Below are positions 1 through 64,000 of a DNA stretch of 64,000 nt, in pieces. Every line of letters starts with the position of its first letter. Within the stretch, counting starts at the first letter, position 1. Both the position numbers and the translations under genes were made by a program. Source of the stretch: Desulfurellaceae bacterium bin18 (GTDB lineage Bacteria > Desulfobacterota > Binatia > Bin18). The stretch spans positions 1-64,000 of the forward strand of contig MPMI01000008.1 of the NCBI GenBank assembly GCA_002238415.1. The letters are read 5' to 3'. The notes below the pieces were generated by a model that saw only the letters and a list, made by a program, of their open reading frames with translations, was not told the DNA's origin and did no database searches.

Positions 1-2
1 CG

Positions 3-55
3 AAGAGGAAACGTGTCCTCCAATCAACATGCAGATGCCGGACACGTTTCCTCTT
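3..55. repeat. Palindromic element copy 1
   Basis: Two 16-bp arms that are perfect inverted repeats (3-18 AAGAGGAAACGTGTCC, 40-55 its complement) flank a 21-bp centre beginning TCCAAT. Compared with most copies both arms carry the same T-to-G/A-to-C change, so pairing is preserved. It lies inside an alpha/beta hydrolase gene on the minus strand and introduces a stop there. Confidence 0.9.
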
Positions 56-245
56 TGTGCCCCCGCCAGTCCGGGGTGATCACCCGAAAGGATTCGGTAA
101 AGGCCGGCGCAATAAAGTCCCACCAGCGCGCATGGGCCGACCCGCCATGGCAGAAAATGAACGGGCGCTGGCCCGCTGCCCCCCAGTCGAGGTAGTGCAG
201 GCGCAGATCATTGATCGTGACAAAGTGAGACTGGGGTCGGGACAT
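24..245 (-). pseudogene. Alpha/beta hydrolase, 5' part, truncated by a palindromic element
   Basis: The 73-residue reading frame begins with a typical alpha/beta hydrolase N-terminus: a beta-hairpin start, an oxyanion-hole segment FCHGGSAHARWW (about residues 31-42) and a VITPDWRGH segment (about 55-63), where the family normally continues with G-x-S/D. Directly after DWRGH the sequence runs into palindromic element copy 1 in a frame that hits TGA after ten residues. The catalytic Ser, Asp and His are therefore missing from this product. The rest of the gene, if present, lies beyond the window. ATG at 245 is the only plausible start. The gene sits 63 bp downstream of a molybdenum hydroxylase large subunit and may be the last gene of that operon. 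Whether it is a pseudogene or is read through cannot be decided here. Confidence 0.7.
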
Positions 246-308
246 GGGTGCCGATAACGCCGCAGGGGCGGCTCCCCTGCGGTTCTGTGCTCTTCCCGGC
301 GTGCTTTC

Positions 309-2591
309 CTACGCCCCGTTCTTCTCCAGAATCGCCTTTGCCACTCTGGCTGGAGACATGGGCAACTCGGTCATCCGCACCCCGGTTGCTCGGTAAATGG
401 CATTGGCAATCGCAGCGGGTGGTGGGATGATCGGCACCTCACCGACGCCACGAATACCGATGGGATGGCCGGGATTGGCCACCTCGACCAGAATGGTTTC
501 GATCATAGGCAGGTCGAGACAGGTGGGCATGCGATAATCCAGAAAGCCGGTATTCCGCATGGTCCCATCCTCAGCGTAAAAATACTCTTCGTTGAGTGCC
601 CAGCCGACACCTTGGGCCACGCCGCCCTGAATCTGCCCTTCGACATAGCTGGGATGGACGGCTTTGCCGACATCCTGGGCGGCAGTGTAGCGGAGAATAT
701 CGACTTTCCCGGTCTCGGGATCGATTTCCACATCAACCACGTGAGCGGCAAAGGCGGGCCCCACCCCGCGCGGCCGGACAGACGCGCGACCCATAACCGG
801 ACCACCGGCGCGGGGAAACTTGGGAGCGATTTCCTTCAAGCTCAGGGATTCGTGGCCATTAGTCAGACAGGAGAGCACCCCGTCCTGGTAGGTGACGTCT
901 TCCGGCTTGACCTTCCAGACCGTGGCCGCCCGCTGCTTCAGTTGTCCGACGGCGTCTTGGGCCGCTTCATACACGGCCAGACCGGTAGCGAAGGTCACCC
1001 GACTGCCGCCGGTCGTATCGGTATGGCCAATGGATTCCGTGTCTGCGACAACCGGGTGCATGTCTTCCGACCTGAGTCCCAGGACCTCGGCCGCAATCAT
1101 GGCGCACGAGGCCCGGCTGCCGCCGATATCGGGCGAGCCGGTCACCACATTGGCGCTGCCATCAGTGTTAATGCTCACCGTGGCGCTCGACTGAAACGCG
1201 GCATTAAACCAAAAACCGGTTGCCACTCCCCGCCCTCGGAGTTTTCCGTTTGCACTCTGGGGCGGTGGCGACTGATAGTGCTCGCTGTTGTGAATGGCCT
1301 CAACCGTTTCGAGATAGCCGATCCGTTTGAATTGAGGCCCGGCGGGTTGGGCCGTTCCTTCTTTGGCGCCATTGATCCGTCGTATTTCGAGCGGATCAAG
1401 CCCCAGCCTTTCCGCCATCTCGTCAAGAATCGTCTCGGCCGCCAGAGCGGGGTTGGTGGCACCGGGAGCGCGGTAAGCACACGTCTTGGGCTTGTTCAGC
1501 ACAACGTCGTAGCCGTCGATCTGAAAATTTTCCAAGTCGTACGGAGCCAGAACGGTCATACAACCAGCCGCCACCGGTGAACCGGGAAAGGCGCCCGCTT
1601 CAAACGAGAGCTGGAGTTCGGCTGCCGTGATTTTGCCCTCAAGGTTGACGCCGATTTTGGCACGGATATGCGAGCCTGGCGTCGGGCCGGTTGCGCGCAG
1701 CACTTCGCTCCGAGACATGACCATTTTCACGGGTCGGCCGGTCAGTTTGGACAGGAGCAGGGCCACCGGTTCCAAATACACCGTGGTCTTACCGCCAAAG
1801 CCCCCCCCGATCTCGGCCGGCACGACTTTGATATCACCTGGGTTTATTTGCAGCATCGTGCCGCACAACTCGCGCACGGCAAACGGCCCCTGAGTGCTGA
1901 CCCAGACCGTTGCCTTATCGTCCTGGTTATACTGCGCCACCGCGTTATGGGGCTCGATATAGCCCTGATGGACCATGCTGGTATCAAACTCGCGTTCGAT
2001 CACCATCTCGGCCGCGGCAAACCCGGCAGCGAGATCGCCCCGCGAGAACTGAATATGGTTGGCGATATTGGTTTCTGTGTCATCCCCTGCATCGACTCCG
2101 GCGGTCCGCAGGTCGGGGTGGAGAATAACTGCGTTGTCCCGCATGGCTTCGAGCACATTCTGGACAAAAGGCAGCGGTTCGTACTCCACTCTGATGAGCT
2201 TGAGCGCCTCCTCGGCAACATGTGGGCTGGTCGCCGCGACGGCTGCGACCGCATGACCATCGTACAGGACTTTGTCGCGGGCCATAATGTTCGCAGCCAG
2301 GTGACGCGGGTTGACAAAGTTCTCGCCGATTTGCAGCATCCCCGGTTCAATCTCAGGAAAGTCGGCACCGGTAACGACCGCTTTGACGCCTGGCAGGGCC
2401 TGCGCCTCGGAAGTCTCGATGGATTTGATCCGCGCGTGGGGGCGTGGACTGCGCAGCACTTTCCCGTGCAGGAGACCCGGCAGGGTAATATCCGCTCCAT
2501 AGCGGGCGCGTCCCGTGACTTTATCAACCCCGTCGTGCCGAATGGGACGGGTGCCAATCACCTTGAACTGATGCTCGTGTTGGGCTTCCAT
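309..2591 (-). CDS. Molybdopterin-binding large subunit, xanthine dehydrogenase/CoxL family (copy 2)
   Basis: A 760-residue large subunit of the xanthine dehydrogenase family, which carries the molybdenum-cytosine-dinucleotide cofactor and oxidises a C-H bond of an aromatic, aldehyde or similar substrate. Visible family signatures are GGGFGGK near residue 264 (cofactor binding), AYRAPG near 375 and GVGEVPIIPPPAAIANAI near 715, which includes the expected active-site Glu. The AYRAPG form is not the AYxCSFR signature of true form-I CO dehydrogenase, so a CO substrate is unlikely. Start chosen at ATG 2591 because GGGAGGTGG lies just upstream; an in-frame upstream ATG at 2645 lacks such a site. 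By eye about three quarters of residues match the neighbouring copy at 2975-5245. The substrate is unknown. Confidence 0.93.
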   Translation of the reverse strand: MEAQHEHQFKVIGTRPIRHDGVDKVTGRARYGADITLPGLLHGKVLRSPRPHARIKSIETSEAQALPGVKAVVTGADFPEIEPGMLQIGENFVNPRHLAANIMARDKVLYDGHAVAAVAATSPHVAEEALKLIRVEYEPLPFVQNVLEAMRDNAVILHPDLRTAGVDAGDDTETNIANHIQFSRGDLAAGFAAAEMVIEREFDTSMVHQGYIEPHNAVAQYNQDDKATVWVSTQGPFAVRELCGTMLQINPGDIKVVPAEIGGGFGGKTTVYLEPVALLLSKLTGRPVKMVMSRSEVLRATGPTPGSHIRAKIGVNLEGKITAAELQLSFEAGAFPGSPVAAGCMTVLAPYDLENFQIDGYDVVLNKPKTCAYRAPGATNPALAAETILDEMAERLGLDPLEIRRINGAKEGTAQPAGPQFKRIGYLETVEAIHNSEHYQSPPPQSANGKLRGRGVATGFWFNAAFQSSATVSINTDGSANVVTGSPDIGGSRASCAMIAAEVLGLRSEDMHPVVADTESIGHTDTTGGSRVTFATGLAVYEAAQDAVGQLKQRAATVWKVKPEDVTYQDGVLSCLTNGHESLSLKEIAPKFPRAGGPVMGRASVRPRGVGPAFAAHVVDVEIDPETGKVDILRYTAAQDVGKAVHPSYVEGQIQGGVAQGVGWALNEEYFYAEDGTMRNTGFLDYRMPTCLDLPMIETILVEVANPGHPIGIRGVGEVPIIPPPAAIANAIYRATGVRMTELPMSPARVAKAILEKNGA

Positions 2592-2664
2592 GTCCACCTC
2601 CCGTACACAAAAACGGGGAAGAGCTAACCGCCCTTCCCCGTTCAAAAGTTATCGTAATAGCGGT

Positions 2665-2928
2665 TTACCCGCCTCCAATAGCGGGCACAAAATGGACCTC
2701 GCCTTCATCTGGAACCGATTCGGTCAACCCTTCCGTCCCGATCTCTCCGTTGATCGAAACCGCAATGGAGCCGACCAAGTCCCCGTCCTCAACCACGCGA
2801 CTCCGAAAACCAGGGAACTGGCGTTCAAGGTCTTCGACTATTTCCCCCACTGTTTTCCCGGTGGCAATCGTGCGATCTTTGCCACCGGTTAATTTCCGCA
2901 GGAGCGAAGGGATATAGACGGTTGCCAT
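2665..2928 (-). CDS. MoaD/ThiS-family sulfur-carrier-like protein
   Basis: An 87-residue ubiquitin-fold protein starting MATVYIPSLLRKLTGG and ending in the diglycine tail IGGG typical of sulfur carriers activated by MoeB-type adenylation. MoaD is the small subunit of molybdopterin synthase and donates the two dithiolene sulfurs. The gene sits between two molybdenum hydroxylase large-subunit genes on the same strand, 46 bp after one and 73 bp before the other, so a role in supplying or tuning pterin cofactor for these enzymes is likely by context. The partner MoaE is not in the window. A thiocarboxylate donor for another pathway is possible. Confidence 0.85.
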   Translation of the reverse strand: MATVYIPSLLRKLTGGKDRTIATGKTVGEIVEDLERQFPGFRSRVVEDGDLVGSIAVSINGEIGTEGLTESVPDEGEVHFVPAIGGG

Positions 2929-2974
2929 AGGGCGCGGGCTAGGGGCACGTCGAGACGTGCCCCTCTTTGGGTCG

Positions 2975-5245
2975 CTATCCGTTTTTCTCCAGGATCGCCT
3001 TGGTCACGCGTGGGGGTGACATCGGCAGGTCCAACATGCGCACGCCGGTTGCGTTATAGATCGCATTGGCGATGGCAGCCGGCGGCGGAACAATCGGCAC
3101 TTCGCCCACACCCCGCACACCCACCGGGTGACCGGGGTTCGGGACCTCAACCAGGACGGTTTCAATCATGGGCAAATCCAGACAGGTCGGCATCCGATAA
3201 TCCAGGAAGCCAGTGTTCTGCATACATCCGTCTTCGCCGTAGACGTATTCTTCGTTGAGCGCCCAGCCGACTCCCTGGGCCACGCCACCCTGCATCTGAC
3301 CTTCCACGTAGCTGGGATGGACGGCCTTCCCGACGTCCTGGACAGCCGTGTAGCGCAGCACGTCCACTTTGCCGGTTTCCTCGTCCACGGCCACGTCAAC
3401 CACATGGGTGGCGAAACCCGGCCCCACACCGCGTGGGTTGACGGATGCGCGACCCGCGACCGGCCCGCCGGTCCGCGGCAGCTTGCCGGCGAGCTCCTTG
3501 AGGCTCAGGGATTCGTTGCCGTTCTCAGTACAACTGAAGACACCGTCCTGAAACACGACTTTATCCGCATCGACCTTCCAGGATTTGGCTGCTCGCTCCT
3601 TGAGTTGCTTGAGCACATCTTGGGCGGCTTCATACACGGCCGTCCCGGTGGCAAAGGTGACCCGGCTGCCACCGGTCATATCCGTATGCCCAATGGACTC
3701 GGTGTCGGCCACGACCGGGTGGACTTCTTCGGCCTTGAGGCCGAGCACCTCCGCGGCAATCATGGCGCAGGATGTCCGCGTGCCACCAATATCGGTCGAA
3801 CCGGTGACCACATTGGCGGTACCGTCGCTGTTAATGGCCACGGTCGCGCTGGACTGGAAACCGGCGTTAAACCAGAAGCCCGAGGCCAGTCCCCGACCAA
3901 CCCGGCGGCCTTCGACCTGAGGCAGCTCGGACTTGAAGTGGTCGCTGTCCTTGGCGGCTTCGAGCGTTTCAAGGAAGCCGATCTGGCCAAATTTCGGACC
4001 CGCGGGCTGCGCCGTGCCCTCTTTGGCGCCGTTGATGCGACGGAACTCCAGAGGATCAATCCCCAACTTTTCCGCGAGTTCGTCGATCACCGTCTCTGAT
4101 CCCATGGCCGCGTTGGTTGCGCCCGGAGCCCGGTAGGCCGCGGTCTTGGGCTTGTTGACCAACACGTCGTAGCCGTCGATTTGGAGATTCTCGATGTCAT
4201 ACGGAGCAATAACGCACATACAGCCCGCGCCGACCGGAGAGCCCGGAAAGCCGCCGGCTTCATAGGCCATCCAGACTTCGGCAGCCGTAATCTTGCCGTC
4301 CTTGTCCGCTCCCATCTTCACCTTGATATGCGAACCAGGAGTCGGGCCGGTGGCCTTGAGCACATCGGCCCGGCTCATGACCATCTTGACCGGCTTGCCG
4401 GTATGCTTCGACAGCATGAGTGCAACCGGCTCGTAGTAAATAGGAATCTTACCCCCAAAACCGCCACCGATCTCGGCGGGAATAACCTTGATCTTGCTCG
4501 GTGGCATGTCGAGCACAAAAGCCGTTTGATCCCGGGCCGTAAACGCGCCCTGGGTGCTTACCCAGATCGTACTCTGCCCGTCCGAACTGTACTGCGCCAC
4601 GGCGTTGTGCGGCTCAATATAGCCCTGGTGGACCATGGAGGTGTCAAACTCTCGCTCAATGACCACTTCAGCGGCGGCAAAGCCCTCGGCCAAGTCTCCA
4701 CGCGCGAACTGAAGGTGATTGGCGACGTTCGTATCCGTGGGCTCGCCATCCTCGCCCTTGCCCAAGCCGGGGATCAGGATCGGGGCCTTATCATCCATGG
4801 CCTCAACAACGCTCTGCACATGCGGCAGGACTTCATAGTCAACCTTGATCAGCTTGGCGGCTTCTTCGGCGATATGCGGGCTGGTGGCGGCGACTGCGGC
4901 CACCACATGGCCGTCATACAGAACCTTGTCTCGGGCGATGCAGTTCAGAGACAGATGTTGCGGGTTGATCGGCAGTTCACCCATTGCCGCCATACCCGGC
5001 CCAATCTCCGGAAAGTCCTGCGCGGTGAGGACCGCTTTCACCCCCGGCACAGCCTTGGCTGCCGCCGTGTCGATCGATTTGATTCTGGCGTGGGCGTGCG
5101 GGCTGCGCAGGACCTTGCCGTGCAAGAGCCCAGCCAGACTGACATCGGCGCCATACTGGGCCCGACCAGTGACTTTATCGACCCCATCGTGCCGAATCGG
5201 ACGTGTCCCGATGACCTTGAATTTATGTTCTTGTTGGGTAGCCAT
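2975..5245 (-). CDS. Molybdopterin-binding large subunit, xanthine dehydrogenase/CoxL family (copy 1)
   Basis: A 756-residue molybdenum hydroxylase large subunit. It has the two-domain layout of the family, with GGGFGGK near residue 260, AYRAPG near 372 and the C-terminal GVGEVPIVPPPAAIANAI block near 713. ATG at 5245 is preceded by GGGAGGTAAAC, and the gene begins two bases after the stop of the [2Fe-2S] subunit, so the two are almost certainly cotranslated. It is a tandem paralogue of the gene at 309-2591, so the operon can build two enzymes sharing small and medium subunits or a mixed complex. The substrate cannot be read from the sequence; AYRAPG is closer to xanthine or hydroxybenzoyl-CoA type enzymes than to CO dehydrogenase. 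Confidence 0.94.
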   Translation of the reverse strand: MATQQEHKFKVIGTRPIRHDGVDKVTGRAQYGADVSLAGLLHGKVLRSPHAHARIKSIDTAAAKAVPGVKAVLTAQDFPEIGPGMAAMGELPINPQHLSLNCIARDKVLYDGHVVAAVAATSPHIAEEAAKLIKVDYEVLPHVQSVVEAMDDKAPILIPGLGKGEDGEPTDTNVANHLQFARGDLAEGFAAAEVVIEREFDTSMVHQGYIEPHNAVAQYSSDGQSTIWVSTQGAFTARDQTAFVLDMPPSKIKVIPAEIGGGFGGKIPIYYEPVALMLSKHTGKPVKMVMSRADVLKATGPTPGSHIKVKMGADKDGKITAAEVWMAYEAGGFPGSPVGAGCMCVIAPYDIENLQIDGYDVLVNKPKTAAYRAPGATNAAMGSETVIDELAEKLGIDPLEFRRINGAKEGTAQPAGPKFGQIGFLETLEAAKDSDHFKSELPQVEGRRVGRGLASGFWFNAGFQSSATVAINSDGTANVVTGSTDIGGTRTSCAMIAAEVLGLKAEEVHPVVADTESIGHTDMTGGSRVTFATGTAVYEAAQDVLKQLKERAAKSWKVDADKVVFQDGVFSCTENGNESLSLKELAGKLPRTGGPVAGRASVNPRGVGPGFATHVVDVAVDEETGKVDVLRYTAVQDVGKAVHPSYVEGQMQGGVAQGVGWALNEEYVYGEDGCMQNTGFLDYRMPTCLDLPMIETVLVEVPNPGHPVGVRGVGEVPIVPPPAAIANAIYNATGVRMLDLPMSPPRVTKAILEKNG

Positions 5246-5247
5246 GT

Positions 5248-5724
5248 TTACCTCCCTTGCATTTCAGCGGCGGCGTCTTGCACCGCTCTCACGATCTTGT
5301 CATAGCCCGTGCAGCGACAGAGATTGCCAGCTAGGGCATAGCGAATTTCATGCTCAGTCGGGTTGGGGTTCCGGTCCAACAGCGCTTTGGACGTGACTAA
5401 AAAGCCGGGGGTGCAGATGCCGCACTGGAGGGCCGCATGTTCCAGGAATTTCTTCTGGAGCGGATGCAGGGTATCTCCGTCGGCCAGGCCTTCAACCGTG
5501 GTGATGTCTTTGCCCTCGGCTTCAACACCGAGCACCAGACAGGAGTCGGTGGGGCGTCCATCCATAATGACGCTGCACGCACCGCAGTCGCCCGTCAGAC
5601 AGCCTTCTTTCGTGCCGGTATAGCCCACGACATCCCGCAGCACTTCAAGCAGGCTCTGACGTGGTTCACACAGGAACTCGGTCTCTTCCCCATTAACTGT
5701 TGTTTGTACGTGTACTTTCTTCAT
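5248..5724 (-). CDS. [2Fe-2S] small subunit of molybdenum hydroxylase (CoxS/XdhC-type iron-sulfur subunit)
   Basis: A 158-residue electron-transfer subunit with two [2Fe-2S] clusters. The plant-type N-terminal cluster is seen as GCLTGDCGACSVIMDG (about residues 41-56) plus a later Cys in DSCLVLG. The C-terminal helical cluster is seen as CGICTPGF and NLCRCTGY. Electrons pass from the molybdenum site through these clusters to FAD on the medium subunit. ATG at 5724 has GGCAGGA upstream. It lies between the FAD subunit (23-bp gap) and the first large subunit (2-bp gap), the usual M-S-L order of this family. Confidence 0.95.
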   Translation of the reverse strand: MKKVHVQTTVNGEETEFLCEPRQSLLEVLRDVVGYTGTKEGCLTGDCGACSVIMDGRPTDSCLVLGVEAEGKDITTVEGLADGDTLHPLQKKFLEHAALQCGICTPGFLVTSKALLDRNPNPTEHEIRYALAGNLCRCTGYDKIVRAVQDAAAEMQGR

Positions 5725-5747
5725 GTATGTCCTGCCTTCCCAATAAC

Positions 5748-6617
5748 CTAGCGTGCCCGCGCCCGCGCGGCTGCTTCTTTCAAAGTGCGGCGGGTGAGAA
5801 CACCGACCAGATGCGTCCGAAATTCTGCCGTGCCGCGCATATCACTAATGGGTGAGGCGGCTTGCTGAGCGAGCTGTGCAGCAGCCTCGATAGCGGCATC
5901 GTCCAGCGTTTTCCCGACCAGAGAATCGCCCGCTTCTTTGGCCAACAGTGGCCGGGCGGCAACCGCACCCAGACCGATGCGGGCCGCAGTGCAGGTGTCG
6001 CCATCAAGCGCCACACACGAGCCCACGCCAACGACAGCGATATCCATCTCGTTCCGAGGGATAAAACGTTGGTAACAGTCAGACGCCTGCCCCTGTGGGG
6101 CGGGAATCTGGAACGCCACCAGTAACTCGTTCGGGGCGAGTACCGTCTGGCCGGGCGCGGTGACAAAGTCTTCCGCTGCCACCTCCCGCGTCCCGTTGGG
6201 TCCGGCGATATGACAGACCGCACCCAAAGCAATCAGCGCCGGCGTCGTATCTGCGGCGGGGGAGCCATTGCAGACGTTTCCACCTACCGAGGCGCGCGCC
6301 AGGATCTGATCGGAGCCGATCAGCCCGGCAGCCTCAACCAGCCCCGGATAGTGCTGCTGCACCGTCGCGTCAGCAATAATATCGCAGCACGCCCGCGCGG
6401 CTCCAAGTTGGAGTCCGTTTTGCGCGTCAAAAGACAATGCCTGGAGTTCTGGGATCTTTTTGGCGTCTATCACCTGTCCCGGTTGTCGAACACCGGCACG
6501 CATCTGGATAATCAGATCCGTACCGCCTGCCAGCATACGCCCATTTTCGCCCGCTGCCGCCAAAACACTAATGGCCTGATCGAGCGAAGTCGGCGCTTCA
6601 TAATTCAGTTCGTGCAA
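5748..6617 (-). CDS. FAD-binding medium subunit of molybdenum hydroxylase (CoxM family)
   Basis: A 289-residue PCMH-type FAD subunit. MLAGGTDLI (about residues 29-37) and ASVGGNVCNGSPAAD (about 106-120) are the two pyrophosphate/flavin-binding loops of the family. There is no 4Fe-4S insert of the 4-hydroxybenzoyl-CoA reductase beta type. The start appears to be TTG at 6617 preceded by AAAGGAGGCGACC; no ATG fits better. It heads the M-S-L gene block. Palindromic element copy 2 lies about 95 bp upstream, between this gene and the MocA-like gene. Confidence 0.93.
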   Translation of the reverse strand: MHELNYEAPTSLDQAISVLAAAGENGRMLAGGTDLIIQMRAGVRQPGQVIDAKKIPELQALSFDAQNGLQLGAARACCDIIADATVQQHYPGLVEAAGLIGSDQILARASVGGNVCNGSPAADTTPALIALGAVCHIAGPNGTREVAAEDFVTAPGQTVLAPNELLVAFQIPAPQGQASDCYQRFIPRNEMDIAVVGVGSCVALDGDTCTAARIGLGAVAARPLLAKEAGDSLVGKTLDDAAIEAAAQLAQQAASPISDMRGTAEFRTHLVGVLTRRTLKEAAARARAR

Positions 6618-6710
6618 GGTCGCCTCCTTTTCCGATTTTGATTCGTCTTCCTGCCTTTCTGCAGGCTCCTAGATTGCTATAGAAAAGCGCCAGGAAGTGC
6701 AAGGGTTCCA

Positions 6711-6760
6711 AAGAGTAAACGTGTCAACAGCTTTGTATCTAGGGGGACACGTTTACTCTT
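6711..6760. repeat. Palindromic element copy 2
   Basis: Fifteen-base arms AAGAGTAAACGTGTC (6711-6725) and their exact complement (6746-6760) flank a 20-bp centre AACAGCTTTGTATCTAGGGG. It is intergenic, between the MocA-like gene and the FAD subunit. The centre resembles that of copy 3 rather than the TCCAAT type. Confidence 0.88.
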
Positions 6761-6774
6761 TCAGACGTTCTGTC

Positions 6775-7374
6775 TTATCTTTTTCGTGCGCCAACCCACT
6801 GGGCGTACTCTTGGGGCGTATCAATATCGGCGCGAATACCGGGATCGTCGAGCGCAAGCTCACACACCCGCTCCGGGTCTTTGCGGACCACCACCTTTGC
6901 CCCTCTATCCAGCGGGGCCGCCAGAAGCTCTCCGTAGACACCCTTTGAGAACAGCACCGGATGGCCGCGGCGGCCCTGGTAGGACGCGATAATAATAGGA
7001 AGGGGATCGGTCGCAAACGACGCCATGAGGGCCTGTATGGTCTCAGCTTGGATAAGGGGGTGATCAACCAGATTGACCACTGCGGCCTCGCTCTCGGGCG
7101 ACAGGGTCTGAATCCCCACTTGCAGAGAAGAGAGTTGGCCCAGTCGATACTGCGGATTCAGCACGGTCCGAAGAGCGGGATGCTTCGGGACGACCGCCCG
7201 AATCGGTTCGGCGTGCTCATGCGCGCCGAGTACGACGATGAGTTCATCGACTCCGGCGCTCAAAAAGCTGGTGCAAATGTTTTCAATAAAGGTTTGTCCC
7301 TGGTAGTCGAGCAGCGCTTTGGGTGATCCCATCCGCCGGGACTCACCTGCGGCCAGGATAATTCCAGAAATCAT
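6775..7374 (-). CDS. mocA: Molybdenum cofactor nucleotidyltransferase (MocA family)
   Basis: A 199-residue nucleotidyltransferase with the N-terminal signature LAAGESRRMGSPKALLDYQG (residues 7-26) that binds CTP, and VVNLVDHPLI (about 97-106) for metal binding. MocA attaches CMP to molybdopterin to make the MCD cofactor used by xanthine-dehydrogenase-family enzymes, which fits its place between XdhC and the hydroxylase subunits. MobA (GTP) is the close alternative, but the genomic context favours MocA. The ATG at 7374 lies in an exact 13-bp tandem duplication (7364-7389) that offers a second, out-of-frame ATG at 7387. No strong ribosome site is visible. Confidence 0.88.
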   Translation of the reverse strand: MISGIILAAGESRRMGSPKALLDYQGQTFIENICTSFLSAGVDELIVVLGAHEHAEPIRAVVPKHPALRTVLNPQYRLGQLSSLQVGIQTLSPESEAAVVNLVDHPLIQAETIQALMASFATDPLPIIIASYQGRRGHPVLFSKGVYGELLAAPLDRGAKVVVRKDPERVCELALDDPGIRADIDTPQEYAQWVGARKR

Positions 7375-7415
7375 ACCCAGAAATCATACCGCGTGTCGGT
7401 TGAGGGCAAGAGTGG

Positions 7416-8576
7416 TTAGGGCGTAAATTTGAGCGGTCCGTCAGGCCGGACTTTGGCGGCCAGTGAGAGCGTATCCGGCGGGCCCTTGCGCCGGGCGCGA
7501 ACGATCTCGGCCGTAATGGCGACGGCAATCTCCGCCGGTGTTTCTGCCGCAATATCAAGTCCCAACGGGGTATGTACGCGGGCGACGTCTTCAGGGCTAT
7601 AGCCCTGTTCAACCAGGCGTTCGAGGGTCCTTTTTGAGCGCCGCCGGCTGCCGATCATGCCAATATAGGCCGGATTCTTCTTGAGTGCGGCCTTGACCGA
7701 GGTCTCGTCCCACACATGGCCGCGCGTGACCACAACGACAAAGGTCTGCCGGTTGATATTCAGGCTGTTCAGGACATCCTCAAACGGTCCGACTCGAACC
7801 TCGGCGGCACGAGGAAAGCGTTCCCGATTGGCAAAGGCCCAGCGATCATCCACCACAACGGTATGGAAGCCGAGCATCGCCCCTATTTCGCACAGCGGCT
7901 GCGCAATATGGCCGGCCCCAACAATGAGCAAGGTCTGCACCCCGGTCTGCACGTCAACGAAAACACGCGGCCAATCCTCTTTTCGGACAAGCGCGTCTTC
8001 CCGGACTTCACCCTGGGGTGACACGGCAAACAGTTGGGGTTTGCCTGAGGAGACAGATGAGGAAAATGTCTCGACTGTTTCTGCGGTGATTGAGACGGAC
8101 GGAGTCAGAGACGCCCCGCCGTTTCCATCCTGGCCAAGAGACAGGCAGCTCTTTGTTCCGGGTCGGACGCCGCTGAGCGAGTCGAGTGCCGTGACCAGAG
8201 CCGCGGGCTGGTGAGCACGCGTCGCCTCGGCCAAGGTCTGTGCTAATGCGCGGTGTTCCTCCGGCTGCCAGAGGTCAAGCGCGACATCCATCACCCCACC
8301 ACAGACCTGGATCTCGTCCTGATCAAAGTCGCCGGTTAGATCAACCTGCACAATACGCGGGGGGAGTTTCTGGTCCAGCACCGGATAGGCCCGGCGGAGC
8401 ACCTCCCCTTCGCCACAGCCCCCGCCAATAGTCCCAAACGGCTGGCCTTCGGGAGGCACGACCATTTTCGCTCCGACCTCACGCGGCACAGAGCCGCGCG
8501 TGCGGATAATCGTCGCCAACACAAAAGGCTTGCCAGCCGCCAAAATTTCTTCAGCACGTTCCCAGAGATCTTCCAC
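7416..8576 (-). CDS. XdhC/CoxF-family molybdenum hydroxylase maturation protein
   Basis: A 386-residue protein with the XdhC N-terminal segment VLATIIRTRGSVPREVGAKM (about 20-39) and a C-terminal Rossmann domain beginning LLIVGAGHIAQPL (about 216-228). XdhC proteins bind the sulfurated MCD cofactor and load it into the large subunit. The start is GTG at 8576; no in-frame ATG precedes the conserved region. It lies 41 bp upstream of mocA. It has the full two-domain form rather than the short single-domain form. Confidence 0.9.
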   Translation of the reverse strand: MEDLWERAEEILAAGKPFVLATIIRTRGSVPREVGAKMVVPPEGQPFGTIGGGCGEGEVLRRAYPVLDQKLPPRIVQVDLTGDFDQDEIQVCGGVMDVALDLWQPEEHRALAQTLAEATRAHQPAALVTALDSLSGVRPGTKSCLSLGQDGNGGASLTPSVSITAETVETFSSSVSSGKPQLFAVSPQGEVREDALVRKEDWPRVFVDVQTGVQTLLIVGAGHIAQPLCEIGAMLGFHTVVVDDRWAFANRERFPRAAEVRVGPFEDVLNSLNINRQTFVVVVTRGHVWDETSVKAALKKNPAYIGMIGSRRRSKRTLERLVEQGYSPEDVARVHTPLGLDIAAETPAEIAVAITAEIVRARRKGPPDTLSLAAKVRPDGPLKFTP

Positions 8577-8637
8577 GACACGAATCCTATCTGAACAGTT
8601 GGGGGGAAAGCAATGGAATACTGTCCGTTTTGCGAGC

Positions 8638-9648
8638 TTATTGGAAACGAGGCATAATCTGTTGAGCGAAGGTCTGCAACACCTGGGCCGGATCGCCGGT
8701 CAGTGGTCCAAGAAAAATTTTCTTGACCCCGGCCTCGGCTGCGCGCTCGACTTGATCGATACAGTCCTGGGGCGTCCCCGCGATGGCGAAGCGCTCGGCC
8801 AGATAGTCCTTCAGGCCCAGTTCATCAACCATCCTGGCGTGAAAGCGCTCGGCGCCGAGCAGTTCGTGTTCATGCGGACGGTAGGCGGCCTTGAGTTTTT
8901 CAATCGATTCCCACAGTTCGGCAGGAATACGCTTGCCCTCCAAGGTTCGCCGAAAGGCATGGTTGGCACTCGCGGCCAGGGCCATGCGGATTTCATCCAC
9001 TGCGGCCTGCGTGGTCTCGGCCACATTGGTTTTGGCAAAAAACCAGATATCCAAGTCGTCAAGTTTCCGTCCGGCAGCCTTGGCTCCAGCCTCGATACGG
9101 GCATAGGCGTCCTGCACAACCGCAGGGCTCAGTCCGCTGCCCACGATCACCCCATCGGCTAACTCACCCGCCAGTTGCAGGGTCTTTGGCCCCTCGGCAC
9201 AGACGTACACGGGAACCGGCCTTTTCACCCAGACTTGGCGAACAGTTTTGCCCTGGAAGCGGGTTTCGCCAGTATAAAATCCTTTGATTGCTTCGAGCGC
9301 TTCGCGAAACTCGGCGAGTCGAGCGGCCTTGAGACCCACGTTATACACGGCACTGTCACCCGTCCCAATGCCAAGAAAAGCGCGGCCGTCCGACAGTTCG
9401 TTGATCGAGGCAATGGCCCCTGCCGTGACCGCGGGATGGCGGGTCAGGGGGTTGGTCACAAATGTTCCCATCCGCAGCCGCCGGCTATTCAGCGCGCATT
9501 GGGTCAAGGTCACATAGCAATCCGGCCATAGCCAGTGTGCGTCCGGTACGCCCACCATCTCAAAGCCCCAGGCTTCAATCCGGCGCACCAGCCCCGGCAG
9601 ATCAGGATAGCTGTGCGCAAGGGGAATGGTGGCGAATTGGGTGCTCAT
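8638..9648 (-). CDS. LLM-class (luciferase-like) flavin-dependent oxidoreductase
   Basis: A 336-residue TIM-barrel oxidoreductase of the bacterial luciferase / methylene-H4MPT reductase superfamily. Visible features are TFVTNPLTRHPAVTAGAIAS (about 62-81), GRAFLGIGTGDSAVYNVGLK (about 90-109) and a C-terminal IAGTPQDCIDQVERAAEAGV block typical of the F420-dependent branch. FMN and F420 cannot be told apart with certainty. Start chosen at ATG 9648; an in-frame upstream ATG at 9696 would translate palindromic element copy 3 and is rejected. It lies 61 bp upstream of the XdhC-like gene and may be the first gene of the hydroxylase operon. Confidence 0.88.
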   Translation of the reverse strand: MSTQFATIPLAHSYPDLPGLVRRIEAWGFEMVGVPDAHWLWPDCYVTLTQCALNSRRLRMGTFVTNPLTRHPAVTAGAIASINELSDGRAFLGIGTGDSAVYNVGLKAARLAEFREALEAIKGFYTGETRFQGKTVRQVWVKRPVPVYVCAEGPKTLQLAGELADGVIVGSGLSPAVVQDAYARIEAGAKAAGRKLDDLDIWFFAKTNVAETTQAAVDEIRMALAASANHAFRRTLEGKRIPAELWESIEKLKAAYRPHEHELLGAERFHARMVDELGLKDYLAERFAIAGTPQDCIDQVERAAEAGVKKIFLGPLTGDPAQVLQTFAQQIMPRFQ

Positions 9649-9654
9649 CGGCTT

Positions 9655-9706
9655 ACAGCGTAAACGTGCCAACAGCTTTATACTAGAGGAGGACACGTTT
9701 ACCCTT
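9655..9706. repeat. Palindromic element copy 3 (degenerate)
   Basis: Right arm GGACACGTTTACCCTT and a decayed left arm ending GTAAACGTGCC flank AACAGCTTTATACTAGAGGA. The centre is nearly the same as in copy 2, showing a subfamily. It lies 6 bp upstream of the LLM oxidoreductase start, in the gap to the divergent lipoate-ligase-like gene. Confidence 0.8.
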
Positions 9707-9789
9707 TCCTCTCTTCTGGGAGTAGCCTACCCGCTTCAGTTCAAGAGCACCATTGCTGCGCGTTCCCGCCTGACTTATGCTGCGTTCTC

Positions 9790-10860
9790 ATGCAGGTTCG
9801 TTTGCTTACTCAATCCGATACGACCCCACTCCAGAGCGTGGCAACGGACCAGTATTTTCTTCACACCGTCGTTGAGACACAGCTCCCAATCTTGCGCGTC
9901 TATACGTATCCGGAGGATGTGCTGCTGCTCGGTCGGTATCACGCTGCCGGCGCACTCGGCCAAGACCCAGGTCTGACAATCGCTCGGCGTCTGAGTGGCG
10001 GACGAGCCTTTCCGAGCGGTAACGGGTTTGTCCAGTTCTCGCTCATTGTCCCGCACCGTTCGTTCTTCTTCTCCGCCGACCCGCACCACATCGCGCCGTT
10101 TCAGATCCTCAACCGTTACGTCCGCGGGGTGCTGCACGGCCTCAAAACCGGCGGGGTTGACGTCTTCTATCCAGGGCAGGATTTTCTGACGGTCCAGCGG
10201 CTGCCGGTTGGCTGGCACTCTTTTGTGACAGCAGACAGCGGAGCCGTGCTGTATGAAGGCGGCGTGTTTGTCCAACGGGATATGAGCCTCCTGCCCCATC
10301 TTCTTGATCGGGCCGACCCGCAGGGGACTCTTCCCTGTCAGCTCTTTATGCCGGACCAGGTTCACAATTTGGATAAGGTCCTCGGGCGGTCTCTTGCGTC
10401 GGACCAAGTTGTTCATCTGCTCCGGAACGGCTTTACCCAGCAGTTCGAACTGGAATGCCTCGACCGCGACCTGGACAAAAACGAGCGGGCATCCATTCTG
10501 GGAAAACAGGCTCAGTCCGACCCTGTGCCGAACAGCCGCCCGCTGCGCTCCGACCTCCCGCATGCAGCAACGAGGCAAACCCCACTTGGAGAACTTCGGG
10601 TCCGCTTCTCTCTCACTCCTGAGCGGACAATCGAGACGATCCAGTTCTCGGGTGATTTTCTTGCCAACCCGGCAGGGATACAGGCGTTGGAGCACAATCT
10701 CGAAGGCTGTCCGCTGGAGAAAGCTTCACTTTGGCAGGTCATTGACCGGACCTTTCTTGAGCCGGAGCATTATCTGATTGGGGCCGGGAAGTTAGCCGAC
10801 TTACCCGGAGTGATGATAAGCGCCTCGAAGAGTAAACGTGTCCAGCATCTCTATACATAG
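9790..10860 (+). CDS. Lipoate-protein ligase A-like protein (BPL/LplA/LipB fold)
   Basis: A 356-residue member of the biotin/lipoate ligase fold. LLLGRYHAAGAL (about 48-59) and IARRLSGGRAFPSGNGFVQF (about 67-86) match the substrate-binding RRxGGG core of lipoate ligases in changed form. The family transfers lipoate or octanoate to carrier domains. The usual catalytic-core Lys after PGQDF is not evident, so the substrate may differ. The protein ends SKSKRVQHLYT, and these last residues and the TAG stop are encoded by palindromic element copy 4, so the original C-terminus has probably been replaced. No strong ribosome site precedes ATG 9790. Confidence 0.75.
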   Translation: MQVRLLTQSDTTPLQSVATDQYFLHTVVETQLPILRVYTYPEDVLLLGRYHAAGALGQDPGLTIARRLSGGRAFPSGNGFVQFSLIVPHRSFFFSADPHHIAPFQILNRYVRGVLHGLKTGGVDVFYPGQDFLTVQRLPVGWHSFVTADSGAVLYEGGVFVQRDMSLLPHLLDRADPQGTLPCQLFMPDQVHNLDKVLGRSLASDQVVHLLRNGFTQQFELECLDRDLDKNERASILGKQAQSDPVPNSRPLRSDLPHAATRQTPLGELRVRFSLTPERTIETIQFSGDFLANPAGIQALEHNLEGCPLEKASLWQVIDRTFLEPEHYLIGAGKLADLPGVMISASKSKRVQHLYT

Positions 10861-10881
10861 CTGGAGGTCACGTTTACTCTT
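10828..10881. repeat. Palindromic element copy 4, forms the 3' end of the ligase gene
   Basis: Left arm AAGAGTAAACGTGTCC (10828-10843), right arm GGTCACGTTTACTCTT with one mismatch (10866-10881), centre AGCATCTCTATACATAGCTGGA. Read in the frame of the upstream gene it gives SKRVQHLYT and TAG. Confidence 0.9.
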
Positions 10882-10909
10882 TTCCCCAGTCCCGCCAATC
10901 GAGTAGGCT

Positions 10910-11794
10910 ATGGAGGACACTCAGAACAAGGCGCTCCAGCGCGGTCAGATTGCAGCCGGGCTCCTCGCCGACGACGACCTCACGCGGCTTTCAGCGTTGG
11001 CTCTGCTTGAGTCGGAGAGAACACTAACGTCTCTCTCGGACGACGTGGTCCGTAACCTTCTCTCGTGTCTGGGGCATCGTACCAAAAAAATACAACGTGG
11101 TGCGGCGACCGTCCTCGTCCGCTTCGCCTCCCAACAGCCTGACATTATCGCGGCGCTGACACACAAGCTGACGCATCCGGACGCGCGGCTGCGCTGGACG
11201 GCGGCTTTTACCCTCTCCCAGCTTGAGCCGCCGAGCCCCTCGCCTCAAAGAGTAAACGTGTCCTCCAATCAGACACAACTGCTGGACACGTTTACTCTTC
11301 TTCCTGTTTTAATCGAAAACCTGGGACACCAGGAAAGCGACCTGCGCTGGGCCGCGGCAACTGCGGTCTTGCAGCTCGCCCGGCACTATTCTCAAGACGT
11401 GGCTCAGGCCATGATCCAGCTCGTGCATAAGGGCAATGCCGTACAACGCCGTATGGCCCTCTACTGCCTCCGCGACCTGAAGCAAACGGATCACACAGCC
11501 CAGGACGCCTATCTCGCCAGCCTGCGTGACGAGGACCCTATGGTCCGCCTGGGCGGTTTGTCCTGTCTAGGTAAGCTCCGACTGAGGAGTGGAGCAATGC
11601 GAGCAGCGATTCTCCGGCTTTTAGAACACGACCCGGACATGGGTGTCCGCCGTGCGGCTGCCGTAACCTGCGGGCAGATCGGCGACACGGACACACCTAT
11701 CATTGAGGCGTTGCAGCGAACGGCTCAAGCGGCTGACACCAGCCTCAGCAAAGCATCGGCCAGAGCACTCAAGAAACTGCTATACCGGACGTAA
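10910..11794 (+). CDS. HEAT-repeat protein carrying an in-frame palindromic element
   Basis: A 294-residue alpha-helical repeat protein. Repeated units such as LLSCLGHRTKKIQRGAATVL, PDARLRWTAAFTLSQL, HQESDLRWAAATAVLQLA, VQRRMALYCLRDL, DPMVRLGGLSCLGKL and DPDMGVRRAAAVTCGQIG are HEAT/PBS-lyase-like repeats of about 30-35 residues, usually protein-binding scaffolds. Between two repeats, at about residues 113-131, lies a non-helical insert RVNVSSNQTQLLDTFTL encoded exactly by palindromic element copy 5. It keeps the reading frame and interrupts the repeat periodicity. The gene follows the ligase gene after 49 bp on the same strand. Function unknown. Confidence 0.85.
   Translation: MEDTQNKALQRGQIAAGLLADDDLTRLSALALLESERTLTSLSDDVVRNLLSCLGHRTKKIQRGAATVLVRFASQQPDIIAALTHKLTHPDARLRWTAAFTLSQLEPPSPSPQRVNVSSNQTQLLDTFTLLPVLIENLGHQESDLRWAAATAVLQLARHYSQDVAQAMIQLVHKGNAVQRRMALYCLRDLKQTDHTAQDAYLASLRDEDPMVRLGGLSCLGKLRLRSGAMRAAILRLLEHDPDMGVRRAAAVTCGQIGDTDTPIIEALQRTAQAADTSLSKASARALKKLLYRT
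11248..11299. repeat. Palindromic element copy 5, in frame inside the HEAT-repeat gene
   Basis: Perfect 16-bp arms (11248-11263, 11284-11299) around TCCAATCAGACACAACTGCT. It is translated in frame as part of the HEAT-repeat protein. Confidence 0.92.
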
Positions 11795-11812
11795 AATGCG
11801 GGTGATGAAGCT

Positions 11813-12022
11813 TTACGACAGGTAACCCATCGGCTCGTTTTTCAGCAGTTCAACAATCACCTGCTGCCGGGTCTTGGGCCGCGTTTGGTTTTGTCCCTTC
11901 CCATCCAAGACAAACAGACCGCGCTTATACGTTCCACCGCCGTGCTGACACGTGTCCCACAACCGCTGCCACCGCTCGGGCGAGCGGACCCACTGTCTGA
12001 GGATTTTCTCTTGGTTGGTCAT
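11813..12022 (-). CDS. Small hypothetical protein
   Basis: A 69-residue basic protein starting MTNQEKILRQWV with a Trp/Cys/His-rich middle (ERWQRLWDTCQHGGGTYKRG). No family recognised. GGAGGG directly abuts the ATG, so the spacing is poor for a ribosome site. It lies between the HEAT-repeat gene (convergent, 18-bp gap) and the RND cluster. The 135 bp between it and the next gene shows nothing else. Amino-acid composition looks like a real protein, but this is not certain. Confidence 0.45.
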   Translation of the reverse strand: MTNQEKILRQWVRSPERWQRLWDTCQHGGGTYKRGLFVLDGKGQNQTRPKTRQQVIVELLKNEPMGYLS

Positions 12023-12157
12023 CCCTCCGTCTTGGCTGAATTCTGGCGCGAGCGCAAGAGCCGTACCTGGAAAGTCCGGGTATGCGACGGAAGACCGCTT
12101 CCATTATGAGCAGGCTCTCCTGCTCCGTGTGAAACCAGGCTTACGGGGAAACCGGAC

Positions 12158-14683
12158 TTACGCGGCCTGCCCCTCTACACTCGGCTGTGGCGTTCCGACC
12201 AAAGCCGTTTTTTCCCCGTATACGAAGCGAGGTTTGAACGTATTCAGGATCGCCGGCAGGACGGTCATCGAAACCAAGAGACAGGCGCCCATATTGAGCG
12301 ACAGCATGGCGCCCAGATAAAAATTGGGCCGAAAATTCGAGGTGAGGAAGACCAGGAAGCTCGCCGTCACAACGAGTGCATTAAAAAAGATCGCTTTGCC
12401 CGACGTCGCCATGGTAGCGGCGGTAATCTCTTCCGGGTCAGTCAATCCAGAGCGGATTTTAATCCGGTATTTATTCAGGAAATGGATCGTATAGTCGATG
12501 CCAATGCCAATCACCATGGAGGCGGTCAACGATTTACCAACCTCAAGGGGAATGCCAAGCAGCCCGAGCAGTCCAAAACTGAAGACCATGACTAAACTAA
12601 TCGGGATAATATTAATCAGCCCAGCGACCCAGGAGCGAAACATAAACGCCGTCAATAAAAAGACGGCCACGAGTGAGACGACGAGACTGGCCAACTGCCC
12701 AGACACCACCAGTTCGCTGAAACGGGTGGTCAGATAGCCATTGCCGGCAATCCCAAGCCGAAAACCGCTGTTGGTTTCCCAACCAATAACCGTCGGCTCA
12801 ATGCCAGCCAGCCAGCGTCCAAAGCGGATAGACCACGGATCCTGTGAGCCAGTATCGGCTGTACCGCTATCCCCTGCCTGCCCAAACTCACGCACGGCAA
12901 AGTCTTGCACAATCCCAACCACACGTTCGATGTCCTGGGTGCTGTCCGAGCGCAGAAATATGGTCATGTTGGCGTGTTGATAGTCATAATCCACGATTTC
13001 ATCAAAATCGTCCGGGTCGCCAGAGAAGGAGTAGAGCAACAGGTACTGGGCGATGAGGTCTTGCGAGTCTGGAATCACTTCCATTTCGGGCTGATCCTCG
13101 TTCATGACCCGGTTCATGCGTTTGATATACTCGGCTAACGAGAGAGACCCGCCAACGATAGGGTCTTGTTCGACGACGGTTTGGAGGCGGTCAAGCTGCC
13201 CGAGCAGCACCGGATCTTTGAGCCGGTCCGGCTGATGTCCTTCAAGCGCGATATATAGCGGGAGATTGCCTTGGAATGTCTCGCCTAGGACGGTATCCGC
13301 AACCCGCACGGGGCTGTTTGGATCGGACATCTTGATAAATGAAGTATCGACAAAAATGCGCTGCGCCCCAAGCAGACACACCAGCATGACACAGGCTGTC
13401 ACGCCCCCCACCACGAGTGGTTTACGCGCAACGCCGACGCCTAAGCGGGAGAGCGTCCGGGCTGCCCAGCCCGTCGCCGCGAGGTCACCACTGCGGCCCA
13501 TTTGGGCGCGCAAGCCCCGGCCGACCTTGACTGGCAGGAGGCTCAACAGGGCCGGAAAAAAGGTGATGGAGAAGACCATCGCGGCCAGGACGCCTATAGA
13601 GGTGAAGATGCCAAAATAGCGGATCGGGAGAATGCTGGCGGTCAGGAAGGATAAAAAACCGGCCGCCGTCGTCAAGGAGGTGAAGACCACCGGCTGCCAC
13701 ATCTCTTGCATCGCGGCGAGTACTGCGTCGACTGAGGAAACGTCCGGATGTTGCAAGACCTCATCGTAATAGCGGCTCAGAATATGAATGCCGTTTGCCA
13801 CCCCAACCGCCATCAGGATAACCGGCATCATGGTGGAAATGGAATACATCGGAACACCCACGGCCGCCATAATGCCTAAGGTCCAAATCACGGAGACGCC
13901 GACCACCGCCAAGGGGAGCAAGACGCCGCGCACACTCCGATAGGTAAAATACAGCGTGCCGAGGACAATCACGAGAATGAGTGGGATGAAGGTCTCCATG
14001 TCCTGCCGCATCCCCTCCTCAAAGGTGACCTCCAGAGCGCCTTGGCCCGCAATATGGAATTCCTCTGGAGCGCCGGCCGCTTTTTTCGCCTCAACCATAT
14101 CCCGGATCGTCGTATAAATAGCCATCCGTCTGGCCGTGCCTTCGAGAGTCCCTCCGCCAGGTTCCATTTTGGCCGTGATGAGCATCCCGGTGCCGTCCTG
14201 GGAGACGATCCAATTGACGAACATCGAATTGTGAAAGAGGGCTTGCCGTAATGCGTCGAGTGACTCGGGTGATTGAGGCACCGTTTCCATGAACGGATCA
14301 ACGGCCATGCCGTCCGCCGTACCGGTGATATTATCGAGCGTGGCCACACTCGCCACGTCTTCATCGCGGACGGCTTTGATGCCAGGCAACAGGGCGATCT
14401 TTTCCGAGAGTTCTTTGATCGTCGCGAGCGTACGCGGATTGAAGACGCCGTTTTCGCCCGGATTTTTATTCAGAACCCCGACAACGATCAGGTCGCGTAT
14501 GCCAAAGCGCTCCTCGACCAGATCGTTATAGCTCATGACCGGATCGTTTTGGGGAATAAAGGCGTCGGCATCGCCCTCAAAGCGCAACGACTGCAGCTGG
14601 ACCCAGGCCAGGCCGGTACAGCCCAGAACAAGGCCAATGACCAGGAAACGAAAGCGGATGATCCAGCGGAAAAATGACTCCAT
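12158..14683 (-). CDS. RND-superfamily (MMPL/COG1033) membrane exporter, paralogue 1
   Basis: An 841-residue inner-membrane permease with the twelve-helix RND layout. A first helix (about residues 12-30) is followed by a periplasmic domain to about 220, five helices, a cytoplasmic gap and helix near 400-440, a second periplasmic domain to about 640 and five more helices. COG1033-type members are thought to move lipids or other hydrophobic molecules by proton motive force. In the fourth-helix motif this copy has GVANGIHILSRYY where the other two have GVADGIHI, so the acidic residue is lost in the first half; the second half keeps GIGIDYTIHFL. ATG at 14683 is preceded by AAGGAGC. It is the last of three tandem copies. 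Confidence 0.9.
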   Translation of the reverse strand: MESFFRWIIRFRFLVIGLVLGCTGLAWVQLQSLRFEGDADAFIPQNDPVMSYNDLVEERFGIRDLIVVGVLNKNPGENGVFNPRTLATIKELSEKIALLPGIKAVRDEDVASVATLDNITGTADGMAVDPFMETVPQSPESLDALRQALFHNSMFVNWIVSQDGTGMLITAKMEPGGGTLEGTARRMAIYTTIRDMVEAKKAAGAPEEFHIAGQGALEVTFEEGMRQDMETFIPLILVIVLGTLYFTYRSVRGVLLPLAVVGVSVIWTLGIMAAVGVPMYSISTMMPVILMAVGVANGIHILSRYYDEVLQHPDVSSVDAVLAAMQEMWQPVVFTSLTTAAGFLSFLTASILPIRYFGIFTSIGVLAAMVFSITFFPALLSLLPVKVGRGLRAQMGRSGDLAATGWAARTLSRLGVGVARKPLVVGGVTACVMLVCLLGAQRIFVDTSFIKMSDPNSPVRVADTVLGETFQGNLPLYIALEGHQPDRLKDPVLLGQLDRLQTVVEQDPIVGGSLSLAEYIKRMNRVMNEDQPEMEVIPDSQDLIAQYLLLYSFSGDPDDFDEIVDYDYQHANMTIFLRSDSTQDIERVVGIVQDFAVREFGQAGDSGTADTGSQDPWSIRFGRWLAGIEPTVIGWETNSGFRLGIAGNGYLTTRFSELVVSGQLASLVVSLVAVFLLTAFMFRSWVAGLINIIPISLVMVFSFGLLGLLGIPLEVGKSLTASMVIGIGIDYTIHFLNKYRIKIRSGLTDPEEITAATMATSGKAIFFNALVVTASFLVFLTSNFRPNFYLGAMLSLNMGACLLVSMTVLPAILNTFKPRFVYGEKTALVGTPQPSVEGQAA

Positions 14684-14801
14684 GCTGACGATAGCTCCTT
14701 ATATTTCTGACACTGCTGAGTAGCTGTGAGCAAGTAGAAACGAGAAAGTGAGTTCACCGGTATTAGGGCGAATCGACAATTAACACAGGACTAGGGAGTA
14801 A

Positions 14802-15126
14802 GCTATTACGCAGGCCAAGGCGCTGCTCACTGGCCGCCGCGCCCGCTCCGTCATTGCCGACAAAGCCGATGATAGTCAGGAACTCCTGGCCTTCATTAAA
14901 AACCAAGGGGCTACGCCAGTCATTCCTCCCCGGGCAGGGCGCCTAGCGCCCCGGTCCTATGACACGACCCTCTATAAGCACCGCAACTGGATTGAGCGCA
15001 CCTTCAATCGGCTCAAACACTGCCGCCGCCTTGCCACCCGCTATGACCGCAAGACCGCCCCCTGCCTCGCCTTCTTACACCTCGCGGCCTTCGCCCTCTG
15101 GCAGTATTACATGTCGATTCAGCCTA
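14802..15126 (+). mobile_element. IS5-family transposase remnant (C-terminal part)
   Basis: Read from 14802 the sequence encodes QAKALLTGRRARSVIADKAD, then VIPPRAGRLAPRSYD, RNWIERTFNRLKHCRR and a hydrophobic end FLHLAAFALWQYYMSIQ. These are the C-terminal half of an IS5-family (IS427-type) DDE transposase, including the catalytic Glu in WIER. The N-terminal half and both terminal repeats are missing; a TAA precedes the fragment at 14799-14801. Its 3' end runs into the stop codon of the minus-strand RND paralogue 2. It fills the only long gap (440 bp) in the RND cluster; 14684-14801 shows nothing further. Confidence 0.85.
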
Positions 15127-17640
15127 GGCCTCAGATTCTTGAACTACCACGAGTGGCGCTTCTTTATCGCCATACACAAACCGTGGCCGAAACCGATTCA
15201 AAATCGCCGGCAGGACCGTCATCGAGACAATCAAGCAGGCTCCCATACTGAGAGACAGCATGACACCCAGGTAAAAGAGGGACTCGAAGTTCGAGGTGAG
15301 AAAAATCAGGAAGCCGCCGATAACCACGACCGCATTAAAAAAGATGGCCTTGCCGGAGGTGGCCATCGTGGCCGCTGTAATCTGCGTGGGGTCTATTTGA
15401 CCGTCTTGGAGCCCCTCTCGGACTTTGACCCGATACTTACTCAGAAAGTGAATCGTATAATCGATGCCAATACCGATGGTCATCGAGGCAGTCAGCGATT
15501 TCCCAATCTCTAGCGGGATATTCAGCAGCCCCAGCAGCCCAAAGCTAAAAATCATCACCAGGCTAATCGGCAGGACATTAATCAGCCCGGCAACGAACGA
15601 GCGAAACATGACCGTGGTAAGCAGAAAGACCGCGCCGAGCGAGGTCACCAAGCTCGCCAGTTGCCCGGACACAATCAGTTCGCTCAGGCGGTTCAGGAGG
15701 TAGCCATTGCCCGCAATCCCGATCCGAAAGCCGCTGTTTGTCTCCCACCCCGCCACCGTGGGCTCAATGCCGGCCAACCAGCGGCCCAAGCGGAGTCCCA
15801 GCGGATCATGGGTGGCAGCGTCGGTGGCTTCATTCTGGCCAAATTCCTCGACCGCAAAGTCGCGGATAAGCTGCACGACACGTTCGACGTCTCGGGTCCT
15901 ATCGGAGCGCAGATAGACCGCTACGTTGGCATGCTGGTAGTCATAATCCACGACATCGTCGAAATCATCCGGATCACCCGAAAACGAATACAGCAGCAGA
16001 TACTGGGCAACCAGGTCACGAGAAGTTGGGATGACTTCCATTTCTGCACGATCTTCATTCATGACCCGGTTCATCCGTTTGATGTATTCCGCTAATGACA
16101 AGGAGCCACCCACATCAGGATCCTGCTCCACCCGCGTTTGCAGGCGGTCCAGTTGATCGAGCAGGACCGGATCTTTGAGCCGATCAGGCTCATGCCCTTC
16201 GATTGCCACATAGATAGGCACGGTGCCTTGAAATGTATCGCGCAGGACCATATCGCTAACGCGTAGCTCGTGGGATGGGTGAAACATCCCGACCATGGTC
16301 GAGTTCACGACAATCCGCTGCGTGCCGAGCACGCACAGCACAACAACGAGCGCGGCCGGCACCCATACGACCAGTGGACGACGTGCCACACCGCGACCGA
16401 GGCGCGCCAAGAAGCTGGCTGCCCAGCCGGCGGCTGCCAAGTCTCCACTCCGGCTCATTTGATTGCGCAGACCCCGGCTGACGGTCGGCGACAACAAACT
16501 CAACATGGCCGGGAAAAAGGTCAGCGAGAAGAGCATCGCGACCAAGATTCCCACTCCACTAAACACCCCAAAATAGCGGATAGGGACAACGGTCGCAGTC
16601 AGAAAAGATAAGAACCCGGCTGCGGTGGTCAGCGAGGTCAAAATGACGGGCTGCCACATCTCTCGCATGGTCACAATCACCGCGTCAGCTGAGGAAATAT
16701 CCGGATGCTCTAATAGCTCTTCGTAATAGCGACTCAGAATATGAATGCCATCCGCCACGCCGATGGCCATGAGAACGACCGGCATTATGGAGGTGACAAA
16801 GTACATTGGAATACCGAGCGCGGCCATAATCCCGAGGGTCCAGATCACCGACACGACAACGACTGCCAGCGGCAGGAGGACGCCGCGCAGGCTTCGATAC
16901 GTACAATATAAGGTTCCCAGAAGCACGACCAAGGTCAGGGGTAAGAAGGTTTCCATGTCGCGGGCTTCCTCTTCCGACAAAGTGACTTCGACCGCTCCAC
17001 GCCCGGCAATATGAAATTCTTCCGGCACGCCCGTCGCCTTTTTAGCCTCGACCATGTCTCGGATCGAGGTATACACAGTCATCCGTCGCGCCGTGCCTGC
17101 CTGTGTGTCTTCGGCTGGCTCCATCTTGGCCATGATGAGCAGTCCCGTCCCGTCTTGCGAGACGACCCAATTGACGAACATGTGATTGGCGAAGATGGCC
17201 TGTTTAAGATCTGCCAGCGCATTGGCTGCGTCGGGAACGGCTTCCATAAACGGATCAACGTTTATACCGTCGACGGTGCCAGTGATATTATCCATCGTGG
17301 CGATACTGGCCACATCTTCGTCCCGGATGGCTTTGATTCCGGGTTGCAGAGCAAGGCGTTCCGAGAACTCTTTGACAATGCCTAAGGTCCGTGGATTAAA
17401 GACGCCATTCTCGTCGGCGTTGTCGTTCAGTACCCCAATCATAATGAGATCACGGATGCCGAATCGTTCTTCAACTACTCTGCTATAGGTGAGGATCGGA
17501 TCATCGAAGGGGAACATGGCTTCAACATCGTTATCAAAGCGTAATGTTTGAATTGGGAGGGCGGCCAGCACGGTGCTGCCGAGGACCAGTCCGATGACCA
17601 GCCAGCGAAAACGAATGATGCTACGAAAGAACGATTCCAT
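15124..17640 (-). CDS. RND-superfamily (MMPL/COG1033) membrane exporter, paralogue 2
   Basis: An 838-residue permease with the same twelve-helix, two-large-loop plan as its neighbours and clear identity along its length. The fourth-helix motif is GVADGIHILSRYYEE and the equivalent second-half motif GIGIDYTIHFLSKYR, so both acidic residues expected for proton coupling are present. It has a small insertion (GQIDP) in a cytoplasmic segment before the last helices. ATG 17640 has ATAGGAGGCACCTA upstream and starts 10 bp after the stop of paralogue 3, so the two are cotranscribed. Confidence 0.92.
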   Translation of the reverse strand: MESFFRSIIRFRWLVIGLVLGSTVLAALPIQTLRFDNDVEAMFPFDDPILTYSRVVEERFGIRDLIMIGVLNDNADENGVFNPRTLGIVKEFSERLALQPGIKAIRDEDVASIATMDNITGTVDGINVDPFMEAVPDAANALADLKQAIFANHMFVNWVVSQDGTGLLIMAKMEPAEDTQAGTARRMTVYTSIRDMVEAKKATGVPEEFHIAGRGAVEVTLSEEEARDMETFLPLTLVVLLGTLYCTYRSLRGVLLPLAVVVVSVIWTLGIMAALGIPMYFVTSIMPVVLMAIGVADGIHILSRYYEELLEHPDISSADAVIVTMREMWQPVILTSLTTAAGFLSFLTATVVPIRYFGVFSGVGILVAMLFSLTFFPAMLSLLSPTVSRGLRNQMSRSGDLAAAGWAASFLARLGRGVARRPLVVWVPAALVVVLCVLGTQRIVVNSTMVGMFHPSHELRVSDMVLRDTFQGTVPIYVAIEGHEPDRLKDPVLLDQLDRLQTRVEQDPDVGGSLSLAEYIKRMNRVMNEDRAEMEVIPTSRDLVAQYLLLYSFSGDPDDFDDVVDYDYQHANVAVYLRSDRTRDVERVVQLIRDFAVEEFGQNEATDAATHDPLGLRLGRWLAGIEPTVAGWETNSGFRIGIAGNGYLLNRLSELIVSGQLASLVTSLGAVFLLTTVMFRSFVAGLINVLPISLVMIFSFGLLGLLNIPLEIGKSLTASMTIGIGIDYTIHFLSKYRVKVREGLQDGQIDPTQITAATMATSGKAIFFNAVVVIGGFLIFLTSNFESLFYLGVMLSLSMGACLIVSMTVLPAILNRFRPRFVYGDKEAPLVVVQESEA

Positions 17641-17650
17641 TAGGTGCCTC

Positions 17651-20176
17651 CTATCCGGCCACTGCTTCTTGCTGCGGCGCGGTGCTCATGCCAGCCGCTT
17701 TTTCTTGGCCATACACAAACCGTGGCCGAAACCGATTCAAGATCGCCGGCAGGACCGTCATCGACACGACCAGGCAGGCGGCCATATTGAGCGACAGCAT
17801 CGCGCCCAAGTAAAAGTTTACCCGGAAGTTGGAGGAGAGCAGGACCAGGAAACCGGCGATGACCACCACGGCATTAAAAAAGATCGCCTTGCCTGAGGTC
17901 GCCAGCGTGGCCGCCGTAATCTGGGCCGGGTCGGTCAGCCCCTCCTGGACTTTGAACCGGTACTTACTCAGAAAGTGAATAGTATAGTCGATGCCAATGC
18001 CAATGACCATGCCCGCGGTGAGCGATTTCCCAAGCTCCAACGGGATACCTAACAGCCCGAGGAGGCCAAAACTAAAGATCATCACCAGGCTGATGGGAAT
18101 GATATTAATCAGGCCGGCGACCCAGGAGCGAAACATGAGCGTGGTGAGCAGAAAGACCGCGCCCAGCGAAGTCACCAAAGTCGACACCTGTCCGGACACC
18201 ACCAATTCGCTCAAGTGTTTGAACTTGTAGCCATTGCCCGCAATCCCGATCCGAAAGCCACTGTTCGTCTCCCAGCCGGTCACCGTAGGCTCAATGCCGG
18301 TCAGCCAGCGACCCAAGCGGAGGCCAAACGGGTCATCTGCTGCCGTGCTGGAGTCTCGGTTATAGCCAAACTCACGGATGGCGAAGTCGCGGATAATGTT
18401 GACAACCCGCGTTACATCCCGGGTGCGATCGGTGCGCAGAAACACTACGACGTTGGCATGTTGGTAGTCGTAGTCCACGACTTCGTCGAAATCATCCGGA
18501 TCCCCGGAGAACGAGTACAGCAACAGATACTGGGCGACGAGATCCTTGGAGGTCGGGATGACTTCCATATCGGGGCGATCCTCGTTCATAATCCGGTTCA
18601 TCCGTTTGATATATTCCGCGAGCGACAAGGAGCCGCCCACGACAGGGTCTTGCTCAACCGTCGCTTGCAGGCGGTCCAGTTGATCGAGCAGGACCGGATC
18701 TTTGAGCCGATCCTGCTTATGCCCCTCGATCGCCACATAGATGGGGACGGTGCCCTGAAATTTTTCACGCAAGATCGTATCGCTCATGCGCAGCGCGTTG
18801 TCCGGGGCCAAGATGCCAATCCACGTCGAGTCGACAAAAATTCGCTGCGCCCCGAACAGGCACAGGCCCATCACGATTGCGGTCGGCACCCAGACCGTGA
18901 GTGGGCGGCGTGCCACGCCACGGCCTACGCGCGCCAATAGCGTGGCGGCCCAGCCGGTGGCGGCCATGTCGCCACTCTGCTCTCTCTGCCGACGCAGCCC
19001 CCGGCTGACGGTGGGTGACAGCAGGCTCAGCATGGCGGGGAAAAAGGTGAGCGAGAAGACCATCGCGACCAAGACGCCCACGGCGGTAAACACCCCGAAT
19101 TGCCAAATCGGGACAATGGCACACGTCAGAAAGGAGAGGAACCCGGCGGCGGTGGTCAGCGAGGTTAAAATGACAGGTTGCCACATCTCCCGCATGGTCA
19201 CGATCACGGCGTCGGGCGAGGATGTGTCCGGCCGTTCCAACAGTTCATCGTAATACCGACTCAGAATATGAATGCCATCCGCCACGCCGATGGCCATGAG
19301 GACGACCGGCATCATGGAGGTGATGAAGAACATCGGGGTACCGAGCACTGCCATAATGCCGAGTGTCCAGATGACCGACACCACTACAACTGCCAGCGGC
19401 AGGAGGACGCCACGGATGCTGCGGTAGGTACAATACAAAGTCACCACAATCACGATCAGGACCAGGGGCAGGAAGGTTGCGGTGTCGCGTGCACCCTCTT
19501 CCTCGAAGGTGACCTCAATCGCGCCACGCCCGGCAAGCTGGAATGCTTCCGGCACCCCCGTCGCTTTTTTGGCCTCGAGCATGTCGTGGATGGCAGTGTA
19601 CACCGCCATCCGCCGCAGCGAGCCTTCCTGCGTGCCGTCTGCCTGTTCCATCTTGGCTATAATGAGCAGTCCGGTCCCGTCCTGGGATACGACCCAATTG
19701 ACGAACATGTGATTGGCGAACAGGGCCTGTTTGAGGTCGGCCAGGGCCTCCTCGGCCTCGGGCACGGTTTCCATAAACGGATCGACGTTCATGCCATCGA
19801 CCGTACCGGTGATATTATCCATGGTGGCGACACTGGCCACATCTTCGTCACGAATGGCTTTAATGCCCGGCAGAAGGGCAATCTGTTCTGAGAACTCTTT
19901 GACAATGCCGAGTGTCCGCGGGTTAAAGACGCCATTTTCGTCGGCGTTGTCGTTTGTCACGCCGACCATAATGAGATCACGGATGCCAAACCGTTCTTCA
20001 ACCACCTCGTTATAGTTGATGATCGGATCATCGTCCGGGAAAACGGCGTCCACATCGCCTTCCAGGCGTAAGGTTTGAATCGGGAGAGCGATGAGCACGG
20101 TACTCCCGAGGACCAGCGCGATGACCAGCCAGCGGAAACGGATAATGTTCCGAAAGAACGATTCCATCATATTCAT
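17651..20176 (-). CDS. RND-superfamily (MMPL/COG1033) membrane exporter, paralogue 3
   Basis: An 841-residue RND permease, the first of three in transcription order. Helix near residues 14-32, periplasmic loop, GVADGIHILSRYYDE motif near residue 305, second loop, GIGIDYTIHFLSKYR near 735. The C-terminus ends in an Ala-rich tail. The ATG at 20176 overlaps the stop of a small upstream gene as TAATG, with AGGAGT eight bases upstream, which points to translational coupling. An inner ATG at 20167 is the alternative start. The substrate is unknown; no periplasmic adaptor or outer-membrane channel is adjacent. Confidence 0.92.
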   Translation of the reverse strand: MNMMESFFRNIIRFRWLVIALVLGSTVLIALPIQTLRLEGDVDAVFPDDDPIINYNEVVEERFGIRDLIMVGVTNDNADENGVFNPRTLGIVKEFSEQIALLPGIKAIRDEDVASVATMDNITGTVDGMNVDPFMETVPEAEEALADLKQALFANHMFVNWVVSQDGTGLLIIAKMEQADGTQEGSLRRMAVYTAIHDMLEAKKATGVPEAFQLAGRGAIEVTFEEEGARDTATFLPLVLIVIVVTLYCTYRSIRGVLLPLAVVVVSVIWTLGIMAVLGTPMFFITSMMPVVLMAIGVADGIHILSRYYDELLERPDTSSPDAVIVTMREMWQPVILTSLTTAAGFLSFLTCAIVPIWQFGVFTAVGVLVAMVFSLTFFPAMLSLLSPTVSRGLRRQREQSGDMAATGWAATLLARVGRGVARRPLTVWVPTAIVMGLCLFGAQRIFVDSTWIGILAPDNALRMSDTILREKFQGTVPIYVAIEGHKQDRLKDPVLLDQLDRLQATVEQDPVVGGSLSLAEYIKRMNRIMNEDRPDMEVIPTSKDLVAQYLLLYSFSGDPDDFDEVVDYDYQHANVVVFLRTDRTRDVTRVVNIIRDFAIREFGYNRDSSTAADDPFGLRLGRWLTGIEPTVTGWETNSGFRIGIAGNGYKFKHLSELVVSGQVSTLVTSLGAVFLLTTLMFRSWVAGLINIIPISLVMIFSFGLLGLLGIPLELGKSLTAGMVIGIGIDYTIHFLSKYRFKVQEGLTDPAQITAATLATSGKAIFFNAVVVIAGFLVLLSSNFRVNFYLGAMLSLNMAACLVVSMTVLPAILNRFRPRFVYGQEKAAGMSTAPQQEAVAG

Positions 20177-20478
20177 TATGGGGTACTCCTGGGTTTCTTG
20201 TCCGCCAGACGCTTCTTGCCGAGGCGAATATGAGTGCGTTGCTTGGGTGTGTCGGCCCGAAGCAGGGCCACGATCGGATCCGGCAGCTCGTCAAATAGGC
20301 AGGCACCAGACAGATCCCAGCTCATGTCCCCTACGAGCTTATGGAGGCGTACGCTTTGTTCGAGTAATCCGGCGATGGTAAAGGACAGCAGGGGCAGAGG
20401 CAGCGCTTCCTCACTGCCAATGGCGACGTGTCGAAGAGCAGCGTGGAAGGAGGACGCTCTATGACGACGGCAACACAT
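20176..20478 (-). CDS. Small hypothetical protein coupled to the RND cluster
   Basis: A frame of 100 residues ending in a Lys/Arg-rich tail (RLGKKRLADKKPRSTP). Its stop codon overlaps the start of RND paralogue 3 (TAATG), and the ribosome site of that gene lies within its last codons. The middle (LPLPLLSFTIAGLLEQSVRL) is hydrophobic and possibly helical. No family recognised. The ATG at 20478 has no ribosome site, so the true start may be internal. It could also be the 3' remnant of a larger gene. Confidence 0.5.
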   Translation of the reverse strand: MCCRRHRASSFHAALRHVAIGSEEALPLPLLSFTIAGLLEQSVRLHKLVGDMSWDLSGACLFDELPDPIVALLRADTPKQRTHIRLGKKRLADKKPRSTP

Positions 20479-20582
20479 GGCCCTGCGGCTGGAGATCGAT
20501 CGACGGTATGGTCACGTTATTGAACCAGCGGGTTAGGCTCTCCGCACGGCTTTCCGCCCTCTGTGATACTGTGACAATCCCC

Positions 20583-21296
20583 TCAGAACTTCTCTTTAAA
20601 CGGCCGAACCTCAAGCTCGGTTGTCCAGGCGCTGCGGTCCTGATGAGCCACATGCCAGTAGGTTTCGGCAATGGCTTCAGGTTTCAGCATATCCTCTGCT
20701 GTAAACTGTGGCACGTCTCGGCCGGGGATGTCGATGAAGCCGTCGACGTTGATCCAGCCGACATGAATGCCCTTGGGGCCCAGGTCACGCGCTAAGGATT
20801 GCACCAGCCCGCGCATGGCGAACTTGGCCGGGCCAAACGCTACTGACCGAGCACCCGCCTTTACGCCTGCCGTGGCGCCGGTAAACAGCATCGTGCCGCG
20901 CCCGCGTGCGATCATGTCCGGTGCGACTTCCTTCGCGCTGAGAAATGAACCAAAGCCGTTGACGCGCCAGATCGTTTCGTACTGCTCTGGGGTGATATCA
21001 GTGATCGTGCCCATGATGCCGCTGCCGGCGTTATAGAGGAGCAGCTCGGGCGAACCGAGCTGCTCACGAATGGATTGAAACGCTGCTTCGACCTGAGTAC
21101 GGTCTCCCATATCGGCGGGGACTTCTAACACGTGCCCGCCGGTCGCTCTGATTTCTTCAGCCAATGAGCGCAGATAGTCTGCCCGGCGGGCATTGATGGC
21201 AACCGCATAGCCGCCTTGGGCAAAGCGGCGGGCGAGCGCGGCGCCCAAGCCGGGACCCACTCCGGTGATTGCTGCAACTGGTTTTGATTCTGCCAT
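20583..21296 (-). CDS. SDR-family oxidoreductase with Phe in place of the catalytic Tyr
   Basis: A 237-residue short-chain dehydrogenase/reductase. The nucleotide-binding loop is TGVGPGLGAALARRF (about 10-24) and NAGSG follows near residue 90. At the active site the sequence is VAFGPAKFAMRGLVQSLARD, so the usual Y-x3-K is F-x3-K. This is seen in one SDR subgroup and makes classical catalysis doubtful. Start at ATG 21296, preceded by AGGGAGGAAATAAGT; the longer in-frame extension to 21449 is not needed. It is divergent from an HxlR regulator, which may control it. Confidence 0.88.
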   Translation of the reverse strand: MAESKPVAAITGVGPGLGAALARRFAQGGYAVAINARRADYLRSLAEEIRATGGHVLEVPADMGDRTQVEAAFQSIREQLGSPELLLYNAGSGIMGTITDITPEQYETIWRVNGFGSFLSAKEVAPDMIARGRGTMLFTGATAGVKAGARSVAFGPAKFAMRGLVQSLARDLGPKGIHVGWINVDGFIDIPGRDVPQFTAEDMLKPEAIAETYWHVAHQDRSAWTTELEVRPFKEKF

Positions 21297-21427
21297 ACTT
21301 ATTTCCTCCCTATTTGACTCAACAGGTAGTACTTTGCATTTGTCTCCATCACTTGCAAAAAGCAAGCGGCGGGAGAGTACCTCAACTGATTGTGTAAGGC
21401 AAGTGGTTAGGGTAAAGAGAATGGGAT

Positions 21428-21865
21428 ATGGGGTCCAACGCGGAGACACGCCGGTCCGGCTGCCCGATTAGTTGCTCTCTGGATTTGCTGGGCGATAAGT
21501 GGAGCCTGCTGATCGTGCGCGACATGGTCATGCTGAGGAAGCATTATTTTAAGGAATTCCTTGCCTCGGCCGAAGGTATCGCGACCAACATCCTGACCGA
21601 TCGGCTCAACCGGCTTGAGGGCGGTGGTATTATCTCCAAGCAGCCCGACCCCGAGAACCGGAGACAGATCGTCTACACGCTGACCGAGAAGGGCGTTGCC
21701 CTGATTCCCGTCTTGGTAGAGCTGATGAGCTGGGGAAAAATCTACGCTGGTACGACCAGTGTCGACCGCGACAAGGCGCGACGGATGCACCAGGACAGGC
21801 GGTACAAGCAACGTGTCATACGCGAACTGACGGAAGGCTGCACCTCCACCCCTGGGCGCTCTTAG
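21428..21865 (+). CDS. HxlR-family transcriptional regulator
   Basis: A 145-residue winged-helix protein. CPISCSLDLLGDKWSLLIVRDMVMLRKHYFKEF is the HxlR core (about residues 12-44), with the conserved Cys near the start and the recognition segment GIATNILTDRLNRLEGGGII following. HxlR proteins sense aldehydes, quinones or other electrophiles, often through that Cys. It is divergent from an SDR gene (131-bp shared upstream region), so autoregulation and control of that SDR are plausible. Its last four bases overlap the convergent SDR gene end. Confidence 0.9.
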   Translation: MGSNAETRRSGCPISCSLDLLGDKWSLLIVRDMVMLRKHYFKEFLASAEGIATNILTDRLNRLEGGGIISKQPDPENRRQIVYTLTEKGVALIPVLVELMSWGKIYAGTTSVDRDKARRMHQDRRYKQRVIRELTEGCTSTPGRS

Positions 21866-22689
21866 CCCTCCCTCCGCTCCTCAAATGTCTGATCGATCCG
21901 TTCAAACCGTCGCCGGATGGGCGTCCGACTTTCCTCGTGAGGCAGGATGTAGAGCCGGTTGGCAACAACGGCATCCACGACTTGCGCGGCAACATCATCG
22001 ACGTCCAGGACCCGACCGGCGAGATTTTGATTGTCCTCTCCCTGGTCGAGCACCGGCGGTGACGCTTCCGGGCCCCCTAGTTCGTCGGGGCGATTGCGCT
22101 CCGAGTGCCCGATATTGGTGGCTACCCGCATCGGGCACAGGACCGATACGCCAATGTCGTGCGCTCGCAGCTCTCGACGCAGGACTTCGGCTAAAGCCAC
22201 GACCCCATACTTGGAAACACAGTACGGACCAAGCCCAACGTTGGGAACGAGGCCGGCAAACGAGGCGGTAAACAGCATATGCCCGCCCTGGCCTTGGGCG
22301 ATCATGCGTTGCGTAAAGGCTTCAACCCCGTGGATCGGCCCCCATAAATTGACCCGCATGGTCCACTCCCAGTCACTATGCTGCATCTCGGCGATTGGCC
22401 CGCCAACGGCAACCCCAGCATTATGGAACACGATGTGAACCGCACCCATTTTTTCAAACGCAGTGTCTGCCAGATGTTGAACGGCCTTCAGGTCACCGAC
22501 ATCACAGACCACTCCTTCTACCGCGGTGCCCGTGGCCGCCAGCTCGGTGGCTGCCCGGTCCAGGGCCGACTCTTCAATATCGGCTAACACGAGTCGGACG
22601 CCACGACTGGCCAGGCGGAGGGCGGTGGCAAAGCCTATCCCACTGGCTCCACCCGTAATGACGGCGACTTTGTCGCTGAGGTGTTCCAT
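21862..22689 (-). CDS. SDR-family NAD(P)-dependent oxidoreductase
   Basis: A 275-residue classical SDR. ITGGASGIGFATALRLA (about 11-27) is the cofactor loop, HNAGVAVGG (about 88-96) the structural NAG segment, and the active site has Ser in LFTASFAGL with YCVSK (about 158-162). The C-terminal part (GRVLDVDDVAAQVVDAVVAN) matches the long-chain or hydroxysteroid-like SDRs that act on bulky substrates. ATG at 22689. It is downstream of the DUF6178 gene on the same strand with a 43-bp gap, possibly one transcript. Confidence 0.9.
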   Translation of the reverse strand: MEHLSDKVAVITGGASGIGFATALRLASRGVRLVLADIEESALDRAATELAATGTAVEGVVCDVGDLKAVQHLADTAFEKMGAVHIVFHNAGVAVGGPIAEMQHSDWEWTMRVNLWGPIHGVEAFTQRMIAQGQGGHMLFTASFAGLVPNVGLGPYCVSKYGVVALAEVLRRELRAHDIGVSVLCPMRVATNIGHSERNRPDELGGPEASPPVLDQGEDNQNLAGRVLDVDDVAAQVVDAVVANRLYILPHEESRTPIRRRFERIDQTFEERREG

Positions 22690-22732
22690 GCTTCATCCCC
22701 TCTCATACGTGTTTGTCGGTGTGTCACCGTGC

Positions 22733-24469
22733 CTACTCGGCAACTAAAAGCCCCTCGATAAAGTGGAGGTCGGCGGTCTGCATATCGATGACCAGGACCT
22801 CTTCAAGCTTGTCACGCGCATAGGCCGACAGGGGGCCCAGAGCGGACAGCTCTTGTGGCGTGATTACGAGCGGTGAGCGGCGAGCCCCCCTTATGAAGGG
22901 GGGTTGGGGGGATAGAAATTGCGTCTGGAAGGTCTCCCAACGTTCCCCGAGCGTTGCCTGTGGAAGCTGCGCGTGAAGCGCCTGAAGCTCGGCCCGGTTC
23001 AAGGGGTGAATGGTGAGCTGCTTTTTAAGAGAAGAGCCGAGCACCCAACGCGCAAAGGCCGTATTCCAGAGCGCGGTCAGGCCGACGCCTTCTGGCGCCT
23101 TTTCTTCAGGCAGTATGGCCCAGCGCCGGAAGATCCGGAACCAGGTCGGGATCCGGGCCAGCAGCGATTCGACCTGCCGCACTTCAGACAGATGCTCAAA
23201 GCGTCGGGACACGATTTCGCCCGGTGTCTCCAGACCAACAAAAAAGAGTGGCTCGCGTCGTCTGATCCCGGCATACATCTCCCGAAACGGCGGATCGAGA
23301 TAGCTCTCCCATTCGGACAGACCGCTCTCCTCTAACTGCGTAGCCATGAGACCGGCCTGCTGCAGGAGCTGCTGCAACAAGCCCCAGCCGATCTGGAAGA
23401 ATGGGCGCATCTGCGTCGTCTGGAGGAGTTCGTGCGCCGCAGTCTCATCTTCCTTGGCCGCGTAGGACAGACCAATATTGACATAGTCGTGCGCCATGCC
23501 GACGCAGCGACGAATTTCGCTGACTTCTCCAGTATCCCGGGCCTCCGCTGTGACAATACTATTGGTCAGATAGGCGAGTTCCTGACCGATCTGCGCAATG
23601 GTCTGGTGTGGCAGGCCCGCCAATACCAGAGAGAAGAAAGACGTGGGCTCGGAGAGAAGCGCTAAGGCATGATCGGGTGGCGTAAGGGTGTCGTCCCCGG
23701 CAGCAAGATGCAGCGTGTCAGGGAGACGTGGATATGCCTGCAAAGAAACGGAGTCCGGCGGGAGAAAGCGGAAGAGCGTTTGCGCCTCTTCATATCCCGG
23801 ATAGCCACGATCTTCGAGGCGCGCCGCGCGCCAGCGAAACGCCTGTTCTTCAAGGCCGCTTTCGAGTTCAAACAAACTGTTTTCGAGGGCATGGAGATAC
23901 CTGCGGTAATCGAGCGTACGAAGCTGCTCAAGCAGGAGGTATAAAATCGGTTCCGACTCACCCCGGAAGCGGAGGAGATATTGCTCATCGAAGGTGAAAT
24001 ATTTGGACTCGTCAAAGTCCGGCTCTTCCTCAACGTCCACTTTGCGGACAACCTCAAAGTGGCGTTGAATCAGGAGGACCAGGAGTTCGATGTCGACGTG
24101 CAAAACCCATTCGGCCAGCTTACTGCTCCCGCCTTCATCGAGCAGCATCAGCCAGTTCGCCAAGCGCCCGTCATCCAAGCTGTCCTTGCGCCAACAATCC
24201 AGGTCGAGCAGGTCCCGTACCTGTTCAGGCGACGCCATGGCCAGGAGTCCGACCGCATCGTGCAGCCCAATCTCCTTGAGCGTGTACAATAAGGTCTCCG
24301 AGGATAGCGCCCGGACGATTGCCACACCATTCTTTGCGGAGAGGAGGAAGGCTTGCCGATCTGTGGCATCGAGCTGCACCAGTCGAGCCGCCTGCTCGGC
24401 GACTGATAGCGCAGGCAGATCGACTAAGTCGAGATGGGGCATATATTCAGAATCGGCCATGTTTTTCAC
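22733..24469 (-). CDS. DUF6178 family protein
   Basis: A 578-residue protein with acidic, helix-rich character. The segment LLAMASPEQVRDLLDLDCW (about 78-96) and the following WLMLLDEGGSSKLAEW and FRWRAARLEDRGYPGYEEA segments match the DUF6178 family common in deltaproteobacteria; function unknown. The start is GTG at 24469, which overlaps the TGA of the upstream PEP-mutase gene as GTGA, so coupling is likely; ATG 24460 is an alternative. Near the C-terminus a C-run/G-run inverted repeat (22885-22903) is translated as SPQPPFIRGARRSP and looks like an inserted repeat tolerated in frame. Confidence 0.8.
   Translation of the reverse strand: MKNMADSEYMPHLDLVDLPALSVAEQAARLVQLDATDRQAFLLSAKNGVAIVRALSSETLLYTLKEIGLHDAVGLLAMASPEQVRDLLDLDCWRKDSLDDGRLANWLMLLDEGGSSKLAEWVLHVDIELLVLLIQRHFEVVRKVDVEEEPDFDESKYFTFDEQYLLRFRGESEPILYLLLEQLRTLDYRRYLHALENSLFELESGLEEQAFRWRAARLEDRGYPGYEEAQTLFRFLPPDSVSLQAYPRLPDTLHLAAGDDTLTPPDHALALLSEPTSFFSLVLAGLPHQTIAQIGQELAYLTNSIVTAEARDTGEVSEIRRCVGMAHDYVNIGLSYAAKEDETAAHELLQTTQMRPFFQIGWGLLQQLLQQAGLMATQLEESGLSEWESYLDPPFREMYAGIRRREPLFFVGLETPGEIVSRRFEHLSEVRQVESLLARIPTWFRIFRRWAILPEEKAPEGVGLTALWNTAFARWVLGSSLKKQLTIHPLNRAELQALHAQLPQATLGERWETFQTQFLSPQPPFIRGARRSPLVITPQELSALGPLSAYARDKLEEVLVIDMQTADLHFIEGLLVAE
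22885..22903. repeat. C6TT/AAG6 inverted repeat inside DUF6178 gene
   Basis: CCCCCCTTATGAAGGGGGG is a perfect 8-bp inverted repeat with a 3-base centre, followed by TTGGGGGG. A closely similar repeat lies at 58334-58352 upstream of the DUF1015 gene. Here it is inside coding sequence and in frame. Confidence 0.75.
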
Positions 24470-25338
24470 TCGGTTTGCGTATAGTGATCGATAAAGGCCA
24501 GCGCCTGGTCCCAGCCGAGTAAGCCGTTGAACACCTCATCAAACGGCAGCATCTCGTGCCACGCCCCTTGGGTAGTGCCCGTCTCGCGGAGCGTCCGTAA
24601 GGTTTTTTTCATATGATACGCAGCCGCCAGGACGCTGGTCGCCGGATAGATGGCGAGACAAAAGCCGAGCTCCTCAAGGTCACGAGCGGGCAAGAAAGGC
24701 GTCTTCCCGCCTTCAACCATGTTGACCATCAGCGGAGTAGCCGAAAATTTGCGACAGACCAGCTCCATCTGTTTGACTGACTCAAACGCCTCAAAGAACA
24801 GCATGTCTGCCCCGGACTCCAGACAGGCGGACGCCCGTGCCATGGCATCGTCGAGTCCACTTACGGCAATCGCGTCAATCCGGGCAATGATGACAGTGTC
24901 AGGATTCGTCCGGTTGTCCACCGCCGCTCGAATTTTGGCTGTATGGTCAGCGGTCGAGACTAAACGTTTTCCAGCCAGGTGGCCGCAGCGGCGCGGCACA
25001 TCCTGATCCTCAATGTGGAGACCGGCGACATTCACCCGCTCATATTCCTGGACCATACGGACGACGTTCAAGACGGAACCAAAGCCCGCTTCGGCATCAG
25101 CGATAACGGGAACGCCCACCGCGCGGCAGACGCCTTCGAGTTGGATAACCATCTCGGTCAGCGTCCGCATGCCAAAGTCCGGATAGCCCAGCGCGCCAGC
25201 AGAGACACTGCCGGAGTAGTACACCAGCGGAAATCCGGCTTCTTCGACAAGCCGGGCGGAAATAACGTCATAGGCACCCGCGGCCATGAGAAAGCGGTCC
25301 TGGGAAAGCAGGGTCCGGAGAGATTGAGCTTGGGCCAT
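24466..25338 (-). CDS. Isocitrate lyase/PEP mutase family protein
   Basis: A 290-residue TIM-barrel enzyme. VYYSGSVSAGALGYPDFGMR (about 39-58), VIADAEAGFG (metal-binding Asp, about 78-87) and AGLHIEDQDVPRRCGHLAGK (about 104-123) mark the family, with the active-site loop RRCGH in place of KKCGH of isocitrate or methylisocitrate lyase. Likely roles are C-C or P-C bond cleavage: methylisocitrate lyase, carboxyvinyl-carboxyphosphonate mutase or oxaloacetate decarboxylase. The exact one cannot be set. ATG at 25338 has AAGGAGTTTCT upstream. It overlaps the DUF6178 start by 4 bp. Confidence 0.9.
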   Translation of the reverse strand: MAQAQSLRTLLSQDRFLMAAGAYDVISARLVEEAGFPLVYYSGSVSAGALGYPDFGMRTLTEMVIQLEGVCRAVGVPVIADAEAGFGSVLNVVRMVQEYERVNVAGLHIEDQDVPRRCGHLAGKRLVSTADHTAKIRAAVDNRTNPDTVIIARIDAIAVSGLDDAMARASACLESGADMLFFEAFESVKQMELVCRKFSATPLMVNMVEGGKTPFLPARDLEELGFCLAIYPATSVLAAAYHMKKTLRTLRETGTTQGAWHEMLPFDEVFNGLLGWDQALAFIDHYTQTE

Positions 25339-25483
25339 GAAAATAGAAACTCCTTACACATGTGAATATCCGAAGGGCCATTTCTGACACGCGCGGTGCG
25401 CTTGTCAAGGGAGGAAGGAAAACCAAAACCTCTTGCTTTTCAGCGCGGAGTCAGCAACAAGGGCAAAAAAAGGAGGGAATATT

Positions 25484-26101
25484 ATGAGTAATCTCGCGTA
25501 TCAAGACGACACCCCATACACACTCGAACAGCTTGCCGAAGATGTGGAAGCGCTGGTCGCCCGTGAACAGGAACACGCCGCGATTGTTGCGGCGGCGGAA
25601 CCCCTGCTGGAACGCTTTCTGGCCGCCGGCAGCCTCCCGGAAGAATACTGTCAGCCGGCTCCTGGTCGTATTACTACCGAGCATAAAGACTTCACCCTGT
25701 ATCGCCTCCACCGTGGGCCTGAAGACTGCTTTAATATTATGGCTGCAATCTGGCCTCCGGGCGGATCGAGCGGGGTGCACGATCATGCCGGGAACTGGGT
25801 CGTCGAAGGCGTATACCGGAACCAACTCCATACCATTCGGTATAAACGTCTCGACGCCGGGACGCAGCCGGGGTATGCGGAACTGCGCGAAACCACCGCG
25901 CTCGATCTCCGGTCGGGTGATGTCGCTCACGTCTTGTCTCCGAATGAAGAAGTTCATGATTTTCTGAACCAGACTGACGAGCCGGTTGTGAGCGTCCATA
26001 TCTATGGTGGGGATATCAGCACCGAAACGCTGAACTATTTTGACCCGGCCGGCAAGTCGGTCGAGCGTGTTGCCCACGACCTGCAATACGATAACGAATA
26101 G
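25484..26101 (+). CDS. Cysteine dioxygenase-like cupin protein
   Basis: A 205-residue cupin. GGSSGVHDHAGNWVVEGVY (about residues 93-111) supplies the two His ligands of the CDO family metal site, and VHDFLNQTDEPVVSVHIYGG (about 160-179) supplies the third His and the second cupin motif. Such enzymes add dioxygen to the sulfur of cysteine or 3-mercaptopropionate at a mononuclear iron. The start is ATG 25484 with AAAGGAGGGAATATT upstream; the frame opens earlier but without a site. It is divergent from the PEP-mutase gene, sharing a 145-bp upstream region. Confidence 0.88.
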   Translation: MSNLAYQDDTPYTLEQLAEDVEALVAREQEHAAIVAAAEPLLERFLAAGSLPEEYCQPAPGRITTEHKDFTLYRLHRGPEDCFNIMAAIWPPGGSSGVHDHAGNWVVEGVYRNQLHTIRYKRLDAGTQPGYAELRETTALDLRSGDVAHVLSPNEEVHDFLNQTDEPVVSVHIYGGDISTETLNYFDPAGKSVERVAHDLQYDNE

Positions 26102-26155
26102 GCGCTTCGGAGAGAAGAGACTGCCCCTCTCTCTGCGTGGTCAGGCCCTCACCCT

Positions 26156-26998
26156 TCACATTAAGGAGAGTGTGACCGCCGCAGCTTCCGGGTTGAGCAG
26201 GGAGGGGGTTTTCCCCGGAAGCAGCATAAAGTCGTCATAGGCCGCTTCGGATACACTGGTCATCGTGTCGGAGTCCGAGAGCACGGCGATACCGCGTACC
26301 TTTTCCGGCTCAAGGCCAAACAGGTCCTTATAGTCCTGGTAGAAATTCACGTTTTCCTGTCGCCACTCACCGGGCTCGGCCGGCCCACGCTGTAAGACGA
26401 CGACCTTGGCGCGCCAATAGACCGGGCTGTCGAAACGCGTGCCAACCGCGAGCGTCGAACTCCAGACGTATTTAATCGCCCGCGGCAGCAGGCGGCTCCC
26501 AAAAATTACGTAGACGGCCGCGGCCGAATCATTCGTTTTTTTCGCCCGTTCGTTGGCGCCGAGAGGGAGTTTGGTTGCGCGCCAGCGCCAGCGCAAAATG
26601 GGGTAGTCCTGAGGCTCACATATATGTTCTATGCCGATCTGGACATCCTGGTTGTTGGCATAGGCGTGCAGAAACCGATTGCCTTCTTCCTCGGCAATGT
26701 GGTAGACGGCCTGCGCAGTCGCTTCGCTGCCACGCACCTTCCAGCCCGACGGGAAGACACCGGCCGGGTATTGCTGAAAAGTCTCCTGAAAGGGCGTCGA
26801 GCCCTGGAGTGTCTGCGCCTGCCCATCGTCAGGGTCGGCCGCTCTGGAAAGAGTAAACGTGTCCAGCATCTCATGGCTATTGGAGGACACGTCTACTCTT
26901 TGGGCCAAAACGCAGACGAGCAGGAATGCCGTGAACCACACAACACGCACTCTCACCTCCCCAAACCTCTCTTGCTGACCGAGCCGGGTCCGAACCAT
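26156..26998 (-). CDS. DUF3047 family exported protein with an in-frame palindromic element
   Basis: A 280-residue protein with a secretion signal (VRVVWFTAFLLVCVLA, about 15-30). The body has the DUF3047 pattern: ILRWRWRATKLPLGANERAK (about 134-153), AAAVYVIFGS, IKYVWSSTLAVGTRF and VRGIAVLSDSDTMT. Function unknown, probably a periplasmic carbohydrate-binding-like fold. Immediately after the signal peptide, residues QRVDVSSNSHEMLDTFTLS are encoded by palindromic element copy 6. The element adds a linker at or just past the predicted cleavage site without breaking the frame. ATG 26998 chosen because it precedes the signal; an in-frame ATG at 27208 would add 70 unlike residues. Confidence 0.82.
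   Translation of the reverse strand: MVRTRLGQQERFGEVRVRVVWFTAFLLVCVLAQRVDVSSNSHEMLDTFTLSRAADPDDGQAQTLQGSTPFQETFQQYPAGVFPSGWKVRGSEATAQAVYHIAEEEGNRFLHAYANNQDVQIGIEHICEPQDYPILRWRWRATKLPLGANERAKKTNDSAAAVYVIFGSRLLPRAIKYVWSSTLAVGTRFDSPVYWRAKVVVLQRGPAEPGEWRQENVNFYQDYKDLFGLEPEKVRGIAVLSDSDTMTSVSEAAYDDFMLLPGKTPSLLNPEAAAVTLSLM
26849..26900. repeat. Palindromic element copy 6, in frame after a signal peptide
   Basis: Arms 26849-26864 and 26885-26900 pair with one mismatch. The centre is AGCATCTCATGGCTATTGGA, the complement of the TCCAAT type. It is translated on the minus strand within the DUF3047 gene. Confidence 0.92.
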
Positions 26999-27177
26999 CT
27001 TAAATAAACCATTGCGGATAGGAGCATCGATAGAGGAAGGACCTGCGGAGTGCAAGTCTGGCAAGGACGGCCGCTCTTTCGTGGCATTGGCACGTCTCCT
27101 GGGACTGTGGTATCTAGGCGGCACGCTATTAAGGACAAGCAAAGACCTGTTTGGACTTTTTGAGGAGGCTGCTGCAC

Positions 27178-28149
27178 ATGGAAATTCTTGCAGAGGGGCA
27201 GGGCGCATACCTTCCCCCTGATCCCGATGGCTTCCGTGCCTGGGTGAGAGACAATAAGCCGCGGACGCTCGTGCCTAAAATGCTGAACGAGCACGAGGCA
27301 ATCGAGAAGTTTGTGTCTGATGGAGACTATGTGGCGTATGACTGCAACTACTTCCAGCGCGGCCCGAGTTCGCTGATCCGCGAGATCATTCGCCAACAGA
27401 AAAAAGACCTGTGGGTCTGCGGGAAATTCACCTATGTCGCGCTCGCGCTGCTGGTCGAAGGCGGCTGCGCCACCAGGGCGGATATCGGTTTTGTTGGTTT
27501 TGGACCATGGTTGTCCAAAGCCGTCGCAGCAGGTCGCCTCCAAACCTACGAGTACTCAAATGTGGTGATGACGTATCGGCTGCAGGCAGGCGCACAAGGC
27601 TTGCCGTTTATTGGCGTGCGCTCGTTTGGTGGGACCGAGGGCTTTCCCCAGTCCGGGGCCAAGCTGGTCACAGATCCGTTTTCGGGCAAGCCGGTTGTCC
27701 TGCTGCCAGCGCTGAATCCGGATGTTTCGATCATCCATGTGCATCAGGCGGACGTGTACGGCAATGCCCGTGTCTTTGGCACTGGAATATCGCATGTTGA
27801 TTGTGCCCTGGCGTCCAAAAAGGTCATTGTGTCCGCCGAAGAAATCATCGAAACGGACGAATTTCGACGCGACCCAGCCCGGACGTCCATCCCCCACTTT
27901 ACGGTTGATGCGGTCGTTCATGCGCCTTTCGGTGCTTATCCGGGGACGGTCCAAGGACGCTATGCCTCCGATGTCCAGCACGTTGTCGAGTGTTTCGGCG
28001 GGACCATGCGCGGCGACCTGCAACCCTACCTTGAAAAATGGGTGTATAGTGTCGATTCGCACGACGAGATGTTGGAAAAGCGCGTGGGATGGAAAAAAAT
28101 CCAGGCACTACAACGACGCGAAACCATTCGGGAGGGGTATTCGATATGA
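27178..28149 (+). CDS. CoA-transferase family subunit A (IpdA-like)
   Basis: A 323-residue protein of the CoA-transferase family I alpha type. SFGGTEGFPQSGAKLVTDPF (about 143-162) and IIHVHQADVYGNARVFG (about 184-200) are conserved family segments. The pair is closest in style to IpdAB, which opens the last steroid ring as a CoA thioester, and to glutaconate CoA-transferase; which applies cannot be decided here. Start ATG 27178 follows GAGGAGG with nine bases spacing. It overlaps subunit B by four bases (ATGA). Confidence 0.88.
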   Translation: MEILAEGQGAYLPPDPDGFRAWVRDNKPRTLVPKMLNEHEAIEKFVSDGDYVAYDCNYFQRGPSSLIREIIRQQKKDLWVCGKFTYVALALLVEGGCATRADIGFVGFGPWLSKAVAAGRLQTYEYSNVVMTYRLQAGAQGLPFIGVRSFGGTEGFPQSGAKLVTDPFSGKPVVLLPALNPDVSIIHVHQADVYGNARVFGTGISHVDCALASKKVIVSAEEIIETDEFRRDPARTSIPHFTVDAVVHAPFGAYPGTVQGRYASDVQHVVECFGGTMRGDLQPYLEKWVYSVDSHDEMLEKRVGWKKIQALQRRETIREGYSI

Positions 28150-28997
28150 CACCGGCCACACATTTTGCGGAACGAGAGCATTTGATCTGTGCCGTCTCGC
28201 GGGTCATTGAGGAAGAAAAAAGCTATTGGGTCGGTGGTGGCGGCGAGCCCTTATATAGCATTTTACTGGCTCAGCGGCTGTACGCCTCAGGCGTCCAATA
28301 CATGACCGAGGATGGCGTGATTGCCCCGCAGTCCATGATGCCCTGGGACCCGCTTATGACCATGGTGGCCTCACGCGCCGGCTATCGCGCGCTCCAGTGG
28401 GGGACGATGAATACGGCGGGCAATTTTGCCCAACTCGGCTATGTCGATGTGGGTATCCTCAACACTCTCCAGGTCGATCGCTACGGCAATATCAATTCAA
28501 CCGTATTGGGAGAATACGAAGGGGGCCAGGGCCGGCGTTTTGGCGGGCCGGGTGGTGCCGATACTATTGCTGCCCAATGCTGGCGCACCATTCTGATGAC
28601 CGACCAACAAAAGCGGAAGTTCCCCGAACGGGTGGACTTTGTTTCATCACCGGGCTTTCTCGACGGACCAGGCGCGCGCGAGGCAAATGGCCTGCCCCCA
28701 GGCACCGGTCCCTGGCGCGTGTTCACCCCGTGGGCGATGTTCGGCTATGAAGAACAGTCGTGTGAGCTGATGCTTATGGCGATTTCACCGTTTGTCACGG
28801 TCGATATGGTTCTGGCCGAGATGTCATTTGAGCCGAAAATAGCCCCGACCATAGAAACGCTTGACCCACCCATGGAAGAAGAGTTGGAGATCATCCGCAC
28901 CCAGCTTGATACGGATGGGCAAACAACGGGCCGCGGGCAGTGGGTCGAAAAACGGGACGGCAAATACGTTTTTGCCGAAACGCAAGGCCGCGAGTAA
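28146..28997 (+). CDS. CoA-transferase family subunit B (IpdB-like)
   Basis: A 283-residue beta subunit. YWVGGGGEPLYSILLAQRLY (about 29-48), YVDVGILNTLQVDRYGNINS (about 99-118) and RRFGGPGGADTIAA (about 132-145) fit the family, in which the beta chain forms the CoA-binding half of the heterotetramer. It starts within the stop of subunit A (ATATGA) with GGGAGGGG upstream. With subunit A it forms a two-gene operon; no other steroid or aromatic-ring genes are adjacent. Confidence 0.88.
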   Translation: MTPATHFAEREHLICAVSRVIEEEKSYWVGGGGEPLYSILLAQRLYASGVQYMTEDGVIAPQSMMPWDPLMTMVASRAGYRALQWGTMNTAGNFAQLGYVDVGILNTLQVDRYGNINSTVLGEYEGGQGRRFGGPGGADTIAAQCWRTILMTDQQKRKFPERVDFVSSPGFLDGPGAREANGLPPGTGPWRVFTPWAMFGYEEQSCELMLMAISPFVTVDMVLAEMSFEPKIAPTIETLDPPMEEELEIIRTQLDTDGQTTGRGQWVEKRDGKYVFAETQGRE

Positions 28998-29052
28998 GGG
29001 GTCTCAAAGCCCTTGCGTCTATCTTCTGCTGGTGGGCAAGGGCGGCGACGTA

Positions 29053-29538
29053 TTACTCCTCGCCGCTCCTCACTCGATCAATATTCTGCCCCGTTTCTTC
29101 CGCCCATTGCCGAGTGATTTTCTCCAGCCGGACTGCATTTGTACTCGTCAGACCATGGATAAAGGGTCCCACCTTCGTCTGTCGCCAGGTGGGAAGCCTT
29201 TTATGCTCAGGCATTGACTCAAAGGGAAAAAAGGTCTCACGATACAGTGCGGCTGCGATTTTACGGGTTTGTTTTTTGTCAATATTGCCCCAGCACCAAC
29301 GGAAGAACTCTTGGAGTTGAAAGACGACGAGGGTGAAGAAAAAAGTTTCTAGCCACTCCTTGGGCGGCATATTTTTTGGTTGCCTCTGGTCCGGCTCACT
29401 CTTCTTTGCCTCCTTTTTTGTGGCCGCAACTTTTTTCCTTGTGACCGATTTCTTCACGGTCCGTGTTGTCTGTGGTCGTGTCCCCTTCTTTTTCAGTTGC
29501 GCTGTTGTTTTTTGCTCCTTTTGCGCCTTCCTCGCCAT
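29053..29538 (-). CDS. Hypothetical protein with a Lys/Arg-rich N-terminus
   Basis: A 161-residue protein. The first 50 residues are rich in Lys, Thr and Arg (for example TVKKSVTRKKVAATKKEAKK), like histone H1-type tails. They are followed by an aromatic-rich segment WLETFFFTLVVFQLQEFFRW (about 62-81) and a mixed C-terminus. A nucleic-acid-binding tail is possible, but no family is recognised. The gap from here to 29800 contains no clear gene; a 30-codon frame at 29711-29803 on the plus strand is too short to support. Confidence 0.6.
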   Translation of the reverse strand: MARKAQKEQKTTAQLKKKGTRPQTTRTVKKSVTRKKVAATKKEAKKSEPDQRQPKNMPPKEWLETFFFTLVVFQLQEFFRWCWGNIDKKQTRKIAAALYRETFFPFESMPEHKRLPTWRQTKVGPFIHGLTSTNAVRLEKITRQWAEETGQNIDRVRSGEE

Positions 29539-29799
29539 TACTGTATCATACCAAGACTTCCTTCTACGTCCATCGCTTTCTGAAATGGGCGGTTGATTTT
29601 TCCCTGCAATATATTTATCCCTTGATCTGTTTTGGACGAAAGTCTTTTTATAACAGTGACTTAAAAAGTACCCAACGAAGCTCTAGAGTGCGTTTTCACA
29701 CGGAAGCAAAATGACTTCTCCCCCGGAAAAGGCTGCTCTCTACGTCATGACGGGGAGTGGCGGCGAGGTGGACTTCCCCCTGGAATCGGGGATGATGGA

Positions 29800-30870
29800 C
29801 TAGCCGCCGCCGGGCGAAGCAGCAGGCGTCTCCACCCGTTGGGAGCCAGGGGCCGGCAGACCGCAGGCTTCGGCGATGAGCTCATAGGAGCGCACGCGCT
29901 TGGAAAAATCATAACAAATCGTAACAACGCCGAGGTCGGTGGTCTGAAAGACCTCGGCCAGGTGTTCGAGCTGCTCTTTCACCTGCTGGGGGTCTCCGTC
30001 AACATTGGCGCGGCGGTATTGCTCCAGATAGGCCAGTTCGTCAGCGCTATACGGGTAGGCGTGGGCTTCCTCCGGCGTGGAAACCCCCTGCCGGCGACCG
30101 CGGATAATGTTCAGCCGCACCAGATTTCTGCTTGCCGACAGATAGTGCGCCTCTTCTTCGGTCTCCGCGCACAAAGCCTGAACGGTCACGTTGACTTTGG
30201 GTTCGGCCAGGGATTCCGACGGACGAAAGTGGCGGCGGTAGCTCTCGACAATAGCCGGCCCATGCTGGACGCCCATCCCGAAGAAATAAGCATAGCTAAA
30301 CGGCAGACTCCGCTCAGCTGCAATGAGAGCCGAGTCAATGCCCGAGCCGAGCAACCACACCTCCGGCGTGGTGCCCGCTGTGGGGCCGGCATGCACATCG
30401 GCAAACCGATGATCCGGCGGGAGATCATCTGCCAGGTAGGCGCGCAGGTCATCGACCTGCTCCGGGTAATACCGAATATCGCGGGGTTGGCCGGGGTAGG
30501 AGAGCGCAACCGCGGTTCGCTGATCGCTCCCCGGCGCGCGGCCAAGACCGAGGTCTATGCGGCCAGGATAAAAGGATTCAAGGACGCGGAATATCTCGGC
30601 AACTTTGAGGGCGCTGTAATGGGACAGCATCACGCCCCCGCTCCCGACTCGAATATGTTGCGTACGGGCGGCAATTTGGCCAACCACGATTTCCGGGCTG
30701 GTCCCGGCGAAACCGGGCAGATTGTGATGCTCGGCCACCCAGAAGCGTTCATAGCCGAATTTTTCTACCGCCTCAGCAAGAGCGACCGTCTCCCGCAGGG
30801 CCTGGGCGGCTGTCCCCCCTTGTCGGACAGGAGACTGATCCGCCACACTCAAATGCAGTTGTTGGGCCAT
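29800..30870 (-). CDS. LLM-class flavin-dependent oxidoreductase (group 1 luciferase-like)
   Basis: A 356-residue luciferase-superfamily protein with SVADQSPVRQGGTAAQAL (about 8-25), RFWVAEHHNLPGFAGTSPEI (about 42-61), IRVGSGGVMLSHYSALKVAE and RIDLGLGRAPGSDQRTA (about 104-120). This signature set marks the group 1 subfamily, probable FMN-dependent monooxygenases of unknown substrate. A hairpin with a T-run sits only six bases upstream of the ATG at 30870, so expression may be attenuated or come from readthrough of the upstream esterase transcript. Confidence 0.92.
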   Translation of the reverse strand: MAQQLHLSVADQSPVRQGGTAAQALRETVALAEAVEKFGYERFWVAEHHNLPGFAGTSPEIVVGQIAARTQHIRVGSGGVMLSHYSALKVAEIFRVLESFYPGRIDLGLGRAPGSDQRTAVALSYPGQPRDIRYYPEQVDDLRAYLADDLPPDHRFADVHAGPTAGTTPEVWLLGSGIDSALIAAERSLPFSYAYFFGMGVQHGPAIVESYRRHFRPSESLAEPKVNVTVQALCAETEEEAHYLSASRNLVRLNIIRGRRQGVSTPEEAHAYPYSADELAYLEQYRRANVDGDPQQVKEQLEHLAEVFQTTDLGVVTICYDFSKRVRSYELIAEACGLPAPGSQRVETPAASPGGG

Positions 30871-30875
30871 AGCTT

Positions 30876-30904
30876 AAAAAAAGGGCAGCCCCGTAGGACT
30901 GCCC
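30876..30904 (-). terminator. Intrinsic terminator-like hairpin between esterase and LLM gene
   Basis: On the minus strand GGGCAG and CTGCCC pair around TCCTACGGGG and are followed by seven T. It ends the esterase transcript. The T-run lies five bases before the ATG of the LLM gene, unusually close. Confidence 0.75.
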
Positions 30905-30931
30905 CGTACTACCTTGTCTACGCGGAAGGTT

Positions 30932-31816
30932 TTATGCCGTCTGTTCCTTAAAAAACGTCCCGATCTCTTCGATAGCCTGCCGGCCTTCGGGAAGAATCGG
31001 CGCAAACAAATGCCACACGTGCGGCATTTCATCCCAGATTTTCAGCGTCACATCGACATCTGCTTTCTGGGCGCGTTCTGTGATGCGGGTAGCGTCGTCC
31101 AATAAGGTCTCCGAATCCCCGACCTGGATCAGCAGTGGCGGCAGACCGGCAAGATTGGCATGCAGCGGAGCGGCCAGCGGGTTTTTCGGGTCCGCGCCGC
31201 CCAAATATATCTTGGCCATACCGAGCAGGCCCTCTTTCTGGACAACCGGATCGACCGCCGCCCGCGTGGTCATCGATTCTCCCGTCCCTTCCATATCGAC
31301 CCAGGGCGAAATACCAATGCCCGCGGCCGGCACAGGCTCCCCGGCGTCACGGATAGCGATGAGGGCGGCAAGCGCGAGGCCGCCACCAGCCGAGTCCCCG
31401 GCAATAGCCATGTTTGAGGCCTGAATACCCTGTCCGAGCAACCAACGGTAGGCCGCCACCGTATCATCGACGGGAGCGGGGAAGGGATGCTCGGGAGCCA
31501 GACGATAGTTGAGGGAGAGCACGCGGGCGCCCGCAGCCTGCGACAGACGACTGGTCATATCGCGGTGGGACCCGGCGGAGCCCATCACATATCCGCCACC
31601 ATGGACGTACAAGATGACCTTATCCTGGTCCGCGCCATCGGCAACGCTCCATTCGGCAGACACCCCACCGGCTTCAACCGGGGTACACGTTACGCCAGCC
31701 GGGGCTTGCGCTTCTATCATGATCGCGCGCATGGCGTTGATATCCTTTGCCTCGGCCATCTTCGCCCCCATCTCTTTGAACATATCGAGGGTCTGTTGTA
31801 GTTGTGGACTTGCCAT
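30932..31816 (-). CDS. Alpha/beta hydrolase, hormone-sensitive-lipase-like esterase
   Basis: A 294-residue esterase. YVHGGGYVMGSAGSHR (about 71-86) holds the HGGG oxyanion motif, GDSAGGGLALAAL (about 140-152) the nucleophilic Ser, and DEMPHVWHLF (about 262-271) the C-terminal His with an Asp nearby. The family cleaves short-chain esters. No signal peptide, so cytosolic. ATG at 31816 has AAAGGAGGTTCTCT upstream. It lies 106 bp downstream of the HAD gene on the same strand. Confidence 0.92.
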   Translation of the reverse strand: MASPQLQQTLDMFKEMGAKMAEAKDINAMRAIMIEAQAPAGVTCTPVEAGGVSAEWSVADGADQDKVILYVHGGGYVMGSAGSHRDMTSRLSQAAGARVLSLNYRLAPEHPFPAPVDDTVAAYRWLLGQGIQASNMAIAGDSAGGGLALAALIAIRDAGEPVPAAGIGISPWVDMEGTGESMTTRAAVDPVVQKEGLLGMAKIYLGGADPKNPLAAPLHANLAGLPPLLIQVGDSETLLDDATRITERAQKADVDVTLKIWDEMPHVWHLFAPILPEGRQAIEEIGTFFKEQTA

Positions 31817-31922
31817 AGAGAACCTCCTTTTTTTTACAGATCAATCGTCTCGCCGGACTCGAAACGTATAACCGGTATAACCCCGGCCGGGTGTTGTCAA
31901 CTCAAACGGGTCAGAACACCCT

Positions 31923-32630
31923 CTAGAGGGACTCAAGCGCCGTCAGCAGTTCGTCCAGGCGACGGACGACATGGCAGTCTTCGGTGTGCTGCTGACGACC
32001 GGAGCGCTCAATCAGGACCGGAGTGAGTCCGGCTTGCTGCGCGCCAACAATATCCAGCTCATAGCTGTCACCGATATGCAGGGCTTCCTGCGGCTGGATA
32101 CCACATCCCGCGAGTGCTTTCTGAAAGATGGCGGTCTCGGGCTTGGCCGCCCCGGCGTGCGTCGAGGCGACAATAGGGTCGAAGAAGTGGCCGATGTCCA
32201 AACCGTCCAGCACGCCAAACAGGCGCGCGTCGAAATTTGAAATCACCCCGAGACGATACCCCCGCGCGTGCAGGGCCGTCAGCGTCTGGCTGGCTTCCGG
32301 ATAAAGTTGCCACGCCTGCGGTTCGGCAAAGAAATCGTACAGGGCGGTGAAGTAAGCTTCAAAACCGGGAAACGGACCGAGCGGGGTAAAGACCTGCTGA
32401 ACCAGATCATGCCACCAGGCTCTCTCCAGCCGCGGAATCTGGGCCGCGCCCGCACCCGGAAAGGCCATGGGCGGCGCGGTGGCAAAGCAGCGTCGAAAGC
32501 CGGCTTCCAGGTCTTGGACGCTGACGATTTTACCATGCTCACGTGCCAGTCGGGCATAGGTCTCACCAACTGAACCGTTCACGCGGAACAGCGTGCCCGC
32601 GGCATCGAGAAATATAACGCGAATATCCAT
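31923..32630 (-). CDS. HAD-superfamily hydrolase (HDHD3/REG-2-like)
   Basis: A 235-residue HAD protein. Motif I is FLDAAGTLF (residues 6-14), with Ala where many phosphatases have the second Asp; this is usual for the REG-2/HDHD3 branch. VISNFDARL is motif II, KPETAIFQKAL motif III and IGDSYELDIVGAQQAG motif IV. ATG 32630 is taken as the start; the frame continues upstream into palindromic element copy 7, which would add MWQRVNVFSHRHGMLNTF and is not needed. It is downstream of the class V aminotransferase. Confidence 0.9.
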   Translation of the reverse strand: MDIRVIFLDAAGTLFRVNGSVGETYARLAREHGKIVSVQDLEAGFRRCFATAPPMAFPGAGAAQIPRLERAWWHDLVQQVFTPLGPFPGFEAYFTALYDFFAEPQAWQLYPEASQTLTALHARGYRLGVISNFDARLFGVLDGLDIGHFFDPIVASTHAGAAKPETAIFQKALAGCGIQPQEALHIGDSYELDIVGAQQAGLTPVLIERSGRQQHTEDCHVVRRLDELLTALESL

Positions 32631-32639
32631 CCGGCTAGA

Positions 32640-32691
32640 AAGAGTAAACGTGTTCAGCATCCCATGTCTATGGGAGAACACGTTTACTCTT
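32640..32691. repeat. Palindromic element copy 7, at the 3' end of the aminotransferase gene
   Basis: Arms AAGAGTAAACGTGTTC and GAACACGTTTACTCTT are perfect complements although both differ from the consensus at the same pair, a compensatory change. Centre AGCATCCCATGTCTATGGGA. On the minus strand it encodes the last residues (KSKRVLP) and stop of the aminotransferase and lies 9 bp before the HAD start. Confidence 0.92.
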
Positions 32692-33915
32692 TGCCACACC
32701 GTCCGTCTTCATTATCTCATCCAGCGCGGCTAACAAGGCATCGAGGTCGTCCCGGCTGGTATAGTAATGAATCGAGACCCGTAGCCCGCCAACCCCGGAG
32801 CAGTACCGCACGGTCGGATAGATGTTCCGGGCTTCCAGCGCCTGATTGAGTTGGTGGACCCGGTCCGCGTCCGGAAACGGCTCGCAGGTGACAATGCCCG
32901 ACCGCAGCGCGTGCGCCTCTTGGGTCCAGACCTTGATGTCGCGGCGTTTCAGCTCTTCTATCAGAAAGTCGCCCAGCGACAGAATATGCTCGGTGACGGC
33001 GGCGGAGTCGAGCTGGTTGACATAGGCCAATGACTCCGCCAGGCCAGCGGTCCCAAGATTTTTGGGCATGCCATGCACCTCGAACCGGCGGGCGTCCGAG
33101 GCCAAAGGCAGGGACATAAAAGGTGTCAGCCCTGGGTCGCCAAGATAGCGCAGCCAGCCTTCCGGTGGCTCGGCCAGCGCGAACAGACCGTGCGCCAAGC
33201 CCGGTTCGACCTGCTCCTGGATTCCTGAACGGATGTATAACAGCCCGATATTAAACGGCGCGTTCAGCCATTTCTGGGCACCCGCGGCCAGGAAGTCAAC
33301 GCGCAGACCCGAAACGTCGAGCGGCAGGGCGCCCAACTGCTGAATGGCGTCCACCACCAGAAAACAGCCCCGCTCTTCAGCCAGGTGTGAAAACGCGGCC
33401 AAGTCCATGCGCAGGCCGTTGATCCATTGTACCGAGCTCACCACAATCGCGCGGGTGTGTTGGTCTATCAGCCGGGTATAGTCATCCACCCCAATCAAGC
33501 CGTCCCGATGACGCGCAACCCGAACCTCAACCGCCTGATGCTTCTGGGAGTGCGCGGCGCTGATGGCAACCTGCGGATACTCCAGGTCGCACAGCACAAT
33601 ATTGTCTCCAGGCGCAAAAGGAATGGCAGCCAGGGCGGTGTTCAGCCCCATGGTGGTATCATCGGTAAAGGCGATTTCCGTGGGCTGGGCCGTGAGCAGC
33701 CGGGCAGCTTCCTGTCTGGCCTGAACGCTCGGTTTACCGAGCGCCTGATAATAGGCTGGGTAGCCCATCTCAGCCGGCCCCTGACCGAGCAGGGTCGCCG
33801 CGCGTTGGACGGCCTGGGTGGCGGACCTCGGCGGCAGCCCAATCCCGGCGGCATTCAGATAGACCTGTTGTGTTGTTCCCGGAAAATCCGCGCGTATTGC
33901 GTTCACGTCAAACAT
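32668..33915 (-). CDS. Aminotransferase class V / cysteine desulfurase-like protein
   Basis: A 415-residue PLP enzyme. YLNAAGIGLPPRSATQAVQR (about 18-37) is the substrate N-terminal loop, VVDAIQQLGALPLDVSGL carries the PLP-pairing Asp, and AAGAQKWLNAPFNIGLLYI holds the Schiff-base Lys (about residue 228). It resembles the cysteine desulfurase/selenocysteine lyase and isopenicillin-N-epimerase-like branch; the substrate is not known. ATG 33915 has GGGAGGGCGT upstream; an in-frame extension to 34095 is rejected. The C-terminal residues KSKRVLP and the TAG come from palindromic element copy 7. Confidence 0.88.
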   Translation of the reverse strand: MFDVNAIRADFPGTTQQVYLNAAGIGLPPRSATQAVQRAATLLGQGPAEMGYPAYYQALGKPSVQARQEAARLLTAQPTEIAFTDDTTMGLNTALAAIPFAPGDNIVLCDLEYPQVAISAAHSQKHQAVEVRVARHRDGLIGVDDYTRLIDQHTRAIVVSSVQWINGLRMDLAAFSHLAEERGCFLVVDAIQQLGALPLDVSGLRVDFLAAGAQKWLNAPFNIGLLYIRSGIQEQVEPGLAHGLFALAEPPEGWLRYLGDPGLTPFMSLPLASDARRFEVHGMPKNLGTAGLAESLAYVNQLDSAAVTEHILSLGDFLIEELKRRDIKVWTQEAHALRSGIVTCEPFPDADRVHQLNQALEARNIYPTVRYCSGVGGLRVSIHYYTSRDDLDALLAALDEIMKTDGVAKSKRVLP

Positions 33916-34012
33916 ACGCCCTCCCAAAGCGCCACTGCTGTCAGATTCAGCCCGCTGCCCAGCATCGATGGGTCCGGCACGTTTGTCAACAAAAACCGTG
34001 CACTCCTCGACT

Positions 34013-34567
34013 TTAATGATACACCACGCGCTCTTCACCGGACGAGCTAATCTCACCCAGGAGGCGGTCAATGGTGATCCGAAGCCGGCGCTCATTTTCT
34101 TTGAGCCGGGCGTCTATGGCAGCAAGGGCTCGGCCCTCTCCGGCTCGCTCCCGGAAGGCGTCGAGCTGGATTTCCAGGCGCTCGGCAAGCAAACGATCAG
34201 TGTCCGCCAAGGCGGGCAGGCTGAGGCGTCCGGTGTCCAGTTCATCTGCAACAGTCAGCAGACGATTGAGTAAGCCCGTGTGGTATTTGCCAACTGCTGT
34301 CAGCAGGGACGAGTCTTGGCGAATGGGCCTGAGAAAAAAGGCACTCCCAAACGCCTGGACAGCCCCAGCCAAGTCGCCCCGTTCGAGCAGTTCATCGCCG
34401 CGCTGACAACGCAGACTCTGACGACGAAAAGCCGCCCGTTCAAACAGGCCGCCAAAGGAAGTACGGAATCCCCCCAGAAAAACCTTGCCCAGGATATAAA
34501 TAAGGCTAATACTGATGGCCAGAAAGCACAGGCTCAAGAGCAGCGTGAGAGCAGACACGTCCAGCAT
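34013..34567 (-). CDS. Membrane-anchored hypothetical protein
   Basis: A 184-residue protein with one N-terminal membrane helix (LTLLLSLCFLAISISLIYIL, about 7-26), then a helical, Glu/Arg/Leu-rich cytoplasmic part including GDELLERGDLAGAVQAFGSA, a TPR-like pair of helices, and a likely coiled coil (LKENERRLRITIDRLL) near the end. No family recognised. It is divergent from the rhomboid gene with a 120-bp shared upstream region. Confidence 0.7.
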   Translation of the reverse strand: MLDVSALTLLLSLCFLAISISLIYILGKVFLGGFRTSFGGLFERAAFRRQSLRCQRGDELLERGDLAGAVQAFGSAFFLRPIRQDSSLLTAVGKYHTGLLNRLLTVADELDTGRLSLPALADTDRLLAERLEIQLDAFRERAGEGRALAAIDARLKENERRLRITIDRLLGEISSSGEERVVYH

Positions 34568-34687
34568 GCCGCCACCTTACCACCTCGTACACAGGACGGT
34601 AGTGGGGAGAGCCACACATTACTGCCCGTCAGGGGAGGCTTTCTTTTCCGTTCGTTCTGGCACACTGTAGACGGAAGAGACGGTGTT

Positions 34688-35362
34688 ATGATTCCGCTCC
34701 GCGACACGATTCCAGCCCAATCGTTTCCCCTGGTAACCCTGACCTGTATCGGTCTGAATATTCTCATCTTTGTATATGAGCTTGGGCTGGGGACAGGGCT
34801 GGGGCAATTTGTCGCCGGGTACGGCTTCGTGCCCGCCCACTACTTCTCCCTCTCTGAAACCGAACCGTGGAATCTTGTGACACGTTTTGGCCCGCTGTTC
34901 AGCGCCATGTTTGTCCACGGCGGCTGGTTGCACATGATCGGCAATATGTGGATGCTCTGGATCTTCGGGGACAACGTCGAAGATCGCCTGGGAAAGGGAC
35001 GCTATCTGGCCTACTACCTCGGCTGCGGCGTGGCCGCGACCTATTTGCACGCGCTGACCGCACCGAACTCCTACCTTCCTGTTATTGGCGCGAGCGGGGC
35101 GATTGCCGGCGTCATGGGCGGCTATTTCGTGCTCTTCCCCTCTGCCCGCGTGGTGACCCTCATTCCCATTTTTTTCTTCTTCCAGGTCATCTCGGTCCCG
35201 GCGGTCATTTTTCTCGCGCTGTGGTTCCTGTTGCAGTTTGTACACGGTCTGACCACCGCAACCGTCAACCTCGGCGGCGGGGTGGCGTGGTGGGCACATG
35301 TCGGCGGTTTTGTTGTCGGGGCGCTCTTGTTGTTGCCCCTCCGACGTTCTCATCGCCGTTGA
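34688..35362 (+). CDS. Rhomboid-family intramembrane serine protease
   Basis: A 224-residue six-helix membrane protein. HMIGNMWMLWIFGDNVEDRL (about 82-101) is the conserved L1/TM2 region, GASGAIAGVMGGYF (about 140-153) has the catalytic Ser, and WWAHVGGFVVGALLL (about 203-217) the catalytic His. Rhomboids cleave membrane proteins within or near the bilayer. Start ATG 34688 with GGAAGAGACGGTGTT upstream; a longer in-frame opening from 34280 is antisense to the neighbouring gene and rejected. Confidence 0.92.
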   Translation: MIPLRDTIPAQSFPLVTLTCIGLNILIFVYELGLGTGLGQFVAGYGFVPAHYFSLSETEPWNLVTRFGPLFSAMFVHGGWLHMIGNMWMLWIFGDNVEDRLGKGRYLAYYLGCGVAATYLHALTAPNSYLPVIGASGAIAGVMGGYFVLFPSARVVTLIPIFFFFQVISVPAVIFLALWFLLQFVHGLTTATVNLGGGVAWWAHVGGFVVGALLLLPLRRSHRR

Positions 35363-35409
35363 GTCTCTCTCGCCAAGTCGCGGTGCGGATGGCCTGCATA
35401 TGGCGGCCG

Positions 35410-35928
35410 CTATTCAATGCCTTGCTCAATATACTCACGGGCAAACTTGACATAATTATTGGCCGAGCGGTGGAGCGAGGCAACTTCCTCGGGGGTGAGC
35501 GGGCGCACTATCTTGCCCGGATTCCCAAGGACCAACGAATGCGGCGGAATCTTCGTTCGTGGGGTGACCACCGCGCCGGCGCCAATCAGGCATTCTTTCC
35601 CCACTTCAGCCCCATCCAAGACAATAGCACCCATGCCGACCAGGGTGAAATCACCAATAGTGCAGGCGTGGACCACTACATTATGGGCGACCGAGACGCC
35701 ATCCCCAAGAATGGTTGGAATGCCTCCACTAAAGACATGAATAGTGGCATTGTCCTGGATGTTGACCCGTGCTCCGATTCGGATTACGCACACATCACCG
35801 CGGACCACCGCGTTAAACCAGACGCTGGACTGCGGACCGATTCGAACATCGCCGATAATCTGAGCACTCCGCTGGATATAGGCGCTGGAATCGATCTGAG
35901 GCGTCATCCCGTGGTGGGTGATAATCAT
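35410..35928 (-). CDS. Gamma-carbonic anhydrase family protein
   Basis: A 172-residue left-handed beta-helix protein with hexapeptide repeats. NIQDNATIHVFSGG (about 57-70) and VSVAHNVVVHACTIGD (about 78-93) supply three His ligands in the spacing of gamma-class carbonic anhydrases (YrdA/PaaY/CaiE group). It probably binds one metal per trimer interface; true CO2 hydration is not certain. Convergent with the rhomboid gene (47-bp gap). The 163 bp before the VWFA gene contain no other gene. Confidence 0.92.
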   Translation of the reverse strand: MIITHHGMTPQIDSSAYIQRSAQIIGDVRIGPQSSVWFNAVVRGDVCVIRIGARVNIQDNATIHVFSGGIPTILGDGVSVAHNVVVHACTIGDFTLVGMGAIVLDGAEVGKECLIGAGAVVTPRTKIPPHSLVLGNPGKIVRPLTPEEVASLHRSANNYVKFAREYIEQGIE

Positions 35929-36091
35929 AGCGTTCTCCGTTCTGTCGGATCGTCATAAGCGCTGGCTTACCCTGGGTCAAGGAGACGGGCTTACGACGGG
36001 CTGACCAGCCCAAACCGCATTCCCTCTTGTCCCCGTGTATGGAAGGGTCTATGAAGGTCAAAGAAAGATAGAGACGACGAGCGGACGTATC

Positions 36092-37243
36092 ATGAGCCGG
36101 ACTTCTCTTTTCGCTGGTCTCGTGTTTGGGGCGGGACTTGTCCTCCTGAGTGCGACCCAGGTTCTGACCCAGGAGAGAACGTTGCAAACCGAAGGCTGGC
36201 AGGGCAAGCGACCACAGCCTTCGGAGCAGCGGACCCCCGCTCCAGCCCCGCAGCGGCTCGCTCCCTCCGGGAAGCAGGTGCTCGAAATTCCCGTCCAGCC
36301 CCAACGCCCCGCCCTTCCGCCTCAGAGCCAGCAGGCGAGCCTTCCCCCTCGCCCCCAGCCTCTCCGCCCGCGTCCCAAACAACTGGTGACCGTTACCGTG
36401 ACGGATCAAAATGGCGGCTATGTGCCCGGACTGCAAACGAACGATTTTGTGGTGTATGAAGGCGACACGCGTCAGGAGATTACCTACTTCAATACCGGCG
36501 AGAATGAACCGGTCAGTCTGGGCCTAATCGTCGATTCGAGCGGCAGCATGCAGAATAAAATTGGGCATGCGCGCCACGCCCTGCAGCGGTTTATCGGCTC
36601 TATTAAGCCGCAGGACGAGGGTTTCCTGGTTGGATTCAGCGCACAGCCGTTTGTGCTGCAAGACTTCACGGACAGTCGGATGCTCCTGGCGCAGGGTATC
36701 GGCCTCCTCCGTCCACGGGGTGGAACCTCCCTATACGACGCGATTCTCACCGGTCTGCGGCGGATGAGACAGGGTAAACACCGCAAGAAAGCCCTGATCG
36801 TGATGACCGACGGCATGGATACCGCCAGCCTATCCTCCCTCACGCAAACGATTGCCGTCTCGCAACGCGCCGGCGTGCTGATTTACACGATTGGGATCGG
36901 CAATCCGCACCACCGTTACGCGACCGGTGGAAGCGGATTCGCCATCGGCCCGTTCGGCGTTGTCGTTGGTGGGCATGATGAGCGTGTGGATTCACGAACG
37001 CTTCGGCGGTTGAGTGATGAAACCGGCGGACGCCACTTCCTGCTTAATACCCGGGATGTGGTCAACAGCAGAACCGTGCTTGATACGGCGACCCAGACGA
37101 TCTCGCGCGAACTCCGCTTCCAGTACAGTCTCGGCTACGCGTCCTCGGGAGGTGGCAATCAGTACCGGAGTGTCCGCGTGGAAAGCACCCGGCCAGACGT
37201 CGTGATCCGCACCCAAAAGGGCTATGCGGCTGGGAGAGAGTAA
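36092..37243 (+). CDS. Secreted VWFA domain protein (Acidobacteria-type)
   Basis: A 383-residue protein with a signal peptide (LFAGLVFGAGLVLLSATQVL, about 5-24), a Pro/Gln-rich linker (about 30-90), the short domain VTVTDQNGGYVPGLQTNDF (about 96-114) and a von Willebrand A domain. Its MIDAS is DSSGSMQNK (about 149-157), with GGTSLYDAIL and VMTDGMDTAS further on. This matches the VWFA-related Acidobacterial domain family (TIGR03436). Probably periplasmic or surface; ligand unknown. ATG 36092 precedes the signal; ribosome site weak. The stop TAA (37241-37243) is the TAA inside the left arm of palindromic element copy 8. Confidence 0.88.
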   Translation: MSRTSLFAGLVFGAGLVLLSATQVLTQERTLQTEGWQGKRPQPSEQRTPAPAPQRLAPSGKQVLEIPVQPQRPALPPQSQQASLPPRPQPLRPRPKQLVTVTVTDQNGGYVPGLQTNDFVVYEGDTRQEITYFNTGENEPVSLGLIVDSSGSMQNKIGHARHALQRFIGSIKPQDEGFLVGFSAQPFVLQDFTDSRMLLAQGIGLLRPRGGTSLYDAILTGLRRMRQGKHRKKALIVMTDGMDTASLSSLTQTIAVSQRAGVLIYTIGIGNPHHRYATGGSGFAIGPFGVVVGGHDERVDSRTLRRLSDETGGRHFLLNTRDVVNSRTVLDTATQTISRELRFQYSLGYASSGGGNQYRSVRVESTRPDVVIRTQKGYAAGRE

Positions 37244-37289
37244 ACGTGTCCTCCAATGAGCATGGATAATGCCGGACACGTTCGCTCCT
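37236..37289. repeat. Palindromic element copy 8, provides the stop of the VWFA gene
   Basis: Left arm GAGAGTAAACGTGTCC (37236-37251), right arm GGACACGTTCGCTCCT (37274-37289), centre TCCAATGAGCATGGATAATGCC. The outer bases are eroded. The TAA in the left arm is the stop codon of the upstream gene. Confidence 0.88.
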
Positions 37290-37319
37290 TGTAGCACGGC
37301 GGCCGCCTGCTCGGCCCTG

Positions 37320-37703
37320 TTATTTTTTCTTCAGCAGGTTCTCGCGGACCTTTTCGCGATCAAGCGGCGTGGTTGCCAGCGTGTCAAATATGCTGGCCAG
37401 GGCTTGCATACAACGGACAAAATCCGGCCAGACCGCCTGGGGGCTGGTAAAAGTCAGGTGAGTCGAATGCACACCTTCGTGGGTGTGGGACTCTCCACCG
37501 TCACGCGCGCTTTTGACATCAAACGGCCGCGCCGCTGTCGTAATAGTGAGGTGGAAGACATCTGAGTCCTCCTCGCCAACCGGACGACGCAGCTCCATGG
37601 ATAAGCCACCATCGCCACCGTCTACCTCAACGATATACCATGCGCCCGGATAGGCGCTGGAGACTTGTATCTTGGGAAGTTTTTCTGTTGGGTCGGTTGC
37701 CAT
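37320..37703 (-). CDS. Hypothetical protein
   Basis: A 127-residue soluble protein with a beta-rich middle (AWYIVEVDGGDGGLSMELRR, VFHLTITTAARPF) and a Lys-rich end (KVRENLLKKK). No family recognised. It is isolated, flanked upstream by a bidirectional-looking terminator and downstream (convergent) by palindromic element copy 8. Confidence 0.65.
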   Translation of the reverse strand: MATDPTEKLPKIQVSSAYPGAWYIVEVDGGDGGLSMELRRPVGEEDSDVFHLTITTAARPFDVKSARDGGESHTHEGVHSTHLTFTSPQAVWPDFVRCMQALASIFDTLATTPLDREKVRENLLKKK

Positions 37704-37723
37704 GGATTGCCACCTGAAAAATA

Positions 37724-37748
37724 GAAAGGCCCCTCACAGGGCCTTTCT
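37724..37748. terminator. Terminator-like hairpin
   Basis: GAAAGGCCC and GGGCCTTTC form a 9-bp stem with a short loop. On the minus strand it is followed by TATTTTT, and on the plus strand by a weaker T/C run. It separates the hypothetical gene at 37320-37703 from the gene-poor region to the right. Confidence 0.65.
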
Positions 37749-37763
37749 TCTGAATTTGCTCGC

Positions 37764-37960
37764 CTGTGGATCAACCTCCGGGTTGATCCTGTCTACCTCG
37801 TAGTAGCGTCCACATCCGGAGTGTGGAAGTTGAAAGAACAGCTAGGGAAGCGGGTTGGCCCCCTCGCGCTTATTTTCAACGACTTCCATTCTTGGTTGGG
37901 AACCCCATTCCTGACCGTGAACCCTAGGCGAAGCTCATTCTGAAACAATTTTTTACCAAA
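37764..37960. other. Gene-poor stretch with several stable hairpins
   Basis: Contains GGATCAACC-TCCG-GGTTGATCC (9-bp perfect hairpin, near 37768-37789), then TCCGGAGTGTGG, and a long-range pairing of GGAAGTTGAAA with TTTTCAACGACTTCC (about 37826-37888). It also holds GGGAACCCC and GAACCCTAGGC segments that recur in compact form in the candidate RNA at 38060-38269. No convincing coding frame. It may be a structured RNA or an older copy of that RNA. Confidence 0.4.
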
Positions 37961-38023
37961 ACAGTAGAAAAGCGTCAATGCCCAAATGGCATTTTGGAAA
38001 AGTTTTTTCAAAAAAAAGTCCTT

Positions 38024-38052
38024 TTGAAATAGGGAGTTCGTCAACTTAAAAT
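38024..38052 (+). promoter_or_regulatory. Sigma-70-like promoter
   Basis: TTGAAA (38024-38029) and TAAAAT (38047-38052) are separated by 17 bp in an AT-rich stretch, pointing rightwards. The predicted start is near 38060, upstream of a region with no gene but a strong terminator at 38240-38269. Confidence 0.55.
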
Positions 38053-38059
38053 GGTGTTG

Positions 38060-38269
38060 CTAAAAACGGATGTCCCAAAATAACAGAATGTTCTAAATTC
38101 AACCCCCAGCTCTGATACGATCCGACACAAGCAGTGCTTTTTGTGATGCCTCAGGTATTGACCCTGGGGATGGAGTTCGCTAGGCTGCTGAATGCGTAGA
38201 GACGTCCGGAGTGTGGGAACCCCGCCGTCTTGAGCCCTAGGCCCGGATGTCTCATCCGGGCCTTTTTTT
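38060..38269 (+). ncRNA. Candidate small RNA of about 210 nt
   Basis: Bounded by the promoter at 38024-38052 and the intrinsic terminator at 38240-38269, with no coding gene between and none on this strand ending nearby. It contains an AGACG/CGTCT stem around TCCGGAGTGTGGGAACCCC near 38201-38230. Size and the GGGAACCCC...TTGAGCC arrangement loosely recall 6S RNA, but I could not build the expected central bubble, so the class is left open. A long untranslated leader of the beta-helix gene at 38350 is excluded only if the terminator is efficient. Confidence 0.45.
38240..38269 (+). terminator. Strong intrinsic terminator
   Basis: GGCCCGGATG and CATCCGGGCC make a perfect 10-bp stem with a TCT loop, followed by seven T. 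It ends the candidate small RNA and insulates the downstream beta-helix gene. Confidence 0.9.
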
Positions 38270-38349
38270 GACCCTTCTCCGCATGTTTTTCAGGCACTTC
38301 AATCTTTTTCATACCGACCGACCCGGTTAAAGAAGAACAAGGAAGAACG

Positions 38350-39615
38350 ATGAAGACGATTTTTGTCTCGCCTCACTCCGCTCGCGCCGATGCTCGTTCG
38401 CTCTCAGAAGCCCTCCAACAGGCGCAGCCGGGCGATGTCGTCCTGGTCGAGCCTGGGCGTTACTCCCCGTCTCTGACCGGAGAGCGTCTGCCCTTAACCC
38501 TGCCGCCCGGCGTCCATGTCCAAGGCGCGGCCAGACAGGAGTGCATTATTGATGGAGAAGGACACTTCTCTCCTTCCTTTCAGCCTATCCGACCGGAGCA
38601 GTCGGTCGTCGTCCTCAAGGACGGGACGAGTCTGAGTGGCGTGACCGTCACCCAGGGAGGCGGACACGGGATTGGCGTTCCCCCGTCAGCCTCGGTCACG
38701 GTCCGCTCGTGCACGATCAGCAACCACGGGGATCACGGCATTTTCTTATGCGGAGTGACCGCAGCCCTCATAACAGACTGTGATTTTTCAGACAACGGAC
38801 TGGAACGCTTCGAACCATCCCTGCCCCGCGGAACGGGTGCGCGCCAGGGCCATCATGTTTTTGCCGAAGCCCGGGCCGGCCAACGCAACCAGCTCTCCAT
38901 TACCGGCAATATCATGCGCCGCTGCTTTGCCGATGGGCTCGCCTTTATCTGTTTCTTTCCTGAACCGGACGGGGTGTCCTTTGACGCCACGGTTTTGCGC
39001 AACACGATTGAAGACTGTGAACGGGGCGGCCTGCTATTTTCGTGTTCGTTCGGACCATCGTCTAATAGGCAATCGCTGACCGTCGCGGACAATATCCTCC
39101 GGGGTAACAAGCAGTTTGGCATCAACATCCTGACCGCCATTCCCCTGGCGGACAAGGTGCCACAGCAAGGCCAGCTCACCGCCCTGCTTGCGGGCAATAC
39201 GATTGCCAACAGCCCGGTGGGCATCGCCGTTCACGGGGCGCTGGGAGAGGCCCAACATAACACCTGTCGCGTCGTGATTGATCGGAATGAGATTGCAGAC
39301 TGGAAAGCCCACGCGATCCGTCTGGTCGGCGGGTCCGGCCTGGATAATGTCGAGACCACAGCCAACCAGGTCGTGGCGGCGCTCTCCCGGAATGTTTTCA
39401 ACGGGCAGTCACCGGCCGTTGTGATACAGGGAGCGAGCGGAACGACGCACAGTCACACCAGCCAAAATAGGGTCACTGCCCGTGTGCTTGCCAACGATCT
39501 CGATAGCGCCGGTGACCAGCCCATTCTGGTGAGCGACGGCCGGCCCGATAATCACGCCGAGGTGCAGGCAGCGGGAGACCCCTACACCCGGAAGGATGAA
39601 GACCTGCTGGGTTGA
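38350..39615 (+). CDS. Right-handed parallel beta-helix (pectate-lyase-like fold) protein
   Basis: A 421-residue protein with a DUF1565-like opening (QAQPGDVVLVEPGRYSPSLT, about 25-44) and repeated coils ending in N/D-rich turns such as CTISNHGDHGIFLCG, LSITGNIMRRCFADGLAF and LRNTIEDCERGGLLFS. The fold is common to polysaccharide lyases and isomerases and to surface proteins. There is no signal peptide and no catalytic set is evident, so activity is unknown. ATG 38350 follows AAGGAAGAACG. Confidence 0.85.
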   Translation: MKTIFVSPHSARADARSLSEALQQAQPGDVVLVEPGRYSPSLTGERLPLTLPPGVHVQGAARQECIIDGEGHFSPSFQPIRPEQSVVVLKDGTSLSGVTVTQGGGHGIGVPPSASVTVRSCTISNHGDHGIFLCGVTAALITDCDFSDNGLERFEPSLPRGTGARQGHHVFAEARAGQRNQLSITGNIMRRCFADGLAFICFFPEPDGVSFDATVLRNTIEDCERGGLLFSCSFGPSSNRQSLTVADNILRGNKQFGINILTAIPLADKVPQQGQLTALLAGNTIANSPVGIAVHGALGEAQHNTCRVVIDRNEIADWKAHAIRLVGGSGLDNVETTANQVVAALSRNVFNGQSPAVVIQGASGTTHSHTSQNRVTARVLANDLDSAGDQPILVSDGRPDNHAEVQAAGDPYTRKDEDLLG

Positions 39616-39749
39616 GCCGCACTTGCCCGACGCTTTACGGCCTTGGTCCGACGCGCTATGACGGCGGCTGGACAGCGGCAGCCCAGACGACTCATCGGAC
39701 AGGAAGACTCAGCGCCCCGCTGTCCCGACCGAGAAAAAGGAGGTATCCC

Positions 39750-40532
39750 ATGATTCGCTTAACCTTTGTCCTGCGTCGCAAACCGGAGATGTCACGGGCC
39801 GAATTCCAACAGTACTGGCGCAACGTCCATGGCCCTCTGGTAGCAAAGAGTTCCACCGCGCTGAACATCCTGCGCTACGTCCAGGTGCACACCCTGGACG
39901 ACCCCATTAACGACCAGCTTGCCGAAGCCCGCGGCGGCATGGAGGACCCCTATGACGGCGTGGCGGAAGTGTGGTGGCCCAACCGCGCGGCGCTCACCTC
40001 AGCCCTGGAGAACGCGGACGGTCGGGCTGCGGCAAAAGAACTCGTCGAGGATGAGGCGCGCTTCATCGACCTGGCCCATTCGCCGTTGTGGTTCAACTAC
40101 GAATACCCGCAGGTCAACCCGATACCGGAAGAAATGGTGGCCCGAGAATCCAGCCCGTTGGTGAAAATTTTCTTCTGTCTGCGCCATCCCGGGCATCTCA
40201 GCCTCGAACAGGCCCAGCTCTACTGGCGTACCAACCACGGCCCGGTCATTCGAGGCGTGGCCCAGGGCATGGGCATGCAGCGCTATTTCCAGGTTCACTA
40301 CTACGCAGACGAGCTGGAAGACCAGCTACGGGCCAGCCGCGGGACAACCACCCCGCCCTATACCGGCCACGCCGAAGCCTGGTTCAACCGGGCCGACCTG
40401 GCCACCTTGGCCAACATCCCGGAAGCCAAACGGGCCATGGAGATCGCGGTCGAGGACGAGTCCCATTTTATTGATTTTCCGCGCTCGGCCATGTGGATAG
40501 CCAAAGAGCGCGTCTTCATTGATCGCAGATAG
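39750..40532 (+). CDS. Tandem EthD-domain protein
   Basis: A 260-residue protein of two EthD (dimeric alpha/beta barrel) domains. The first begins MIRLTFVLRRKPEMSRAEFQ with YWRNVHGPLV, and the second begins VKIFFCLRHPGHLSLEQAQ with YWRTNHGPVI. Both keep the conserved W-x-x-x-HGP segment. EthD-like proteins accompany oxygenases and help ether or ring degradation. Start ATG 39750 with AAAAAGGAGGTATCCC upstream. The gene is followed after 87 bp by an exported amidohydrolase. Confidence 0.88.
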   Translation: MIRLTFVLRRKPEMSRAEFQQYWRNVHGPLVAKSSTALNILRYVQVHTLDDPINDQLAEARGGMEDPYDGVAEVWWPNRAALTSALENADGRAAAKELVEDEARFIDLAHSPLWFNYEYPQVNPIPEEMVARESSPLVKIFFCLRHPGHLSLEQAQLYWRTNHGPVIRGVAQGMGMQRYFQVHYYADELEDQLRASRGTTTPPYTGHAEAWFNRADLATLANIPEAKRAMEIAVEDESHFIDFPRSAMWIAKERVFIDRR

Positions 40533-40619
40533 GCGCCCTCGCTCTGCGAGCGTATGCAGGCCGGCATCCCTCCATACGCTCGCTGCTGCCGGCATCCGTC
40601 CGCTCGAAAGGCAGAGGTT

Positions 40620-41774
40620 TTGCATAGGCATACAGCAGTCTTAGGTATTGCCTTGAGTGCGCTGGTGATGGTGTCCCCGCTCTTGGCGGACGAGCGCGTA
40701 TCCCCTCAGGAAGAAGATACCCCAACCTTTGCGGTGGTCGGCGGGCATATCGTCGGCCACGGGAAAGCAACGCTGGTTGTCCGGGCCGGCCGAATCGAAG
40801 CGATTACACCGGCCGCGCCGAGCACGACCTTACGGACCGTGAATGCCCACGGCCGCTATCTGGCACCCGCCTTTATCGACAGCCACGTCCATTTAGCCTA
40901 CCGCTTCAGCGCGCCTGAACTCGCCCGTGGCGGGGTCGCGGCAGCGGTTGATTTGGCCGCGCCGGTTTCGTTCCTGACAGAAGACCTGAAGCCGCTCCAA
41001 ACAATTCTTGCCGGTCCGATGGTGACCGCCCTAACCGGCTATCCAACCCGGAGTTGGGGAAGCGATGGATACGGACTGGAAATTAGTGGAGCGCAGGCGG
41101 CCCGAGAAGCAGTGGACCGCCTGCACGCAGCAGGAGCTCGGGTTATCAAGCTGCCGGTTGGCGATGCAACAGGTGGGGGAGCCCTCTCAATGGCGAAAAA
41201 TCCCTCCATACTCAGCGATCAGGAAATGAAGGCCATTGCCGATCAAGCGCACGCATATGGCATGCGCGTTGTCGCGCATGCGCTCAATGATATTGATGTT
41301 CTGCGGGCTGCGGTGGCGGGGGTTGATGTGCTTGCGCATACACCAACCGAATCCCTCGGCGACGCGACCGTGCAGGCATGGTCTGGACGCGCCGTCATTT
41401 CCACCCTGGCCGCGTTCCCCGATTTAGCCGAGCCGGCGGAGAACCTGCGTCGTTTGCGGGCCGGCGGTGCCACCGTGCTATACGGCACCGACATGGGTTA
41501 TACGACCTTTATCGGGATTAATCCCCAGGAACTCGAACTCTTAGGCAAGGCCGGTCTTGACAGTCAAGCAATTCTCGCTGCCGGGACGACGATACCGGCA
41601 CAGTTTTGGGGTTTCGAGGACGGTCTTGGGACCCTCGCCCCTGGGCACGCGGCAAGCTTCCTCATTCTCGATGCAGATCCTGAACGCGATCTCCTGACGC
41701 TTTCCCGACCGGTGGCAGTCTATCTTGATGGCGTGCATATGCCCCCAATCACGGGACAAACGGGATCGGAGTGA
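40620..41774 (+). CDS. Exported amidohydrolase
   Basis: A 384-residue amidohydrolase with a signal peptide (VLGIALSALVMVSPLLADE, about 7-25). FIDSHVHLAYRF carries the HxH metal motif (about residue 86), RVIKLPVGD a possible Lys ligand, VVAHALND and VLAHTPTES the later His residues, and VLYGTDMGY the final Asp. It likely hydrolyses amide or cyclic amide substrates in the periplasm. TTG at 40620, preceded by AAAGGCAGAGG, is chosen because it places the signal peptide at the N-terminus; an in-frame ATG at 40554 would add 22 unlike residues. Confidence 0.82.
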   Translation: MHRHTAVLGIALSALVMVSPLLADERVSPQEEDTPTFAVVGGHIVGHGKATLVVRAGRIEAITPAAPSTTLRTVNAHGRYLAPAFIDSHVHLAYRFSAPELARGGVAAAVDLAAPVSFLTEDLKPLQTILAGPMVTALTGYPTRSWGSDGYGLEISGAQAAREAVDRLHAAGARVIKLPVGDATGGGALSMAKNPSILSDQEMKAIADQAHAYGMRVVAHALNDIDVLRAAVAGVDVLAHTPTESLGDATVQAWSGRAVISTLAAFPDLAEPAENLRRLRAGGATVLYGTDMGYTTFIGINPQELELLGKAGLDSQAILAAGTTIPAQFWGFEDGLGTLAPGHAASFLILDADPERDLLTLSRPVAVYLDGVHMPPITGQTGSE

Positions 41775-41835
41775 GGGGCAGACGCTCCGAACCAAGGTGT
41801 GAAACGACCTCGGTTGAGAACCTGCCAGCGCCCCT

Positions 41836-43473
41836 TTATTTCAACACAAACCCGGCGTAGCCCCGTTCCGCCACCTCATCACACTTCTGCCGATAGGCCG
41901 GAGAGCCGCCGGCATACATCAGGAAGGTCCGTTTCTTGCCGGGGATATTCGCCCCTACAAACCAGGACGGGGTATCGAGCAGAATCGTGCCTTCGGCCAC
42001 TTCGTTGACGTGCGCCGTCCAGTCGTCTTCGGCCTCTGGGGTCGCGACGATCTGGGCATACTCGTGCGCACGCATATGGCGCAGACAGTCGGTCACCCAC
42101 TCGACATTCTGCTCAATACAGCGCGGGATATTGCAGAAGGTGGCCCCGTTGTGAGGGCCGACAACCGTGAACAGGTTGGGGAAGCCGGCAGTCTGCAAGC
42201 CGAGATAGGTGCGTGGCCCGTCGGCCCACTTGTCCTTGAGCGTTTGGCCGCCCGCCCCGCGAATATCGATCTGACTGAAGGCCCCGGTGACCGCATCGAA
42301 GCCCGTGGCATACACGATGACATCACATTCATACTCGGCGTCGCTGGTCTTGATGCCCTTGGGGGTGATGCACTCGATCGGTGTCTCGTTGAGGTCAACC
42401 AGGAGTACATTGTCCCGATTATACGCCTCGTAATAGCCGCTCTCCAAGGGGACGCGCTTGGTTCCCCACGGATGGTCCTTGGGCACCAGCTTTTCGGCGA
42501 CCAGCGGGTCGTTGACGCGCTCGCGGATCTTATTGCGGACGAACTCCGTCATAGTGGCGTTGGCCTTCAGGTCCGACATGGTATCGCCAAAGTTGCCAAA
42601 CCATTTGGCGAAACCGGGCTGGGCCCACAACTCTTCGTAGCGCGCCAGCCGTTCTTCCTCGGACACTTCGAGCGCCGAGCGTGTATCAAAGTCGTGCAGG
42701 AAGCCGGCAAAGGTCTCCCGACAGCGTTTGAAAATCTCGGGATAGCTGGCTTTGATTTGCTGCTGAGCCTCGGGGTCTATCGGTCCGTTCCTCAGCGGCG
42801 CGCAGTAATTTGGCGTACGCTGGAACACGGTCAGCTGACCCACATTCTTGGCGACTTCGGTGATGAGTTGGACCGCGGTCGCACCGGTGCCGATGACACA
42901 CACCCGCTTGTCGCTGAAATCCAGGGGCTCCTTGGGCCACTGGCCCGTATGGAAGCTCGGGCCGGTGAAGCTCTCACGGCCCGCAAAGTCGGGAATATAC
43001 GGCGCGGACAGGACGCCAATGGCGGTAATCAGAAACCGTGCCTGCGCCCGCTCGCCGGTGTCGGTCCGGACCTGCCAGCACTGCGCGGCCTCGTCATAGG
43101 CTGCCGCGCTGACCCGGGTGCTGAACCGGATGTCGCGGCGGAGGTCGAACTTATTCGCCACGTGGTTGAGATAGCGCTCAGTCTCGGGCTGGCCGGCAAA
43201 GTGTTCGCTCCAGTCCCATTCCTGCAAGAGTTCCTCCGAGAACGAATACCCATAGGTATAACTCTCGGAATCGAAACGCGCGCCCGGATAACGGTTCCAA
43301 TACCAGGTCCCGCCCACACCCGTGCCGGCCTCGTACACCCGCACCGAGAGTCCCAACTCCCGGAGGCGGTATAACTGGTACAGACCGGCCACCCCGGCCC
43401 CGATGACGATCGCGTCAAACTGATCGGTCGCCTGGGTACCGACGGGTTGCGGATCGTGAGCAGACGTTGCCAT
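41836..43473 (-). CDS. Baeyer-Villiger-type flavin monooxygenase
   Basis: A 545-residue FAD/NADPH monooxygenase. Rossmann loop VIGAGVAGLYQLYRL (about 23-37), GTWYWNRYPGARFDSESYTY (about 54-73), the Baeyer-Villiger fingerprint FTGPSFHTGQWP (about 163-174) and the NADPH loop VIGTGATAVQLITEVA. It is of the cyclohexanone/phenylacetone monooxygenase type, converting ketones to esters or lactones. ATG 43473 has GAGGAAAAC upstream. It lies 28 bp downstream of a cupin gene on the same strand, likely one operon. Confidence 0.93.
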   Translation of the reverse strand: MATSAHDPQPVGTQATDQFDAIVIGAGVAGLYQLYRLRELGLSVRVYEAGTGVGGTWYWNRYPGARFDSESYTYGYSFSEELLQEWDWSEHFAGQPETERYLNHVANKFDLRRDIRFSTRVSAAAYDEAAQCWQVRTDTGERAQARFLITAIGVLSAPYIPDFAGRESFTGPSFHTGQWPKEPLDFSDKRVCVIGTGATAVQLITEVAKNVGQLTVFQRTPNYCAPLRNGPIDPEAQQQIKASYPEIFKRCRETFAGFLHDFDTRSALEVSEEERLARYEELWAQPGFAKWFGNFGDTMSDLKANATMTEFVRNKIRERVNDPLVAEKLVPKDHPWGTKRVPLESGYYEAYNRDNVLLVDLNETPIECITPKGIKTSDAEYECDVIVYATGFDAVTGAFSQIDIRGAGGQTLKDKWADGPRTYLGLQTAGFPNLFTVVGPHNGATFCNIPRCIEQNVEWVTDCLRHMRAHEYAQIVATPEAEDDWTAHVNEVAEGTILLDTPSWFVGANIPGKKRTFLMYAGGSPAYRQKCDEVAERGYAGFVLK

Positions 43474-43501
43474 GTTTTCCTCTGCTTCTCTGCTGTATCT
43501 A

Positions 43502-44017
43502 CTAGGCGGCTTTTCTCCGGCTTCGCGTCGTCTTGGCAGCTTTCGCGGTCGCGCGCTTTTTGGTGCTCCGTTTGGCCTTGGCTTTGGTCCGCTTCTTTTT
43601 GGCCTCATCGACCATCAACTGAATCGTCCGCCAGTCCAGCACATGGGCGATATTACCGTTCTCGTCGTGGAAACCGACCGGCCCATAGACGTTGGCCAGA
43701 TAGATGGTATCAACCGGATGTGAGGTGGCTTCATGCACCGCCCCGGCCGGCTCATACACCCAATCCCCGGCCCGCGCAGACCCGCCCCGATAGTCGAAGC
43801 CCCCGGAGATGACATAGAAATCAGCCGCACCCAGATGCGTATGGGGCGGGTTCACCTGGCCCTTGTCGGCCTTGATGAGCGCGCTCCAGGCTCCTGTCTC
43901 TTTACTGATCCGCAGCACCTTGAACTGATTCCCGTCGCCGCTCTGAATCCACTCTTCTGCATCGGTCCGCACCAGGGCCGCATCCAACGCATCAAATACT
44001 TGTTTCGCTTTTGCCAT
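43502..44017 (-). CDS. Cupin protein (dihydroxyacetophenone-dioxygenase-like) with a basic tail
   Basis: A 171-residue protein. NPPHTHLGAADFYVISGGF (about 56-74) and GDWVYEPAGAVHEATSHPVD (about 83-102) are the two cupin motifs with His ligands, in the style of the 2,4'-dihydroxyacetophenone dioxygenase group. The last 35 residues are Lys/Arg/Ala-rich (KRTKAKAKRSTKKRATAKAA) and unlike the fold, like a histone-type tail. It may act with the monooxygenase downstream in aromatic ketone breakdown. ATG 44017, ribosome site AAAGGAGGGACTC. Confidence 0.82.
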   Translation of the reverse strand: MAKAKQVFDALDAALVRTDAEEWIQSGDGNQFKVLRISKETGAWSALIKADKGQVNPPHTHLGAADFYVISGGFDYRGGSARAGDWVYEPAGAVHEATSHPVDTIYLANVYGPVGFHDENGNIAHVLDWRTIQLMVDEAKKKRTKAKAKRSTKKRATAKAAKTTRSRRKAA

Positions 44018-44075
44018 TCCGAGTCCCTCCTTTTACTATCAATTCAATCGACTATTGTAGTCAGGCCGGGCAAAA

Positions 44076-45650
44076 GTGTGCAAGGGGTTGGGCAACGAGA
44101 CACGGGTCGATATTGAGCACACGCCGAACCAGGACTATAGTGGCCAGCCGGAGAACCCTGCTCGGCAACCCATGGCACGAGCAGCCGACGAGCCGATGGC
44201 AGCGCCCACGATTGAGCGACATCGCACTGCAATCACGCGGACCGACCTCTCCCGTCCGGTCCGTCTCGCCCTTGAGGACGGCCTGATCACCCCGGAGACG
44301 AGCGTCTTTGATTATGGCTGCGGGCGGGGCACGGATATTCTGCATCTCAGACATCGGCAGATTCCCTGCCAGGGCTGGGACCCGGCCTATTTCCCGGACA
44401 CCGAGCGAACGCCGGCCGATATTGTGAATCTGGGCTATGTGGTCAACGTGATCGAAAACCCAGGCGAGCGCACCGACGCCCTCCGCCGGGCCTGGGCACT
44501 GACCCGAACAGTGCTGATCGTGTCCGCCCGCCTCAGCCTCGAAGCGGCGCTCGATACGCTGACCCCCCATACCGACGGGGGCATTACCCGCCGCGGGACC
44601 TTCCAGAAATTTTTTGAACAGCAGGAACTCCGCGAGTGGATTGACGCCGTGCTCGGCGCTTCGAGCGTGCCGGCCGGACCGGGGATTTTCTATGTGTTTC
44701 GGGACCCGCAGCAACGCCAGTCTTTTGCCGCCTCGCGCTATCGCCGCCGGTTTACGGTGCCGCGCCAGCGTCTCAGCGAGGTCCTGTTCGAGCAGCATAA
44801 AGATATCCTGGAGCCGCTGATCGAATTTCTGACGGCCCGGGGTCGCTTACCGGAGGACACGGAGCTGCCCGAGGCGGAAGACATTTGTCAGGCATTAGGC
44901 AGTCTCAAACAGGCCTATGGCGTCATCCGGCGCGTCACCGGTGATGAAGAGTGGAATACCATTCGGGCCGAGCGACAGCAGGATGTTCTCCTCTATGTCG
45001 CGCTCTCACGCTTTGAGGGACGTCCGCGCTTCACCCAGCTCCCGCGCGATTTACAGCGTGACGTGCGCGCGTTTTTCTCGTCCTATCGCCGCGCCTGCGC
45101 GCTGGCCGACGATCTGCTGTTTTCCGCGGGCGACCGAGCTGCGGTCGATCAGGCCTGCCGGAGCACCGCGGTCGGCAAACTGACGCGCCAAGCCCTATAC
45201 GTACACGAATCCGCCCTGCCTCAACTCCCGCCCATCCTGCGCGCCTTTGAGGGGTGTGCGCGGGCGTATATCGGAGTGGTGGAGGGCGCGAATATCATCA
45301 AGCTGCACCGCGACCAGCCCCAGGTCTCTTATCTTTCGTACCCGGACTTCGAGTGCGACCCGCACCCCGCCCTGGTCAGCTCTCTGCTCGTGCCCTTGCA
45401 AACCTTCAAGATTCGCTACCGCACCTACCGGGATTCGTCCAACCCGCCGATTCTGCACCGCAAAGAAACATTTATTTCTACCGCCCATCCCCTGTATGAA
45501 AAATTCGCCCGCCTGACACGCCAGGAGGAGAAAAAGGGACTGTACGAAAGGCCCGAGTTGATCGGCACCCGAGAAGGCTGGCAGGTCGCCCTGGCCGCCC
45601 GCGGCCTCCGCTTGGCCGGACACCGGCTGATGCGCAAGGCTGCGCGTTAG
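44076..45650 (+). CDS. DNA phosphorothioation-associated putative methyltransferase
   Basis: A frame of up to 524 residues. IERHRTAITRTDLSRPVRLA (about 46-65), VFDYGCGRGTDIL (SAM-binding loop, about 77-89) and ADIVNLGYVVNVIENPGER (about 113-131) match the family annotated as DNA phosphorothioation-associated putative methyltransferase (TIGR04096), usually found beside dnd genes. The C-terminal 350 residues are the family-specific region. No dndA-E, dndF-H or ssp genes are in the window. The start is uncertain: ATG 44172 or 44196 are as likely as 44076, and none has a good ribosome site. It begins the accessory island; its function is not established in general. Confidence 0.82.
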   Translation: MCKGLGNETRVDIEHTPNQDYSGQPENPARQPMARAADEPMAAPTIERHRTAITRTDLSRPVRLALEDGLITPETSVFDYGCGRGTDILHLRHRQIPCQGWDPAYFPDTERTPADIVNLGYVVNVIENPGERTDALRRAWALTRTVLIVSARLSLEAALDTLTPHTDGGITRRGTFQKFFEQQELREWIDAVLGASSVPAGPGIFYVFRDPQQRQSFAASRYRRRFTVPRQRLSEVLFEQHKDILEPLIEFLTARGRLPEDTELPEAEDICQALGSLKQAYGVIRRVTGDEEWNTIRAERQQDVLLYVALSRFEGRPRFTQLPRDLQRDVRAFFSSYRRACALADDLLFSAGDRAAVDQACRSTAVGKLTRQALYVHESALPQLPPILRAFEGCARAYIGVVEGANIIKLHRDQPQVSYLSYPDFECDPHPALVSSLLVPLQTFKIRYRTYRDSSNPPILHRKETFISTAHPLYEKFARLTRQEEKKGLYERPELIGTREGWQVALAARGLRLAGHRLMRKAAR

Positions 45651-45673
45651 GCTGGCTCACACTTTGCCGGCAA

Positions 45674-45886
45674 TCAGGATGACGACCGCCATGTCTGCGG
45701 GTTACCACGTTCCTTACGAGCCTCGGCTATATCGGCGAGGGTGTCTTGCATAATCTCGTCCTCGGAACGACCGGCGTCTTCGGACGAGGGTTTGATCTGC
45801 GCCAGGATGGACGAAATACGGTCGGCGGCAGCATTGCGGTCCACTACACCCTTAATAGTCGATTCATTCATTCGGGCTTGGCTCAT
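45674..45886 (-). CDS. Small hypothetical protein next to an antitoxin gene
   Basis: A 70-residue acidic protein; the likely start is either ATG 45886 or 45871. It ends in a helix-rich part (DEIMQDTLADIAEARKER). It lies 18 bp downstream of the CopG/BrnA-like gene, so the two may be cotranscribed, in the place a toxin or second antitoxin might occupy. No family recognised. Confidence 0.5.
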   Translation of the reverse strand: MSQARMNESTIKGVVDRNAAADRISSILAQIKPSSEDAGRSEDEIMQDTLADIAEARKERGNPQTWRSSS

Positions 45887-45904
45887 ATAAAAACGGTCGT
45901 CTGA

Positions 45905-46144
45905 CTAGCCGGCCTTGTGGACCGCCTGTTCGAGGCGTTCTGCCAACCATAGCTTGATAATGGATTGACGGGTGACACCGATTCGCGCCGCTTCTTTATC
46001 GAGCGAGGCTATCATCCACACGGGGAAATCGACATTGACTCTTCTCTGGCGCTGATTCGGACGCCGTGCGGTTGTCAGGTCCAAATCCTGGGCAATATCG
46101 ACCGCTCCATCGTCGAATTTCTTATCGAACTCTTTAGCTTTCAT
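45905..46144 (-). CDS. BrnA/CopG-like ribbon-helix-helix antitoxin
   Basis: A 79-residue protein starting MKAKEFDKKFDDG with ARRPNQRQRRVNVDFPVWMI (about 27-46) and DKEAARIGVTRQSIIKLWLA (about 49-68). This is the CopG-type DNA-binding ribbon-helix-helix of the BrnA antitoxin group. The usual BrnT toxin is not adjacent, so it looks orphaned. The start at 46144 is preferred over 46192. It is divergent from the PIN toxin with a 76-bp gap. Confidence 0.78.
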   Translation of the reverse strand: MKAKEFDKKFDDGAVDIAQDLDLTTARRPNQRQRRVNVDFPVWMIASLDKEAARIGVTRQSIIKLWLAERLEQAVHKAG

Positions 46145-46220
46145 AGATAAGGACCTCTGCTCTACGGGACCTGCGTATCGAGATATAGACATCTTATAGG
46201 ATGTTTCATATTATGTCATC

Positions 46221-46640
46221 ATGAGATTGGTGCTGGACACCAACATAATTGTCGCTGCTTTTCGGAGCCGTCGGGGGGCGAGTAATGCGCTCCTCAGACT
46301 GATTGAGACACAACGCGCGACGCTCCTGTGCTCTACGGCTCTCTTCCTAGAATATGAGGCGGTCCTGAGCCGTGCAGAAACCCGCGTGGCCACGGGTCAC
46401 CGGCTCGACGACGTTGCAAGGATCATGAACGCCCTTGCTGCCCTGAGCGAGCCAGTTGACATATCGTTCCGGCTCCGACCGATGTTGCGCGACGCTGACG
46501 ACGAAATGGTTCTGGAAACAGCCCTGAACGGGCATGCCGACGCCATCGTAACGCATAACGTCAAGGATTTCGGACCAGCGCACTCATTTGGGATTGAGAT
46601 TACAACCCCTGGTAACATTGTAAGGAGATTGAGCAGATGA
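46221..46640 (+). CDS. PIN-domain toxin
   Basis: A 139-residue PIN ribonuclease of the putative-toxin subfamily. LDTNIIVAAF (residues 4-13) has the first acidic residue, LEYEAVLSRAET the Glu, and RDADDEMVLETALNG (about 90-104) with THNVKDFGPA (about 111-120) the rest of the acidic cluster. It cleaves RNA. The stop overlaps the start of the partner antitoxin gene (ATGA). The toxin-first order is unusual but known. Confidence 0.88.
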   Translation: MRLVLDTNIIVAAFRSRRGASNALLRLIETQRATLLCSTALFLEYEAVLSRAETRVATGHRLDDVARIMNALAALSEPVDISFRLRPMLRDADDEMVLETALNGHADAIVTHNVKDFGPAHSFGIEITTPGNIVRRLSR

Positions 46641-46900
46641 CTGACACCCGCCGCTACAAGTATCCGTTGCAATTGCCAATATCACTAAAAGATACGGCGA
46701 CACGTCTCGCCAGGGAGGACGGCGTCTCGCTCAATCAATGGATTGTCGCCGCCGTTGCCCAGAAGGTCGGCGCCGTCGAGACTGCGGAGGCTTTTCTCCG
46801 GAAGCGCGCGGCAGATGCGGTCGAGAGCGATCTGACGCACTATCTCGACAAGGCCCCGGACTTGCCGCCTGATCCAGAGGATGAGTTGCTGCGCGAGTGA
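46637..46900 (+). CDS. HicB/Arc-type antitoxin partner of the PIN toxin
   Basis: An 87-residue protein with YKYPLQLPISLKDTATRLAR (about 7-26) and GVSLNQWIVAAVAQKVGAVE (about 30-49), the ribbon-helix-helix of the HicB C-terminal/Arc group. It has an acidic Pro-rich tail likely to bind the toxin. It overlaps the PIN gene by four bases, so the pair forms one TA operon. Confidence 0.82.
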   Translation: MTDTRRYKYPLQLPISLKDTATRLAREDGVSLNQWIVAAVAQKVGAVETAEAFLRKRAADAVESDLTHYLDKAPDLPPDPEDELLRE

Positions 46901-46977
46901 TGAAGACGTAGAACCTCCTCCAAGATGGGGATGGCTGAAGGTTCGTATAGAACAAATCACGATGCTGTGTAGCCGCC

Positions 46978-47053
46978 CGTTATTCCGGCGAAAGCAGGCA
47001 TCCAGGCCCCCGGCCCCCGGCCTCTGGATGCCGGATCATGTCCGGCATGACGA
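46978..47053. repeat. Intergenic palindrome of the ATTCCGGCGAAAG type
   Basis: TTATTCCGGCGAAAGCAGGCATCCAG pairs with CTGGATGCCGGATCATGTCCGGCATGACG across a GC-rich centre. This is the intergenic extragenic-palindrome type widespread in Proteobacteria. It lies between the two TA operons; the 270-bp gap holds no gene. Confidence 0.7.
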
Positions 47054-47171
47054 GAGCCGATGCGTAAACCGTCCCGCTTCGACTCAACTTCCTCCCCTTC
47101 TGAGGAATGAGGGCAACACGTTGTCCGTACATTCGCCGTATGCTAGGTTACTGCCGAGCAGGGGGTGACTC

Positions 47172-47447
47172 ATGTCTATTGCCGAGGCCAAATCAGAACG
47201 CATTGAGGTCCGCACCACGCCGCGTATGAAAACACTGCTGCAACGCGCGGCCACTGCTTCGCATAAGAGCGTGACAGAATTCCTGCTCGAAGCGGGCATG
47301 AGCGCCGCGGAGGACGCCCTGATAAACAGGCGATTGTTTCGGCTTGACGACGAGCAGTGGCAGATGTTTCAGGATGCGCTTGACCGCCCAGTCACCGAGA
47401 AACCTCGCTTGGCTCGACTGCTGGCCGGAAAGAGCGTGCTGGAGTGA
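47172..47447 (+). CDS. tacA: TacA-like DUF1778 antitoxin
   Basis: A 91-residue protein. SERIEVRTTPRMKTLLQRAA (about 8-27) and SVTEFLLEAGMSAAEDAL (about 34-51) are the DUF1778 ribbon-helix-helix, and FRLDDEQWQMFQDALDRP is the C-terminal part that wraps the acetyltransferase toxin. GTGA overlap with the next gene makes the pair a TacAT module. It should autoregulate the operon. Confidence 0.88.
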   Translation: MSIAEAKSERIEVRTTPRMKTLLQRAATASHKSVTEFLLEAGMSAAEDALINRRLFRLDDEQWQMFQDALDRPVTEKPRLARLLAGKSVLE

Positions 47448-47968
47448 CGGCGGAAGCCGAATCCTATTCTCCGCTTGAGAAGCTGAACGAAACCCACCGC
47501 ATCGACGCCTTTTACTGCGGAAAAGAGCCGCTTGATCGTTTCCTGAAGCGGTTTGCACTGCTCAACCAAAAGGCTGGCGGCGCGCAGACCTACGTTGTTT
47601 GTCGGGACCGTAAGCGTGTTGTCGGCTATTACAGTCTGGCAGTTGGCGCGGTTGAGCACGCCGAAGCGCCCGGCCGGGTCGGCAGGGGATTGGCCCGGCA
47701 TCCTATTCCGGTGATGCTTCTCGCCCGGCTCGCAATTGACCGGACAGAGCAGGGAAAGGGCTTGGGCAAGGCACTCCTCAAGGATGCCCTGCTCAGGACC
47801 GCTCAAGCCGCAGATATTGCCGGCATCCGGGCGCTTCTTGTCCACGCCAAGGATGATGAGGCGCGTGTCTGGTATGAGAATATGGAATTCGAGCCCAGCC
47901 CGACCGACCCCTACCATCTCTTCCTGTTGATGAAGGACCTGCGAGCACTCCTGAGCAGCAGGTCGTAG
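47444..47968 (+). CDS. tacT: TacT-like GNAT acetyltransferase toxin
   Basis: A 174-residue GNAT protein. ARLAIDRTEQGKGLGKALL (about 98-116) is the acetyl-CoA-binding motif, and RVWYENMEFEPSP (about 143-155) holds the conserved Tyr. TacT toxins acetylate the amino group of charged tRNA and stop translation. The start is GTG at 47444 inside the antitoxin stop (GTGA). Confidence 0.9.
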   Translation: MTAEAESYSPLEKLNETHRIDAFYCGKEPLDRFLKRFALLNQKAGGAQTYVVCRDRKRVVGYYSLAVGAVEHAEAPGRVGRGLARHPIPVMLLARLAIDRTEQGKGLGKALLKDALLRTAQAADIAGIRALLVHAKDDEARVWYENMEFEPSPTDPYHLFLLMKDLRALLSSRS

Positions 47969-47999
47969 GCAGATATGTCCACATAGGAGTCCAATCGCT

Positions 48000-48257
48000 A
48001 TGGCTAAGAAAAACCCGCATCTTGGCTCCACGCTTGAAAGCTTGCTCCGGGAAGACGGAACCTATGAAGACGCGAAAATTCTCATCGCCGTCAAGCTCTA
48101 TGAGATGGGTCGGTTATCCACCGGTGCAGCAGCGAAGCTTGCCGGTGTACCCAAGCCATTATTCCTGACAAAGCTGGCGGACTATGGCGTCGATACCTTC
48201 GACCTGTCGGACGAGGAGCTTCGACGAGATATGACCCATGCCCGCCGTCATCTGTAA
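48000..48257 (+). CDS. UPF0175-like protein with an antitoxin-type N-terminus
   Basis: An 85-residue protein. Residues about 27-60 (ILIAVKLYEMGRLSTGAAAK and following) match UPF0175, a small helix-turn-helix family often paired with PIN toxins. The first 25 residues (NPHLGSTLESLLREDGTYED) instead look like the N-terminus of HigA/XRE-type antitoxins. It may be a hybrid formed by recombination between antitoxin genes. No toxin is directly next to it other than TacT 31 bp upstream. Confidence 0.75.
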   Translation: MAKKNPHLGSTLESLLREDGTYEDAKILIAVKLYEMGRLSTGAAAKLAGVPKPLFLTKLADYGVDTFDLSDEELRRDMTHARRHL

Positions 48258-48271
48258 CACGTCCGTATTTA

Positions 48272-48454
48272 TTAGCTTTCCATTATCTCAACTACTGCGT
48301 CCGATAGGTAATCGAGCGCCGTGTCATTTCTGCGTTCTTCCAAAACTGTAATCAGGCGAGAGAGCCCAGCCACGAATGTATCTACGCGCTGCCATGAGTC
48401 GGCTGGCTCGGCGAATCCCGCGGCGGGCCACGAAAGACCTCGCGTGTATGCCAT
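48272..48454 (-). CDS. Possible small protein overlapping the HNH gene end
   Basis: A 60-codon frame with a protein-like acidic C-terminus (VLEERRNDTALDYLSDAVVE). It overlaps the last 73 bases of the HNH endonuclease gene in another frame. No ribosome site and no family; it could be a downstream partner or the tail of a decayed gene. Confidence 0.3.
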   Translation of the reverse strand: MAYTRGLSWPAAGFAEPADSWQRVDTFVAGLSRLITVLEERRNDTALDYLSDAVVEIMES

Positions 48455-49350
48455 TTTACGAACTCAGCTTTCGGTTTGAACTCACTACTGCGGGGATGTC
48501 GAAGCGGCGCGTTGTGACAATCCCAGAACCACCGCGTCGTATCGCTCTCACCATAGACTTTGGCAGAAATAAGCACCTTGAATCCCCCGGAGACCGGCGC
48601 CAAGCCGAGAGCACCCCTATCAAGCGCCTTGTGATGAATGCTGCATAGCGCCAACCCGTTCGGAACCTTACTCGGGCCACCGGCCGAATGCCACTTGATA
48701 TGCGCAGCCTCTAATCCGAGGAGTTCATCTTCCAGGCGAAGGTCGAATCCACACGCGGCGCAACGGCACTCGTACGCGCGGAGGACGGCGTGGCGGAAGT
48801 TCCGGTCACGCGGGCGGGCGGGGGAACGCGGCACTGTCAAGCCGTAAGGAAGGCCGGGGGACTCCTGTACCAGAAATTCAGTAGGGAAGCCGGCCGCCGT
48901 GCGGATGTCATCGTGTAACGAATAAGGAAAGTGTTCGTAGAGGAGCGCTTGGGCGGCCTGCTGCACAAGCCCAGAATCGGAGAGGAGAAGTTCATAGATT
49001 GGCTCGGGAAAACCGCCCGTTACAGCGTGTTTAACAAGCCCTCTCCGGTGTAAATCTCCTTGTCCCGTGGCGGGCAATGATTCTCTACCCGGGATTTCCC
49101 ATAGCTCGTCATTCGGCAGACGGCTGAACGGATACTCGGGATGAATCGCCTTACGGGGTGGTCCAAAGCGCTCCAGCAAATCCGTCAGCGGACGTTCAAT
49201 ATCCTGCTCGTAGCGCGCCAAGCGCTCTTCTCTCCGAGCGACCCGGCCAAGCGCGAGCAGAACCAGTAGTGGCTTATGTGGTGCGCGCTGTCCACGCGTT
49301 CGCCAAAATTTTACTTGGCCGAGCTTCTGAAGAAATTCGTTGCGCTTCAC
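48382..49350 (-). CDS. Phosphorothioated-DNA-dependent HNH restriction endonuclease (McrA-like)
   Basis: A 322-residue protein. The N-terminal half has APHKPLLVLLALGRVARRE (about 21-39) and GPPRKAIHPEYPFSRLPNDE (about 60-79), the signature of the sulfur-binding domain that reads phosphorothioated DNA. The C-terminal half is an HNH nuclease: CRCAACGF (zinc Cys pair), LLGLEAAHIKWHSAG (first His), VPNGLALCSIHHKALDRG (Asn and last His). Such type IV enzymes cut DNA carrying phosphorothioate bonds. The start is GTG 49350; upstream in-frame codons run through element copy 9 and are rejected. It shares the island with a phosphorothioation-linked methyltransferase-like gene. Confidence 0.85.
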   Translation of the reverse strand: MKRNEFLQKLGQVKFWRTRGQRAPHKPLLVLLALGRVARREERLARYEQDIERPLTDLLERFGPPRKAIHPEYPFSRLPNDELWEIPGRESLPATGQGDLHRRGLVKHAVTGGFPEPIYELLLSDSGLVQQAAQALLYEHFPYSLHDDIRTAAGFPTEFLVQESPGLPYGLTVPRSPARPRDRNFRHAVLRAYECRCAACGFDLRLEDELLGLEAAHIKWHSAGGPSKVPNGLALCSIHHKALDRGALGLAPVSGGFKVLISAKVYGESDTTRWFWDCHNAPLRHPRSSEFKPKAEFVKWHTREVFRGPPRDSPSQPTHGSA

Positions 49351-49420
49351 AATGGATAATCTATGGTCGAATTGACGCCTTACCAGCAGTCTTCTAGCAT
49401 CCGCAGCAAGCTCAATCCAC

Positions 49421-49516
49421 TTTGACACGACCGACGCAGACCTTGAAGAGGCGGTGCGGCTGATTACGGAGGTGTTGACACGGTTGGCGCGGGCCGGGCT
49501 GTGTGCTGGGTCGTAG
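49421..49516 (+). pseudogene. Gene-tail remnant, copy A
   Basis: Encodes FDTTDADLEEAVRLITEVLT and on to RLARAGLCAGS, then TAG. It looks like the C-terminal end of a larger enzyme, perhaps a PLP aminotransferase, without the rest of the gene. A second copy at 50486-50581 agrees over 80 bp with about three differences. Confidence 0.6.
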
Positions 49517-49531
49517 AAAACCCACCCCGCC
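49496..49531. repeat. Dispersed 35-bp repeat, copy 1
   Basis: The segment running from GGGCTGTGTGCTGGGTCGTA to CCACCCCGCC recurs at 50786-50821 with one difference. Its second half (AACCCACCCCG) also occurs at 54197-54207. Confidence 0.75.
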
Positions 49532-49545
49532 GCTGACGCGGCACA

Positions 49546-49597
49546 AAGAGGGAACGTGTCCAGCATCACATGTGTATTGGAGGACACGTTCCCTCTC
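49546..49597. repeat. Palindromic element copy 9
   Basis: Arms AAGAGGGAACGTGTCC (49546-49561) and GGACACGTTCCCTCTC (49582-49597), with two paired changes against consensus and only the outermost base unpaired. Centre AGCATCACATGTGTATTGGA. Intergenic, upstream of the HNH gene. Confidence 0.9.
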
Positions 49598-50027
49598 TCC
49601 CTCCCAAGACGTGTGATGTGTATTATTAGCCTGGGACGAGGGTGGTGCGTGCTCAGGCGGGCCGTCCGAAGAGGTGCTGAAGCCCCAGGCCGCGATAGCC
49701 GGCGGCCAGCTTGGCCGCGCTGTGGGTCCGCAAGCCGTGGGGGGTCTGGGCGCCCGGAAAGTGTGCCGGCCACAGGGGCGGGTGAGGGGGCCATGGATGG
49801 TCTCGACGATCGGGCTCACGCCAGAGCGCGGGGAGTGCGGGGAATGCAGGTATTGAAGACAGGCGAATGAGCGCCTATATTCCGGCTCGGAAGCAGAAGA
49901 CGCTCTGAGCGAAACGCGGGCGGCGTCTACCAGGCATAGAACGCTGTTTAACAGATGGCTGATTTTGAATTGGTGATTGGGCCATAATTGTGTCGGGGCA
50001 CCGCATACGTCGCTCCTGTCGACCATA
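49598..50027. other. Degenerate gene-poor stretch
   Basis: No supported gene. Segments near 49600-49780 (ACGTGTGATG, GCCGGCGGCCAGCTTGG, GGGCGCCCGGA) reappear in the same order near 50262-50380, so the region contains an old imperfect duplication. The open frame covering it on the minus strand has the composition of a non-coding reading. Confidence 0.5.
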
Positions 50028-50111
50028 TATGTCATCAAATGTCGTACAAAAAGACCTTTTACGGTTCAATATGTCACCAAATTGTGCACAAAAAGACACC
50101 TTGTGGTTCAA
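50028..50111. repeat. Two flush 42-bp tandem repeats, possible transposon end
   Basis: Copy 1 (50028-50069) and copy 2 (50070-50111) agree at 32 of 42 positions and share TATGTCA, CAAAT, ACAAAAAGAC and GGTTCAA blocks. They lie in an AT-rich patch (50028-50150) within GC-rich DNA. Repeated TGTCA-led sites of this spacing occur at the ends of transposons of the Tn7/Mu recombinase class. No transposase is next to it. Confidence 0.6.
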
Positions 50112-50485
50112 TAAGTTATTGATTTTATTGAATTCAGGTCGGAGACCCCCCCCTATATTTTTTTAGGGTGTTTGTGAGAGAAGAACAGCGTTTGATAACA
50201 TCCCCCCCATAGTCCCCCGCAGACACGAGAAAGCCGGGTCGCTCCCTCCTCCTCCCCGCTCGGGACGTGTGATGCATATTGCCGCGTCAGCCCAGGAAGA
50301 GGGGGGCAACGGCCACGGCGGGCCGGCGGCGAGCTTGGCGGCCAGTCGGGGCAACCAGCCCTAGGGGCTGTGGGCGCCCGGACAGGGCAAGCCTAGCCTA
50401 TCCTCGACACGCTCCTTTCTGCACCTGCAAGAGGAGAGACAATAGGGTGGCCGGTTTCATCTCAGAGTAAGTCTTCAGCCTTGGC

Positions 50486-50581
50486 TTTGACACGACCGAC
50501 GCAGACCTTGAAGAGGCGGCGCGGCTGATTACGGAGGCGTTGACACGGTTGGCGCGGGCCGGGCTACCGCGCGCGGTGTGA
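50486..50581 (+). pseudogene. Gene-tail remnant, copy B
   Basis: Encodes FDTTDADLEEAARLITEALT and on to RLARAGLPRAV, then TGA. Duplicate of the remnant at 49421-49516 with a different last few codons. The stretch 50582-50785 that follows shows no gene. Confidence 0.6.
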
Positions 50582-50785
50582 AAGACTCCACCCTCCTAAC
50601 CATGACATTGTTCAGGGGACTGCCCGCTCACTCATATTCTCTTGCGGAGCGTGAGCAGCTTGCTTACCCTAGAGGAACTATGGACTGGAAAGAGCGTATC
50701 TCTACGCCAGTGAGATGATGAAACAGGAGAAAGTGTACCCACTGACGTTGTGAGCGGTGCAAAATTTGCGGCGTTGAAGCGGGTT

Positions 50786-50860
50786 GGGCTGTGTGCTGGG
50801 TCGTAGAGAACCCACCCCGCCTTCGGCACCCCTCCCAAGAGGGGATGAGAAGGGTGGGAG
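50786..50860. repeat. Dispersed repeat, copy 2, with CCCCTCCCAAGAGGGG end
   Basis: Begins with the 35-bp segment also found at 49496-49531 and continues CCTTCGGCACCCCTCCCAAGAGGGGATG, the form also found at 54194-54241. The CCCCTC-CCAA-GAGGGG part is a small hairpin. It abuts the 3' end of the TauD-family gene. Confidence 0.75.
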
Positions 50861-50868
50861 AGATGATA

Positions 50869-51738
50869 TTACAGGGTAGGAGAACCGGGGCCGGCAAATT
50901 CGGCCACCGGGTCGCCGGCGATTCTGGCGTGGTACATCACCCGCGCTTCGGTCATGTCCCAGGGGCAGGCCTGGTGTAGCAGGCGGCGGTTGTCCCACAG
51001 CACGGCGTCGCCGGCAGTCCACCGGTGATGATAGACGCGCGGCGGCTGGCAGGTATGGTCCACCAGCGCCCGGAGCAATTGTTCGGATTCGGCCGGGTCC
51101 AGTCCCGGAATGCCGTACGCGTGACGACCGATCAGCAGGGACTTGCGCCCGGTCTCGGGATGCGTTTTCACCAGGGGTCTCAGCGGCGGGTCCTGGACAT
51201 CCAAACCATAGCCGTTATAGTCGCCGCCTTTTTTGGCTGCAAACCCGATCTTTTTCTGTGAATAGCGCAGGGAATGGTAGGCCGACAGGTCGGCGACTTT
51301 CTCTTTCGTGGCGTCGTCGAGAGCATCATACCCGGCGCGTAAATCCGCCCAGCCGGTTTCCCCACGAGACGCAGGCACAATGTGGGCCGTGAACACCGCG
51401 CCCTTGGCCTGCACGGGCATATAGGTGCTGTCACAATGCCAGCCCATATTCCCTTTGAGCACTTGAATCATCTCGTCGGAATCGTCTTCGGCGCGAATGC
51501 TGCCGTCTTTTTTGACGTTGCTGATCGGCACCAGATCAAACTCCAGCTCACCGAAGCGTTTGGCAAATTCGACCTGCTGGTCGTTGGAGAGATGCTGGTC
51601 CGGGAAGATGAGCAGCGCGTACTCAAGCCAGGTGTCGTACAGCCGGCTGAAGGTTGTCTCGTCAATTTCGGTCAGCTTGAGTCCGGTTACGGTCGCCCCA
51701 AAGCTCGCGTCGAGCGGTTTCACATGAAAATCTGTCAT
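50869..51738 (-). CDS. TauD/TfdA-family iron/2-oxoglutarate dioxygenase
   Basis: A 289-residue dioxygenase. NMGWHCDSTYMPVQAKGAVF (about 97-116) supplies His and Asp of the 2-His-1-carboxylate triad, WDNRRLLHQACPWD (about 249-262) the second His, and ARVMYHARIAGD the Arg that binds 2-oxoglutarate. The family removes sulfonate or aryloxy groups by hydroxylation. It sits inside the accessory island. ATG 51738 has CCAGGAGGACGC upstream. Confidence 0.92.
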   Translation of the reverse strand: MTDFHVKPLDASFGATVTGLKLTEIDETTFSRLYDTWLEYALLIFPDQHLSNDQQVEFAKRFGELEFDLVPISNVKKDGSIRAEDDSDEMIQVLKGNMGWHCDSTYMPVQAKGAVFTAHIVPASRGETGWADLRAGYDALDDATKEKVADLSAYHSLRYSQKKIGFAAKKGGDYNGYGLDVQDPPLRPLVKTHPETGRKSLLIGRHAYGIPGLDPAESEQLLRALVDHTCQPPRVYHHRWTAGDAVLWDNRRLLHQACPWDMTEARVMYHARIAGDPVAEFAGPGSPTL

Positions 51739-51818
51739 CGGTCTGCGTCCTCCTGGGTTGCCCCAGCATGACGTGCGGAAGAAAACCTGTCAATCCGTTT
51801 CATATTTTGCTTGTCCGG

Positions 51819-52106
51819 CTAAGCCGCTTTTGCTTCGATCTCGAACCGGACACGCAAGCCGGCCCGAGCTAACATGTTGATAAGTTTATCGATGCTAAAG
51901 CGGCTAATCTCTCCCTTCATCAAATTACTGATACGAGGCTGGGTATCACCAAAGAAGGCCGCGGCTTCAGCCTGAGTCCAGCCCCGGTCTTGAATGTATC
52001 GCCGCAGGTCGAGCATGAGGTCGGCACGGATTTTCAAATTGGCTGCTTCTTCTGCATCAAATCCCAGATCCTCAAAGACATTGTCTTGGCCTCGTGTGAC
52101 GCTCAT
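51819..52106 (-). CDS. HigA-like XRE antitoxin, orphan
   Basis: A 95-residue helix-turn-helix protein. MSVTRGQDNVFEDLGF (1-16), NLKIRADLMLDLRRYIQDRG (about 22-41), WTQAEAAAFFGDTQPRISNL (about 42-61) and FSIDKLINMLARAGLRVRFE (about 69-88) match the HigA2-type antitoxin. ATG 52106 is preceded by GGAGGTAAGGTC. Upstream only the C-terminal piece of a HigB toxin remains, so the module appears inactive on the toxin side. Confidence 0.85.
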   Translation of the reverse strand: MSVTRGQDNVFEDLGFDAEEAANLKIRADLMLDLRRYIQDRGWTQAEAAAFFGDTQPRISNLMKGEISRFSIDKLINMLARAGLRVRFEIEAKAA

Positions 52107-52266
52107 GACCTTACCTCCGTTTTCGAGCTTGTTGATACTGCTGCGCGATTCGATAGCGCTGCTGGCCGATTTAATGTCTTGCTTCGCCGTCTTTTGCGTT
52201 TTTTTCTGAAAGGCATGCAGCCGTAAGCCCTTGTTTTTACCAGGCTTACTATCCACCTGCATGAAT
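52107..52266 (-). pseudogene. HigB-type toxin remnant
   Basis: In frame with the antitoxin, the upstream DNA encodes GLRLHAFQKKTQKTAKQDIK, the well-known C-terminal end of the phage-derived Gp49/HigB toxin family, followed by a degraded segment to the antitoxin start. The catalytic N-terminal two thirds are missing; the next gene (52274) begins its 3' end there. This indicates deletion of the toxin by recombination. Confidence 0.7.
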
Positions 52267-52273
52267 GTTCCGG

Positions 52274-53338
52274 TTAGGAAACGCGAGCCCAAATGTCGTC
52301 GCGGCGATGCAGCATACTGGTATGACGAGGACCACGTTCATACACCATAATCCGCATTCCCTGACTCTCGTTCAACGGGAAATAGTGATGCCGGTCACCG
52401 GACGGCTCGACCGTGAGCCCCTTCGCTCCGGGTGCCAACGGACTACCATCACAGTTGACCATGGTAATGCCCTTGGCCGCCATGTGGTCATAGAACGCAT
52501 CGAGATCGTCCACTTCAGCAGCCACTTCCATGGCATAGCCATCACCTTTTTCTTTGAGAAGATCCCGCACATACCCGGCTGACGTAGGCTGAACCAATTG
52601 CACCCAAACACCATTAGCCTCAATAAACGCGCATTGCATATCACCAAGGTTGGTCGCGCCCCCGTCAAGGCCAAATTCAGCGGGATGGCGCTTGAGTCCC
52701 ATGACTTCGGTATAGAATGCTGCCGTCTTCGACAGGTCTTCGGTAAGAATACACACGCGATCAATACGCGGACTATGCGGCCTGGGTTTTTCATTCGCCC
52801 ACCCCTCGTCGCGAATGTTTAAGAGGTTGGTCGCATCGTCCATCCGCCGCTCGTAGACTTCAATGGTCGTCCCACAACTGATGTCTGCCGGCCAGTAGGC
52901 AATGAGCTGTCCGGTCTCAGCGGTCGCCGCATCCCCACGTACGCTTTCTTGGATTCTGCCACCATCTTTGAGTGGAGAGCCGTCCATGCTGAGCATCTGA
53001 ATGCCTTTCGCGTCCATCTCCTCAAGCACTTTTTGATAGTCCGTATCAACCGCTTCAAAATTAACCTCGACAATGGTGCCCTTACCAACCTCTTCCAGTA
53101 TGTCCATGCCGGGTCCGGGGGATGTTGATAAAACCAACTCCAACCACAAGCCACCGCCATGAACGAAGGCCGCCTTCATGCCGCCTGTTGTTTCGTCTTC
53201 TGTGCTGACCTCAACCACCATGGGGTGACGCTTCCAGCCAACCGTCTCGGTCAGGAATGCAGCCGTTTTATCGATGTCTTCTACCCAGACTGCTAGATGA
53301 TCGAGTCGTAATTTGGGCTTTCCCCGCTTGTTCGGCAT
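52274..53338 (-). CDS. Two-domain VOC-family (glyoxalase/dioxygenase-like) protein
   Basis: A 354-residue protein of two vicinal-oxygen-chelate halves. The first starts LRLDHLAVWVEDIDKTAAFL (about 10-29), the second IDRVCILTEDLSKTAAFYTE (about 192-211), each followed by VQLVQPTS- or LELVLSTS-type strands carrying metal-ligand Glu. It may be a ring-cleaving dioxygenase or isomerase; substrate unknown. ATG 53338 with CCAGGAGGAGGCT upstream. It is the last gene before tRNA-Thr. Confidence 0.85.
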   Translation of the reverse strand: MPNKRGKPKLRLDHLAVWVEDIDKTAAFLTETVGWKRHPMVVEVSTEDETTGGMKAAFVHGGGLWLELVLSTSPGPGMDILEEVGKGTIVEVNFEAVDTDYQKVLEEMDAKGIQMLSMDGSPLKDGGRIQESVRGDAATAETGQLIAYWPADISCGTTIEVYERRMDDATNLLNIRDEGWANEKPRPHSPRIDRVCILTEDLSKTAAFYTEVMGLKRHPAEFGLDGGATNLGDMQCAFIEANGVWVQLVQPTSAGYVRDLLKEKGDGYAMEVAAEVDDLDAFYDHMAAKGITMVNCDGSPLAPGAKGLTVEPSGDRHHYFPLNESQGMRIMVYERGPRHTSMLHRRDDIWARVS

Positions 53339-53402
53339 AGCCTCCTCCTGGCACGTGAACAATGCTGCAAAAAATGAATCAAATCAGAAGAAGCTTAGCA
53401 AG

Positions 53403-53429
53403 AAAAAGCCCTTGCAGACACAAGGGCTT
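53403..53429 (-). terminator. Intrinsic terminator of the tRNA-Thr transcript
   Basis: On the minus strand AAGCCCTTG-TGTCTG-CAAGGGCTT is a perfect 9-bp hairpin followed by a T-run. It lies 7 bp after the 3' end of the tRNA gene. Confidence 0.9.
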
Positions 53430-53435
53430 GAGCAG

Positions 53436-53508
<73 letters not shown>

Positions 53509-53566
53509 GCGTGTTCTGGCGGGGATTCTACCAGTGAGGCGAACTGCGGGGCAAGCCCGATGCGCT

Positions 53567-54178
53567 TCAGTCAAGCCGCCGCAATAACTCGTGCGCGGCC
53601 TGAGCCGGGTCGGCCGCCGCACTGATGGCCGAAATCATGGCAATCCCATGCGCCCCGGTCTCCAGTACTTCAGCCACACGGGCGGTCCTGATACCGCCAA
53701 TCGCAAAAACCGGCACTGCACTGTGAGCGACTGCCGCGCGTAAGCGGTCGAGCCCCTGTGGCTCGCCATAGGCGGCCTTTGAAGGGGTGTAATAAACGGG
53801 GCCGAAGACAATAAGATCGGCTTTTTGGGCCGCGTCGATTTCTTGCGGGGAATGGGTTGAAACACCGATGAGTTTCCCGGCTCCCAATAGACGGCGGGCG
53901 TCTTCAACCGAAAAAGAGTGCTGTCCGAGATGGACGCCGTCGGCTTCAACGGCGAGCGCGACATCTATACGGTCGTTCACCAACAGTTGCGCCCGATAGC
54001 GCAGGGTCAGCGCCCGAAGCTGCTCGGCTAATGCGTACAGCTCGCGGCCTTCGAGGTCTTTTTCCCGGAGTTGAACGGCCCGCACCCCGCCGTCGAGGGC
54101 GGCGTGCACGACATCGGTGAGGGGCCGGTTGGCGGTCTGGGTGCGGTCGGTGACGAAATACAGGCGAAAGTTGAGCAT
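53567..54178 (-). CDS. thiE: Thiamine-phosphate synthase
   Basis: A 203-residue TIM-barrel enzyme joining HMP-pyrophosphate and thiazole phosphate. AVQLREKDLEGREL (about 33-46), LLVNDRIDVALAVEADGVHL (about 64-83), GPVYYTPSKAAYG and the phosphate loop VFAIGGI are all present. Start ATG 54178; the frame opens further upstream through a dispersed repeat and this is rejected. It follows thiG on the same strand. Confidence 0.95.
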   Translation of the reverse strand: MLNFRLYFVTDRTQTANRPLTDVVHAALDGGVRAVQLREKDLEGRELYALAEQLRALTLRYRAQLLVNDRIDVALAVEADGVHLGQHSFSVEDARRLLGAGKLIGVSTHSPQEIDAAQKADLIVFGPVYYTPSKAAYGEPQGLDRLRAAVAHSAVPVFAIGGIRTARVAEVLETGAHGIAMISAISAAADPAQAAHELLRRLD

Positions 54179-54193
54179 CGGTCGGACGGCCTG

Positions 54194-54241
54194 GGGAAAC
54201 CCACCCCGGCCTTCGGCCACCCCTCCCAAGAGGGGATGGAG
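54194..54241. repeat. Dispersed repeat, copy 3, with CCCCTCCCAAGAGGGG end
   Basis: GGGAAACCCACCCCGGCCTT continuing to CCCCTCCCAAGAGGGGATG matches 50804-50847 closely. It fills the thiG-thiE gap. Confidence 0.75.
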
Positions 54242-54248
54242 TGATTGG

Positions 54249-55031
54249 CTAGGCGATCATTCCGTCGAGTGGGCTGGAGGCGGTGGCGTACAGCTTTTTG
54301 CCCATGCGCCCGGCCAGATAGGCTTTGCGCCCGGCTTCCACCCCCTGGCGCATGGCATCCGCCATGAGAATGGGATCTTTTGCCGCGGCAATGGCCGTGT
54401 TCATCAGTACCGCGTCACAGCCCATCTCCAGGGCAACCGCGGCGTCCGAGGCCGTGCCCACCCCGGCGTCAACAATCACCGGCACGCTGCTGTGTTCGAG
54501 GATGATACGGATATTATACGGATTGCGGATGCCGAGCCCGGACCCGATGGGCGCCGCCAGCGGCATGACCGCGGCGCAACCCATGTCTTCGAGCTTTTGA
54601 CAGGAGATCGGGTCGTCATGAATATAGGGCAGGACAATAAAGCCGTCGTCAACCAGGGTCTTGGCCGCCTCAAGCGTACCCGGAATATCGGGGAAGAGGG
54701 TCTTGTCATCGCCAATGACTTCCAGCTTGACCATATTACCCACCCCGGCCTCGCGGGCCAGGCGGCAGGTCCGCACCGCGTCGGCGGCGTTATAGCAGCC
54801 GGCCGTGTTGGGTAGGATGGTGTACTGCTTGGGGTCAATATAGTCGAGCAGATTTTCCTGGTTGGGGTCGGTGATATTCACGCGACGGACCGCAACCGTC
54901 ACAATATCGGCCCCCGAGACCTCAATCGCCCGTTTGGTTTCCGCGAAATCCTTATACTTTCCCGTGCCGACAATAAGCCTGGAATGATATTCCTTGCCTG
55001 CGAGTACAAAGGGGTCTTTGGGGCCTTGCAT
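54249..55031 (-). CDS. thiG: Thiazole synthase
   Basis: A 260-residue enzyme that builds the thiazole phosphate from deoxyxylulose phosphate, dehydroglycine and ThiS thiocarboxylate. [20 protein letters not shown] (about 19-38), the Schiff-base Lys in [10 protein letters not shown] (about 101-110), [20 protein letters not shown] (about 157-176) and [20 protein letters not shown] (about 189-208) are present. ATG 55031 after GTGAGGACGCC. It lies between thiS and thiE. Confidence 0.97.
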
Positions 55032-55066
55032 GGCGTCCTCACTGTGTTGATCTGTGCGCGCTCTGA

Positions 55067-55270
55067 CTAGCAGCCGCCGCCAACGAAGTGTACGATTTCA
55101 ACCTCATCGTCCGCTTTCAGTGCGCAGTTGACGTACTCGTCACGGGGAATGATATCCCGATTGACCTCAACCGCGATCCGCTTATTTCCAAGGCCGAGTT
55201 CTTCGACTAAGGCTGCGATAGTGATGCCCTCTCGGCACTCCCGCACATCGCCGTTGAGCCGCAATGTCAT
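55067..55270 (-). CDS. thiS: Sulfur carrier protein ThiS with a C-terminal Cys
   Basis: A 67-residue ubiquitin-fold protein: [20 protein letters not shown] at the start, [13 protein letters not shown] in the middle and [10 protein letters not shown] at the end. ThiS normally ends in Gly-Gly, which is activated as a thiocarboxylate; here an extra Cys follows GGG, so processing or a different acceptor is implied. The ATG 55270 start is taken over a longer in-frame opening. No TPP riboswitch pattern is visible in the 126 bp before it. Confidence 0.88.
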
Positions 55271-55396
55271 CGCGGCCCACCATATGCCGACGGGTTTCCC
55301 TTTACAACCCAGGAGGCTTCTGGTATTCCCCTGTCTGCCCATCCAGGCATATCTAGATGGACATCTTTCCAACCCGTTATCATCAAGGAGTATCCC

Positions 55397-57031
55397 ATGG
55401 CTACTGTCACCCGCGCCCTGATTAGCGTGAGCGACAAACGTGGCGTTGTTGATCTGGCCCGTGGCCTGGCCGAGCTTGGTATCGAAATTCTCTCAACTGG
55501 CGGCACGGCCAAAGCGCTGACCGCAGCCGGCGTTGCGGTGACCCCGGTCGAAGACTTTACCGGCTTTCCCGAAATGCTCGATGGCCGGGTCAAGACCCTG
55601 CACCCCCGCATACACGCCGGGATTCTGCATCGCCGGAGCGACCCCAGCCATCTCCAGGCCATGACTGAGCATGACCTCAAAGCCATTGATCTGGTGGTGG
55701 TCAACCTCTACCCGTTCGAACAAACCGTGGCCAGGCCGGACTGCCGCTTTGCCGATGCGATTGAAAACATCGATATCGGCGGGGCGGACCTCTTTCTCGC
55801 CTTCGACCCCAACAACACCGATAGCGGCGGGCCGTCTCTCTTGCGCGCTTCAGCCAAGAATCACGCCGACGTGGGCGTCGTTGTTGACCCGGACGATTAT
55901 CCGGCCATTCTGACCGCGCTCACACAGGACGGCGCCCTGTCGGCCGAGTACAAGCTCGCCCTGGCCAAGAAAGCCTTCCGGCTGACCGCTCGCTACGATG
56001 GCGCCATTGCCGATTACCTGGGCAGCCTCGACGGAGAAGAGCGCCGGCCTTTTGGCGACACCCTGCATCTGCAATACACCAAGGCCCAGGACCTCCGCTA
56101 CGGAGAAAATCCGCACCAGTCCGCGGCTTTTTACCGCAGCCCGGTCGTCCGGGAAGCGTGCATTGCCAACGCCAGACAGCTCCAGGGCAAGGCGCTGTCG
56201 TATAATAATATTGTGGATGCCAATGCCGCGTTTGCCCTGCTCCAGGAGTTTGATGAAATTGCCGCGGTGGCTATCAAGCATACCAACCCGTGTGGCGTGG
56301 CCACCTCGACGGACTCTCTGGCCGACGCCTTTCGGAAGACGCGTGCCTGCGACCCGGTTTCCATTTTTGGCGGGATTGTTGGTTTGAATCGTGAGGTTGA
56401 TACGGCGACCGCCCAGGAAATCCTGAACCTGTACGAACAGGGCTTTCTTGAGATTGTGCTCGCCCCTGGCTATGCGGCCCCGGCCCTGGAGATGCTGGCC
56501 TCGTCCAAGCGCCTCCAGAACATCCGCTTGCTGGAAATCCCGGAGATCGTCGACGCGCAGCCGGCCCGCTACGAGGCCAAACCGATTGCCGGTGGCCTGC
56601 TGTATCAGGAACGCGATACCGGCCAGGTCAATGTGCAAGACTGCGAGGTCGTGACCAAGCGTCGGCCGACCGACGCGGAGTACCAGGCCTTGGCCTTTGC
56701 CTGGCGGGTGTGCAAACACGTCAAGTCCAACGCCATTGTGCTGACCTCAAGCGATCAGGTTGTTGGTGTGGGCGCCGGTCAGATGAGCCGGGTTGACTCG
56801 GCCAAGATCGCCGTCTCCCGGGCACACGACCTCGGGCTGGACACCCACGGTAGCGTGGTCGGCTCGGACGCGTTTTTTCCCTTTCGCGACGGGCTCGACG
56901 TGGTGGCTCAGGCCGGCGCCACCGCCGCGATTCAGCCCGGCGGCAGCCTGCGCGACAAGGATGTTATCGCGGCTGCGGATGAGCACGGCATGGCCATGCT
57001 TGTCACCGGCATGCGACATTTTCGGCATTAG
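55397..57031 (+). CDS. purH: Bifunctional AICAR formyltransferase/IMP cyclohydrolase
   Basis: A 544-residue enzyme for the last two steps of IMP synthesis. The N-terminal cyclohydrolase part has [20 protein letters not shown] (about 8-27), [11 protein letters not shown] and [16 protein letters not shown] (about 68-83), and [13 protein letters not shown]. The formyltransferase part has the catalytic Lys-His in [11 protein letters not shown] (about 291-301) and the C-terminal [13 protein letters not shown] 55397 after AAGGAGTATCCC. Divergent from thiS, followed by purD after 19 bp. Confidence 0.98.
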
Positions 57032-57050
57032 CCATGACTCGGCGTTAGCA

Positions 57051-58322
57051 ATGAAAATAATGGTGATCGGCAGCGGCGGCCGGGAGCACGCCCTGGTGTG
57101 GAAGATTCGCCAGAGCCCGCGCGTCTCAAAAATCTACTGTGCGCCGGGCAACGCCGGGATTGCCGACCAGGCCGAGCCGGTTGCGCTGGCCGCGGATGAC
57201 GTCGATGGGCTGTGCGCGTTTGCGGAAAAAGAACGGATAGGGCTGACGATTGTCGGTCCTGAGTTGCCGCTGAGTCTCGGGATCGTCGATCTGTTTGAGT
57301 CGCGGGGCCTGCGTGTGTTTGGCCCGAACCGGGCTGCGGCTCAACTCGAAGGCAGCAAAGCCTTTACCAAAGAACTCTTGCAGCAGCAGAGTGTGCCCAC
57401 CGCCGCCTTTGGCGTGTTTCACGACCCGGACGAAGCCAGCCGCTATATCGAAAAAGTCGGGGCGCCGATTGTGGTCAAAGCCGACGGACTGGCCGCGGGG
57501 AAAGGTGTCCTGTTGTGTGCCACCCAGGCCGAAGCCCAGGCCGCAATCACCACCATCATGCGCGAGCGTCAGTTTGGCGCAGCGGGCGACCAGGTGGTGA
57601 TTGAAGAGTTTTTGCGCGGCGACGAGGCTTCGTTTCTGGCGTTGACAGACGGAAGCCATATTCTTCCTCTGGCTTCTTCTCAGGATCATAAGCAAGTCTT
57701 TGACGGCGACCAAGGGCCGAATACCGGTGGGATGGGAGCCTACTCGCCGGCGCCGGTCGTCACCCCGGCGCTGACCGATCAGATTGTGCAGGGCATTCTC
57801 ACTCCGGTCGTCCAGGGGCTCAGGCAACGCAACATTGTGTATAAAGGTGTCCTGTACGCCGGGCTGATGATCCACCACGGTCAGGCAAAAGTCCTTGAAT
57901 TCAACGTCCGCTTTGGTGACCCGGAATGTCAGCCGCTCATGCTGCGCCTCAAGTCAGACCTCGTCGAGGTCATGCAGGCCGTGATTGATGAGCGTCTCGA
58001 CCAAGTGAGCCTCGACTGGGATGACCGCGCTGCGGTGTGTGTCGTGCTCACGGCCGAGGGCTATCCGGGCAGCTATGAGAAGGGGCGGGCAATTGCCGGG
58101 CTGGAGCAATTCGCGGACTGGCAGGACGGGGCGATTTTTCATGCCGGCACAAAACGGCAGGCAGACGCGCTGGTCACCAGTGGGGGCCGCGTGCTCGGTG
58201 TGACCGCGACCGGGACGGATATTCGTCAAGCCATTGCGACAACCTATCAGGCGGTGCAACGTATTTCGTGGCCGGGCATGCACTATCGGCGGGATATCGG
58301 CCAGCGAGCGCTGGCAGGCTAA
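57051..58322 (+). CDS. purD: Phosphoribosylamine-glycine ligase
   Basis: A 423-residue ATP-grasp enzyme of purine synthesis. MKIMVIGSGGREHALVWKI (1-19), KVGAPIVVKADGLAAGKGVL (about 138-157), EEFLRGDEASF, GPNTGGMGAYSPAP and KVLEFNVRFGDPECQPLM (about 282-299) are the family marks. ATG 57051 chosen; upstream frame belongs to an antisense-like reading of purH. It shares a transcript with purH and ends 12 bp before a C-run/G-run repeat. Confidence 0.98.
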   Translation: MKIMVIGSGGREHALVWKIRQSPRVSKIYCAPGNAGIADQAEPVALAADDVDGLCAFAEKERIGLTIVGPELPLSLGIVDLFESRGLRVFGPNRAAAQLEGSKAFTKELLQQQSVPTAAFGVFHDPDEASRYIEKVGAPIVVKADGLAAGKGVLLCATQAEAQAAITTIMRERQFGAAGDQVVIEEFLRGDEASFLALTDGSHILPLASSQDHKQVFDGDQGPNTGGMGAYSPAPVVTPALTDQIVQGILTPVVQGLRQRNIVYKGVLYAGLMIHHGQAKVLEFNVRFGDPECQPLMLRLKSDLVEVMQAVIDERLDQVSLDWDDRAAVCVVLTAEGYPGSYEKGRAIAGLEQFADWQDGAIFHAGTKRQADALVTSGGRVLGVTATGTDIRQAIATTYQAVQRISWPGMHYRRDIGQRALAG

Positions 58323-58333
58323 AACCGAAGGTC

Positions 58334-58352
58334 CCCCCCTTCTTTAAGGGGG
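58334..58352. repeat. C-run/G-run inverted repeat upstream of DUF1015 gene
   Basis: CCCCCCTTCTTTAAGGGGG resembles the repeat at 22885-22903 and is followed by AAGCCCGAAGGGC, a second small hairpin. Intergenic here. Confidence 0.65.
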
Positions 58353-58381
58353 AAGCCCGAAGGGCAGGGGGCAAAATAACC

Positions 58382-59659
58382 ATGGCACAGATTCGTCCCT
58401 TTCGCGCGCTGCGCTACAATCCGACAGTGGTTGGCGATTTGAAAAACGTCGTCTCCCCGCCGTATGACGTGATCAGTCCGCAGCAACAAACGCTCCTCCA
58501 CCTTCAGAGTCCGTATAATGCTACCCATCTCGATTTCAATACGGCAGACGACCCCTATACGACAGCGGCCCAGACCTTTCAGACCTGGCTGTCCCAGCAG
58601 GTTGTACAGCCCGACCCGGAGCCCGGCTTCTATTGCTACACGCAGGAGTTCACGCTCCAGGACGGCCAGCCACGTCGCCGGACCGGTATTTTTGCCGCGC
58701 TACGGGTTGAAGATTTCGAGTCCGGGGTCATTCGCCCGCACGAGCGTACCTTTGAGCGGGCCAAAAAAGATCGCCTCGCCCTGCTGCGTGCCTGCCGGGC
58801 GCACCTGAGTTCGATCTTCTGTCTATACGCCGGCTCAGGCTGGTCGCTCGAACATACGCTCCGGGATGCGCTCGCCCGGCCGGCTGCGGTTGAAGTCGCA
58901 GACGACGCGGGTGTCACTCATCGGCTGTGGTCCATTCAGGATCCGGCAACCATTGCGGACATTACGGCTCGGCTCTCTGACAAATCGCTGATTATCGCCG
59001 ACGGTCATCACCGCTATGAAACCGCGCTGCAATACAGCCGCGAGCGGACGGCGGAAACCGGCGCCGGCGAAGACCGGCCCTTTCAGTACGTCTTGGCGTA
59101 TCTGACCAGTGCCGAGGATAGCGGCCTGACTATCCTCCCAACCCATCGGCTCATCCGGCAGACCCGTCTGCCCAGTCCGACCAGCCTGCAAGCCGTTCTC
59201 AAGCGCGACTTTCGACTGGCCCGCTATGCGCCGGCCCACCGTCAGGCGTTTCTCGACGCCCTTTCGGCTCCCGGCCCGGAGCGCCGCATTGGATGCGTCA
59301 TGGCCGGAGCCGAGCATGACTGGCTGTTATCCTTTGATGACCGCGTGACGCACGGCCTGCCCGCCTCGGCCGCCATGCGGGCGCTGGATGTCACCGTGTT
59401 GCACGATGTGCTGTTCGAGCGTTTTCTGGGCCTACCGCCTGATGTCCAAAAGCAGGCCGTCTCGTATACGAGCGATACTGACGAGGCGCTGCAACGTGTG
59501 ACCGCAGGGGACGCTCAGGCCGCTTTTCTCCTGCGCTCAACGACTTTCGAGCAGATTCAGCAGGTGTGTGAAAACGGCGAGACCATGCCGCAGAAGTCAA
59601 CCTATTTCTATCCCAAGCTGCTGACCGGCCTCGTGTTCTACCACCTGGAACAGGACTAG
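58382..59659 (+). CDS. DUF1015 family protein
   Basis: A 425-residue protein. MAQIRPFRALRYNPTVVGDL (1-20) with VVSPPYDVISPQQQ, EDFESGVIRPHERTFERAKK (about 114-133) and IIADGHHRYETALQYSRER (about 204-222) are the DUF1015 signatures. The family is widespread in bacteria and archaea; function not established, though it is often linked to amino-acid or phosphoserine metabolism. ATG 58382, ribosome site AGGGGGC. It follows purD after 59 bp and converges with the RRM gene. Confidence 0.92.
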   Translation: MAQIRPFRALRYNPTVVGDLKNVVSPPYDVISPQQQTLLHLQSPYNATHLDFNTADDPYTTAAQTFQTWLSQQVVQPDPEPGFYCYTQEFTLQDGQPRRRTGIFAALRVEDFESGVIRPHERTFERAKKDRLALLRACRAHLSSIFCLYAGSGWSLEHTLRDALARPAAVEVADDAGVTHRLWSIQDPATIADITARLSDKSLIIADGHHRYETALQYSRERTAETGAGEDRPFQYVLAYLTSAEDSGLTILPTHRLIRQTRLPSPTSLQAVLKRDFRLARYAPAHRQAFLDALSAPGPERRIGCVMAGAEHDWLLSFDDRVTHGLPASAAMRALDVTVLHDVLFERFLGLPPDVQKQAVSYTSDTDEALQRVTAGDAQAAFLLRSTTFEQIQQVCENGETMPQKSTYFYPKLLTGLVFYHLEQD

Positions 59660-59675
59660 CTGCGGGCAGCGTCGA

Positions 59676-60308
59676 TCAGAATCGTCGCCCGCCGCCGCCG
59701 CCACCACCACCGCCAAACCGCCGTCGTTCCGGTGGACGGGCGGCGTTGACCTTCAGGATCCGACCCAGGACCTCTTGGCCGTTAAATTTCTCGATAATCG
59801 CGTCGGCCTCTTCTTTCGAGCCCATTTCGACAAAGGCGAAGCCCTTTGATTGCCCGGAGAAGCGGTCGGTGACAACGCTGACCGAACTGACCGTGCCGAC
59901 CTCGGCAAAGACTTTTTCCAGGTCGGTGTTGCCCGCGGAATAGGGCAGGTTGCCGACAAAGAGTCGCGTGCCGGATGGCTGACGGGGCGGTGAGGACGGT
60001 CGGCTCCCAACCGGGGAAGGTCTGCCACGCCCGCTATCCCGAATGGGCGAGGGGCCACCCCGGCCGGGTTTGACCTCGTTGACAGTGAGGGCCTGTCCCT
60101 CGACTTCTTTACCATTCAGGTCTGAGATGGCCGCCTGGGCGGCTTCTTCCGTCTCCATTTCGATGAAACCAAACCCCCGCGACAGACCGGTGGCCGGGTC
60201 GGTGATGAGTTCGGCGGACTGAAGGCTCCCAAATGGGGTGAATAAGTCTTCAAGTTCTGGAAAGCAGAGCACGGGGGGAAGATTACCAATGTACAGTTTG
60301 ACAGCCAA
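59676..60308 (-). CDS. RNA-binding protein with two RRM domains
   Basis: A 210-residue protein. RRM 1: RNP2 KLYIGNLP (4-11) and RNP1 RGFGFIEM (about 44-51). RRM 2: RNP2 RLFVGNLP (about 118-125) and RNP1 KGFAFVEM (about 158-165). A Pro/Ser/Arg-rich linker joins them and a run of Gly follows RRRFGGG at the C-terminus. Bacterial RRM proteins usually have one domain, are cold- or stress-linked and bind single-stranded RNA. ATG 60308; the 190-bp upstream region has an AT-rich core (60390-60420), likely holding its promoter. Confidence 0.93.
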   Translation of the reverse strand: MAVKLYIGNLPPVLCFPELEDLFTPFGSLQSAELITDPATGLSRGFGFIEMETEEAAQAAISDLNGKEVEGQALTVNEVKPGRGGPSPIRDSGRGRPSPVGSRPSSPPRQPSGTRLFVGNLPYSAGNTDLEKVFAEVGTVSSVSVVTDRFSGQSKGFAFVEMGSKEEADAIIEKFNGQEVLGRILKVNAARPPERRRFGGGGGGGGGRRF

Positions 60309-60496
60309 AAATATGTCTCCTCTCGTTCCGTTTCGCCTTATCCACCCTGTCTATTCTGAGGTGGGGATGGAAAGTAGCAAATTCTCTTTTTGATTACAAT
60401 AAAAGATGAAGAAGAGGGGAGACAGGAATTCATTGTTCCCCCAGCGGTGAGATGATAGCATTTTTATTTTAACCTGATACTCCGCTTTGGTACAAC

Positions 60497-61420
60497 ATGG
60501 ATATGCAAGCCTCGACCCATAGCTCGGCCCTGTCGGCGGTTATTCTGAGCGGTGGAAAAAGTTCGCGTATGGGCAGGCCGAAGGCGCTGCTGCCCTTTGA
60601 CGACAAGCCGCTCATCGCTCATCTGGTTGAGCGCCTGTCCCGACGCTTTGCCGATATCGTTGTGGTCGCCGCGCCGGACCAGACCCTGCCGTCCCTGCCG
60701 GTCACGCTGGTCCACGATGCCGTGGCCCATCAGGGGCCGGTCGGAGGCATATACTACGGCCTGCGAGCAATCCGCGGAACGGCGGCCTTTGTCACGTCGT
60801 GCGATGTGCCCTTTCTCCAGTTGTCCTTTATCGACTATCTCGTCTCGCAGCTTGATCATAACGGTCGTGGCTATGATGTGGTCGTTCCCGTTTGGCAAGA
60901 CCGGCTTCAGCCGCTGCACGCCGTGTATCGCCGGCGCGTCGTCCCCCATTTACAAGAACAGCTCGCCACCCAACGCCTCCGCCCGGTCTATTTGTATGAC
61001 ACCGTGCCAACCCGAAAAGTGTCGGCGGCGGAGATCAAACGCTTTGACCCCGAGGGGCTGAGTTTTCTCAATATGAACACCCAGGAAGACTATCAAGCCG
61101 CCCTGGCCCACTGGCGGACGTTGTCGGCGCCCATTTCCTGCACGGTTGAGTTATTCGGCGTTGCGCGCCTCACCGCACATACCCCACGCGTCCCGCTGGT
61201 CCTTTCGGCGGAGGCAACGCTCGGGGACGCGCTGACTGTCTTGGGAACGGAATGTCCCGCCCTCCTGGGTTCAGTGCTGTCTGCGGATGATGCGGGGTAC
61301 ACCAGCTTACGGAACGGATATACCTGCAATATCAATGGGAAAGACTTTGTTCGAGACGCACACACCCGTCTCCGGGCGGGTGACAGCCTGTTGATCTTGT
61401 CGAGCGATGCGGGCGGATAA
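60497..61420 (+). CDS. MobA-MoaD fusion (molybdenum cofactor guanylyltransferase plus sulfur carrier domain)
   Basis: A 307-residue two-domain protein. Residues about 13-205 are MobA: AVILSGGKSSRMGRPKALLP (about 14-33) for GTP binding and FVTSCDVPFLQ (about 97-107) for metal binding. Residues about 210-307 form a MoaD/ThiS-like ubiquitin fold ending SSDAGG, the free diglycine of sulfur carriers. MobA adds GMP to the pterin and MoaD supplies its sulfurs, so both jobs are on one chain. It is three bases upstream of an AOR gene and probably serves its cofactor. The diglycine end argues the domain is active. Confidence 0.88.
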   Translation: MDMQASTHSSALSAVILSGGKSSRMGRPKALLPFDDKPLIAHLVERLSRRFADIVVVAAPDQTLPSLPVTLVHDAVAHQGPVGGIYYGLRAIRGTAAFVTSCDVPFLQLSFIDYLVSQLDHNGRGYDVVVPVWQDRLQPLHAVYRRRVVPHLQEQLATQRLRPVYLYDTVPTRKVSAAEIKRFDPEGLSFLNMNTQEDYQAALAHWRTLSAPISCTVELFGVARLTAHTPRVPLVLSAEATLGDALTVLGTECPALLGSVLSADDAGYTSLRNGYTCNINGKDFVRDAHTRLRAGDSLLILSSDAGG

Positions 61421-61423
61421 ACC

Positions 61424-63226
61424 ATGTACGGATTCCACGGCCGTCTGCTGCGTATAGACCTCACGACGCAGTCGTACACCTGGCAGGATATCGAAGCGTC
61501 CCGTCTCCGGGCGGTGCTGGGCGGTGTGGGCCTGGGGGCGTCTTTGCTGTACGAGTACGCCCCCCCTCGCGTGGAGCCGTTCTCGGCCGATAATCCGCTC
61601 ATTTTCACCAGCGCTCCACTGGTCGGAACGGGCCTGACCACCACCGCCAAGTATGCCGTTGTCACCAAGTCGCCCCTGACCGGCTTTATTGCGGATTCCC
61701 TCTCTTCCAGTTTTTTTGCCCTGGAGCTCAAGCGGGTCGGGGCCGATGCGCTGGTGATTACCGGTGCGGCCGAACACCCTACCTATCTGCTGATAACGGA
61801 CACCGGAGTCGAGTTCCGAACGGCAGCCCATCTGGCGGGACTGAGCGCCCAGGAAACTGAAGAGCGTATCCGGTACGCGGTTCGCACGGCCCAGGGGGCG
61901 GAGGTCCGGGTGGCCGCCATCGGGCGGGCGGGGGAAAATCTCGTGCGGTTTGCGACCCTCAGCAATGAGGGCCGGCACGCCGGACGGGGTGGCGTCGGAG
62001 CGGTGTTCGGCGCCAAGAAACTCAAGGCCGTTGCCCTGCGGGGGCAGCGCCGGGTGGCAGTGGCCGATACAGAGGCGGTGGAAAAAATAGCCATCACATT
62101 ACGTGAGCGGAGTGTCGGGCCGCACACGGCAAAATACCGCGAGATTGGAACGGTGGCGAATCTGGCAGTCTTCGACCGGCTAGGCAGTCTGCCGACCTAT
62201 AATTTTCAGAACACTCCGTTCGCCCAGGCGGAAGCACTCAGCGGGGAATCTTTTATCACCAATGGTTTCAGTCAGACGCACGGCTGCGCCGCATGCACAA
62301 TTCGATGTGAGCGCCTCTTTCAATCCCTGAGCGGCGAGGCCCAACGACTTGAGTATGAAACCCTCTTTGCGTTGGGTCCGCTGTGCGGCATTGAGGAGCC
62401 GGACGCCGTGCTGCGGGCCGCCCGGCTGTGCGACCAGCACGGGCTGGACACCATTAGTACCGGCGGCACTCTCGCCTGGGCGGCGGAATGCGCGGACAAG
62501 GGTCTCTGGCCCGAGCTGCACGCGACGGGGCTGTCCTTTGGCAATGCGGAGGCAATGCTCGCCCTGATCCCGGACATTGCCCACAGACGAGGAGTGGGGG
62601 CGGTCCTGGCCGAGGGCTCACGGCGGGCGGCCACCCACATCGGGGCCGAAGCGGAGAGCTTCGCCATGCAGGTCAAAGGCATGGAGCTGCCGGGCTACGA
62701 GCCGCGCAGCCTCAAGACCATGGCGCTCGGTCTGGCGGTCAGTCCACGCGGGGCCTGCCATAACCGTTCGGGGGCGTATGAGGCGGACTTCTCGGGCCAA
62801 GTTGATCGTCTGCAAGCCGATGCCGGCCGTGGGGCGCTGGTTGCCGCGTCCGAAGACTTCTCCGCGGTCCTGGATTCCCTGATTGTGTGTAAGTTTTTAC
62901 GTAAGTGTTTCGATGATTTTTACGTCGAAGCAGCCCAGCTTATGAGCGCGGTAACGGGGTGGGATTACACCGCTGCCAATCTCATGCGGGTTGGCGAACG
63001 TATCAACACGCTCAAGAAATTGTTTAATATGCGCGAGGGCTGGCGGCCTGAGGACGACTGGCTGCCAGCCCGCCTCTTAACCGAGCCGTTGTCGAGTGGC
63101 GTTGTTCAGGGAGTGAGCCTGACCCCGGATGAGCTCCGCCTGATGATTCAAAGCTATTATGCCGCCCGAGGCTGGAACGAAGAGGGATTGGTCAGGGAGG
63201 AGAAAAAACGGGAATTAGGGCTCTGA
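61424..63226 (+). CDS. Aldehyde:ferredoxin oxidoreductase family protein
   Basis: A 600-residue tungsten- or molybdenum-pterin enzyme. LGGVGLGASLLYEY (about 31-44) opens the pterin-binding domain, SNEGRHAGRGGVGAVFGAKK (about 182-201) follows, HGCAACTIRCERLF (about 286-299) gives three of the four cluster Cys, and LIVCKFLRKCFDDF (about 486-499) the fourth. It oxidises aldehydes or aromatic acids with ferredoxin-like acceptors. It begins three bases after the MobA-MoaD gene, so cofactor supply and enzyme are coexpressed. The exact substrate is open. Confidence 0.92.
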   Translation: MYGFHGRLLRIDLTTQSYTWQDIEASRLRAVLGGVGLGASLLYEYAPPRVEPFSADNPLIFTSAPLVGTGLTTTAKYAVVTKSPLTGFIADSLSSSFFALELKRVGADALVITGAAEHPTYLLITDTGVEFRTAAHLAGLSAQETEERIRYAVRTAQGAEVRVAAIGRAGENLVRFATLSNEGRHAGRGGVGAVFGAKKLKAVALRGQRRVAVADTEAVEKIAITLRERSVGPHTAKYREIGTVANLAVFDRLGSLPTYNFQNTPFAQAEALSGESFITNGFSQTHGCAACTIRCERLFQSLSGEAQRLEYETLFALGPLCGIEEPDAVLRAARLCDQHGLDTISTGGTLAWAAECADKGLWPELHATGLSFGNAEAMLALIPDIAHRRGVGAVLAEGSRRAATHIGAEAESFAMQVKGMELPGYEPRSLKTMALGLAVSPRGACHNRSGAYEADFSGQVDRLQADAGRGALVAASEDFSAVLDSLIVCKFLRKCFDDFYVEAAQLMSAVTGWDYTAANLMRVGERINTLKKLFNMREGWRPEDDWLPARLLTEPLSSGVVQGVSLTPDELRLMIQSYYAARGWNEEGLVREEKKRELGL

Positions 63227-63231
63227 AGCCA

Positions 63232-63459
63232 ATGTCAAAGGCAGAAAGACTCAAGGAAGAAATCGGCTGGCTTAAAGTTGTTTTTGGTATTTTAGTTGCC
63301 ATTGATGTCTCCAGGATCGCGTGGCTCGCTCAGAATGTGAGCCGTCCAGCTTCCTTGCTCGTCTCGGTTTGTATTTTTGCGGTTGCCTGCGTTACTCTCG
63401 GGATTATATGGGTCAACCGTACTGCGTATCGAAAAATTGACGAACTGGAGGAACTGTAA
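63232..63459 (+). CDS. Small two-helix membrane protein
   Basis: A 75-residue protein: charged N-terminus (KAERLKEEIGWLK), hydrophobic VVFGILVAIDVSRIAWLAQ (about 15-33), hydrophobic LLVSVCIFAVACVTLGIIW (about 42-60), and charged end YRKIDELEEL. It starts 5 bp after AOR. Its stop overlaps the start of the next small gene (TAATG). Function unknown. Confidence 0.75.
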   Translation: MSKAERLKEEIGWLKVVFGILVAIDVSRIAWLAQNVSRPASLLVSVCIFAVACVTLGIIWVNRTAYRKIDELEEL

Positions 63460-63581
63460 TGGAATGGCTAGTCATTCTTGCCTTTGCGATTTTTCTGACC
63501 GGTCTCGGTATCGTGGTTCGCGATGCGATTTCTCATGCCCACAAATCATCCCCGCAGAAGCCTGAGAAACCAACCCAATAG
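63459..63581 (+). CDS. 40-residue single-helix membrane protein
   Basis: Reads MEWLVILAFAIFLTGLGIVV then RDAISHAHKSSPQKPEKPTQ. One membrane helix (about 4-20) and a polar, Lys/Pro-rich tail. It starts inside the stop of the preceding gene (TAATG) with GGAGGAACTG upstream, so the pair is translationally coupled. No family assigned. Confidence 0.7.
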   Translation: MEWLVILAFAIFLTGLGIVVRDAISHAHKSSPQKPEKPTQ

Positions 63582-63632
63582 TTGCGTGACCGAGCAAGAC
63601 GATTATTCACGGAGCCAAGGAGTGCACTCTTC

Positions 63633-64000
63633 ATGTACGAATCAAAAAATGTCTTAGGCGAAAAACTCCAGGTGTGCAGTTCGCGGCCGTTAACCGGTTT
63701 TTATCGGGACGGCTGCTGCAATACCGGCAGGGAAGACGTCGGCCTGCATACCGTATGTACCCAGGTCACCGAAGAATTTTTGGCCTTCTCCAAGGCAAAG
63801 GGCAACGACCTGAGCACGCCCCGCCCGGAGCTTGGCTTTGACGGACTCCAGCCCGGAGACTGTTGGTGTCTGTGTGCGCTGCGCTGGAAAGAAGCCTACG
63901 AGGCCGGGGCCCCACCCGTAGTGATACTGGCTTCTACCCACGAGGCGACCCTCGAACATATTCCCCTGGCGCTGCTGAAAGAACACGCCCGGGATCTGCA
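63633..64000 (+). CDS. DUF2237 family protein (partial, runs off the window)
   Basis: The visible 122 residues begin MYESKNVLGEKLQVCSSRPL and contain GFYRDGCCNTGREDVGLHTV (about 22-41), TPRPELGFDGLQPGDCWCLC (about 62-81) and ATLEHIPLALLKEHA. These are the DUF2237 signature with many conserved Cys. Function unknown, possibly metal binding. ATG 63633 with AAGGAG ten bases upstream. The last few residues lie past the window edge. Confidence 0.92.
   Translation, partial: MYESKNVLGEKLQVCSSRPLTGFYRDGCCNTGREDVGLHTVCTQVTEEFLAFSKAKGNDLSTPRPELGFDGLQPGDCWCLCALRWKEAYEAGAPPVVILASTHEATLEHIPLALLKEHARDL

What the first reader, a model, noticed from the sequence alone, without database searches (positions are those of the whole stretch)
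60497..63226. Natural MobA-MoaD fusion directly upstream of an aldehyde:ferredoxin oxidoreductase
One chain joins a guanylyltransferase and a sulfur carrier with a free diglycine end, three bases before AOR. The fusion couples the first (sulfur) and last (GMP) parts of cofactor assembly. AOR enzymes generally use a bis-pterin tungsten cofactor without nucleotide, so a MobA domain here is unexpected and may signal a bis-MGD-type or other modified cofactor.
Basis: partly seen in the sequence, partly recalled or inferred. Interest (0 to 1): 0.7.

Follow-up and report, generated by a model that had tools for sequence, protein, structure and literature searches.

The report
MobA–MoaD fusion beside AOR and FDH
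A protein in a group of uncultured soil bacteria joins two tungsten/molybdenum-cofactor-making tools in one chain; it is conserved and looks functional, but the nucleotide-adding half is best explained by the formate dehydrogenase genes next door, not by an unusual cofactor in the neighbouring aldehyde oxidoreductase.

Summary
Window 60497–61420 encodes 307 aa: a MobA domain (Pfam E 1e-39) joined to a MoaD/ThiS-like beta-grasp domain ending in a free Gly-Gly. AOR follows after 3 bases. The fusion occurs in 39 of 148 genomes of its class (three families, Candidatus Binatia) and in Nonomuraea (Actinomycetota). All 34 fusions aligned keep the MobA residues checked and end DAGG. In 143 class genomes the fusion and this AOR clade almost always co-occur (36 of 37 AOR genomes).

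The next genes encode a formate dehydrogenase of the bis-MGD family. FDH genes of two unrelated types sit beside the fusion in 24 of 39 genomes and in Nonomuraea. The fusion is also the only MobA found in this genome, so it must supply its bis-MGD-type enzymes anyway. Thermomicrobium has the unfused arrangement: free MoaD then AOR, with no MobA beside it.

Best reading: the cell's MobA joined to the AOR-linked sulfur carrier (MoaD/"WorX") in a tungsten AOR–FDH gene module, perhaps for formaldehyde→formate→CO2. This domain pair was not found described in the open-access papers searched. It is a new variant of known Moco fusions.

The parts
60497..61420 (+). MobA-MoaD fusion protein, 307 aa (stop included in the coordinates)
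60533..61114 (+). MobA (GTP:molybdopterin guanylyltransferase-like) domain, about residues 13-206; motifs LSGGKSSRMGRPK, QGPVGG, SCDVPF, NMNT
   Evidence: PF12804 E 1.3e-39; TIGR02665 E 3e-27 but below its cut-off; fold match to MobA 3ngw/1e5k
61127..61417 (+). MoaD/ThiS-like beta-grasp sulfur-carrier domain, residues 211-307, C-terminal DAGG
   Evidence: PF02597 over cut-off alone; AF2 pLDDT 88, fold match SAMP1/MoaD; DAGG in 34/34
61424..63226 (+). aldehyde:ferredoxin oxidoreductase (AOR/WorL), 600 aa; Fe-S Cys 288/291/295/489, E312, H446 and DxxGLD kept
   Evidence: PF02730 and PF01314; 1aor E 1e-113; motif check
63232..63459 (+). 75-aa possible membrane protein, poorly conserved, probably not part of the module
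63582..64000 (+). DUF2237 protein (runs 4 bases past the window end), conserved neighbour in the genus, role unknown

Best explanation
The protein is this cell's MobA guanylyltransferase fused to the AOR-linked sulfur carrier (MoaD, also called WorX), in a tungsten-enzyme module that pairs an AOR with a formate dehydrogenase. Proposed working: an E1-like MoeB/MoeZ enzyme thiocarboxylates the C-terminal Gly307; the MoaD domain docks on MoaE and gives sulfur to cPMP to make pterin dithiolene; metal is inserted. The plain bis-pterin form goes to AOR. For FDH (and the cell's other DMSO-reductase-family enzymes) the MobA domain adds GMP to give bis-MGD. AOR would oxidise an aldehyde, most likely formaldehyde, to formate, and the FDH would oxidise formate to CO2. 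Shown: fusion, motifs, folds, gene linkage and co-occurrence, no second MobA detected. Inferred: thiocarboxylation, GTP specificity, tungsten in both enzymes, formaldehyde as substrate, any physical channelling.
For: Fusion in 39/148 class genomes; AOR clade in 37/143; both in 36. In nearly all adjacent cases the AOR start lies -4 to +3 bases from the fusion stop. FDH genes beside the fusion in 24 of 39 genomes, of two unrelated types: NAD-type NuoE/NuoF/FdhA (TIGR01591 over cut-off) and selenocysteine FDH-N with FdhE. In f88 all 8 loci read fusion-AOR-NuoE-NuoF-FdhA on one strand. Nonomuraea (another phylum) has fusion-AOR-FdhA-NuoE-NuoF. TupABC-like tungstate transporter genes follow AOR in four genomes. 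No other MobA in G000; the second hit is a MocA-like protein beside XdhC. The only MoaE is itself fused to another MoaD. T. roseum: free homologous MoaD then AOR. A second AOR of the same genome (C39) has its own free MoaD and no MobA beside it.
Against: TIGR02665 (MobA) is below its curated cut-off (97 vs 152 bits), though no class genome and only one control reaches it. In 15 of 39 genomes no FDH was seen beside the fusion; several of these contigs are short, but G311, G313, G319, G331 and G332 have room. Three fusions with room have no adjacent AOR (G211, G331, G332). The AOR clade differs from characterised AORs at the phosphate/Mg loop (K76 for R76, SLSSS for NSGG), so its cofactor is not settled by sequence. 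No experiment exists.
Confidence: 0.72

Rival explanations
1. One reading: the MobA half modifies the AOR cofactor, so this AOR carries a dinucleotide (bis-MGD or similar) instead of bis-pterin.
For: Tight fusion-AOR coupling and near-perfect co-occurrence; the AOR clade has an altered phosphate/Mg loop and K76; some fusion loci have no FDH beside them.
Against: A bis-MGD-family FDH is the neighbour in 24/39 genomes and Nonomuraea. The fusion is the only MobA found, so it is needed for other enzymes. The same loop changes occur in T. roseum AOR, which has MoaD but no MobA beside it. AOR-family enzymes are reported to hold two MPT without nucleotide (PMC6365974).
Confidence: 0.05
2. Plain operon economy: mobA and moaD happened to fuse by loss of a stop codon between neighbouring genes; each half works alone and the fusion has no special mechanism. 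(This can be true together with the best explanation; it denies only physical cooperation of the halves.)
For: Linkers vary in length and sequence between families (alignment, lengths 274-406 aa); unfused MoaD-AOR exists; other Moco protein fusions are common (MobA-MobB and MoaC-MobA models; MoaD-MoaE in this genome).
Against: The fusion is kept without a split in the 34 sequences aligned, across families and in another phylum, and mostly as the only MobA. This may be common descent only.
Confidence: 0.55
3. The MoaD half is a ubiquitin-like modifier or a regulatory tag rather than a sulfur donor for pterin.
For: Best structural matches are the archaeal modifiers SAMP1; NCBIfam SAMP1 weakly matched; the MoaE in this genome already carries its own MoaD.
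Against: The genomic setting is mostly cofactor or tungsten-enzyme genes; homologous free MoaD precedes AOR in T. roseum; AOR-linked MoaD/WorX is predicted to act in pterin synthesis (PMC1779556, PMC13328260). SAMPs themselves also act in sulfur transfer (general knowledge).
Confidence: 0.08

Closest known systems
AOR-linked MoaD / WorX (Iyer et al. 2006, PMC1779556; Putumbaka et al. 2026, PMC13328260)
   Same: A MoaD/ThiS-like protein encoded directly beside AOR, predicted to serve tungsten-pterin synthesis; in one case (Azoarcus) MoaD is reported fused to AOR.
   Different: Here MoaD is fused to the C-terminus of MobA; neither paper describes a MobA fusion in the passages read or searched.
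Fused Moco proteins: MobA-MobB (PRK14489/14490), MoaC-MobA (PRK14500), MoaD-MoaE, MoeA-MobB
   Same: Two steps of cofactor synthesis on one chain; MobA as one partner in two of them.
   Different: Different partner: the sulfur carrier MoaD with a free C-terminus. MoaD-MoaE joins direct partners; MobA and MoaD act at opposite ends of the pathway.
Tungsten FDH maturation in Methylorubrum extorquens (PMC13197769)
   Same: An FDH with W-bis-MGD whose maturation is reported to need MobA; the FDH beside the window fusion belongs to the same bis-MGD enzyme family.
   Different: No AOR and no MobA-MoaD fusion described there; the metal of the Binatia FDH is not known.
Thermomicrobium roseum MoaD-AOR pair
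   Same: AOR 51% identical; MoaD directly upstream, homologous to the fusion's C-terminal domain.
   Different: MoaD is free; no MobA or FDH annotated within about 9 kb.

Membership tests
MobA (molybdenum cofactor guanylyltransferase) | MobA fold and NTP-transferase domain | tested here: met
   PF12804 E 1.3e-39; Z 21-24 to MobA structures
MobA (molybdenum cofactor guanylyltransferase) | nucleotide-binding/catalytic motifs GGxSxRMGxxK, GP, CDxPF, NxN | tested here: met
   M25-G26, K29, G80-P81, D103, F106 and N194 kept in 34 of 34 fusions
MobA (molybdenum cofactor guanylyltransferase) | curated equivalog score TIGR02665 | tested here: inconclusive
   Best hit of the genome but 97 of 152 bits; 0 of 143 class genomes reach it and only one control does
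MobA (molybdenum cofactor guanylyltransferase) | uses GTP on Mo/W-pterin | not testable with these tools
   LSGG (not LAAG as in the MocA-like protein beside XdhC) suggests GTP; the rule is recalled, not tested
MoaD/ThiS sulfur carrier | beta-grasp fold | tested here: met
   AF2 pLDDT 88; SAMP1 and MoaD structures are the best matches
MoaD/ThiS sulfur carrier | C-terminal Gly-Gly | tested here: met
   DAGG at the end of 34/34 fusions
MoaD/ThiS sulfur carrier | thiocarboxylation and sulfur transfer through MoaE | not testable with these tools
   one MoaE in the genome, fused to another MoaD
AOR family (WorL) | AFOR_N and AFOR_C domains, 4Fe-4S cysteines, DxxGLD, catalytic Glu/His | tested here: met
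AOR family (WorL) | bis-pterin cofactor without nucleotide, tungsten | not testable with these tools
   literature on the family only (PMC6365974); TupABC-like genes beside AOR in four relatives fit tungsten
Neighbour: molybdo/tungsto FDH (FdhF/FdsA type) | curated equivalog TIGR01591 | tested here: met
   759 bits vs cut-off 666

The most novel reading that the evidence does not exclude
The fusion is a two-headed assembly factor that holds the first sulfur step and the last nucleotide step together and divides one tungsten-pterin supply between AOR (bis-pterin) and FDH (bis-MGD). AOR and FDH then form a tungsten route formaldehyde to formate to CO2 sharing one NuoEF NADH module, used by uncultured methylotroph-like soil bacteria and some actinomycetes.
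Probability: 0.2. Interest if true: 0.75.

Novelty: new variant of a known kind. Interest (0 to 1): 0.5.

Why it matters
It adds a MobA–MoaD fusion to the known Moco protein fusions and shows it is a conserved feature of a bacterial lineage, apparently as the only MobA in the window's genome. The conserved pairing of one AOR clade with formate dehydrogenases of two unrelated types, and in four cases with a tungstate transporter, gives a testable function (C1 oxidation) to an uncharacterised AOR clade. If the two halves work together, it would be a handle on how a cell divides one pterin pool between nucleotide-free and dinucleotide enzymes.

Tried and rejected
1) AOR with a dinucleotide cofactor: rejected as first choice once the FDH neighbour and the absence of another MobA were seen. 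2) Frameshift or misassembly: rejected, same fusion in 39 genomes. 3) Fusion dedicated to AOR only: not favoured, as no other MobA is seen in G000 and only G323 has a clear second one. 4) Haloarchaeal AORs beside FDH looked like a deep unfused version of the module, but the tree does not group them with this clade, they lack the Fe-S cysteines, and the 95-aa protein beside one of them is not MoaD by inspection; used only as a side observation. 5) Moco/W riboswitch: no Rfam match other than a tRNA in the window. 6) Plasmid search with the MoaD domain alone found nothing. 7) Nonomuraea could not be searched for a second MobA (record too large). 8) Papers: no description of a MobA–MoaD fusion found, open-access library only. 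9) The MobA-like hit at window 6775-7374 is MocA-like (LAAG, beside XdhC), not a second MobA. 10) The full-length structure search listed only MobA-type folds, so the C-terminal domain was folded alone.

Full report
WHAT IS THERE. ORF 60497–61420 (+) gives 307 aa and ORF 61424–63226 (+) gives 600 aa, with three bases between. The first is a MobA-like NTP transferase (PF12804, E 1.3e-39) joined to a ThiS/MoaD domain (PF02597, over its cut-off when scanned alone). AlphaFold gives a MobA fold for residues 12–209 (Z 24.2 to 3ngw, 21.4 to E. coli MobA) and, for the C-terminal domain alone, a beta-grasp fold at pLDDT 88 whose best matches are SAMP1 and the MoaD subunits of MPT synthases. The second ORF is a complete AOR, closest in the PDB to P. 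furiosus AOR (E 1.4e-113). It keeps the four Fe-S cysteines, E312, H446 and the DxxGLD pterin motif.

HOW WIDESPREAD. A scan of GTDB species genomes found the fusion in ten Binatia/'Deltaproteobacteria' MAGs. A class-wide search found it in 39 of 148 genomes, in three families (f1, f88, f89); a 198-genome sample of the phylum showed none outside the class. Outside the phylum it is in Nonomuraea gerenzanensis (281 aa, ends SADAGG), and a related orphan copy with an altered C-terminus is on a Rhodococcus opacus plasmid. In 34 aligned fusions the C-terminal DAGG is invariant, and M25, G26, K29, D74, G80, P81, D103, F106 and N194 of the MobA half are invariant.

LINK TO AOR. This AOR clade occurs in 37 of 143 class genomes and 36 of these have the fusion; the exception (G301) is an AOR starting at base 30 of its contig (Fisher p 4e-29, not corrected for kinship). 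Where they are adjacent, the AOR start lies 3 bases after the fusion stop in 16 loci, overlaps it (-4) in 8 and is 2 bases away in 4: the pair is very probably co-translated. In G211 and G331 the AOR is on another contig, and G210 has it 2.4 kb away. Thermomicrobium roseum has the same AOR type (51%) with a free MoaD three bases upstream; this MoaD is homologous to the fusion's C-terminal domain (hhalign E 8.6e-13, same AGG end). So MoaD–AOR exists without MobA.

LINK TO FORMATE DEHYDROGENASE. Beyond the window end the contig carries FdhA (64185–67010, –) and a NuoE–NuoF-type subunit (66938–68626, –). FdhA is TIGR01591 formate dehydrogenase alpha over its cut-off. In family f88 all eight loci read fusion–AOR–NuoE–NuoF–FdhA on one strand. 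In G209, G210 and G212 the order is NuoF–fusion–AOR–FdhA. In G318 FDH precedes the fusion. In four f89 genomes (G314, G320, G323, G325) another kind of FDH lies directly upstream: FdnGHI with FdhE, the alpha subunit having an in-frame TGA at the selenocysteine position (NQARI*HSSS); only part of this cluster is on the contig in G314 and G320, and a G330 fragment fits too. In total FDH genes were seen beside the fusion in 24 of 39 genomes, by my count. Four other f89 genomes have TupABC-like tungstate transporter genes after AOR (TupA-like E 2e-62, under its cut-off). Nonomuraea has fusion–AOR–FdhA–NuoE–NuoF. Two unrelated FDH types at the same place point to shared function rather than to chance synteny.

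THE ONLY MobA. In the window's genome (96% complete) TIGR02665 finds the fusion (3e-27), then a MocA-like protein beside XdhC (2.6e-10) and GlmU, KdsB and IspD-type enzymes. The genome has a dozen PF00384 hits, most of them of a type that normally carries bis-MGD. Class-wide, genomes without the fusion mostly carry a stand-alone MobA of about 200–260 aa, while those with it have one MobA hit, or a weak second one near 1e-15; only G323 has a clear second MobA. The MobA half therefore has customers enough without AOR.

INTERPRETATION. With the FDH in view and no other MobA, that inference is not needed. It is not excluded: the AOR clade has K76 for R76 and SLSSS for NSGG near the phosphate/Mg site (the role of those residues in P. 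furiosus AOR is from general knowledge). But T. roseum AOR, without MobA beside it, shares these. AOR-family enzymes are described as carrying two MPT per W (PMC6365974). The best reading is a MobA fused to the AOR-linked sulfur carrier (MoaD of Iyer et al., PMC1779556; 'WorX' of PMC13328260). Binatota are predicted methylotrophs that oxidise formaldehyde to formate and CO2 (PMC8262859), so AOR plus FDH as a formaldehyde-to-CO2 route is a reasonable but untested idea. Whether the two halves cooperate physically is open; simple gene fusion without a special mechanism is about as likely as not.

CONTROL WITHIN THE GENOME. A second AOR (contig C39) has a free 81-aa MoaD ending PPVAGG-SE and an FAD protein beside it, with no MobA. 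The only MoaE is a MoaD–MoaE fusion on C31 beside a MoaB-like gene.

NOVELTY. Fusions among Moco proteins are common, and MoaD beside AOR is known; MobA–MoaD was not found described in the open-access literature searched. I rate it a new variant of a known kind.

Noticed in passing
G000 contig C21 64185-68626 (just past the window end; L048): NAD-type formate dehydrogenase FdhA plus NuoE/NuoF-type subunit, convergent with the fusion-AOR pair; changes the reading of the finding.
   Followed up: yes
L161-L166 (haloarchaeal plasmids): Six AOR-like proteins lack all four Fe-S cysteines of AOR; four of them lie beside formate dehydrogenase genes, one also beside MobA and YqeC. Possible cluster-less AOR relatives.
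   Followed up: partly
L141 2585-5866, L133 8724-12023: FDH-N alpha subunit with an in-frame TGA (NQARI*HSSS, read directly in L141), a likely selenocysteine FDH, followed by FdhE and the fusion.
   Followed up: partly
L123 11977-14592; also L121, L126, L148: TupABC-like tungstate ABC transporter genes directly after AOR; a TupA relative is on contig C70 of the window's genome.
   Followed up: partly
G000 contig C31 2845-3561 (-), L055: MoaD-MoaE fusion (238 aa), the only MoaE of the genome, beside a MoaB-like gene.
   Followed up: partly
window 309-8576 (-): Xanthine dehydrogenase/CO dehydrogenase-like large, small and medium subunits with a MocA-like cytidylyltransferase and XdhC.
   Followed up: no
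L158 9920-10870: Rhodococcus opacus plasmid: orphan MobA-MoaD relative among transposases, no AOR found nearby, Gly-Gly no longer at the C-terminus; probably decaying.
   Followed up: partly
L160 6522-15716: Azospirillum plasmid AOR with ferredoxin-like protein and MoaD next to a complex I/hydrogenase-like membrane module.
   Followed up: no
window 63582-64000 and on: DUF2237 protein conserved between AOR and FDH in the genus; function unknown.
   Followed up: no
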